DNA of 33,631 nt from a virus, in the IMG/VR virus record IMGVR_UViG_3300006752_000106, positions 1 through 33,631 of that record; one strand, given 5' to 3'. Under the pieces are notes generated by a model. It saw nothing but the letters and a program-made list of their open reading frames with translations. It searched no databases and had not been told where the DNA came from. Within the stretch, counting starts at the first letter, position 1, and every line of letters begins with the position of its first letter. Position numbers and translations under genes: made by a program. Shown one piece after another: positions 1 through 33,631 of the stretch.

Positions 1-102
1 GTTGACTGGAGCCATGGCGGGTACATCAAGAGCCGAACAGTTGAATGCTACGACTGCGGAGGCTCAGGCTTAATCGAAGTAGAACCTGAGGAAGAGGAGT
101 AG
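1..102 (+). CDS. C-terminal end of a small protein with a Cys-rich CxxCGGSG motif (partial)
   Basis: Frame 1 is open from the window edge to a TAG, giving the last 33 residues of a protein whose start lies outside the window. It contains CYDCGGSG followed by an acidic tail (EPEEEE). One CxxC pair followed by GGSG resembles half of a DnaJ-type or zinc-ribbon knuckle, so the missing N-terminal part probably carries the partner cysteines. That is inference. The gene runs straight into the next small gene (7-nt gap), as expected for a dense phage early operon. Function unknown. Confidence 0.6.
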   Translation, partial: VDWSHGGYIKSRTVECYDCGGSGLIEVEPEEEE

Positions 103-108
103 AGACTA

Positions 109-282
109 ATGACTACAATCAACATACACAACGTCGTAACCATGAAGCTGAAGGCTATCTCAGCAGAAGGAGATACTACTTGGAGAGACATGCTAGTGAC
201 AGACAGCGATGGTCACACATTTGTCTTTTGCTTCTTTGGTGAAGACATAGAGAACCTCAAACTAAATCTACAGGAGGTGTAA
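109..282 (+). CDS. Small hypothetical protein, 57 aa
   Basis: This short ORF (57 aa, starting MTTINIHN) fills the space between the partial gene at the edge and the next one, in the same orientation. A GAGGAG run at about 91-98 can serve as ribosome-binding site. The product alternates polar and hydrophobic residues (for example FVFCFFGEDIENLKL), suggesting a small beta-rich domain. It has no transmembrane segment and no motif I recognise. Support is position and spacing: a 7-nt gap upstream and a 5-nt gap before the next ATG, with its last codons forming that gene's AGGAGGT ribosome-binding site. Function unknown. Confidence 0.6.
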   Translation: MTTINIHNVVTMKLKAISAEGDTTWRDMLVTDSDGHTFVFCFFGEDIENLKLNLQEV

Positions 283-287
283 GTCAC

Positions 288-491
288 ATGGGTAAAGCAA
301 TCGAAACTCTAGCTTATCTAATCCAAAAGAAAGGAGGGGATATGTCCATAACAAGAGGTAAAGAAGGTGTGTCTTGGGCTATTGCAGTCACCTATCCTAC
401 CCAAGGTGGTTACACATGGTGGACTGAAGGGCTGCCGGGAGATAGCTTAGACAAGTTAGCTAACAAGGTGAACGGGAGGTTCAGTCGATGA
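288..491 (+). CDS. Small hypothetical protein, 67 aa
   Basis: The start is well supported by AGGAGGT (272-278, inside the end of the upstream gene) spaced suitably before ATG 288. The product is a soluble 67-residue protein with a basic N-terminal half and a Trp-rich stretch (YTWWTEGLPGDSLDKLANKV). The stop overlaps the next start as ATGA (488-491), which suggests translational coupling. I recognise no family. It sits in the cluster of small genes just upstream of dut. Confidence 0.65.
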   Translation: MGKAIETLAYLIQKKGGDMSITRGKEGVSWAIAVTYPTQGGYTWWTEGLPGDSLDKLANKVNGRFSR

Positions 492-709
492 ACCAACCCA
501 GAAGAGCTAGGTTTCTCTTAGTCCAAGGCTTAGACAGAGATGTAGTCTACAAGTTCCAATCTATAGGACATAGGGACAAGTGGGTAGCTGAGAACCTGTG
601 GGCTATAGAAGGTCACTACCAAAACCTAACAGCTAGGCAGGTGGATAAAACCTTATCTTTCAACAAAGACACAATCTACAGAACACTACAGGAGAACCCC
701 AATGACTGA
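488..709 (+). CDS. Small hypothetical protein, 73 aa
   Basis: A 73-residue soluble protein with a basic start (MNQPRRARFLLVQG) that is coupled to its upstream neighbour through an ATGA overlap and overlaps dut by 8 nt. GGGAGG at about 474-479 lies in the right place for a ribosome-binding site. The C-terminal half (YQNLTARQVDKTLSFNKDTI) is predicted mainly helical by eye. No motif allows a family assignment. Co-transcription with dut suggests early or replication-phase expression, but gives no function. Confidence 0.65.
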   Translation: MNQPRRARFLLVQGLDRDVVYKFQSIGHRDKWVAENLWAIEGHYQNLTARQVDKTLSFNKDTIYRTLQENPND

Positions 710-1157
710 ACTGTTTGAAGCTATGCAGATACACCTAATGCACAAGCATTCTAAGGTGCCAACCAAAGGATCCTCTAAGGCTGGAGGCTATGACCTGTAC
801 GCTAGTCAGTCTCTTGTGCTGTTCCCTAACGAGACAGGAGTAGTAGGCTGTGGGTTCCAAATGAGAATGCCTGAGGACATGTGCGCTATGGTCTGTAGTA
901 GATCAGGCTTAGCAGCTAAGAAAGGTATCTTCGTAAGCAACGCCCCAGGTATCCTAGATGCTGACTACCGAGGAGAGATTAAGGTTATCCTGCATAACTT
1001 AGGTCGCTCACCTTTTAGTGTCAGACCCGGAGACAGGGTAGCTCAGATGGTATTCCACAAAGTAGAAAGGACTAGCCTAAACCTTGTGGATACCTTCGAT
1101 ACTAATGATACAGATAGAGGCACAGGAGGATTAGGTTCTACAGGAGGTACATCCTAA
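702..1157 (+). CDS. dut: Deoxyuridine triphosphatase (dUTPase), trimeric type
   Basis: Hydrolyses dUTP to dUMP and pyrophosphate. This keeps uracil out of DNA and supplies dUMP for thymidylate synthesis, here presumably by the ThyX encoded at 10786. All five motifs of the trimeric family are visible in 151 aa: I, AGGYDLYA (27-34); II, RSGLA (67-71); III, GILDADYRGE (83-92) with the predicted catalytic Asp86; IV, GDRVAQ (110-115); V, RGTGGLGSTG (139-148). Length is normal for the family. In motif V the usual Phe (GFGSTG), which stacks on uracil, is Leu. The gene overlaps both neighbours (8 nt and 1 nt). Six of its eight Arg codons are AGA or AGG. Confidence 0.95.
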   Translation: MTELFEAMQIHLMHKHSKVPTKGSSKAGGYDLYASQSLVLFPNETGVVGCGFQMRMPEDMCAMVCSRSGLAAKKGIFVSNAPGILDADYRGEIKVILHNLGRSPFSVRPGDRVAQMVFHKVERTSLNLVDTFDTNDTDRGTGGLGSTGGTS

Positions 1158-1351
1158 TGCCCAAAGAATATAACAACATCAAGGAGGTAGAGGAAGACCT
1201 TCAGAAGTGGTTCAACTATAAGGACTACCTCATACAAAACAAGAAGGACTTCGAACCTAAGTACTGGGAGTGGGCTATGCACGAGAGTGCAACTAAGATT
1301 ACCTACCTCCATGCAACTAGGAACCAATGGATAGATGCAGGTCAACTATGA
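1157..1351 (+). CDS. Small hypothetical protein, 64 aa
   Basis: Starts on a TAATG junction with dut (the last A of its TAA is the A of the ATG), so translation is probably coupled. The product is 64 aa, charged and mostly helical (VEEDLQKWFNYKDYLIQNKKDFEPKYWEWAMHE is split by aromatic residues), with no membrane segment. The antisense ORF over the same bases is a shadow. No family recognised. Confidence 0.65.
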   Translation: MPKEYNNIKEVEEDLQKWFNYKDYLIQNKKDFEPKYWEWAMHESATKITYLHATRNQWIDAGQL

Positions 1352-1461
1352 ATACTGACCTACTATCTACGGTTGTATTCCTAGCTTGTCTAATTAGATT
1401 TGATTTGGTCATTGTGGTTATCCACAGATTTATTTCACTTCTAACCCTTGACAAAGGGTAA
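1348..1461 (+). CDS. Possible 37-aa membrane peptide
   Basis: A 37-residue ORF begins on an ATGA overlap with the previous gene and ends at TAA 1461. Its product is almost entirely hydrophobic in the middle (LLSTVVFLACLI, then DLVIVVI) with flanking charged residues, which fits one transmembrane helix. The ATGA coupling is the main support for translation. The ORF also covers a TTGACA hexamer, so the bases may instead be non-coding promoter DNA. It could be a small membrane-active early protein. Low certainty. Confidence 0.35.
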   Translation: MNTDLLSTVVFLACLIRFDLVIVVIHRFISLLTLDKG

Positions 1462-1481
1462 TCAAAGACCCATTCTATGTA
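1448..1481 (+). promoter_or_regulatory. Candidate promoter before the replication genes
   Basis: TTGACA (1448-1453) matches the bacterial sigma70 -35 consensus exactly. The best -10 at 17-nt spacing is only CATTCT; TATGTA at 1476-1481 is closer to consensus but 22 nt away. GGTAATCAAA (1457-1466) recurs in similar form in the two other left-arm gaps (5138 and 5730). It is the first substantial non-coding gap in the left arm and lies just before the helicase gene, so a promoter here makes sense. Activity is inferred. Confidence 0.35.
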
Positions 1482-1485
1482 ACCA

Positions 1486-1555
1486 TACTAAGGATATCCT
1501 AAGTCATATCATTACTCTATTACATATAGTAGTTATGTACTAAGGATATCCTAAG
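1486..1555 (+). repeat. Two 18-bp direct repeats with palindromic core flanking an AT-rich stretch
   Basis: TACTAAGGATATCCTAAG occurs exactly at 1486-1503 and again at 1538-1555. Each copy is centred on the perfect 10-bp palindrome AGGATATCCT. The 34 nt between them contain only 8 G/C. A further inverted repeat, TACATA (1521-1526) with TATGTA (1534-1539), leads into the second copy, and TATGTA also precedes the first (1476-1481). The pair lies directly before the primase-helicase ribosome-binding site (AAGGAAGGA). Paired operators for a dimeric regulator, or iterons of a replication origin, both fit. The sequence does not decide between them. Confidence 0.7.
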
Positions 1556-1568
1556 GAAGGAACTTACA

Positions 1569-3221
1569 ATGCCTCAGCTAAGTCACAAGCCATGTCCTTA
1601 CCCAGGTTGTGATTCGAGTGATGCCTTCAGCTTTAATACAGATAGGGGTATTGGTTATTGTCATTCCTGTAGTAATAGTTACCCAAAGAAAGGAGTTCAG
1701 TATGAGGAACACTTCCTTGTAGAGTACCCTACTAAGTACAGTAGAAAGGCTACTCCAAACATCTTTCGTCAAAAACAGGAAACTGAAGGAACTGACTACA
1801 TGCAACAACAGACGAACGTCGTTAGCATCAATACCACTAAGGCTTACAAGGCTGACAGAGGTATCACTGAGGCTACCATGAGAGCTTATGGTGTAGAGAC
1901 TTCCATAACCTCTGAAGGTGTTAGTCTCGAACAGTTCTACCCTTACCCTAGTGGAGGTAGAAAGATTAGGACACTACCTAAATCCTTTAAGGCTGACAGA
2001 GGATTTAAGTCAGACGAACTATTCGGAATGGATAAGTTCAATGCTGGGTCAGCTAAGGCTTGCACGATAACTGAAGGAGAGGTTGATGCTATGTCAGCCT
2101 TCCAGATGTTAGATTCTAAGTACCCTGTTGTGTCACTTCCTTCAGCTAACCCAAGTCGTAGGTTATTTGAGAAGTGTAAGGATTGGTTGTCATCCTTTGA
2201 GAAAATCTACGTGTCCTTCGACAGTGACGGTAAGAGTGATGCAGTAGCAGCTAAGCTGTGTGCTTTATTTCCTAACCGTATCTATCGTGTGTCACATGAC
2301 AAGTACAAGGACGCCAATGAGTTCTTACAGGATGGTGCTGGCTACGCTTACAAGAGTGCTTGGTGGAATGCTAACAAGTACACCCCTGAGAATGTCTTCA
2401 ACACTACTGACCAGTTCCTGAGTATCTATAACGAAGGAGAGGACAGTAAGTACCTACCTACAGGCATTGAGGTTTTGGATCAGGCTATCTTAGGTCTAAT
2501 GCAGGGTCACTTCACTATCTTTCAGGCACCTGAGGGAATAGGTAAGACGGAGTTCATGCGGTTCTTAGAGTACAACATCTTACTGAACCACGCAGATGTA
2601 CCTATCGCTATATGGCACAACGAAGAGAGCAAGCGTAGGTCACTCTTAGGCTTAGTGTCCTATGACTTAGGTTTGAACCTAACTAGGAAGGACTTAGTTG
2701 AGGCTCACTCTATGGATAAGGAGGTAGAGGGCAGCATCCGGTCGTTGACTAAGAATGGGATGCTATACCAGTTTACTATGGGTGTAGAAGATGATCCTAT
2801 GGAGCTGCTAGACAGGATTAGGTTCTTTGCTACAGCCTGTGAGTGTAAGTACATCTTCTTCGAACCTATCCAAGACTTAGGTTACAGTAAGCACGGTGAT
2901 GGTACGCTTGAGCAGTTCCTGTCTGAGCTATCAACTAAGTTAGCTAGGCTGGCTACTGAACTGAACGTAGGTATCATAACGATTGCCCACGAGAATGACG
3001 AAGGTCAGATTAGAGACTGCCGTATGATAGGTAAGAGAGCCTCAGTGGTTGTCAAACTATCTAGGGATAAGTTCGCTGAGTCAGACACTGAGCGTAATAC
3101 AACTACCTTAACTGTCATTAAGAACAGACCAGCAGGAACTACAGGTTTCGGAGGTCAGTTGCTATTCGATCCTGATAGCTTCACCCTGTCTGAGACATAC
3201 CCTTCATCCTTTGAGGATTAA
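1569..3221 (+). CDS. Primase-helicase (T7 gp4-like)
   Basis: Bifunctional replisome enzyme: an N-terminal primase makes RNA primers and a C-terminal hexameric helicase unwinds the lagging-strand template. In 550 aa one sees the zinc finger (C9, C14, C31, C34), TOPRIM motifs (E169 in ITEGEVDA; D218 and D220 in SFDSDG), Walker A APEGIGKT (K326), Walker B IFFEP (E432), the AHEND sensor region, and R520 in KNRPAG where T7 gp4 has its arginine finger. T7 gp4 is 566 aa, so this is full length. An in-frame ATG at 1800 (residue 78), with GAAGGA 9 nt upstream, would give a form lacking the zinc finger, as T7 gp4B does. It lies after the repeat region and before the polymerase. Confidence 0.95.
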   Translation: MPQLSHKPCPYPGCDSSDAFSFNTDRGIGYCHSCSNSYPKKGVQYEEHFLVEYPTKYSRKATPNIFRQKQETEGTDYMQQQTNVVSINTTKAYKADRGITEATMRAYGVETSITSEGVSLEQFYPYPSGGRKIRTLPKSFKADRGFKSDELFGMDKFNAGSAKACTITEGEVDAMSAFQMLDSKYPVVSLPSANPSRRLFEKCKDWLSSFEKIYVSFDSDGKSDAVAAKLCALFPNRIYRVSHDKYKDANEFLQDGAGYAYKSAWWNANKYTPENVFNTTDQFLSIYNEGEDSKYLPTGIEVLDQAILGLMQGHFTIFQAPEGIGKTEFMRFLEYNILLNHADVPIAIWHNEESKRRSLLGLVSYDLGLNLTRKDLVEAHSMDKEVEGSIRSLTKNGMLYQFTMGVEDDPMELLDRIRFFATACECKYIFFEPIQDLGYSKHGDGTLEQFLSELSTKLARLATELNVGIITIAHENDEGQIRDCRMIGKRASVVVKLSRDKFAESDTERNTTTLTVIKNRPAGTTGFGGQLLFDPDSFTLSETYPSSFED

Positions 3222-3225
3222 GAAT

Positions 3226-5124
3226 ATGACTAAGGTCGTAGCTATGGACATAGAAACAGACGACCTAGATGCTACCTGTATTTGGTGCATCTGCACTGAG
3301 GATGTTAAGACAGGTGAGCAGCATCAATTCACCTACGTTGACAAGTCAGAAGCTGAGAAGCAAAGGTTCACCGACTACTGTGCAACTGTTGATCGTTTCG
3401 TATTCCACAACGGCATTCAGTTTGATGTACCTGTAGTCAACAAACTACTTGGTCCTGTCATACCTGAGGCTAAGGTGCTAGACACTTTAGTAGTCAGTAG
3501 GTTCTTGAACTACGACAACGAACCAGTCAAAGGCGTCAAAGGTAGGCACAGCTTGGAGTACTGGGGTAGGCGGCTAGGCTTACACAAAGGTAACTTCAAA
3601 GACTTCTCAGACCTAAGCCACGAGATGTTAGACTACTGTAGGAATGACGTAGACATAACTGTTAGGCTCTACAAGAGGTTCCTACCTGAGTTGAATGCTC
3701 CAGGCTTAGACACAGAACACAGTATCCAAAGGCTGTGTCAGAAGATGCACGAGAATGGTTTCGACTTCAACAAAGAAGAAGCCTTAGTGTGTCTATCTGA
3801 AGTTCAATCTCGTATGGCTAACCTTGAAGCTAGGTTTCAAGTAGACTTCCCACCTAAATTGGAGGTAGTCAACGAACTAAAAGATAGGAGAAAGAAAGAT
3901 GGTACGCCTGTCGCTTCTGTGCTTAAGGCTAGAGGTAGCTATCCTAAGACTGAGACTAAGGATGAGAAGCTGCTTTGTTACGATTGGGTCAAGTTTAAAC
4001 CGGGCAGTCCGAAAGACAGAATAGAACGTCTTTGGGAAGCTGGCTGGAAACCTACCGAAAAAACTAAAGGACACATCCTCTACCTTAGAGATGGACAAGA
4101 CATACCTGAGAAGGAAGAAAGGTTCAGAGTGTATGGTTGGATGTGTAACGAAACTAACTTAGCTACCCTACCAAGTACTGCTCCTGAGGGGGCTAAGGGA
4201 CTGGCTGAGTGGCTAACCCTAGAAGGACGCAGGTCTTCCCTAGAGGAGTGGATAGGCTGCGAAGCTAGAACTAATGACGGTAGGATACACGGTAGGTTCC
4301 AACATATAGGTGCATGGACTGGCCGTATGGCTCACTCATCCCCCAATCAAGCCAACATCCCGGCTATGTTCCACGGTGAACCTAAGTCAGTTGTTGACCA
4401 AGTGAAGGACAAATATGATGGGAGATTACGATCTCTTTTTATGGTTCCTAGCGATTGTTATCTTGTTGGAACTGATGCTGAAGGCATCCAACTCAGGGTA
4501 CTCGCTCATCTTATGAACTCAGAGGAGTATGTTGAGGCTATCGTATCAGGTAAGAAGGAGGACGAAACTGACATACATAATGTAAACCGCAAAGCCTTAG
4601 ACATGAGCCACATAACTAGGGACATGGCTAAGACATTCATCTACGCTTTCCTCCTTGGAGCAGGCGTAGCTAAGATAGCTGAGATACTTAAGGTTAACAC
4701 CAAAGAAGCTGGTCAGGCTGTTGAGAACTTCACTCAGTCTATCTCAGGCTTAGCTAAACTTAAGAATGAGATTGTTCCTGAGGCAGCAGCTAAAGGACAC
4801 TTCATTGGACTAGACGGAAGGAAAGTTAAAACACCATCTCAGCATAAGACTCTAGCTGGTATGCTACAGAATGGTGAAGCAGTTGTGATGAAACACTCAG
4901 CACTGCTTTGGACTAAGCAGCTAGATGAAAGAGGCATAGACTACAAGTTAGTGACATGGCCTCACGATGAATGGCAAACGGAGGTCAGAGGTGACAGACA
5001 AACAGCCGAAACAGTTGGACTTATTCAGAGACTTTCGATTGAAACAACGGGAGATAAACTCAAAGTCTTCTGCCCTCTCGCAGGAAGCAGCGATATCGGA
5101 AGAAACTGGGGAGAAACACACTGA
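3226..5124 (+). CDS. Family A DNA polymerase with 3'-5' exonuclease (T7 gp5-like)
   Basis: Replicative polymerase, 632 aa from ATG 3226. That start is preferred over an in-frame TTG at 3211 because GAGGA (3213-3217) lies 8 nt before it and follows the helicase stop closely. The proofreading domain shows Exo I MDIET (D8, E10), Exo II HNGIQFD and Exo III YCRNDVD. The polymerase domain shows motif A DAEGIQLR (D417), motif B RDMAKTFIY (K469, Y473) and motif C HDE (580-582). Y473 sits where T7 has Y526 (E. coli Pol I F762); Tyr here is usual in lytic T7-like phages. It is somewhat shorter than T7 gp5 (704 aa). The short overlapping ORF at its 3' end in another frame looks like a shadow. Confidence 0.95.
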   Translation: MTKVVAMDIETDDLDATCIWCICTEDVKTGEQHQFTYVDKSEAEKQRFTDYCATVDRFVFHNGIQFDVPVVNKLLGPVIPEAKVLDTLVVSRFLNYDNEPVKGVKGRHSLEYWGRRLGLHKGNFKDFSDLSHEMLDYCRNDVDITVRLYKRFLPELNAPGLDTEHSIQRLCQKMHENGFDFNKEEALVCLSEVQSRMANLEARFQVDFPPKLEVVNELKDRRKKDGTPVASVLKARGSYPKTETKDEKLLCYDWVKFKPGSPKDRIERLWEAGWKPTEKTKGHILYLRDGQDIPEKEERFRVYGWMCNETNLATLPSTAPEGAKGLAEWLTLEGRRSSLEEWIGCEARTNDGRIHGRFQHIGAWTGRMAHSSPNQANIPAMFHGEPKSVVDQVKDKYDGRLRSLFMVPSDCYLVGTDAEGIQLRVLAHLMNSEEYVEAIVSGKKEDETDIHNVNRKALDMSHITRDMAKTFIYAFLLGAGVAKIAEILKVNTKEAGQAVENFTQSISGLAKLKNEIVPEAAAKGHFIGLDGRKVKTPSQHKTLAGMLQNGEAVVMKHSALLWTKQLDERGIDYKLVTWPHDEWQTEVRGDRQTAETVGLIQRLSIETTGDKLKVFCPLAGSSDIGRNWGETH

Positions 5125-5199
5125 ACCACTTGACACAGATAACCAAACATGATAAGACTTCCAATCTTAAACTAAATCCCACAATAGGAGACAGTACAG
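5125..5199 (+). promoter_or_regulatory. Candidate promoter/leader before the SSB gene
   Basis: This 75-nt gap holds TTGACA (5130-5135) followed 8 nt from its first base by GATAACCAAA (5138-5147), the same arrangement as at 1448-1466. A clear -10 is missing: 17-nt spacing gives TAAGAC and CATGAT is only 12 nt away. TAGGAG before ATG 5200 is a good ribosome-binding site. A separate promoter for SSB, which is needed in large amounts, would be reasonable, but this is inference. Confidence 0.3.
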
Positions 5200-5709
5200 A
5201 TGGGTAAGATTAACAAATCAGGTATCATTGAGGCTGAAATCTCATGGCCTAAACTCTTTGAGTTCAATAAGGACACTAAGTACAAGCCAGATGGTGAGTA
5301 CTCCTGTGTAGCTACGTTCTCAGAGGATCAGAAGAAGAAGCTGTTGGACACTGCGGTTCCAGCCAGTAGAATTAAAGACCTGGGGAATGGTTCCTATCAG
5401 CTTACGTTCAGACGACCTCACAATAAACCTAACTGGGAAGGTTGGTCGCCTCAGCCTCGTGTATTCGATCATAAGGCTGCTGAGATTAGAATGAAGGCTG
5501 AAGAGAGTGCTGAGATTGGTCAGTACATTCAACCTTGGAACCCCCAAGATGATGGTCTAATCGGTAACGGCACTAAAGCTAAGATCAAATACTCTGTGTA
5601 TAAGGGAGACAACTCCTTGTACGAGAGCATCACACTGGAAGCTGTAGGTGTACTTGATCTAGTGTCTTTCAAACCTGAAGGTGGTTCTAGCTCAGGCGTT
5701 AGTTTCTAG
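5200..5709 (+). CDS. Single-stranded DNA-binding protein (gp2.5/DUF2815-like)
   Basis: The 169-aa product resembles the phage SSB-like family with an OB fold: an N-terminal GIIEAEISWPKLFE, a GEYSCVATFSEDQKKKL segment, and a C-terminal LEAVGVLDLVSF. It would coat single-stranded DNA at the fork and coordinate polymerase and helicase. Its place directly after the DNA polymerase supports this. T7 gp2.5 ends in a strongly acidic tail closing with Phe; here the tail is Gly/Ser-rich (EGGSSSGVSF) and keeps only the final Phe, so partner contacts may differ. Family assignment is by pattern and context. Confidence 0.75.
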   Translation: MGKINKSGIIEAEISWPKLFEFNKDTKYKPDGEYSCVATFSEDQKKKLLDTAVPASRIKDLGNGSYQLTFRRPHNKPNWEGWSPQPRVFDHKAAEIRMKAEESAEIGQYIQPWNPQDDGLIGNGTKAKIKYSVYKGDNSLYESITLEAVGVLDLVSFKPEGGSSSGVSF

Positions 5710-5790
5710 GGTACCTAACCTGTGTAGGGGGTAACTAAAACAGGCTCAAGCCTACACCTTGGGTCTACCTTAGAACAGAAAGATAGTTAG
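5710..5790 (+). promoter_or_regulatory. Intergenic gap with third GRTAAYYAAA motif and a loose inverted repeat
   Basis: GGTAACTAAA (5730-5739) is the third copy of the 10-mer seen at 1457 and 5138, here without TTGACA. It lies in the loop of an inverted repeat, GTGTAGG (5722-5728) with CCTACAC (5751-5757). No T-run follows, so it does not look like a terminator. Possibly regulatory; nothing else is visible. Confidence 0.25.
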
Positions 5791-6069
5791 ATGACAGACT
5801 ATGTTAAACTGCTAACTGAATTTGAAGGTTGTTGGAATGTAATAACTGAACTAGAAGACTTATCTGAATTGGTAGATGGTTTAGGTGAAACTTTTGCAGC
5901 ATCCAAGATAGATAAGATCATTAAAGATTACGATGTTTCCTTCGACATCTTCTTTAGAAAACTGGAGGACCACTTCTCAGACTTAGTTGACGGACCTCTT
6001 CCAGAAACATTTTATGATGATGAGGAGGCGAGTTATGACTCAGAAGGAAATAACAACTTTAGTCGGTGA
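5791..6069 (+). CDS. Acidic hypothetical protein, 92 aa
   Basis: Strongly acidic, largely helical 92-residue protein (ELEDLSELVDGLGE; tail DDEEASYDSEG). Its 3' end overlaps the start of the Cas4-like nuclease gene by 35 nt, and the acidic tail codons also supply that gene's GAGGAGG ribosome-binding site. The ribosome-binding site before its own ATG is weak (AGAAAGA). No motif identifies it. Small acidic phage proteins sometimes mimic DNA or bind host enzymes, but nothing here shows that. Confidence 0.6.
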   Translation: MTDYVKLLTEFEGCWNVITELEDLSELVDGLGETFAASKIDKIIKDYDVSFDIFFRKLEDHFSDLVDGPLPETFYDDEEASYDSEGNNNFSR

Positions 6070-6907
6070 TATCTATTCAGTTGTAAAAGGCAAAGGTGGT
6101 TGGCACAACTACATAGCCAGTATGCTAGGCAAAGAAATAACTGAGCTTTCTAATTCTAGGTTTTCTAAACCTGAGGCTTACCGTTCTAGGTTGTCTATGT
6201 CAGGTATTGGTACACCATGTAAGAGAAAACTTTGGTACAAGATTAACGAACCAAGGGAGGCTACCGGCAATAAAGGTAGTGACCTACTTAAATTCTTCTT
6301 TGGTGATGTAATTGAATCTTTAGTTCTTAACTTAGCTAAGGCTGCTGGACACACTGTAACAGGTGAGCAGACTAAGATGGAACTCTACGGAGTCAGAGGG
6401 CATAGGGATGCTGTCATAGATGGTATGACTGTCGATGTTAAGTCAGCTTCTCCTTTCTCCTTCCAGAAGTTTAAGAAGGGACAGCTAAGAGAACAAGACA
6501 GCTTTGGTTATATCTCTCAGCTTTCTTCTTATGTAGCAGCAGCTAAGGATGACCCAGAAGTTACAGACAAAACTAATGGTGCCTTCTTAGTTGTAGATAA
6601 AGTCTCAGGTGAAATCCTGTTGGACGTGCATGACTTCAGTAAGGACATTGAGAATAAGCCTAAGGAGATTGATGGCATCAAGGCTATGGTGGCTGCTCCA
6701 TTCCCTCCGGGTCGCCTTGATCCTGTACCTCAGTACAGAGACAGTGCCAACCTGAAGCTATGCTCTACATGCAACTACTGTGAGTTCAAGAAGGTGTGCT
6801 GGCCTGAGCTTAGGTCGTTTGTGTACGCTTCAGGTCTTCAGCATCTGGTCAAAGTGGAGCAAGAACCTAGAGTTCCTGAGTATCTTCCTAATGACCTACA
6901 GTTTTAG
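6035..6907 (+). CDS. Cas4/RecB-like PD-(D/E)XK exonuclease with iron-sulphur cysteines
   Basis: Likely DNA exonuclease for host DNA breakdown or processing of phage replication intermediates, in the role T7 gene 6 plays. I take ATG 6035 (290 aa) because GAGGAGG lies just before it; an in-frame ATG at 5987 has no such site. Visible are the nuclease core GHRDAVIDG (D125), VDVKSA (D134, K136) and QLSSY (Q162, Y166). The four-cysteine pattern of Cas4/AddB Fe-S nucleases is present: C62 near the N-terminus and C243, C246, C249, C255 in CSTCNYCEFKKVC near the C-terminus (one more Cys than needed). No CRISPR array or other cas gene is near, so it is a replication or recombination nuclease, not an adaptation module. 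Confidence 0.85.
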   Translation: MTQKEITTLVGDIYSVVKGKGGWHNYIASMLGKEITELSNSRFSKPEAYRSRLSMSGIGTPCKRKLWYKINEPREATGNKGSDLLKFFFGDVIESLVLNLAKAAGHTVTGEQTKMELYGVRGHRDAVIDGMTVDVKSASPFSFQKFKKGQLREQDSFGYISQLSSYVAAAKDDPEVTDKTNGAFLVVDKVSGEILLDVHDFSKDIENKPKEIDGIKAMVAAPFPPGRLDPVPQYRDSANLKLCSTCNYCEFKKVCWPELRSFVYASGLQHLVKVEQEPRVPEYLPNDLQF

Positions 6908-7352
6908 ACCCAAGAGAAGACGTAAGCCTACCAACAAGAAAAGTCTAGGTAAGTTTAGGTCAGGTCTTGAGGCTAACAATGCTACCTTCTTAAAGAACAA
7001 GAGGATCGACTACCAGTATGAGTCAGTAAGGATAGAGTGGGTTATCTCACATAAGTATCTTCCTGACTTCATACTACCTAATGGTATCGTAATTGAAACC
7101 AAAGGTAGGTTTGTGTCAGCAGACAGGAGGAAGCATCTCCAGATTAAGAAGCAGCACCCTGAGATAGACATTAGATTTGTCTTCAGCAATAGCAAGGCTA
7201 AGCTATACAAAGGTAGTAAGTCTACCTACGCTGATTGGTGTATCAAGAACGACTTTAAGTTCGATGACAAACTCATACCAACAGCTTGGCTAAAGGAGGA
7301 AACTAATGAAGCATCTCTTAATTCACTGGGTTGTAGATGGTCCTTACGTTAA
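6891..7352 (+). CDS. Endonuclease I, Holliday-junction resolvase (T7 gp3-like)
   Basis: Cuts branched DNA and Holliday junctions and helps degrade host DNA. The 153-aa product (T7: 149 aa) has the family's catalytic set with T7 spacing: E27 in SGLE, D59 in YLPDF, E69 and K71 in IETKG. It is followed by typical HLQIKKQHPEIDIRFVFSNS and DKLIPTAWLKEE segments. I choose ATG 6891, which overlaps the exonuclease gene by 17 nt; the longer frame upstream (to 6780) reads through that gene out of phase and lacks family similarity. Pairing with the Cas4-like exonuclease mirrors the gp3/gp6 pair of T7. Confidence 0.95.
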   Translation: MTYSFRPKRRRKPTNKKSLGKFRSGLEANNATFLKNKRIDYQYESVRIEWVISHKYLPDFILPNGIVIETKGRFVSADRRKHLQIKKQHPEIDIRFVFSNSKAKLYKGSKSTYADWCIKNDFKFDDKLIPTAWLKEETNEASLNSLGCRWSLR

Positions 7353-7563
7353 CCCTGACAAAGAAGAAGGTGGTTATATAAACCTTTGTAGAATTGAGGA
7401 TTCAACTACCAACATTGCAGAAGTTGAGGTTCACTACGAAACGTATGATGATGCACTCGAACCTGTCATACATTTTACAAAGAGCATTGAACCTTTAAAC
7501 CTTATTTGTTTGGACCCTGACAACCTTATGAAAACTATTGAGGATGAAGAGGATGAGACATGA
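7306..7563 (+). CDS. Acidic hypothetical protein, 85 aa
   Basis: The start has an excellent AAAGGAGG ribosome-binding site inside the end of the endonuclease I gene, giving a 47-nt overlap. The product begins with a hydrophobic strand (MKHLLIHWVVDGPYV), has an alternating beta-type middle and ends in a very acidic tail (KTIEDEEDET). No family recognised. Overlap on both sides suggests coupled translation with the resolvase. Confidence 0.6.
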   Translation: MKHLLIHWVVDGPYVNPDKEEGGYINLCRIEDSTTNIAEVEVHYETYDDALEPVIHFTKSIEPLNLICLDPDNLMKTIEDEEDET

Positions 7564-7735
7564 CATAGCTGAGCTTGCTAGAGTACTTAGTTTAAGCTAC
7601 AGTTTAGAAGACATAACAGAGATATCTGATATCGAAGAAGAAGCAATCGTTAGGCTCCTAATCTTTGAAGGGTTGATCGACTTGGAGGATTACTTCAGTG
7701 ACAACGATTACCTAAACGAAGAGGAGGATAACTAA
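7553..7735 (+). CDS. Small acidic protein, possible helix-turn-helix, 60 aa
   Basis: Of the possible starts I prefer ATG 7553 because TTGAGG (7538-7543) lies at suitable distance; ATG 7544 and TTG 7538 would add a few basic residues. The product is helical, with IAELARVL, a turn, then ITEISDIEEEAIVRLLIFEGLI, which could fold as a small winged helix or helix-turn-helix. The tail is acidic (SDNDYLNEEEDN), unusual for a DNA binder. The assignment is tentative. It ends immediately before the HNH endonuclease gene. Confidence 0.5.
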   Translation: MRHDIAELARVLSLSYSLEDITEISDIEEEAIVRLLIFEGLIDLEDYFSDNDYLNEEEDN

Positions 7736-8371
7736 ATGGCTCATGCTAACCCTGAGGATACAAAAGCCTACAACAAAGCCTACTATGAAAAGAACAAGGA
7801 GGAGCTTAGAGCCAAGAACAAAGCCTACAGAGAAAAGATCAAGGAGAGGCTTAAAACCTACAGCAAAGCCTACTATGAAAAGAACAAGGAGGAGCTTAAC
7901 GCCAAGAACAAAGCCTACCGAGAGAAGAATAAGGAGAGGCTTAAAGCCTACAGAGAAAAGAATAAGGAGAAGATCAGAGCCTACACTAAAAAGTACAAGG
8001 AGAAGCATTATGCCAATCAATTAAAAAGATTGTATGGCATAGGGTTACATGAGTACAACCTTATGCTTACTGAGCAAAAGGGTAAGTGTGCTTGCTGCGG
8101 CATTCACCAAAATGAGTTAACTAGAAATTTTGCTGTTGACCACGATCACGATACTGGGTTAATAAGAGGTTTGCTTTGTGGTAACTGCAACACAGCTATC
8201 GGAAAATTAGGTGACAACATTGAAGGTCTTATGAGGGCTTTAAACTATCTTGAGAAACATGAACTAACAAAGGAAAGAAAAACAAATGAGCATGTCGTAC
8301 AAGTCAAACCTAAACCCAATGTTCAGGTCAAAGTTCAGCGAGGACATCTTCAATCACAAGTACCGACATGA
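7736..8371 (+). CDS. Endonuclease VII-type HNH nuclease with long charged repeat arm
   Basis: The C-terminal half (about 100-165) has the endonuclease VII/HNH signature: zinc pairs CACC (C118, C121) and CGNC (C148, C151) around VDHDHDTGLIRGLLC (135-148). The N-terminal 95 residues are two near-identical 30-aa repeats (14-43, 44-73) and part of a third, all Lys/Glu-rich and probably a long helix. Such free-standing HNH genes often behave as homing endonucleases beside conserved phage genes. This one abuts and overlaps the RNR gene by 86 nt, so its last 29 or so codons also encode the RNR start region. A resolving or packaging role is possible but less likely, as endonuclease I is already present. 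Confidence 0.8.
   Translation: MAHANPEDTKAYNKAYYEKNKEELRAKNKAYREKIKERLKTYSKAYYEKNKEELNAKNKAYREKNKERLKAYREKNKEKIRAYTKKYKEKHYANQLKRLYGIGLHEYNLMLTEQKGKCACCGIHQNELTRNFAVDHDHDTGLIRGLLCGNCNTAIGKLGDNIEGLMRALNYLEKHELTKERKTNEHVVQVKPKPNVQVKVQRGHLQSQVPT
7775..7954 (+). repeat. 90-bp tandem repeat inside the HNH gene
   Basis: Two adjacent 90-bp units (7775-7864 and 7865-7954) are nearly identical and in frame, each encoding a 30-aa block beginning KAYYEKNKEEL. A degenerate partial third unit follows (KAYREKNKEKI and onwards). The high identity at DNA level points to a recent duplication, and copy number may vary between relatives. Confidence 0.8.
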
Positions 8372-9974
8372 AGGTTGTGAGACTTGGGAAGCCCTAGCTA
8401 AGACCCTAGTGGATGACGTATGTGGTGACCTAATGACTAGGGATGAATGCACAGACCTAGCTAAGGCTATCACTGACATGAAGTTCATCCCCGGTGGTAG
8501 GTATCTGTACTACGCAGGAAGACAAAATAAGTTCTTCAATAACTGTTACCTACTTAAGGCAGAAGAAGACAGCAGACAAGACTGGGCTAACCTAAGCTGG
8601 AAGTCTGAGTCATGCCTTATGACAGGTGGTGGTATTGGTGTAGACTACAGTGTGTACCGACATGAAGGCGCACCCATCCAACGTACAGGGGGTCAGGCTT
8701 CTGGTCCTATCCCTAAGATGCAGATGATTAACGAGATAGGTCGTAGGGTTATGCAAGGTGGTAGCCGCAGGTCAGCTATCTATGCTTCCCTCAACTGGAA
8801 ACACCAAGACATAAATAACTTCCTAAGTTCTAAGGACTGGGGTAGTATGCCAGTAGGTAACACAGGTAAGTCTCTGTGGGATATTAAGCAGGATGACTTC
8901 AACTTCCCTGCACCTATGGATATGACTAACATTAGTGTCAACTACGATACTGAGTGGCTGCTGAACTACTACGAAACAGGGCAAGTAGGTAAGGTCTTTG
9001 AGGAGAACGTACTACAGGCTATGAAGACTGCTGAGCCTGGGTTTAGCTTCAACTTCTTCGACAAGGAAAATGAAACCCTACGGAACGCCTGTACTGAAGT
9101 GACCAGCGCTGATGACAGTGACGTATGCAATCTAGGTTCTCTTAACTTTGGTAGGATCGAAAGCCTATCTGAGTTGTCTGATCTAGTTGGACTATCAACT
9201 AAGTTCCTCATCTGTGGCACACTCAAAGCCCACCTACCGTATGAGAAGGTACATGAAACACGAGAAAAAAACAGACGACTGGGCTTGGGTTTTATGGGAG
9301 TACACGAATGGCTCATTAAGAGAAACTACAAGTATGAGGTTACGCAGGAGCTTCATTCGTGGTTGTCAGTATATAAAGGAGTCAGTGACAAAGTATCTAA
9401 GGCGTTTGCTGAAGAGCTATCTGTATCTACTCCCGTGGCTAACAGGGCTATTGCTCCAACTGGTAGTATTGGTATTCTTGCTGGTACATCTACCGGAGTA
9501 GAACCTATCTTTGCTGTAGCCTACAAGCGTAGATACCTCAAAGGAACTAACCGCTGGGTCTATCAGTACGTTGTTGACTCAGCAGCACAGGAACTCATTG
9601 ACCTGTACGGAGCCAACCCTGAGAGCGTTGAGTCAGCCCTTGACTTAGCTTCTGACTACGAACGTCGTATGAGCTTCCAAGCTGACGTTCAGGACTACGT
9701 TGATATGAGTATATCCTCAACGATTAATCTTCCTGCTTGGGGTAGTAAGCTCAACAACGAAGACACAGTACCTGAGTTCTCTAAGACCCTAGCTAAATAC
9801 GCAGGTAGGCTGAGAGGGTTTACTTGTTATCCTGACGGCAGTAGGGGTGGACAGCCGCTAACATCTGTGCCATACACTGAAGCCGTTGAGAAACTAGGTG
9901 AGGAGTTTGATGAGCATGTTGAGACACACGATATCTGCGACATCTCAGGATCAGGAGGAAGTTGTGGGGTCTAA
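8286..9974 (+). CDS. nrdJ: Adenosylcobalamin-dependent ribonucleotide reductase, class II
   Basis: Reduces ribonucleotides to deoxyribonucleotides for phage DNA synthesis using host vitamin B12 coenzyme, with no second subunit. In 562 aa the redox pair is C87 (NNCYL) and C281 (VCNLGS), and the active-site triad is N267-C269-E271 in NACTEV. APTGSIG and the C-terminal regenerating cysteines C551 and C560 (CDISGSGGSCGV) are also present. Absence of an NrdB-type gene and this pattern fit class II. It is shorter than the bacterial monomeric enzyme (about 740 aa), as phage versions often are. AAAGGA upstream of ATG 8286 supports this start, which lies inside the HNH gene. Confidence 0.92.
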   Translation: MSMSYKSNLNPMFRSKFSEDIFNHKYRHEGCETWEALAKTLVDDVCGDLMTRDECTDLAKAITDMKFIPGGRYLYYAGRQNKFFNNCYLLKAEEDSRQDWANLSWKSESCLMTGGGIGVDYSVYRHEGAPIQRTGGQASGPIPKMQMINEIGRRVMQGGSRRSAIYASLNWKHQDINNFLSSKDWGSMPVGNTGKSLWDIKQDDFNFPAPMDMTNISVNYDTEWLLNYYETGQVGKVFEENVLQAMKTAEPGFSFNFFDKENETLRNACTEVTSADDSDVCNLGSLNFGRIESLSELSDLVGLSTKFLICGTLKAHLPYEKVHETREKNRRLGLGFMGVHEWLIKRNYKYEVTQELHSWLSVYKGVSDKVSKAFAEELSVSTPVANRAIAPTGSIGILAGTSTGVEPIFAVAYKRRYLKGTNRWVYQYVVDSAAQELIDLYGANPESVESALDLASDYERRMSFQADVQDYVDMSISSTINLPAWGSKLNNEDTVPEFSKTLAKYAGRLRGFTCYPDGSRGGQPLTSVPYTEAVEKLGEEFDEHVETHDICDISGSGGSCGV

Positions 9975-9975
9975 G

Positions 9976-10227
9976 ATGTGGGATCAATACCCAGAATCAG
10001 TCGATGTTGTTAACAAACCTCCTCATTACAACACAGGTGAGATTGAGTGCATCGAATACCTCAAGGATAACCTACCCGATCAAGCTTTCCTTGGGTACCT
10101 CGAAGGTAACACAAAGAAGTATCTCCATCGTTGGAGGTACAAAGGTAAGGCTTCGCAAGACTTAGAGAAGGCTAAGTGGTATCTTAGTTACCTTCAGCTT
10201 GAAGTAGCAAAAGGAGAAACCAAATGA
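9976..10227 (+). CDS. DUF3310-family protein (T7 gp1.7-related?), 83 aa
   Basis: The body, VNKPPHYNTGEIECIEYL through YLEGNTKKYLHRWRYKG and DLEKAKWYLSYL, is the DUF3310 pattern common in phages. My recollection is that T7 gp1.7, a nucleoside monophosphate kinase, carries the same domain; this short version may be only that part, so kinase activity is unproven. ATG 9976 is 1 nt after the RNR stop; the longer frame from 9898 runs inside RNR and is not needed. The place between RNR and thyX fits a role in nucleotide supply. Confidence 0.75.
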   Translation: MWDQYPESVDVVNKPPHYNTGEIECIEYLKDNLPDQAFLGYLEGNTKKYLHRWRYKGKASQDLEKAKWYLSYLQLEVAKGETK

Positions 10228-10682
10228 TTAGCTTCAGTATCAACATCTCTGATGACCAGAAGGATCAGATCGTAGTTGAGACACTCCTCAATGACTACTT
10301 CAGTGCTGAAGACCTAAGGCTTAAGGATGCAATCGAGACTATTCTTTCCTCTTGGTACATGCCTAAAGGAGAGTTTGACAAAGTTGTAGCTGAAAGAACA
10401 GAAGAGGCTAAGGAAAAGAAAACTAACAAAGAAAAGGATAAGGAGTCGTCCTACTACATTGATCCCCTACAAGGCTACAAGTGGGGTTTCCCTAAGCCTA
10501 TCTCCCAAGAGAATATCCTTGGTGATACTATGGAGTGGTTGAATAACAACGGCTACCCTAAGGAAGTTATAGATGGCTTTGGTAACCACTTTAAGTTTAC
10601 TATCTGGTCAGCCAAACCAACAAAGAGTGAGCAAAAGCCAAAGACCTATGAGTCTGTCTTAAGCAAACTGCTCGATGATTAG
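10224..10682 (+). CDS. Hypothetical protein, 152 aa
   Basis: Begins on an ATGA overlap with the DUF3310 gene and has AAAGGAG upstream. The N-terminal part (SINISDDQKDQIVVETLLNDYF) and a Lys/Glu-rich linker (KEKKTNKEKDKES) precede a C-terminal region with YIDPLQGYKWGFPKPI. No catalytic motif recognised. The last base of its TAG stop is the first base of the tRNA, so the mRNA 3' end and tRNA 5' end must be generated by cleavage at this point. Confidence 0.65.
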   Translation: MISFSINISDDQKDQIVVETLLNDYFSAEDLRLKDAIETILSSWYMPKGEFDKVVAERTEEAKEKKTNKEKDKESSYYIDPLQGYKWGFPKPISQENILGDTMEWLNNNGYPKEVIDGFGNHFKFTIWSAKPTKSEQKPKTYESVLSKLLDD

Positions 10683-10758
10683 TCTCCGTAGCTCTGCAGG
10701 ATAGAGCAACAGCCTTCTAAGCTGTGGGTCGTAGGTTCGAATCCTACCGGGGACGCCA
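10682..10758 (+). tRNA. tRNA-Arg, anticodon UCU
   Basis: The 77 nt fold as a full cloverleaf: acceptor GTCTCCG pairs with CGGGGAC (one G-U), D stem GCTC/GAGC, anticodon stem ACAGC/GCTGT around loop CTTCTAA, T stem GTAGG/CCTAC around TTCGAAT. Discriminator G and CCA are encoded. The anticodon TCT reads AGA (and AGG by wobble). These codons dominate in the dut gene (6 of 8 Arg). It shares its first base with the preceding stop codon and lies 27 nt before thyX, so it is probably cut out of the operon transcript. Confidence 0.95.
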
Positions 10759-10785
10759 AACTACTAACTCCAAAGGAGTAGACCA

Positions 10786-11466
10786 ATGACTTGTGAAGTT
10801 AATCTAGCTGGCTATACAAAGGCAACCAAAGGAATTGACGTAGGTGATAACTTTACTGACTTGATTGCCTACTACGCTAGAGTGTCTAACCCTACGTCTC
10901 AAATATCTGGGTTGAATAACTCTAAGCTCGTCCACTACTTGATTAACCACAAGCACTGGTCCCCTTTCGAAATGGTAAATGTGTGCCTAGACATAACGAC
11001 GACTAGGGATATAGCTAGACAACTACTCAGACATAAGTCTTTCACTGGGTTTCAGGAGTTCTCTCAGAGGTACGCAGCCACTGAGACTAACTCAGACAGA
11101 AGAGAGACTAGGCTACAGGATACAGTCAACAGACAGAACTCCTTACCTAATACAGATGCAGCTACTGAAATATGGTGGAAGTCCTCTCAGGATAAAGTCA
11201 TTGACCAGTGCTTCGACTTATACGACCAAGCCTTAAAGAGAGGCATAGCTAAGGAGCAGGCTAGAGCATTACTCCCTGAGGGTCTAACTAGAACTAGGTT
11301 GTTTGCTAATGCAAGTCTTAGGTCATGGATTCACTACATTGAACTGAGGACTCACGAGTCAACTCAGAAGGAACACAGGCGATTAGCTAGGGCGTGTGCT
11401 TTTGAAATAGCTAAGGTGTTCCCAGATATAACTGAGTTCGTTCAACCTGAGCTATCTAAACCTTAG
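10786..11466 (+). CDS. thyX: Flavin-dependent thymidylate synthase ThyX
   Basis: Methylates dUMP to dTMP with FAD, NADPH and methylene-tetrahydrofolate. The 226-aa product has normal length and shows HWSPFEM (57-63), the signature region RHKSFTGFQEFSQRY (82-96) and the C-terminal NASLRSWIHYIELR segment. The signature is usually RHR-X7/8-S; here the third residue is Lys (RHK-X8-S), a conservative change in the substrate/flavin site. AAAGGAG precedes the ATG. With dUTPase upstream and RNR it closes a deoxyuridine-to-thymidine route. It is the last gene of the rightward arm. Confidence 0.95.
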   Translation: MTCEVNLAGYTKATKGIDVGDNFTDLIAYYARVSNPTSQISGLNNSKLVHYLINHKHWSPFEMVNVCLDITTTRDIARQLLRHKSFTGFQEFSQRYAATETNSDRRETRLQDTVNRQNSLPNTDAATEIWWKSSQDKVIDQCFDLYDQALKRGIAKEQARALLPEGLTRTRLFANASLRSWIHYIELRTHESTQKEHRRLARACAFEIAKVFPDITEFVQPELSKP

Positions 11467-11485
11467 AGGCTACCTAAAAAAGAAA

Positions 11486-11517
11486 AAGGGGAGGACCAAT
11501 CCAATGGCTCTCCCCTT
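11486..11517. terminator. Bidirectional intrinsic terminator between converging arms
   Basis: AAGGGGAG (11486-11493) pairs perfectly with CTCCCCTT (11510-11517), and CCA/TGG inside can extend the stem. On the + strand AGTTTTAT follows. On the - strand the preceding A-rich run (ACCTAAAAAAGAAAA region) becomes a T-rich run. It lies 20 nt after thyX and 9 nt before the end of the last leftward gene, so it can stop both transcripts. Confidence 0.85.
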
Positions 11518-11525
11518 AGTTTTAT

Positions 11526-11624
11526 CTACTTCATTTTCTTCTTAGGCTTTTTCTTCTTTTCTTCTTTCTTCTTCTTGGTAGCGTTCTTGTAGGGCATTGG
11601 ACCCTTACCTTTGGAGTACGGCAT
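11526..11624 (-). CDS. 32-aa lysine-rich peptide (basic cassette, gene 5)
   Basis: MPYSKGKGPMPYKNAT is followed by an almost unbroken Lys tail; 15 of 32 residues are Lys and only 2 are acidic. It starts 2 nt after the stop of the 74-aa basic gene and AAAGGAAAT lies before the ATG. It is the last gene of the late operon, just before the terminator. A net charge this high suggests binding to DNA, RNA or membranes. No catalytic role is plausible at this size. Confidence 0.6.
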   Translation of the reverse strand: MPYSKGKGPMPYKNATKKKKEEKKKKPKKKMK

Positions 11625-11626
11625 AG

Positions 11627-11851
11627 TTATTTCCTTTTCTTTCCACTTGCTGTTGTTGACCACTTAACCTTCTTAGGTCCGGTCTTCTTAGCTGCTTCCT
11701 TCTTTGTAATTTTAGAAGCAACACTCTTAGGTCTACATGCTGGGTAAGGTCTTTTGGATTTACCTTTAGCTGACTTCCTACCGCATGGCTTACCTGTCTT
11801 TACGTCAGTCCACTGTTCAGAGAACCACTTACCTAAACCTCCTTTCGCCAT
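11627..11851 (-). CDS. 74-aa basic protein (basic cassette, gene 4)
   Basis: The product has 20 Lys and 4 Arg against 3 acidic residues. A conserved-looking N-terminal block, GGLGKWFSEQWTDVKTGKPCGR, and YPACRPK contain two cysteines that might bind metal; a KKxGPKKVKWST tail follows. I recall similar short proteins (the TDVKTGKPCGR block) in other marine phages as an uncharacterised DUF, but cannot verify this. It starts on TAATG coupling with the 56-aa gene (shared T at 11851). Function unknown; nucleic-acid binding is the obvious guess. Confidence 0.75.
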   Translation of the reverse strand: MAKGGLGKWFSEQWTDVKTGKPCGRKSAKGKSKRPYPACRPKSVASKITKKEAAKKTGPKKVKWSTTASGKKRK

Positions 11852-12021
11852 TACTTCTTAGCTTTCTTTTTCGATGCCGCACTCAGGTCTTTAAAGTGGT
11901 ACAAACGCTTACTAGTTTTACCGTGTGTCTTACCTGAATGAACTTGGCCATTTGGCATCTTGTGAGTATTGCCTTTATACTCTGTGCCATCTCTTAAATA
12001 ATGTTTAACACCCTTAGCCAT
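11851..12021 (-). CDS. 56-aa basic protein (basic cassette, gene 3)
   Basis: Begins ATG 12021 (MAKGVKHYLRDG) and ends in KKKAKK, with 13 Lys, 2 Arg and 3 acidic residues. The central GTEYKGNTHKMPNGQVHSGKT is rich in Gly, His and Thr and looks like a small conserved domain, with five His in the protein. Both ends use TAATG junctions (12021 and 11851), so it is translationally coupled to its neighbours. I know similar short phage proteins but no function. Confidence 0.75.
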   Translation of the reverse strand: MAKGVKHYLRDGTEYKGNTHKMPNGQVHSGKTHGKTSKRLYHFKDLSAASKKKAKK

Positions 12022-12200
12022 TATCTTTTACCTTTCTTAGAGACTTTATTGTTACCACCTTTCCAGCCTCCGCCTTTACCTTTGTACCACTTAGCAGCCC
12101 AAGCATTAGCATACGCTGAAGGGTAGACTTTAAACTTCTTCTTAGCCGCAGCCTTAGCCTTAGACCAAAGAGATGGATTAGTTGGAGTTGCTTTAGCCAT
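12021..12200 (-). CDS. 59-aa basic protein with no acidic residue (DUF5872-like; basic cassette, gene 2)
   Basis: The 59 residues include 15 Lys and 1 Arg and no Asp or Glu. The block KKKFKVYPSAYANAWAAKWYKGKGGGW is a recognisable phage pattern (YPSAYANAWA...KWYK), which I associate tentatively with DUF5872. Aromatic residues between lysines fit nucleic-acid stacking. I choose ATG 12200 (TAATG with the upstream stop) over GTG 12206. Tail NNKVSKKGKR. Function unknown. Confidence 0.78.
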   Translation of the reverse strand: MAKATPTNPSLWSKAKAAAKKKFKVYPSAYANAWAAKWYKGKGGGWKGGNNKVSKKGKR

Positions 12201-12469
12201 TACCACTTCACCTTATTAGCCCAGTACGCAGCAGACATCTTACCCTTCTTGATATTCTTAGCGTGTCTAGCTTTGAAGGACTTCTTTCTAGCCTTGTCCT
12301 TAGCTGACTTAGGGCTTTTACCTGCACCTGATACACCTTGTTGACCAAACCTAATGATCTTTTCTTTGCCGTTAGCACAAGCCTTAACCACATGAGACTT
12401 AGTAGCATGACCTGAGGTACGCTTAGGTTTGTTACACTTCATTTTAGATTTTTCTATTTGCTTAGCCAT
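12200..12469 (-). CDS. 89-aa basic protein (basic cassette, gene 1)
   Basis: First and longest member of the cassette: 23 Lys and 4 Arg, with 3 acidic residues. KCNKPKRTSGHATKSHVVKACANGKEKIIRFGQQGVSG is split by two cysteines (11 and 31) and three histidines; then KKSFKARHAKNIKKGKMSAAYWANKVKW. The SFKARH..NI..G..SAAYWANK end is familiar from other marine phage genomes as an uncharacterised protein. GAGGT precedes ATG 12469, 5 nt after the end of the holin-like gene. It probably binds nucleic acid; it may be packaged in the virion or act late on host DNA. Confidence 0.78.
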   Translation of the reverse strand: MAKQIEKSKMKCNKPKRTSGHATKSHVVKACANGKEKIIRFGQQGVSGAGKSPKSAKDKARKKSFKARHAKNIKKGKMSAAYWANKVKW

Positions 12470-12474
12470 AGTCT

Positions 12475-12918
12475 TTACCTCGCGTTCTTAACCATAGATG
12501 CACCAAAGTACATACCTATGATAGCCCCAAGTAGGTGGGTATCTAAGGGTGTGATGACCAACCCAGTTAGTGCCTGCCATGTAGTCTCCTCAGTCCCCTC
12601 AGTAAGGAACAAGAAGCCTGGATTCCATTCAGTGTACCCTACTGTGACAGGTATCTCAGGCCAGAAGACAGCTACAATCTTAGGCCAGACTATGATAGCA
12701 GCTACAGATGCAAGAGCTATGATCCTACGAGTAACTTGGAACCCCTTGTTCTCGTACCTCCTAGCTAGGTCTGTAGCTTCTGACTGTGCAGATAGTCCTT
12801 CGATGGCCCTGTTGAATGCCTCTTGTTTGGACTTAGCTGCTTGGCCCCAGAGTGTCATAACTCCTGACAACAACCCTGAGCCTAGCATTGTGATTAGTTC
12901 TAATGGTAATCCACCCAT
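12475..12918 (-). CDS. Membrane protein, holin candidate, 147 aa
   Basis: Three hydrophobic stretches can be seen: about 5-23 (LELITMLGSGLLSGVMTLW), 66-86 (IIALASVAAIIVWPKIVAVFW) and 119-143 (LVITPLDTHLLGAIIGMYF). A charged, helical segment (QAAKSKQEAFNRAIEGL) lies between the first two. Size, segments and a site beside the virion lysin fit a holin that permeabilises the inner membrane for lysis. Similar proteins (IIVWPK, VGYTEW, TPLDTHLLG) occur in marine podoviruses. No experiment I know proves the role. AAGGAG precedes the ATG. Confidence 0.7.
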   Translation of the reverse strand: MGGLPLELITMLGSGLLSGVMTLWGQAAKSKQEAFNRAIEGLSAQSEATDLARRYENKGFQVTRRIIALASVAAIIVWPKIVAVFWPEIPVTVGYTEWNPGFLFLTEGTEETTWQALTGLVITPLDTHLLGAIIGMYFGASMVKNAR

Positions 12919-12928
12919 GGTCTACTCC

Positions 12929-15900
12929 TTACCTAGTACGAGGATTGAATATACTGTCACTAACTCTGTGGTAAAGGTTAGTAAAAGACAGACCAGCAAC
13001 TTCAGATATATCTTTCTGAACTGCTTTTAAAGCCTCTGGACTAATGTCTTCCATACCTTTGATTCTTCTTATTGACTGAAGTCTTCCGCTTGGGTATCTT
13101 GTTACATTGACTTGATCGTCTTGATTTCCACCAAGAATAGCTATACCGTTACTAGTAGAATCAACAAAGAAACCTACATGGTTGATACCATTTCGAGGGT
13201 TTTCAATAATAACTAGATCGCCAGGTTTTGCCTCCTTTAACTCTACTCCTTTACCGATGTTTTTATACTGCTTAGCCCTAAGAACATCATACCTGTCTCT
13301 ACCTCCGGGTTGATTGCCATCAGGAGCGTTAAAACCTAAGTTAGTTAGCACATGAGCAACAAAGGCAGCACACCAAGCATTCTTGTCTTTTGTTACTTCA
13401 CTGAAGGGGTCAATTCTTCCCTTAAAAAATTGATTGGTAAGACCAGCAATAGCTTTTTGATGCTCAGGGTTGTTTTCATCTAAGCCTACTAAGCCTCCTA
13501 CTTTGTATATAAATTCAATGGGGTTTCTGCTAGAAAACTCAATAGCTTTATCGACTTTTTCTTTATACTCAGTCGCTTCAGCAGGTGATCCGGCAACAAA
13601 ATTACCTACAGCGCTACCTAAACTTCTTAGCCAATTTACGGAAGGCACTGAAGACTCTACCAAAGAAAGTGTTTCTTTATTTAAGCCTTGGTTTGACTTG
13701 TTTCTTTCTTCAAGCCTAGCCTGAGCATCAGCAATCCTTTGCTCTGAAGGTGTCAACTGATTTGCTTCAGCCATACCTTGCTCTGTAGGTCTACGAGGAA
13801 TAACACCACTTTGCATAAGTTTCTCAGCTACTGACTGAGCCTCTTCGTCTGACCCTAGGTTTAAGGCAGACCTAATTGAAGATATAGCACCACCTAGCAT
13901 GTTGCCTTGAGTAACCTTAGCTCCTGCTTCAGGACGTAAGAACGGACGACCCTGTGAGTCTAGGCCAGGACCAGAGGAAGGTTCAACTACCGTTTCAGTC
14001 CCTTCTTTAAACCCTTCATGTTTTTGAATAGCGTCTAACATAGTAACCCTTTGGTCATCGTTAAGGTCACTAAGTTTTGTACTATCAGAAACCCCTAAAG
14101 CATCTGTAATTCTTTTAATGTAAAGAGCTGTGTCGTTCTCTTTAGGAGGAGCGTACCTAGTAATAGCTTCAGAGATTGTTTTACCTCTGTAGTTTTTACC
14201 TTCGAACAGAAGAGATCGCATGGCCTCCCTTCCTTCTTCGTAGGTCTTAAACACAGCATACCTTCCGTCATCACCGACAGCACCTTTAGACGTTGCAAAG
14301 TCTCCTGCTTCTAAGTTACCTGGGTTGTTATTTCTCCAGCTACGAAGACCTTCACGTTTGACTACAGTTCCGTCAGCCTTAGTCACAGTAGTAAACCCAT
14401 CCCCACCTTCATTAACTGAGGATATACCTGAAGTAGCTCCAGCAGGTTGTACTATAGCAGGAGGAGGTGCTTGATCCATAGTCTGTCCTTGGTTCGTAGG
14501 CGCAGTACCAGCCACTGTTGCAGCAACTCTTCTAGCTTCTGCTGCTGGATCACTAAATTCTTGAGCAAGAGGAGGTAACTCACCACCAGCGTTTAAAGAA
14601 AGGTAGAACTGTCGAAGGGCTGCTGTAGCTCTCCTGTTTCTTTGGGCATCCTCAATTCTTATAAGGTTTCCGTTAGACACTACCTTACTTGCGTCCCCTG
14701 GACCTTGGCTAGGGCTTCTTGCTGTGGTAAACCTAACAAAATTATTCTCAGCACCTTTAGCTAAGTCACCTCCGTATGCGTATTCAACACCTACCTGAAA
14801 AGACTTCATATCCTCAGGGGTCTGACTGTTAATAAACTCAGGAGTTAACTCGTACTTACCTGTCTCTGGGTTAAACTTAGCTGTGGAAATACCATCTGCT
14901 GTTGCGTCACCTACTAAACTCTTTTCTATAGAACTAAGCTGCACCTTCCTTCTGCCAAGTTCAGTAGTCAAACCTACACTTAGGGAGGCTCTAAGTAACG
15001 CTGCTTGCTCTGGGTCCACCTTATCTAGGGAATCTAGGTTTTTAAAGATATTCCTATTTAAGAGTTTACCTAAGTCATCAATCGTTCGTAGTCTATTTTG
15101 CTGAGGTGCAGTAAGTCCTTGAGCTACACTGTATATAGAAGTAGCAAAAGCCGTTACATCTTCTTGGGAGTTAAAGCTATAGCCGGGAAAAGATGCTTTC
15201 TTGGCGTTACCTTTAGTATAACTTACTAACTGATCCGGGGTCATCTTCTTAATTGCATCTGAAAGCTCAGGAGGTACAATCGTTTCAGGAGGCGGAATAC
15301 TCCCTGGAGGTGCTTTTGCTATAGCACTAGCAGTTACACTGTTTAAATTACCCAGTTCAAAATTACTTAGTGGACGTTTACCTAAGGATGTGTTACCTTT
15401 TACCAAGGCATTCATATCGTTAATACCCATAAACTTCATCAACAGAAATGGGTCTTTAGCTGAAAGCAAAGTAAAGTTTAAGAACATATTCTTTTTATCG
15501 TCTTCAGACATATCAGGATTTTGTGCAATTTGCTGCAACAGTAACTGACCCTGTTCTCCTGCATCTAGTAATTGCACTATAGTTTCGATAGAACCTTTTA
15601 GATTATTTCTAGTAGCGACCTCTTGCGTCCTAACTTCAGGACTAACACCTGAAGGAATCTGCATTTTAGGTGTAGCTAGTAACGCTTGATAGTTAGATAG
15701 TACTATTCTGGCGTCTTGTTCTGTAGCTTTTCCTGTGTTAACCAGTGCGGTTAGTCGGCTATAGGCAGTATCCCTAAAATGTTGAATAATATCTTGTTGG
15801 ATTTGTTGTCCACCCTTAGGTGCCATGTATTCTACTGCATTTTCTGTATCAGTTCGTTTTAAATCTTCAGATAGTCTAATAGAAGTTTGTTGCTCATTGA

Positions 15901-16417
15901 AGGCTTGATCGAAGGCTTCCTCTTGGTCCATACCACCAGCAATCAAAGGAGCAGCGGCAGCTTGTATTTCTGGAGTTTGAATTTGGGCTGCTTTAAACTT
16001 TGCTACTGGGTCAACACCAAAATATGTATCAGAAGGTAGACCTGTTGTCTGCTCAAAATAGGTTAACATATCTTCATCTATTGGCTGACCTGCTGAACCA
16101 AAGTTTTGGACAATTCTGTTCATGTCCATTTTAAAACGGCCTTCTCCAAACTGCTCTTTATTTCGGAGAGCTATCTGAACCTCTTCTGAGAAACGAGCCA
16201 AGTTAGGGTCAGGTCTACCGCTTCTAGTTCCTCCGTATCTATTCCTATACCTTTGGTCCTGAGCGTACAGAGCCACACCCTGACTAGCTAGGTTAAAACC
16301 AGCAGTAACTGCATCAGCCGCTGAGGTTCTAACAGGAGCTACAGGGCTTTCTACCGCACTTCCACCTGCTGCTGTTAAACCTAAGCCTGTACCTGTTTTA
16401 TAGAAAGGGCCGGTCAT
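12929..16417 (-). CDS. Internal virion/ejection protein with two peptidoglycan hydrolase domains, 1162 aa
   Basis: The N-terminal 650 residues are Ala/Gln-rich and helical, like ejected core proteins of T7-like phages. At about 685-810 lies a lysozyme/transglycosylase-like domain: RSWRNNNPGNLE, then YAVFKTYEEGREAMRSLL, and YAPPKENDT. At about 1005-1115 lies a CHAP/NlpC-like amidase domain of the TIGR02594 type: AWCAAFVAHVL with Cys at about 1018, PGDLVIIE, and INHVGFF with His at about 1080, then ILGGNQDDQVNVTRYP. It could open the cell wall during DNA injection. No separate endolysin is visible, so it may also serve lysis. It starts on TAATG with the 1524-aa gene. Confidence 0.85.
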   Translation of the reverse strand: MTGPFYKTGTGLGLTAAGGSAVESPVAPVRTSAADAVTAGFNLASQGVALYAQDQRYRNRYGGTRSGRPDPNLARFSEEVQIALRNKEQFGEGRFKMDMNRIVQNFGSAGQPIDEDMLTYFEQTTGLPSDTYFGVDPVAKFKAAQIQTPEIQAAAAPLIAGGMDQEEAFDQAFNEQQTSIRLSEDLKRTDTENAVEYMAPKGGQQIQQDIIQHFRDTAYSRLTALVNTGKATEQDARIVLSNYQALLATPKMQIPSGVSPEVRTQEVATRNNLKGSIETIVQLLDAGEQGQLLLQQIAQNPDMSEDDKKNMFLNFTLLSAKDPFLLMKFMGINDMNALVKGNTSLGKRPLSNFELGNLNSVTASAIAKAPPGSIPPPETIVPPELSDAIKKMTPDQLVSYTKGNAKKASFPGYSFNSQEDVTAFATSIYSVAQGLTAPQQNRLRTIDDLGKLLNRNIFKNLDSLDKVDPEQAALLRASLSVGLTTELGRRKVQLSSIEKSLVGDATADGISTAKFNPETGKYELTPEFINSQTPEDMKSFQVGVEYAYGGDLAKGAENNFVRFTTARSPSQGPGDASKVVSNGNLIRIEDAQRNRRATAALRQFYLSLNAGGELPPLAQEFSDPAAEARRVAATVAGTAPTNQGQTMDQAPPPAIVQPAGATSGISSVNEGGDGFTTVTKADGTVVKREGLRSWRNNNPGNLEAGDFATSKGAVGDDGRYAVFKTYEEGREAMRSLLFEGKNYRGKTISEAITRYAPPKENDTALYIKRITDALGVSDSTKLSDLNDDQRVTMLDAIQKHEGFKEGTETVVEPSSGPGLDSQGRPFLRPEAGAKVTQGNMLGGAISSIRSALNLGSDEEAQSVAEKLMQSGVIPRRPTEQGMAEANQLTPSEQRIADAQARLEERNKSNQGLNKETLSLVESSVPSVNWLRSLGSAVGNFVAGSPAEATEYKEKVDKAIEFSSRNPIEFIYKVGGLVGLDENNPEHQKAIAGLTNQFFKGRIDPFSEVTKDKNAWCAAFVAHVLTNLGFNAPDGNQPGGRDRYDVLRAKQYKNIGKGVELKEAKPGDLVIIENPRNGINHVGFFVDSTSNGIAILGGNQDDQVNVTRYPSGRLQSIRRIKGMEDISPEALKAVQKDISEVAGLSFTNLYHRVSDSIFNPRTR

Positions 16418-19400
16418 TAGTTATTCTCCTCAGGGTTCTTAGTAAGTTTTCTGAACGATCTGGTAGCGTAAGTATTGTCAGAGTTTTTAAACAAATGAAT
16501 ATACATTTTCTGATAGTCTTTCTGGAATGGTGATAAAGCTGATCTCCTAAGACTAACCATCTCCTTGAAACTAAAACCTGACGTAGCAATTTTAGCACTT
16601 ATTTCGCTAATCATTTTTCTTCCTCTTTCTTCGTCACCTTCTGAGATATAACGAAGGGCTGTGTCAGCTTCTTGACTAATTTGTTTTCTAAACTTATTAA
16701 AAGATTTTTTGTCGTTGTAGATCTGACCTTTTCTTTGATAAATTTCTTGAACAGATCCAGGCGTAAAACCAGCAAGAGCCATTAGGGCCTGACCTATGCT
16801 CATTTCATCCCCTACAGAAACACCACTCTTACTGCGGTACATACCGTTATTGATAATACCTAGAAATTTAGCTGGGTTGTTAAGACCTGATGGTTGACGA
16901 ATTACTTTAATTAAATCCTCAGTCATTAAAGCTGTTCTGCCGTGAGCTAGGTCAGCAAGAGCATCAAAGACAGCGCCACCAATATTAGTTACAATCTCAC
17001 CAGACGGACCACCTATTGCTCCAATAGTTTCTTCTTCGAATATCTTTTCATAAGTATCTAAGAAAGCACCTATAGGGGCCAATCTTGTACCTAAACCTAC
17101 CCAACCGTCCTGCCCTCCTAAGGCGTGGGAGATACCATCAAAGAACCCATACTTAAGACCAACGTACTTTGATCCTCCGGGTTCAAAACCTAGTTTCTCA
17201 CCTACATAGTCAGCAGCATTACCAGCACCAAAACCAGTTAAACCGTACATTGGTCCCAACATAAGGAATAACCTAGCTCTTTCCATTTTAGTTAGACCCC
17301 TACCTACAAAAACTGCTTCCATAGACCTAAAGCTGTAGGAAAGCCACTGAGTAGGAACCTTCATAAGACTAGATTGAACCATAGCTCTGTCTGCTGTAGT
17401 CATGTTAAACGTAAGGGTTTGTTCTCTGCTGGTTATGAACTGCCTACCAAAGTCAGACGAAGCAGATATGTTAGGGTATTTAGCTTTAAACTCTAGGAAG
17501 GCTGTATTAATAGCTGTAAGACGAGACAAACGCTCACCTGCATTAAAAGGATAAAGACCTACGTCTAAACCTTTAGATACCGCATCTGTAACTCTTTGTG
17601 CTTTAGCTGAAAAGGAGTTGTACTTATTGCTGTTACCTCTCCATCCTGAGATATTCCAAGAAATACCTGTACCAGCTTCAATAGCATCACCTGCAACTAT
17701 GTGCCTACCTGAAGTTCTAATGTACTCTAGCAGTTCTTCAGCAGTTTCTTCTGTAAGACTGTGGTGTTTAGCTAGTCTTTTAACACCTTCTTTGTAAGCC
17801 TCAGGAGTTTTAGCTGCACCTAATAGACCCCTTTGAGCAAAGACCATAGCTGCTGCATTAAGACCATGTTTAGGGGATATAGCCATGATTGATGTGGCGT
17901 GTAACCCTTGCATAACAAACTGAGAAATGGCCATAAGACCAAAAGAACTTTGGAAGCCAATTCTAAGGAGTGTGTTTGTAGGGTCATTAGCTAGGAAATT
18001 AAGTTTCTTTCCTTTGCCTATACCAAAGGGTATCTTACCATCAAAGATATACTCAGCGGTTTTAGTACCAAGTTGCTCCATAAACCTAGATGGCTCATCC
18101 TGCATGTTTAGCCTACGAAGAGTAATGTTTCTAAGCTCTCTCATACGGACAGCGAACTCATCTGTACCAGTTACTTCAGCGTTTCTAAAGAGAGTTTCGT
18201 AGTCAGACTCACTTACACCACCAGCCTTCTTAAACCATTCTGACCTTTTGACTCCATCTTTAGGTAAAGCAGCTTTAACCCAACCAACCATAGCATTTTG
18301 TGTGTAAGCCTTGTTTGTGTAGGTAAATACTGAGTTACCAAACTGAGCAAAAGTAGAAGACACAGGATCAATGTTATAGGTTTTACCTCCACCAAAGTCC
18401 ATAAGAACTTTGTCTTGTCTTCTCATGTCATTTTGAATGTAGTCTTCTGCTGAAGTATTAGCCCAAAGGTCTGCGTTATCTAAGTCACCTCCTACTATCT
18501 CACCATTTCTAGCCCGGTAAGCTACGTCACCTTCAATCTGGTCGCCTCTATTTTTTACCCACCCTTGTTCGTAGGCTAATTCATCAAACTGTACCTTAGA
18601 CTGAATGTCAGGGTTCCAGTCGTTGTTATTTTTAATTATATCGTCTATGTCAGAAGAACCCTCGTTGATTGCTTTTACAACAACCCTCATTTGATCCTTA
18701 GCTACTTTAGCATCTGCTTCAGAAAAGGTTGACAAAAGGGCTTTAACTCTTTTACCCTGCCCTCCGATTACTAAGAAGTATTTAGCGTTAGGGTTTATTC
18801 TTCTACCACCTGGGTTGTACCCCATAACATCAGTAGGGTCGATAAGACGAGCATTAGTAGGATTAACCACAAAGCTCTGTCCTGTAGGTAGTGCTTGATC
18901 TAATTTCCAAACTGGAATGTCGTCAGCTAAATCTCCAAAAACAATTTCATCACTAGGTCTGCCATAGACTCTTCCTTCGACATCAAGAACAATGTCTGAG
19001 TCCTTCAGTTCAGCTTTTGTAATTCTCTTAGCTGGAGTGAACACACCTGGGGCAACCTCAACAGCCCTATTGTATCCTTTGGATAGGAACCTTTGAAGGA
19101 CATTAGTCGTTTCAATTAAATAGGCAGTCTCTTCGACGGTAGCTAGATCGTGATAAGCATCTAATTCTTTTTGAGTAGCTTCAGCACCGTCAGGGTGTAG
19201 CTTTCTGTACTCATCAAAAAACTCCTCATCAGTGTACCTTGTGCGTACATGAGCATGTTCCCCATCTCTTAGCTTTGCATACACAGCGTTAAGAGTAAAC
19301 TTACCTTTAGAGTCGAGAGCCTTAATTGATTTTTCGTAAGGTCTAACAATGTCCCTAACAACGGCTCTACCACCTTGACCTAATTGAGCCAAAGTAGTTA

Positions 19401-20991
19401 GAAATCTGTTGTCTCTAAGTGCAGCACCAGCCATAACTCTATTGTTAAAGAGTTTACCTACAGTTCTTCTGGCTAGGTCGTTCTTTAAGTTTAGCTCTAC
19501 GCCAAGTTTATCTTGAAGACCTAAGGTGCTTACACGCTCTGTTACTTCAATGACATAACCTTTAGAGGCGTCAGCGGGGTCTAGTTGAACAACCTTAGCT
19601 GTAGGCCCAAGTTTCTCAGCCGCACGTTTAACAGAGGGTGGTACTTTATACTCAATTTTAGAGGCACCTTCTTTACCTGTACCTGTACCTGTCGTCTCCC
19701 CATAGGTTGATAGCTCATCTTTAGCTTTAACTGTTGTTCCGTCTGCTAGTTTAGCTACAGTACGTTCACCTTCTTTTACAGCTTTAGTCTGTATAGGAAG
19801 ATAAGCATCACCTGTTTTAGCTTTACCTAGTCGTACAGAAACAAGCCAGTTACCTAAGCCTTCATTGATTATCCTAGCGTCACTTCTAATTACATTGGTT
19901 GTGTTATCACGGATATCTTGAATAATTTTACCTGCTGCTTCTGCAATTTTTTCTTTAGTTACAGAACGTCCAAAGGCACCCTTACGATCTAACTGGTCAA
20001 TCTCTTTAGCAAGAGCAGTCTCAGTTAATTTTTGTGCAAAACTAGAATTGTTAGCTCTAACAGGTTCAGAACCACTTAAATCTTGTGTAGCATCACCTCT
20101 GCCAACAACTGTTTCGGGGTCTGGTCCTTTTTCAAGGATTGTTTCAGCAGCTTCTTCTCCAGCTTTTTCCCCTTTAAGCGTTGTTACCCTACCGACTGTA
20201 GTCTTTGAACCAATAATAGAAGTTAATTGAAGACCTTTACCAGCTACTTTAACACCGGCTGCTACAGTACTAATGGCAGGTAAGTCTATAAGAGAAAAAG
20301 CTTTTTTAAAACCTGAGTTTGGGTCAAAACCTAAATTACCTACTTCTTCCTTAAGGGCTTCAAGCGCACTAATACTGCCACTTCTAAAGACCCCTTCTTC
20401 TTTTCTTTCCTCTAGGTAGCCCTTAAACCAAGGTAAAAAGTCTTTTGGATCACCTAAACTTCTTGACATGATCTCAGTAGTAGACCTAGTGTCTCTCTCA
20501 GTAAACGCTTCAATAGGGTTAACTACCGCCCTAACAAGTTCTCTGTCTAGGAAATTAAGCATATTCCCTACGGTGCTGTTTTCTTCTTCTGCTTCTGTAA
20601 TTGCAGCTTCGACTTCTTCCAATGCCCTTTGAATGTTAACAGCTAAATTTGATTCAGCAGAGCTAACAGCAGGGTTATTAACTAAAGCAGCTTGTTCTAA
20701 AACAACGTCAGGGTTTTCTTCAAAGGCTCTTTGCTTTTCACTTAGTTCTATGGCTTTAGCTTGAACTTCATCTAGGGTTAGTCTATCTGCTTCAGCAGAG
20801 CTTAGTACTTCTCTGAGAGCATCCTGAGAGTAAGGAGCTAAACTAGCCTTAGCTTCTTCAGAAGTTTCTAAAGGCTCCCCCGTAGCAACAAGAATGTCCA
20901 TTGATCTTTCAGGCGTTAAAGGAATAGGCTCTGAACTAGTCGCGCCTATTTCTTCAAAGACCATTTCTTCTTCATTACCAATCTCAGGCAT
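16417..20991 (-). CDS. Giant internal virion (ejection) protein, T7 gp16-like by position, 1524 aa
   Basis: The largest gene in the window. The N-terminal third is acidic and helical (EEVEAAITEAEEEN and similar). Around 1010-1040 (FGLMAISQFVMQGLHATSIMAI) and 1235-1265 (RLFLMLGPMYGLTGFGAGNAAD) are hydrophobic stretches that could insert in the membrane or line an ejection channel. Length and place between the gp14-like gene and the other core protein match T7 gp16 (1318 aa), but I see no lysozyme motif here; that activity appears to sit in the downstream protein instead. Assignment is by order, size and composition. Confidence 0.8.
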   Translation of the reverse strand: MPEIGNEEEMVFEEIGATSSEPIPLTPERSMDILVATGEPLETSEEAKASLAPYSQDALREVLSSAEADRLTLDEVQAKAIELSEKQRAFEENPDVVLEQAALVNNPAVSSAESNLAVNIQRALEEVEAAITEAEEENSTVGNMLNFLDRELVRAVVNPIEAFTERDTRSTTEIMSRSLGDPKDFLPWFKGYLEERKEEGVFRSGSISALEALKEEVGNLGFDPNSGFKKAFSLIDLPAISTVAAGVKVAGKGLQLTSIIGSKTTVGRVTTLKGEKAGEEAAETILEKGPDPETVVGRGDATQDLSGSEPVRANNSSFAQKLTETALAKEIDQLDRKGAFGRSVTKEKIAEAAGKIIQDIRDNTTNVIRSDARIINEGLGNWLVSVRLGKAKTGDAYLPIQTKAVKEGERTVAKLADGTTVKAKDELSTYGETTGTGTGKEGASKIEYKVPPSVKRAAEKLGPTAKVVQLDPADASKGYVIEVTERVSTLGLQDKLGVELNLKNDLARRTVGKLFNNRVMAGAALRDNRFLTTLAQLGQGGRAVVRDIVRPYEKSIKALDSKGKFTLNAVYAKLRDGEHAHVRTRYTDEEFFDEYRKLHPDGAEATQKELDAYHDLATVEETAYLIETTNVLQRFLSKGYNRAVEVAPGVFTPAKRITKAELKDSDIVLDVEGRVYGRPSDEIVFGDLADDIPVWKLDQALPTGQSFVVNPTNARLIDPTDVMGYNPGGRRINPNAKYFLVIGGQGKRVKALLSTFSEADAKVAKDQMRVVVKAINEGSSDIDDIIKNNNDWNPDIQSKVQFDELAYEQGWVKNRGDQIEGDVAYRARNGEIVGGDLDNADLWANTSAEDYIQNDMRRQDKVLMDFGGGKTYNIDPVSSTFAQFGNSVFTYTNKAYTQNAMVGWVKAALPKDGVKRSEWFKKAGGVSESDYETLFRNAEVTGTDEFAVRMRELRNITLRRLNMQDEPSRFMEQLGTKTAEYIFDGKIPFGIGKGKKLNFLANDPTNTLLRIGFQSSFGLMAISQFVMQGLHATSIMAISPKHGLNAAAMVFAQRGLLGAAKTPEAYKEGVKRLAKHHSLTEETAEELLEYIRTSGRHIVAGDAIEAGTGISWNISGWRGNSNKYNSFSAKAQRVTDAVSKGLDVGLYPFNAGERLSRLTAINTAFLEFKAKYPNISASSDFGRQFITSREQTLTFNMTTADRAMVQSSLMKVPTQWLSYSFRSMEAVFVGRGLTKMERARLFLMLGPMYGLTGFGAGNAADYVGEKLGFEPGGSKYVGLKYGFFDGISHALGGQDGWVGLGTRLAPIGAFLDTYEKIFEEETIGAIGGPSGEIVTNIGGAVFDALADLAHGRTALMTEDLIKVIRQPSGLNNPAKFLGIINNGMYRSKSGVSVGDEMSIGQALMALAGFTPGSVQEIYQRKGQIYNDKKSFNKFRKQISQEADTALRYISEGDEERGRKMISEISAKIATSGFSFKEMVSLRRSALSPFQKDYQKMYIHLFKNSDNTYATRSFRKLTKNPEENN

Positions 20992-21019
20992 ACGTTATTC
21001 CTTAAAGCTAGACTTAGAA

Positions 21020-21535
21020 TTAAATTCCTTCAGGATACCCTGCTGAATAAAGAGATGCGTAGTTTTGATTAGCGATACTAGGTATGGTAGCTTGATTAGG
21101 TTGACGACCCATTTGCATACCTAAGGATGCACCCTGCATACCTAAGCCAGCAAACGCCTGACCCATCCTAGCTAGACCCATAGCATTTGCAGCTTTCTGC
21201 TGGAACATACTAATGTTTCTACTCAAGCCTGACATCTCAGTAGAGAACCCAAGGCCAGCCCCAAGACTAGACTGTAGTGCTGATTGTCCACCTCTAAACC
21301 CTGAAGTCTCTAAGCCACCTAGACCAGCCGCAGCAGCCCTAGCTTGTGACGAAGCAATCTGTTGTTGGCGTACTGCTCTAATCTGTTGTCTTCTAGCCTG
21401 AAGTGACTGCTGGCGTTGCTGCGCTCTTCTAGCTTTCTTTTGTTGCTTAGCTGCTTTTTGCTGCTGTAAGACACTAAAGCCAGTACCTATCCCTGCTACG
21501 GCTAAACCTATAACAGCTAGTGTTGTACCTGCCAT
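21020..21535 (-). CDS. Internal virion protein, gp14-like, 171 aa
   Basis: ATG 21535 is preferred (AAGGAG upstream, start MAGTTLAVIGL) over ATG 21565, which would overlap the acetyltransferase. One N-terminal hydrophobic helix (LAVIGLAVAGIGTGFSVL) is followed by a Gln/Arg/Ala-rich coiled coil (about 20-75) and then a Gly/Met-rich tail (GLGMQGASLGMQMGRQ). This layout matches gp14-type core proteins that are ejected and form the outer-membrane part of the injection channel. Position between tail tube B and the giant ejection proteins agrees. Confidence 0.8.
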   Translation of the reverse strand: MAGTTLAVIGLAVAGIGTGFSVLQQQKAAKQQKKARRAQQRQQSLQARRQQIRAVRQQQIASSQARAAAAGLGGLETSGFRGGQSALQSSLGAGLGFSTEMSGLSRNISMFQQKAANAMGLARMGQAFAGLGMQGASLGMQMGRQPNQATIPSIANQNYASLYSAGYPEGI

Positions 21536-21536
21536 A

Positions 21537-21998
21537 TTAAATCTCCTTAATGTAACTAGTCTCACTTAAAGAGTAACCTAGTCTTTCGTAAAGTTTACCT
21601 AGTCCTTGAACTTTAGTTAAATCACTCATACATATTTTAGTAACGCCTTTAGATTTAGCCCAAGATTCGTAGGCTCTAACTAGCTTAATAGCACCTCTAC
21701 CGTCTCTAGCTGACTTACGAACGAACCAAGCTAACTCAACAGCAAAAGGTTCAGTCATCATCCAAGGAGCTATACACACACCTACGATAGACCCTTGAAT
21801 TTCTCCCTTGTTTTCTAATACAAGAACAAGATAGTCTTCGTTACCTATTGCACCTGTCAGTCTTTCTTCAACTACATCTTTCTCGAAGGGTTTGAAATGA
21901 TCTGGGCCTTCCTTAGAAAACTCAAAGGCTAACATTAGAAGCTCAAAGATATCCTCATACGTAGCTTCTCTTACTTTAGAACCTTCTGTTGGTGGCAC
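21537..21998 (-). CDS. GNAT-family N-acetyltransferase, 153 aa
   Basis: Transfers an acetyl group from acetyl-CoA to an unknown substrate. The GNAT fold is visible: N-terminal VREATYEDIFEL, central strands VLVLENKGEIQGSIVGVCIAP, then motif A WFVRKSARDGRGAIKLVRAYESWAKSKGV with the acetyl-CoA loop R-x-G-R-G-A, and a closing YERLGY. It starts with GTG 21998 (TGGAG upstream), overlapping the end of tail tube B by 23 nt, and ends 1 nt before the gp14-like gene. Being locked inside the virion operon, it is made late and may modify virion or host proteins; that is inference. Confidence 0.85.
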   Translation of the reverse strand: MPPTEGSKVREATYEDIFELLMLAFEFSKEGPDHFKPFEKDVVEERLTGAIGNEDYLVLVLENKGEIQGSIVGVCIAPWMMTEPFAVELAWFVRKSARDGRGAIKLVRAYESWAKSKGVTKICMSDLTKVQGLGKLYERLGYSLSETSYIKEI

Positions 21999-24273
21999 TT
22001 AAAACTCCATACCCTAGTAAGTGAAAGTCTTTACCTTCTTCTGACTCAAACTTAAGACGTACAGATTTACCCCTACCTCTAATTTTAAGTCTGGTATCTA
22101 CCACTGTATCAGGATAACCAAAGTCTGTCAAGTCACTTGGGTTGACGATAGGCATAGGCTTAAGTCTGTACGCTTGCTGTGTCTGAGTATTGCTGTTACT
22201 GAAGTCCCAGAAGGAAGAAACTAACAAGGAGCTTTCTCTGATTGGTGTGTATCCTAGTAGTTCGTCACCTGTCCAACCTGTCTCAGTTACTCTGGAGTAC
22301 ACTTGAATGTATGGTGCATTCTTCTGTAGTATAAGATCACCCATGAACTCATAGCCTGCCTCAGCAAAGGAAGAGTAGTTAGCTGAACCCCAATCCTTAA
22401 AGTCAGTCTTGTAGAAGTAGCCCATAGAAACGGTATTGTCTGAAGCATTCCTGCACAGGAAGACTAAAGAAGGTTGTCCTGTGTCAACAAAGCCATTGTC
22501 AAATACAATTACATTGTTAGCACTTGCATCAACTACTGTGTCACCATCTCCGTCAATGACATTGAAAGACTGAATGTTAGAGGAGAAACCCCTGTAGTAG
22601 TCAGCACCTAGAATCTCAGGTGTATTGCTTGAAGCATCAGATACAGTCCAAGGGTAGAAAGCCTGTAGAGAGATATCCAAGATTAGGAAGTTATTTAGTT
22701 TTGCTGCAATCGTTTCATTTGCATTGGGGTACATCCAGAAAACTCTTTTATTGAGCGGATCAAAAACACCTGTGCATTTGCTTTTCTGAGTGCTGTCGAT
22801 CTTATCGAAGAACGTCTGGATAGTACTAATGCTGATATTATTCTCAGCAGCTTGGAATGTCTGACCATCAAACCCAAGAGTATGTATACCTTGATCACTC
22901 CACCAAAAAGGAATGCCGTCAGCAGATACGAAGGTTTCTCTATTGAACAAGCCTACTGAGGAAATTTTGTTAACTGCAAACCCAGTAGCTCTAAATACGT
23001 CATCTACACCTTTGATCTGCCATACACCATTCTCAGCAAAGACAAAGACACTGTTGTTAAACTGGTGTAGTTTGCGGATACCGTAAGCCTCAGGTATTCT
23101 GATAACACCTCCGTCGTCATCCAACAAATCTGAGAAGTCTTCAGACGTTGGGTCATTCTTCTGGTGACAATCACCTAGTCCTGCTGAGTCTACAGAAACA
23201 CCTGAAGAAGCTCCTTCGATAATCCTTGAGAAAAGAATTACGTTACTGTCCTCGTGGTTTCCTCTGTTAAGCCCTGAGTAGAATACTCTACCTGACATAG
23301 CTACGACAGTTGAGAACCTATCACTAATAACCTCAGTAGATAGATTACTGGGAAGGCTGATAGTACCCCCAGCCCTAGTTGTGTACGAACCTAAGGTGCT
23401 TCTATCTCTGTTGAAGAAGTTAACTAGGTTGTGTCCTTGGCCTATGACAGAAGAACCAGCTTGTATCTTTTCCCACTCAGCTACACTGAAGTTACCTGAG
23501 CTATCTTTACCTGAGAACCAAGATAAGTTTAATGCAGGAAATTCATGGGGAGCTGTATTGAAGTATGTAGTTAAAGCTGCTGCACCCTTCTCTCCAATCC
23601 AACCTGAGTTTCTTGTGTCGTATACTCTCTCTGCTGACACAGTAGCTTCAGATACATCCTCACTTAAGGTAGACCTATCCGATAGTAGTTTAAAGTCTCT
23701 GGTTCTAAAGGTAATAGGCTCTACACTAAAACTCCAAACAGATGAACCACTGGACGTATCAATCGTAGCAACAAGGGCTGTAGTCTCAAGGCTAGGGTGA
23801 GTTATGACCAGCATACCTGATATAGCTGTAAACTCACATTTGTTATCATTGATAGAACCCTGACCAGTATAACCTAAGCTAGACAGAGTTATGTAATTTG
23901 TAGAAGAAGTAGTAGATGAATTTATAGTCCAACTAAAACTCTTAAGCTGGTTAGCTGAGTAAGGTACGTTAGTCTTGTCGTACAAGTAGAGCTTATCATT
24001 GACCTGTACTACAAGGAGTTCTTTATCTGGGATACCAGCTACGTTACGCCAAGTACCTACCTTAACTAAGTCTGTGTCAGTTACATTGAACGTAGAATCT
24101 ACTGAGCTTTCTTCAAAGTCCAGACCTTCTCTTCTTTTCCTGCTTCCGTCTCTTTCTAGTAGACAATTTAGTTCATCAACTGAAGCATCCGCAGGAAACG
24201 TAAGTTCACCAGCTTCAGTAATTAAACCTTTGATAAATGTGTTAGTTACCTTTTGGTTCAAAGACTGGGGCAT
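21976..24273 (-). CDS. Tail tubular protein B (T7 gp12-like nozzle), 765 aa
   Basis: Forms the distal tail nozzle. Typical features are the N-terminal NTFIKGLITEAGELTFPADASVDELNCLLERDGSRKRREGLDFE, a FVFAENGVWQIKGVDD segment, GVFDPLNKRVFWMYPN, and a beta-rich propeller-like body. T7 gp12 is 794 aa. I choose ATG 24273 (AAGGAAAAG upstream), 13 codons inside the longest frame. It overlaps the upstream 103-aa gene by 32 nt. Confidence 0.9.
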   Translation of the reverse strand: MPQSLNQKVTNTFIKGLITEAGELTFPADASVDELNCLLERDGSRKRREGLDFEESSVDSTFNVTDTDLVKVGTWRNVAGIPDKELLVVQVNDKLYLYDKTNVPYSANQLKSFSWTINSSTTSSTNYITLSSLGYTGQGSINDNKCEFTAISGMLVITHPSLETTALVATIDTSSGSSVWSFSVEPITFRTRDFKLLSDRSTLSEDVSEATVSAERVYDTRNSGWIGEKGAAALTTYFNTAPHEFPALNLSWFSGKDSSGNFSVAEWEKIQAGSSVIGQGHNLVNFFNRDRSTLGSYTTRAGGTISLPSNLSTEVISDRFSTVVAMSGRVFYSGLNRGNHEDSNVILFSRIIEGASSGVSVDSAGLGDCHQKNDPTSEDFSDLLDDDGGVIRIPEAYGIRKLHQFNNSVFVFAENGVWQIKGVDDVFRATGFAVNKISSVGLFNRETFVSADGIPFWWSDQGIHTLGFDGQTFQAAENNISISTIQTFFDKIDSTQKSKCTGVFDPLNKRVFWMYPNANETIAAKLNNFLILDISLQAFYPWTVSDASSNTPEILGADYYRGFSSNIQSFNVIDGDGDTVVDASANNVIVFDNGFVDTGQPSLVFLCRNASDNTVSMGYFYKTDFKDWGSANYSSFAEAGYEFMGDLILQKNAPYIQVYSRVTETGWTGDELLGYTPIRESSLLVSSFWDFSNSNTQTQQAYRLKPMPIVNPSDLTDFGYPDTVVDTRLKIRGRGKSVRLKFESEEGKDFHLLGYGVLSATNRRF

Positions 24274-24553
24274 CAGTTTTCTTTTCCTTACGTTTGAGTC
24301 GGTCTTGTGCAAACTGCTCGCGTTTTATTGTAGGACTAAGAGGTATGCTGTTATCGTAAGCCTGAATTGCTTTCTTAGCTGAAGCTACTGAACTATACTT
24401 ACCTGATAGTTCGTAGGCTACCTTACCCTTTGGTGAAGCAATCTCAAAGAATATAAAACCATCTGTAGACTTACGAATAATTAGTTCTTGTTTCAACTTA
24501 CTCAGTTTACAGACACAGGTTTGATCGGCTGTGTTTTCTTCAAACTCTACCAT
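24242..24553 (-). CDS. Hypothetical protein wedged between tail tubes A and B, 103 aa
   Basis: This gene sits where T7 has nothing between genes 11 and 12. The protein has an acidic N-terminus with two cysteines (TCVCKL), a beta-type middle with an ASPKGKVAYELSGKYSSVASAKKAIQAYDN block that resembles small DUF1508-like stress/domain proteins only vaguely, and a basic tail (RLKRKEKK). GGAAG precedes the ATG and the 3' end overlaps tail tube B. Either a minor virion part or an accessory gene carried in the late operon. Confidence 0.65.
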   Translation of the reverse strand: MVEFEENTADQTCVCKLSKLKQELIIRKSTDGFIFFEIASPKGKVAYELSGKYSSVASAKKAIQAYDNSIPLSPTIKREQFAQDRLKRKEKKTDAPVFEPKGN

Positions 24554-24554
24554 T

Positions 24555-25277
24555 TTATCTTCCGTAGTTGTTTCTTACGTTCTCTTGCTTGGTCCTATAA
24601 AGACCTGTAGTTACAAAAGACTTCAATCGTCTGGCTGACTGTTCTACCTTAGGGTCAGACCCTGACTTAAACAAAGAGAAGCAAGCAGACTTAGCTTCAG
24701 CCAACAGGTAAGGAATTAAGTCCTCATCTAGATCAGGTTCAAATGTATCTGACAAACTAAAAGTGGGAGTTACAATACCATAGGCTTGTGTCTTAGTTGT
24801 TTGCAGTGTGCTTTCTACTGAGCTTTTGAAGGCATCCATAACGATATGCTCATCATCAAAAGATGTGTAGATACTTGGCATTCTGTCGTTGAGGATTAGC
24901 AAGTTAGTGCTAGCTGAAACATCGTAGACTGTAGTTACATTTGAGGTATCTAGGTTACGGGTAGCAAAACTACCTGGGTCCATATACTTAATTTCTCTGT
25001 AGTTAGTCTGGCTGTTTTCATCTATGTTGTACCTAATCCAGTACAGTTGTCTACCTACATATTTAAAGTGAGTAGGTTTAGTGTTATCAGATAGTGCTGT
25101 AATTTTAATTAGTCTTCTATGCTCAGGAATTTCCCTAGAAGATACAAAGTTAAAGTAGGTATCTTCGATTACAGATGCAATTTGCTCAGCCTCAATCGAG
25201 TCACTGATGCTATTGACTGGCTCTGAGTCCATGTCACTTAAGATACTTTGGACTAGCTCAAGGAGAGTTTTCTTCAT
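24555..25277 (-). CDS. Tail tubular protein A (T7 gp11-like adaptor), 240 aa
   Basis: Links the portal to the tail nozzle. It has the expected N-terminal helix (LLELVQSILSDMDSEPVNSISDSIEAEQIASVIEDTYF, here broken by turns), the IPEHRRLIKI segment, a beta middle and the C-terminal LLAEAKSACFSLFK helix with a basic end. Length is slightly above T7 gp11 (196 aa). Position right before the tail B region supports it. It begins near the end of the 154-aa virion gene, whose stop forms a TAATG junction with its own start. Confidence 0.88.
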   Translation of the reverse strand: MKKTLLELVQSILSDMDSEPVNSISDSIEAEQIASVIEDTYFNFVSSREIPEHRRLIKITALSDNTKPTHFKYVGRQLYWIRYNIDENSQTNYREIKYMDPGSFATRNLDTSNVTTVYDVSASTNLLILNDRMPSIYTSFDDEHIVMDAFKSSVESTLQTTKTQAYGIVTPTFSLSDTFEPDLDEDLIPYLLAEAKSACFSLFKSGSDPKVEQSARRLKSFVTTGLYRTKQENVRNNYGR

Positions 25278-25741
25278 TATGAGGTAACTCTTTCAAGGAG
25301 GATTGCAACATCTAAATCTACATGAGAGCTAGGTCCACCGTTACCTTCGATCTCAAGGGCTGTGTTAACTGCAAAGGTGTTATTAGACGCAGGAGTTAAA
25401 GTGTCGATAGTCCCTGCGGCAGAACCTGACTGAGCGATTGTTATAGCCCCCATAGAGCTTCCTGCTGCATTCTTAATTGTAAGCACTAAGTCACTTCCTG
25501 AGATAGCTGCGCTTAATGCTGTCGTAATATGTACTACTTTACAGGCTACAGGAAGAGGAATGTACCTATCGAATGAGCTTGATATGTCAGTTAGCTTCTT
25601 GTTAAGGAGTAGAGTCTGGCCTTTCCAAGCACCTGAACCGGAGCCATTAGCTACATATACGTCTTCAGAGTTTGCTGTAGCTACTCCTTTAGGTTCGTGT
25701 AGGTCAGCCCCTGTTAGACTAGAGTGAGTTACATTAGCCAT
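25277..25741 (-). CDS. Virion structural protein, 154 aa (fibre or decoration type)
   Basis: The N-terminus (VTHSSLTGADLHEPKGVATA) is a pattern I associate with small capsid- or tail-fibre proteins of marine podoviruses. The rest is Ser/Gly/Ala-rich beta sheet (LVLTIKNAAGSSMGAITIAQSGSAAG). Probably exposed on the particle. It is the first gene after the hairpin at 25769, so its level may be set by read-through. It is TAATG-coupled to tail tube A. Exact site on the virion unknown. Confidence 0.7.
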   Translation of the reverse strand: MANVTHSSLTGADLHEPKGVATANSEDVYVANGSGSGAWKGQTLLLNKKLTDISSSFDRYIPLPVACKVVHITTALSAAISGSDLVLTIKNAAGSSMGAITIAQSGSAAGTIDTLTPASNNTFAVNTALEIEGNGGPSSHVDLDVAILLERVTS

Positions 25742-25768
25742 TTAATGCTCCAAATAGTAAAGTCAGAA

Positions 25769-25799
25769 GAGGAACCCCAAGTACGTCCTGAGGTTCCTC
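25769..25799 (-). terminator. Hairpin between virion genes, possible partial terminator
   Basis: GAGGAACC (25769-25776) pairs perfectly with GGTTCCTC (25792-25799) across a 15-nt loop. Read on the - strand the stem is followed by TTCTGACTTTACTATTT, only moderately T-rich, so it may be a leaky terminator or an RNA processing/stability element. It lies just after the two most capsid-related genes, where T7 has its T-phi terminator after gene 10. Read on the + strand it has CTAGTTTTT after it, a better T-run, but no rightward gene ends here. Confidence 0.6.
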
Positions 25800-25808
25800 C
25801 CCTAGTTT

Positions 25809-26285
25809 TTAGACTTCGATATATTCGATTACCAGTTTAGCAGCACCAGCCGTGAAGGCAGCAGTACCGTAAATAACCGACATATACGCGTCAGCCGCAC
25901 CAATAGTAGCCGTACCACCAACAAGAGCGCCGTTAGCTACGACAGCTTTGTTAGCAGCCAAGTCAGCAACTGCAACAGTAGCATCAATACCGTTAGCATC
26001 AATGATCGTGCCATCAGCCTGCTGAAGACCAATAGTTAGTGTAGCGGAACCCCCTGAGGTGAACGCCGTGGTAACAACCAAAGAGGCTTTCGTGATGTAA
26101 GAACCAGCAGGAATGAACGCATCATTCGGCTGAGGATTAACATCAGAAGTGCCTAGTTTAGTTGCGTCTTTAATTTCAAAGACCATAGTCTTAACACCGT
26201 TTTGAGCGTTAAGGCCATTATCACGGACAGCACCTTGAGCGTTGTTGGTGATGACAAACAGACCGTCTGAATTAGTATAAGACAT
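25809..26285 (-). CDS. Virion structural protein next to capsid, 158 aa
   Basis: Ala/Gly/Thr-rich, beta-type protein (ASLVVTTAFTSGGSATLTIGLQQADGTII) with a single Arg and a hydrophobic C-terminus (AAKLVIEYIEV). Base and codon use resemble the capsid gene (G+C-richer, CGT for Arg), which suggests high expression. Its place directly after the major capsid gene and before the hairpin fits a head decoration, head-fibre or minor capsid protein. No motif fixes the role. Confidence 0.7.
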   Translation of the reverse strand: MSYTNSDGLFVITNNAQGAVRDNGLNAQNGVKTMVFEIKDATKLGTSDVNPQPNDAFIPAGSYITKASLVVTTAFTSGGSATLTIGLQQADGTIIDANGIDATVAVADLAANKAVVANGALVGGTATIGAADAYMSVIYGTAAFTAGAAKLVIEYIEV

Positions 26286-26302
26286 AATTTAGTTCTCCTT
26301 TC

Positions 26303-27262
26303 TTATACCACAGAAGGCTTGGAAGCGATACGAACCATGTTTTCAGGCCGGTACAGTTTAACACCATAGCGGCTCGTCGTAACATACTCGTGACGCTGCA
26401 AGTCCTTGTTATACTCGTAGTCAACTTCTGGCATCTGACGCCACGCACCAACAAAGGGAGTGACAGATGGAGCGGCTGAGAAGAACAAGTTTGCCTTACC
26501 ATTGTCAGAAGAGAAGTCAACATTAGAGTTACTACGGTCTGGTAATGCACTGTCCGTAACATCCGCTAGGTAGTTGGAGCAATATACGTCAAAGCCATAA
26601 ATGTTCTTAACGAACGTCATGCCTGTGGCGATACCGTCTGCAACAATACCTTCAAACCGTGGGTTATTGCTAACATTGACAAGGTTGGTAAGAGTGTTAA
26701 TCGTGTACTCTACCGATGGATCAACAATCGCAATCAAAGCCTGATCGGGAACACTAGCTCTTTTCAAAGCATGGCGTGCGCGAGCAAAGTCAGCAAGAGC
26801 GATAGTACCAGCAGCAGCAGCCCAACGATGCTCTACACCGTCGATTGCTTCGTTACTGTTGGCTGAAACACCTGCGTCAGCAGCAGCAAGAGTTGTCGTT
26901 TCGAAGTGAGCCATGATAGCTCTTTCCTGCTCAGGAACAAAACTAGAGATAAGCTGTTGACTGTAGAATGCGTCCTGTTCAGCTTTCTTCGTAATGTACG
27001 TAGCAGACGACAGGTACTTGTCCACGGAGAACGTGAACTGTCCTGTGTCAAGCGGACGATACGCAACTTCTGTATCTTCCGAATAGTCGTCAACCTGAGC
27101 CTGTCCGATGGAGGGAATGTAGAACGTATCACCATCAGGGAAGCCCTCAAGCATACGCACATACCTTTGTGCCATCATCTCGTCTCTTAGAATCTCCTTA
27201 AGCTCGCCAGACCATACTTCGCCGCGAGTAAGGAGATCAGTATTACCAGTGGTCATTGCCAT
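26303..27262 (-). CDS. Major capsid protein, 319 aa
   Basis: Forms the icosahedral shell. The pattern is that of podovirus HK97-fold capsids: an N-terminal MAMTTGNTDLLTRGEVWSGEL, long helix region, then IVDPSVEYTINTL, GMTFVKNIYGFDVYCSNYL and the C-terminal SRYGVKLYRPENMVRI. It follows the scaffold gene as usual. AGGAGA precedes ATG 27262. Codon use stands out: 13 of 17 Arg codons are CGN and only 4 are AGA/AGG, the reverse of dut, and a sampled 60-nt stretch is 53% G+C. This suggests adaptation to host tRNAs for very high expression. Confidence 0.9.
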   Translation of the reverse strand: MAMTTGNTDLLTRGEVWSGELKEILRDEMMAQRYVRMLEGFPDGDTFYIPSIGQAQVDDYSEDTEVAYRPLDTGQFTFSVDKYLSSATYITKKAEQDAFYSQQLISSFVPEQERAIMAHFETTTLAAADAGVSANSNEAIDGVEHRWAAAAGTIALADFARARHALKRASVPDQALIAIVDPSVEYTINTLTNLVNVSNNPRFEGIVADGIATGMTFVKNIYGFDVYCSNYLADVTDSALPDRSNSNVDFSSDNGKANLFFSAAPSVTPFVGAWRQMPEVDYEYNKDLQRHEYVTTSRYGVKLYRPENMVRIASKPSVV

Positions 27263-27303
27263 GATATTTCTCCTAGTTTGTCTTGTTTTTTACAAAGGAC
27301 ATA

Positions 27304-28092
27304 CTAAAGTCCAAAGCGGTTCCCTAGTCGTTTTCTATCCTCTAGTAGACTTTGTTGAACCTTAGGACTGTAGTACAGGTTTTTGTTAGTCCGTCTCAGG
27401 TTCTGGTAGTAGTCCCAGTTTCTTTCCTGATTGTTGGACTGCATGTTGACGCCTTCAGTTCTGATCGTGCCGGTAATCATAGGTTGGGTATCCCTACGTT
27501 GCTCACCGATTAGCGTGAAGAAAGCTGTAGGAGACTCAGTTGCAATATCTTGAAGACGACTTACCGACATACCCAATGCCTCTGCCTTCTTCTCAATTTC
27601 AACTTTGGCCTCAGTCCCATACATTTGTTCTAGTTGCTGGTTGACAGAATCAATGTTTTGTTTAGCTGTACTCTGTCTTTCACGTTCTGTTAGCGTCTGC
27701 TCAACAAGGCTTTTAAGTGTACTCTCACTTAGGTCTGGCGTGGTATCGCCTGCTTCAGTGCCACTAGTATTATTGTTGTTGGACTGTACTTCAGTGTTTA
27801 CGTTAGTGGTATCCGTAGCCCTATTCTGAAGTTGTTCAAGCAATGACTTGGCATAATCCTGTTTACCTAGGTCTTCTTTGAGTTCCTTAAGTTGGGACTC
27901 AAGATTGCTAATGTAGGTATCAGCTTCTAGTTTTCCTTTAGCTAGTACCTCAGGGTCACTCCATTGCTCTCCCTTAGTCTCTACGAGTTTGCCTAAAAAT
28001 GAATCCTGTGGTTGGGTTTCAGTTTGAAAAGCTGACTCTGTGTTCTGACTACCGTCTGTGGTTTGATCGGAGTCAGTATCAAAAACGGACAT
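27304..28092 (-). CDS. Capsid scaffold protein, 262 aa
   Basis: Directs prohead assembly and leaves before DNA fills the shell. It is acidic and Gln/Glu/Thr-rich, with coiled-coil stretches (ISNLESQLKELKEDLGK; LVEQTLTERERQSTAKQNI), a disordered middle (TTNVNTEVQSNNNNTSG) and a short basic C-terminus (LLEDRKRLGNRFGL). That end is typical for scaffold-coat contacts. Its place between portal and capsid is standard. Confidence 0.88.
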   Translation of the reverse strand: MSVFDTDSDQTTDGSQNTESAFQTETQPQDSFLGKLVETKGEQWSDPEVLAKGKLEADTYISNLESQLKELKEDLGKQDYAKSLLEQLQNRATDTTNVNTEVQSNNNNTSGTEAGDTTPDLSESTLKSLVEQTLTERERQSTAKQNIDSVNQQLEQMYGTEAKVEIEKKAEALGMSVSRLQDIATESPTAFFTLIGEQRRDTQPMITGTIRTEGVNMQSNNQERNWDYYQNLRRTNKNLYYSPKVQQSLLEDRKRLGNRFGL

Positions 28093-28094
28093 TG

Positions 28095-28337
28095 TTAATC
28101 CTTTTTGTTTAAATCAATTAGTTCAAGAATATCTTCAAGCACTCGGTTGTACTCGTTGACGGCGATTTGACGAAACTCCCAATTAGGTGCTCCGTAGTCC
28201 CTAACACCCTCTTTCTTTTTGTAGTGAGTGTTAAGAATTTCAGTTAAAGAATCGAATGCGTTTCTATAATTAAGAACTTCGTGCTTTCTCTTCTCTTTGT
28301 CCTCAGATTTAGTTCCTCTGAACCAAACTTGTTTCAT
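28095..28337 (-). CDS. Small hypothetical protein between portal and scaffold, 80 aa
   Basis: Charged, helical 80-residue protein with a basic start (WFRGTKSEDKEKRKHEVLNYRNAF) and an acidic helical end (EYNRVLEDILELIDLNKKD). It is TAATG-coupled to the portal gene and 2 nt from the scaffold gene. T7 has no clear counterpart here. It may aid portal or scaffold assembly, judged by position only. Confidence 0.65.
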   Translation of the reverse strand: MKQVWFRGTKSEDKEKRKHEVLNYRNAFDSLTEILNTHYKKKEGVRDYGAPNWEFRQIAVNEYNRVLEDILELIDLNKKD

Positions 28338-30082
28338 TAAATACCCATCTCTTCTTGTGTCATTAGGTTCTCTTGATTAACCGCCTCAGCATTCTGCATC
28401 TGGGTTTGAGTCTCAAGTTGCTCAGAGACAGAGATGTTCTCACCGAATAGAGACGACTCACCAAGCTCTTCAGAGATGATCTTAGCGAACTCCTTACCTG
28501 AGAGGTGAGCAGCAACAGTGGGGTCAGCAGCTTTGATTTGATATAGTTGAGTGAGGTTTTGAACACGTCTAGCCCTTTCAGCAAAGTGTCTAGCGCCAAC
28601 AGGTACGATTTTACCGGAGGCAATAATGTCATCCTTTGTAATGTCCCTAAAGAAAGCTACACCTGTGGCATCATCTATAACTCTAATAGTGTCACTGAAG
28701 TTCATGTACCGTCGTGCTGTCTCAAGCATGGAGTTTAGAATCGGTTCTAGGAATACTCTTTCGAAGTGTGCTGTCTTGTGTTCGAAGATACGAGACGCAG
28801 CATTCTGTAGGGATTGGACTTCGAAGGCTGTCTTTTCACCTGGGGTTCTGATACCCATAGCTTGCCTAGGTGCGCCAGCCATTTCCTCCATCTTGTTCTC
28901 TAAGGTTTGAATCTGGAGGTCAGCGTTAAGTGCTGTAGCATCAGGTACTAGGTAGCCTACATCACCTTCTTCACCTAGATAAATTCTAGTCCCAGGTTCA
29001 AAGTCGAAGTCTTCTACGTCACCTCTGATCTTCATAACTGGGTAGGCAATCTGATCGAATACGTCAGCCTTAAGGTTCTCTAGGTGGTCAATCCTATACT
29101 GCATACCAACTAGGTTATCTAGTGGTCCCATAGCGTATAGGTTGTCAGGTCTAGGTCGCCATCCTGCGTGGAAGATAGGAGCATGTCCAAGCCAAGATGA
29201 GTTTTCTTCGTTAGTCAGAATGTAGGCTCTATCGACTACTGTAATGATACGGTCTACTTGGAGTTCATCGTTTTGATAATCAAAGATATCGCCATAGAAA
29301 GTTAGGATTTCTACGTAGTCAGATTCGTAGTAGTGCTGGATAGATGAGAAACCGTCAGCAACGTAGCCTTCTGATTTGTTGAAGGTAGCATCTGAACCTC
29401 TTACTGCGGCTCTAGCGTAAAGCATTTTATCTAGGATAGCCTGCATACTTCCTTTAGATGGGTCATCCTTAATCATTCTTTTGATTTCACCTAAGGTTTT
29501 AATTGACTTAATAATCTTAGGTGCTTTAAGGAAATCTGATGCAGACGGATTAAAGCAAATGTCGTAGGGTGAAATACGAACTACCTTAGGACCAACGTAC
29601 TGAGAAATGTAATCTCCGTCTTCTTTAATCTTGTATCTGTCTTCCCACTGTACTGTAGCAAAGCAATTACCGTATTGAATGTAGTCGTAGATTAGATCAG
29701 AAGCTGTGTTAACAAAATCAGATTGTCTAACTTTGTTTTCCATGTACGCTTGAATGGTATCTCTTTTAGCTTTTATATTCGAATCAATAGACGAAGCCTC
29801 AAACCTCATCCACTTCTGCTGAGGAAATAAAGAAGCAAAGTAGTTAGCATGAAGGTTGTCCATAAGCTGTGTTAGCTTAGGAGTTGTAGTAGTGTTAGAC
29901 CAAGGAAGCATGGCGTTGCCTGTGGTCTTAGTGTCAGTTGCGTATAGGTAGTTACGCAGTTCTTTCCACTCTTCGATTTTTGTATTACGAAGGGTATCCC
30001 ACTCACGCCACCTGTTAGCAATCTCAACAGCTAAAACCTCAGGTTCAACAATGTTCTCAATGTCAATAGTTTCACCAGCCAT
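28337..30082 (-). CDS. Portal (head-tail connector) protein, 581 aa
   Basis: Forms the dodecameric ring through which DNA is packed and ejected. The T7 gp8-like traits are NRWREWDTLRNTKIEEWKELRNYLY at the start, LMDNLHANYFASLFPQQKWMRFE, the DYIQYGNCFATVQWED segment and the wing/clip region PGEKTAFEVQSLQNAASRIFEHK. Length is near T7 gp8 (536 aa). TAATG junctions link it to terminase upstream and to the 80-aa gene downstream. Confidence 0.92.
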   Translation of the reverse strand: MAGETIDIENIVEPEVLAVEIANRWREWDTLRNTKIEEWKELRNYLYATDTKTTGNAMLPWSNTTTTPKLTQLMDNLHANYFASLFPQQKWMRFEASSIDSNIKAKRDTIQAYMENKVRQSDFVNTASDLIYDYIQYGNCFATVQWEDRYKIKEDGDYISQYVGPKVVRISPYDICFNPSASDFLKAPKIIKSIKTLGEIKRMIKDDPSKGSMQAILDKMLYARAAVRGSDATFNKSEGYVADGFSSIQHYYESDYVEILTFYGDIFDYQNDELQVDRIITVVDRAYILTNEENSSWLGHAPIFHAGWRPRPDNLYAMGPLDNLVGMQYRIDHLENLKADVFDQIAYPVMKIRGDVEDFDFEPGTRIYLGEEGDVGYLVPDATALNADLQIQTLENKMEEMAGAPRQAMGIRTPGEKTAFEVQSLQNAASRIFEHKTAHFERVFLEPILNSMLETARRYMNFSDTIRVIDDATGVAFFRDITKDDIIASGKIVPVGARHFAERARRVQNLTQLYQIKAADPTVAAHLSGKEFAKIISEELGESSLFGENISVSEQLETQTQMQNAEAVNQENLMTQEEMGI

Positions 30083-31629
30083 TAGGCAGCACCTCTGAAT
30101 CTGTTATTAGCCCAAACAATGTTGCTTCTACTTTTTCTGTTTAGGCTAGTCGATGGTTTAATAGCCATATCAATACATGAAGCTAATGCGTCGATTACGT
30201 CATCGTGTGGTGGGTTCCTACTAGATAACTCTTCTTCTAGTATTTGAATGTTGCCACCTTTGTAATGCCAAATTTGTAAGTTGTCGTATCTAGGTTCAAG
30301 AGTAGATGAGATACGCTCTTGCTTACTGCCATGAGACTTACTAGGTCTAAACTCATCAATGCTGAGAGACAGGCCGTGGTCTTTAATCATGTCTTTTAGT
30401 TGTTTAACAATAGCTGACTGAGCTACTGTGACTTCAGCCCTGATCTTACGGAAGGACCACTTAGCATGTAGGTTAAGTATGTGTTCGAAGTAGTCTGAAA
30501 TTCTTTCGGTTCTGAATCTGTCTATGTCAATAACGTAGCAGTTATTTTCTCCGTCTACACCTACAACTACAATAGCTGTGTAGTCAGCCTTACGATTTAA
30601 ACTAAATGCAAAGTCAACTGCTGCAAATACATTTATTCTACGATCCCTATAGTACCAGTAACCGTTATCTCTTGTCAAGAACTTTCTTTCAAAGTACTGA
30701 AATTTTTCTCTTCTGACTGGTACGTTGTCAGGGTCAGTTGGGTCATTGTAGTACTGAGCTTTGAATTGGCTCTTGTCTAGGTACTGGCCTCTTTTCTTAG
30801 CTAAGACCTGACGATCAAAACCAAACCACTTTCCATCTTTACGTTTTTGTTTAGGCCAAAGAAACTCACCATTACCTTCGCCACTATCTTCGACTGCTTT
30901 CTCGTAGACTTCATAGATTGGTATAGAACCGTCTAAGTCTCCGTTGTCGTCGTAAGTATCCTCTTGCATTTGCATTAAGTCGTTATACAAATCCTTTGGG
31001 TGATACCTAGTACCTACTACCCACTCCTTTGAGTTAGCTCCTTCGATGGATGACAACAAAGAGTATTGACTTTTAACTCTGTCTCGACCTTCGTTTGTGT
31101 AGGCATTCTCGTAGACTACTGTATCGTCAAGCACTGCTATGTCACAATGCAGACCTGTTAAGCTAGTAGTTAGGCCACCTGTAAAGACGGAAGGATCACG
31201 GATGTTCTCTTCTTTTCTTAGTGGGTGGTCTAAGCAAATCTCAGATGTCGTCCAACGGGTGCGCTTACCTTCTTCTTTGTGGACGTGTTCAGGCCAGTAT
31301 CTCTGATATGTATCAGATGTAAGGATACCTTTGATGAACGACAACTGTTTCTCAGCTAAGTTTGCTGTAGCTGAAATGTATAGAATCCTAAGTGTTGGGT
31401 CTTTAGTTAGTTCCCATGCTGCCCTGAATGCAACCAACCTAGACTTACCGTGGTCACGAGGAAAGAGTAGAAGCTGATGTGACTTACTGTCTTGTCTAGT
31501 CCACCAGTTAATTACATCTTCATGGCAAATACCTAGCATCTGCTCAGGTGCAACCAACTTGATAAACACAGAAAGGTCAGCCTCAGCAGCTAATCTTACG
31601 TCGTCTAAAGATGGTTTTTTAGTTTGCAT
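30082..31629 (-). CDS. terL: Terminase large subunit, 515 aa
   Basis: ATP-driven DNA packaging motor with nuclease. Walker A FPRDHGKS (57-63, K62) and Walker B IAVLDD (164-169) form the ATPase. The nuclease domain begins around VFAAVDFAFS (D339) and ends with a PPHDDVIDALAS acid cluster near 485. The Walker A deviates from the textbook GxxGxGK, as many phage terminases do, and the Walker B acidic pair is D-D where D-E is commoner. No small terminase subunit is recognisable in the window; the small unknown gene just upstream is a possible place for one. Confidence 0.95.
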   Translation of the reverse strand: MQTKKPSLDDVRLAAEADLSVFIKLVAPEQMLGICHEDVINWWTRQDSKSHQLLLFPRDHGKSRLVAFRAAWELTKDPTLRILYISATANLAEKQLSFIKGILTSDTYQRYWPEHVHKEEGKRTRWTTSEICLDHPLRKEENIRDPSVFTGGLTTSLTGLHCDIAVLDDTVVYENAYTNEGRDRVKSQYSLLSSIEGANSKEWVVGTRYHPKDLYNDLMQMQEDTYDDNGDLDGSIPIYEVYEKAVEDSGEGNGEFLWPKQKRKDGKWFGFDRQVLAKKRGQYLDKSQFKAQYYNDPTDPDNVPVRREKFQYFERKFLTRDNGYWYYRDRRINVFAAVDFAFSLNRKADYTAIVVVGVDGENNCYVIDIDRFRTERISDYFEHILNLHAKWSFRKIRAEVTVAQSAIVKQLKDMIKDHGLSLSIDEFRPSKSHGSKQERISSTLEPRYDNLQIWHYKGGNIQILEEELSSRNPPHDDVIDALASCIDMAIKPSTSLNRKSRSNIVWANNRFRGAA

Positions 31630-31637
31630 AGTACTCT

Positions 31638-31853
31638 TTAAATTTGTTGTTTCTTAGTTTCAAAGAAAGGATACTCATTGCAGTCAGCGTACCAGGAGGT
31701 TATTTCTTTTGTTTCATGTTTGTAGTTCTTTATCTGGTGTACTATTTCATATGGAGGACACTCAGTAACTTCTGTTGCGTTTGTGTCATAAGAACCATCA
31801 GGTAGAGTGACGATTATAACAAACAAGAGTTTACTTAGTGCCATTAAGTCCAT
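31638..31853 (-). CDS. Small hypothetical protein, 71 aa
   Basis: Start ATG 31853 has AAAGGA upstream; ATG 31844 is an alternative. A short hydrophobic N-terminal stretch (LLFVIIVTLPDG) is followed by SYDTNATEVTECPPYEIV and a second Cys in WYADCNEYPFF. The stretch is too short for a sure signal peptide and may be a beta strand. It lies between the membrane coiled-coil gene and terminase, where T7 keeps small terminase and lysis genes, but I cannot assign either role. Confidence 0.6.
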   Translation of the reverse strand: MDLMALSKLLFVIIVTLPDGSYDTNATEVTECPPYEIVHQIKNYKHETKEITSWYADCNEYPFFETKKQQI

Positions 31854-31865
31854 AACTGTATTCCT

Positions 31866-32213
31866 TTAACTACTAACACTAGGGTGTCTGCCATTATGCA
31901 TGTGCGATAATTTGTCCACATGAGACTTAAGACTAGCTATGTCAGCTTGTATTGTAGCTGTTTCTCTGTGACGACGTTCCATTGTATTAGGGTCCATCAT
32001 ACTTGAAAGAATAGAAAGTCTTTGATACTGGGTTTCTACCCTAGTCTCCATAGTGTCTAGTCGTTTGTCTAGGTTTCTGAGTCGTTTCTCTAAGTCAGTT
32101 AGTGTTTCTAGGATAGCTTTAATTTGCATCTTACCTACGGCTGCTGCACCCGCTACACTAAAGAGTATGCCGCCCAAGGTTACAATTAGCCGTACATCAA
32201 TCGCACCTTCCAT
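31866..32213 (-). CDS. Membrane-anchored coiled-coil protein, 115 aa (spanin/holin-accessory type)
   Basis: One N-terminal transmembrane helix (LIVTLGGILFSVAGAAAV, about 9-26) is followed by a long coiled coil (ILETLTDLEKRLRNLDKRLDTMETRVETQYQRL, broken into heptads) and a His/Ser-rich end. This layout resembles inner-membrane spanins or XhlA-type lysis accessories. No lipoprotein partner (lipobox) is found beside it. It may take part in lysis; this is inference from topology. Confidence 0.65.
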   Translation of the reverse strand: MEGAIDVRLIVTLGGILFSVAGAAAVGKMQIKAILETLTDLEKRLRNLDKRLDTMETRVETQYQRLSILSSMMDPNTMERRHRETATIQADIASLKSHVDKLSHMHNGRHPSVSS

Positions 32214-32237
32214 AGATAAACATCCTTTGTATTGAGG

Positions 32238-32462
32238 TTAGCCGCCTCCTGCTGTGATAGCATCAGTAATCGGCGTCATATCTTCAGTAGTCCAAAAGTC
32301 CCAAGTAACTACGATCTTAAGGTGTCCTACGTTTCTTTCTAAGATTGTTTCGTCGTCTGCGTAATCATCCGGTGAGGCTACAACAGCGTTAATTAAGTTT
32401 ACTGAGTCCATTGCTGCAGAGTAGTGTTGAGCAATTTGCTCAGATGTTAGTTCGTCTGACAT
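32238..32462 (-). CDS. Small acidic protein after the tail fibre, 74 aa
   Basis: Acidic 74-residue protein with LERNVGHLKIVVTWDFWTTEDMTPITDAI, a pattern I recall from small genes beside tail-fibre genes of marine phages and cyanophages. The first part is helical (EQIAQHYSAAMDSVNLINAVV). AAGGTAA precedes the ATG, which overlaps the fibre gene end by 16 nt. It may help fibre folding or attachment, by neighbourhood only. Confidence 0.7.
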   Translation of the reverse strand: MSDELTSEQIAQHYSAAMDSVNLINAVVASPDDYADDETILERNVGHLKIVVTWDFWTTEDMTPITDAITAGGG

Positions 32463-33631
32463 TTGCAGTTACCTTTTAGAGTTTGGATTTCGGAGGATAG
32501 TTCTTGAATTGCTTTGACCAACACAGGGATTAGTTTTCCTGGGGTCGCCTCAAGTTTGTCAGGGTTAGTTTTTAGAACTAGATTCATTAAGTCTTCAACG
32601 CCAGCATCTTGTTGTGCTTCGTCTAGTTCCTGTGCAATAAATCCAGCCTCTTTTTGACCTACCTTTGCACCATCACGCATGTCCCAAGTAAACTCGACAG
32701 GGTTCAGTGCGTTAATAAAGTCAAGTCCAATTGGCAGTTCTTTGATGTCTTTTTTGTCTCTGCGATCTGACAGAGAAGATATGCTGGTAACTTGGCACCG
32801 CAGTGAGGTAATAGATGAATTGCCTAAAGTAATTTCGTTAGAAACTGTTGCAGAACTAGCTGTCGCTCCTCTGCCCAAGCACGTTACGTTAGATGCTGTC
32901 GTCGTTGTGCTGCCAGCCTGATGGCCGAGAAATGTATTATAAGTTCCTGTCGTTACTGACCCGCCCGCGTTGTAACCGAGATGAGTCGCAGCCGTACCTT
33001 CAGTGTGGTTGCCCCCACCATTATTCCCACTAATAATAACAGCTTCTGACGAACCCGACCCGCTTTGGTTGCACAAATTATGACCGAGGATAATTGATTT
33101 ATCGCAGTCTCCGTATTGTCCAACCTCCGTCCCAACAAGAACGCAATCGCTCGAGCCGGTGTTTATGTTAACCGAGGCACCAGCATTCTTGCCAATCATA
33201 ATAGCACGATGGAGAGTGCCGTATTGTTTGCTTCCTGCATTCGGGCCAATGGCAACTGAATTTGTGCCACTGGTCATTAAATTTAGAGCATTTTCCCCGA
33301 TTGCTATGTTGTCTTTGTAAGAGTCATCTAAATTTTCAAGGGCGTTAGCGCCTAAACCAATCGATCTTTTGTTTGAATACCCATCAGACAGACCATTGAT
33401 GTCCGTAGCACCTCCGCCACCAGCAGCTTCCCATCCGGCCTCACCATTAGCATCTACTGTCAGAACGTAATTGTCTGTGGCAGTGCTGTCCTTAATAATA
33501 AAGTTAAGACCCGGTACTCTAAATTTAGTAGTAGATGTATTACCTAATGTAATTTCGTTAGATACTGTGGCAGAACTAGCTGTCGCAGCATTTCCCAAAA
33601 TTATATTGTTGCTGCCTGTGGTCGTTGTGTA
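32447..33631 (-). CDS. Tail fibre/spike with YadA-like repeats and S74 self-cleaving chaperone (N-terminus off window)
   Basis: Host-recognition fibre; 394 residues are visible and the frame stays open to the window edge, so no start is present here. The body is made of beta-helix/trimer repeats (AIGENAL, VAIGPNAG, IMIGKNAG, FLGHQAG), like trimeric adhesin heads. The C-terminal about 110 residues form a peptidase S74 intramolecular chaperone: LSDRRDKKDI with the Ser and a Lys five residues later matching the known cleavage dyad, FIAQEL, and PGKLIPVLVKAIQEL forming the end helix. The chaperone should trimerise the fibre and cut itself off. Parts of the body are G+C-richer (50-55% in two sampled stretches) than neighbouring genes. 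Confidence 0.9.
   Translation of the reverse strand, partial: YTTTTGSNNIILGNAATASSATVSNEITLGNTSTTKFRVPGLNFIIKDSTATDNYVLTVDANGEAGWEAAGGGGATDINGLSDGYSNKRSIGLGANALENLDDSYKDNIAIGENALNLMTSGTNSVAIGPNAGSKQYGTLHRAIMIGKNAGASVNINTGSSDCVLVGTEVGQYGDCDKSIILGHNLCNQSGSGSSEAVIISGNNGGGNHTEGTAATHLGYNAGGSVTTGTYNTFLGHQAGSTTTTASNVTCLGRGATASSATVSNEITLGNSSITSLRCQVTSISSLSDRRDKKDIKELPIGLDFINALNPVEFTWDMRDGAKVGQKEAGFIAQELDEAQQDAGVEDLMNLVLKTNPDKLEATPGKLIPVLVKAIQELSSEIQTLKGNCKCQTN
32812..32910 (-). repeat. Fibre internal repeat, copy next to the chaperone
   Basis: This 99-nt stretch matches 33532-33630 closely at an exact in-frame distance of 720 nt (240 codons). Both copies encode ATASSATVSNEITLGN followed by S/T-rich residues. 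Shared runs include GTAATTTCGTTAGA and GCAGAACTAGCTGTCGC. Confidence 0.75.
33532..33630 (-). repeat. Fibre internal repeat, copy at the window edge
   Basis: Partner of the copy at 32812-32910, same strand and frame, 240 codons upstream in the fibre. It encodes IILGNAATASSATVSNEI and continues to the window edge, so the repeat may extend further. Confidence 0.75.

Follow-up and report, generated by a model that had tools for sequence, protein, structure and literature searches.

What is a set of five very small and very basic proteins doing at the far end of a phage late operon? The question is raised by an IMG/VR virus contig of 33,631 bp, possibly incomplete, that we analyzed over its whole length and refer to as the window. 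Its source is a cobavirus-like podovirus: two arms converge, the late arm ends at a cassette of five genes that we call g1 to g5, and the record also carries internal virion proteins, a phrog_267 major head protein, a T7-type replication module, and a GNAT gene (Pfam, 4.1e-6). In published cobaviruses, too, the arms converge, a terminator lies at the center, and the internal virion proteins have a GNAT gene beside them (PMC6775973). Judging from sequence comparisons, the cassette probably encodes small, basic, DNA-associated proteins of the head interior that act like the internal proteins IPI-III of T4.

The cassette comes after the internal virion protein genes (Table 1). A preliminary description of this DNA had placed it at the end of the late operon, which is borne out by a hairpin and T run just past g5, as expected at the end of a late transcript facing thyX. 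On RNA folding, the hairpin is strong (-20.3 kcal/mol, z -2.1); a strict scan for consensus-type terminators did not report it. The 1162-aa protein matches PHROGs families of the head-and-packaging and tail classes. The 147-aa protein matches phrog_38283 (E 3.5e-12) and no Pfam family, is 51% identical to CRP-7 gp70, which is itself encoded near the CRP-7 cassette, and is holin-like by inspection only. Farther away in the window, positions 7736-8371 encode the most basic window gene product outside the cassette, an endonuclease-VII-like protein of 211 aa with YEKNKEELRAKNKAYREK-type repeats running through its N-terminal half, and positions 32447-33598 encode a tail-fibre-type protein with a Peptidase_S74 self-cleaving chaperone at its end (1.9e-13).

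Table 1. The cassette and adjoining features of the late arm, in window coordinates.
Feature	Position	Strand	Description
g1	12200..12469	-	89 aa, net +24; phrog_7595, beta-beta-alpha-alpha domain
g2	12021..12200	-	59 aa, net +16; N-terminal half of DUF5872
g3	11851..12021	-	56 aa, net +12; KHYxxDGTExKG..HSGKTHGKTSK family, accessory member
g4	11627..11851	-	74 aa, net +21; C-terminal half of DUF5872, two invariant Cys
g5	11526..11624	-	32 aa, net +13; Lys-rich, probably real, lineage-specific
Hairpin + T run	11474..11518	-	between g5 and convergent thyX; late-transcript end
147-aa protein	12475..12918	-	hydrophobic, probably membrane protein; directly upstream of g1
1162-aa protein	12929..16417	-	internal virion protein candidate in the cassette operon; transglycosylase and lysozyme-type regions
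1524-aa protein	16417..20991	-	internal virion protein in the cassette operon; phrog_12003 internal virion protein, E 5.1e-28

All five adjacent minus-strand ORFs were found at the positions and lengths first described, and the counts of lysines (23, 15, 13, 20, and 15 from g1 to g5) and of acidic residues (3, 0, 3, 3, and 2) agree exactly, as do the junctions, three of which are TAATG and the last, between g4 and g5, a gap of 2 nt. Predicted pI values range from 10.3 to 10.8, and together the five proteins contain 86 K and 11 R. Among the 40 likely genes of the window they rank as the top five in net charge per residue (0.21-0.41, with the next at 0.095); the chance that the five most basic genes would be contiguous is P ~5e-5. 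Homologues of g1, g2, and g4 that are 48-83% identical occur in unrelated phages, and the family alignments keep invariant Cys, Trp, Tyr, Pro, and Arg columns, conservation beyond what composition alone would preserve; these ORFs are therefore real genes and not artefacts of composition. We extend this to the rest of the cassette, the status of g5 being weaker since homologues are known only from two near relatives, in one of which (L010) it is identical and in the other (L011) has a Lys tail four residues longer, in frame. The five are, as had been claimed, not simple duplicates, and the suggestion that they belong to uncharacterised families in marine phages is upheld for g1, g2, and g4; g3 and g5 have no significant family match.

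g1 is a full-length member of phrog_7595, with residues 3-89 aligning to positions 8-96 of the 96-position profile (E 2.6e-34), and has homologues of 49-72% identity in 49 phage records at E ≤ 1e-3. AlphaFold models it as two strands and two helices (pLDDT 82.7, pTM 0.68). A structure search of viral models with g1 returned phage and giant-virus proteins, several of them with the fold inside larger head-type proteins. Against solved structures, the best Z from VIA-align was 2.5, a value that rules nothing out. We do not claim g1 as a member of DUF6321 or DUF5754, for which E values of 0.04-0.06 fall under the cut-offs. g1 also weakly matches ribosomal protein L18 (E 0.084), which could be read as a link of these small proteins to RNA or the ribosome, just as the probable membrane protein directly upstream and a lysozyme gene beside g1 in CRP-810 could be read as a link to lysis. 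We consider either role very improbable, as the L18 profile search is non-significant (E 0.72), searches of solved structures with g1 and g4 gave no significant match, and most genes next to the cassette in other phages are for the head or packaging. Also in CRP-810 (L005), a 52-aa Lys-rich protein (GLYANIHAKRKRIANGSGEKMRKPG...) encoded directly after g1 at 4252-4410 is annotated as a ribonucleotide reductase A subunit, which is probably a misannotation; the protein looks like another small cassette family.

g2 and g4 match successive parts of a single family, DUF5872 (PF19197). g2 aligns to profile positions 1-49 (24.2 bits) and g4 to positions 53-111 (24.6 bits), both below the curated cut-off of 27.5, which longer ORFs in three other loci (L214, L234, and L245) exceed. 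g2 additionally matches phrog_27331; a tblastn search with it against phages returned nothing at 1e-2, probably owing to low-complexity filtering, and HMMs were therefore used instead. In g4 the invariant columns are C23, C39, W9, and W14, and its AlphaFold model is poor (mean pLDDT 66). None of the cassette proteins matched NCBIfam. g3 is conserved, with the pattern given in Table 1, in at least 27 loci among the best 80 of at least 600 matches per scan, and a stretch in CRP-902 is 63% identical to it. Public annotations overlook g4 in two phages: in CRP-207 (L001 3501-3716) a 99-nt ORF, gp69, is called there instead, and in CRP-902 (L250, about 3798-3989) nothing is called.

Profile scans of viral contigs with g1, g2, and g4, each comprising the best 80 of at least 600 matches, yielded 238 loci. 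We counted linkage with HMMs run over all ORFs, with 1.5 kb included on both sides of g4-seeded loci. Among these best-80 matches, g2 lies within 700 bp of g4 in 53 of 53 g4-seeded loci, g4 within 1.5 kb of g2 in 49 of 54 g2-seeded loci (within 700 bp in 43), g1 within 1.5 kb in 36 of the 53 g4-seeded loci, and g3 near g4 in 8 of the 53, and of 79 loci seeded with g1, 65 have it without g2 or g4. The loci counted also served to build the HMMs, many records are fragments, and the counts are not independent because the phages share ancestry. By these co-occurrence counts, the core is an obligate g2-g4 pair, often with g1, to which g3 and g5 are accessory. The five genes are thus not one indivisible system. 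The preliminary description had raised the prospect of homologues that are scattered and never neighbours; instead, g2 and g4 always adjoin, and g1 joins them in the majority of g4 loci.

Gene order recurs in phages of differing organisation: it is g1-g2-g4 in CRP-2 and C72C1 and g1-g2-g4-g3 in CRP-207. In CRP-902 it is g2-g4-g3, then g1. P-SSP7, checked as a possible proteomics anchor, has none of g1-g5. Portal, terminase, major head, structural, and scaffold genes are among the neighbour clusters of the cassettes, nearly all on the same strand. Other small ORFs nearby resemble parts of the T4-like polyproteins described below: with g1, g2, and g4 themselves excluded, 47 of 2442 small ORFs no more than 1 kb from a cassette match these polyproteins, compared with 0 of 3320 more than 2.5 kb away. 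CRP-7 (L004 2940-3586) has a cassette with different members, namely the DUF6321-like gp65, a CYKKV bead (gp64), and g4 (gp63), parts of which recur as beads in SSM1_115 of S-SM1 or in L190.

The key tie to the head comes from phages related to T4. At least 25 ORFs, among the best 80 of at least 600 matches per scan, contain g2 and g4 in one reading frame, and most are long and have further domains. Three polyproteins (L183, L187, and L220) string together g4, g2, and g1. SBM3_00185 of cyanophage S-BM3 consists of g4, g2, and two further beads and adjoins gp16, upstream of gp17; SSM1_115 is its counterpart in S-SM1. The polyprotein family is T4-GC119, labelled "hypothetical" in both phage records, and the literature covered contains no report of it in virions. 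In T4, cleavage by the prohead protease gp21 follows L/I-x-E (PMC9026906). This motif is found in the 16 residues upstream of g2 beads in 91% of cases, compared with 15% for randomly chosen positions and 31% after shuffling of those residues, and across all beads in 58% compared with 12%, bead counts that, like those of targeting peptides below, are not statistically independent given the shared ancestry of the phages.

Separate genes in T4-like loci show the other T4 signature. In the T4 record, IPII and IPIII start with MKTYQEFIAE. A 57-aa g2 in L216 starts with MLRFKDFIVE followed by K, and a 92-aa g1 in L208 with MKTFAQFLEE followed by K, both peptides of the T4 capsid-targeting type. The pattern occurs in 21 of 1977 ORFs in loci classed as T4-like and in 5 of 7033 elsewhere; polyprotein-type records are mostly fragments, and only a gp23 or S77 match identifies one directly as T4-like. 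L216 is such a case, with g2 and its targeting peptide followed by g4, basic ORFs, an S77 prohead protease (gp21), a T4-type scaffold (gp22), and gp23. S77 is present in all three polyprotein-type records longer than 100 kb and in none of the 22 single-gene-type records: a PF03420 search matched neither the window record, possibly incomplete, nor the 21 others, and the T4 positive control scored. The window sequences of g1-g5 have neither an N-terminal targeting peptide nor an L/I-x-E site.

The S-SM1 cytidylyltransferase T4-GC190, which starts with the targeting-like MKKFSAFLNE and holds no cassette bead, was detected in virions (PMC3037559), and it supports a head-interior location of the cassette domains only indirectly. 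Ahead of g1 in L208 (2672-9306) is an island of genes with T4-type targeting peptides, one of them nucleotidyltransferase-like with a PPTSGHE motif, which hints that the proteins delivered into the head form a larger set. In five other records, g4 lies inside long ORFs of about 840-2100 aa: L214 7290-11438, L234 3895-7980, L245 5454-7982, L247 1623-7979, and one in L242. All except L214 have a separate g2 ORF alongside, and by eye the L214 protein also has g1-like and cell-wall-lytic stretches. Neither gp23 nor phrog_267 was matched in these five records.

The g1 domain is also fused directly to head proteins. ORF125 of ICP1, encoded beside the scaffold gene gp124, is an S78_2 prohead protease (6.6e-10) that carries a g1 domain at its C terminus (phrog_7595, 5.8e-11; our own HMM, 3.5e-14). 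The 1393-aa portal gp012 of cyanophage CL131 also contains a g1 domain (1.2e-14), and this portal is among the proteins detected by LC-MS/MS in purified virions (PMC6293099). The g1 domain in fusions is less basic, at 0.17 compared with 0.22 net charge per residue, and the partner of the fold may therefore be a head protein and not DNA. g1 also forms the N-terminal part of a 1053-aa ORF in L145 (2586-5756), which has a PcfJ-like region, and of an 809-aa ORF in L147 (4636-7092).

The ICP1 and CL131 fusions, and the portal, terminase, major head, or scaffold genes that cassettes often adjoin, could also be expected of packaging or assembly accessories, for example a scaffold adaptor or terminase helper, that work in the prohead or at the portal and are gone before maturation; the lower charge of fused g1, as of a fold that may bind head protein, would suit such a role as well. 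We think it improbable, since the T4-like beads, with predicted cutting sites between them, would come out as intact basic domains, as do the internal proteins of the mature head (PMC9026906). Late-operon position and high positive charge would also fit DNA-binding proteins that stay in the producing cell, outside the virion, and either cover the replicated phage DNA or turn off the host's DNA or transcription. Such proteins are an unlikely explanation: the targeting peptides, cutting sites, and head-operon position of the T4-like homologues would be left unaccounted for, as would the g1 domain in a prohead protease and a portal.

We therefore favour a location in the head interior on the strength of the targeting peptides, the gp21-type sites, the T4-like head operon, the protease fusion, and the virion-detected portal. 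The case is best for g1, g2, and g4. It is weaker for g3, which co-occurrence only connects to it and which was never found in T4-like polyproteins, and weakest for g5, which is connected by adjacency and two near relatives only; neither has a T4-like head-protein tie. The first interpretation of the locus thus stands in part: packaging in the head or escorting of DNA is now the favoured role, and a protamine-like nature is not well supported, because g1 is folded and because Cys, Trp, and Tyr residues are invariant in both g1 and g4, more than charge alone would require. The cobavirus paper (PMC6775973) has no virion proteomics passage on the cassette genes.

On the head-interior reading, the cassette proteins would be late products that enter the prohead or join the packaged DNA, and we infer that they are present in the virion of the window phage. 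In T4-like phages the same domains would reach the prohead by one of two routes, a capsid-targeting peptide at the N terminus or a bead-string polyprotein in which L/I-x-E precedes the beads; the window phage would make them as separate proteins at final size, without targeting peptide or protease. Inside the head they may bind DNA and neutralise or organise it near the portal, and at infection they would probably leave with it, so that ejection into the host, and a role there, is plausible. That g1-g5 have no targeting peptide or L/I-x-E site to account for entry into the head counts against this reading, as do the many g1 genes that stand alone, the merely "hypothetical" label of T4-GC119, and the missing T4-like tie of g3 and g5.

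A wider scenario is possible, though we hold it to be doubtful. Podoviruses, T4-like myoviruses, and siphoviruses, and possibly algal and amoebal giant viruses too, may trade head-interior domains from a shared toolkit of g1, split DUF5872, DUF6321, and a few other beads. Small phages would encode these as separate, naturally pre-cut genes and T4-like phages as a protease-cut polyprotein, and the products would pass into the next host along with the DNA and be active inside it, with nucleases as one conceivable target. More immediately, phrog_7595, split DUF5872, and DUF6321, abundant marine phage families with no known function, gain one concrete and testable role. Our findings suggest that basic head-interior proteins of the kind worked out in T4 occur widely among small phages with no T4 protease route, and that the same contents are delivered in two modes, from a polyprotein or from separate genes. 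If ejected, these proteins would form a large unexplored pool reaching marine bacteria at the first moment of infection.

Comparison with known systems helps to place the cassette. Protamine- and histone-like condensing proteins are mostly Arg-rich, disordered, and composition-driven; g1-g5 are Lys-rich, with a confidently folded g1 and invariant Cys, Trp, and Tyr columns. With T7-type internal virion proteins (ejectosome) the common point is position, the cassette following the internal virion protein genes of the window; the small proteins share no sequence with them. phrog_7595, to which g1 belongs over its full length and which forms the C-terminal domain of ICP1 ORF125, had been a family with no assigned function and is now linked to the head interior. 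DUF6321 (PF19846) is a frequent neighbour gene and polyprotein bead in such cassettes; it is absent from the window, and its similarity to g1 is sub-threshold (E 0.055). DUF5872, also listed in the algal virus CpV-BQ1 (PMC12085832), is here divided over two neighbouring genes, separated in the window by g3, and each half alone scores below the cut-off.

The closest parallel is with T4. Its internal proteins are small and basic, present in ~300 copies, bind DNA at low salt, are ejected, and are poorly conserved between relatives (PMC9026906), traits that match the variable, swappable cassettes described here. Like IPI-III, the cassette comprises several genes for small basic proteins in a set that varies between related phages; an N-terminal peptide of the IP type and the L/I-x-E site recur on g1 and g2 homologues from T4-like phages, and g2-g4 lies in a T4-like head operon. 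Unlike IPI-III, the window genes carry no targeting peptide or site, the record has no S77 match, and no homology was found between the mature domains and IPI-III. Because targeting peptide, cutting site, and S77 protease were not found, the window proteins are not members of the T4 internal proteins; we propose that they work like them.
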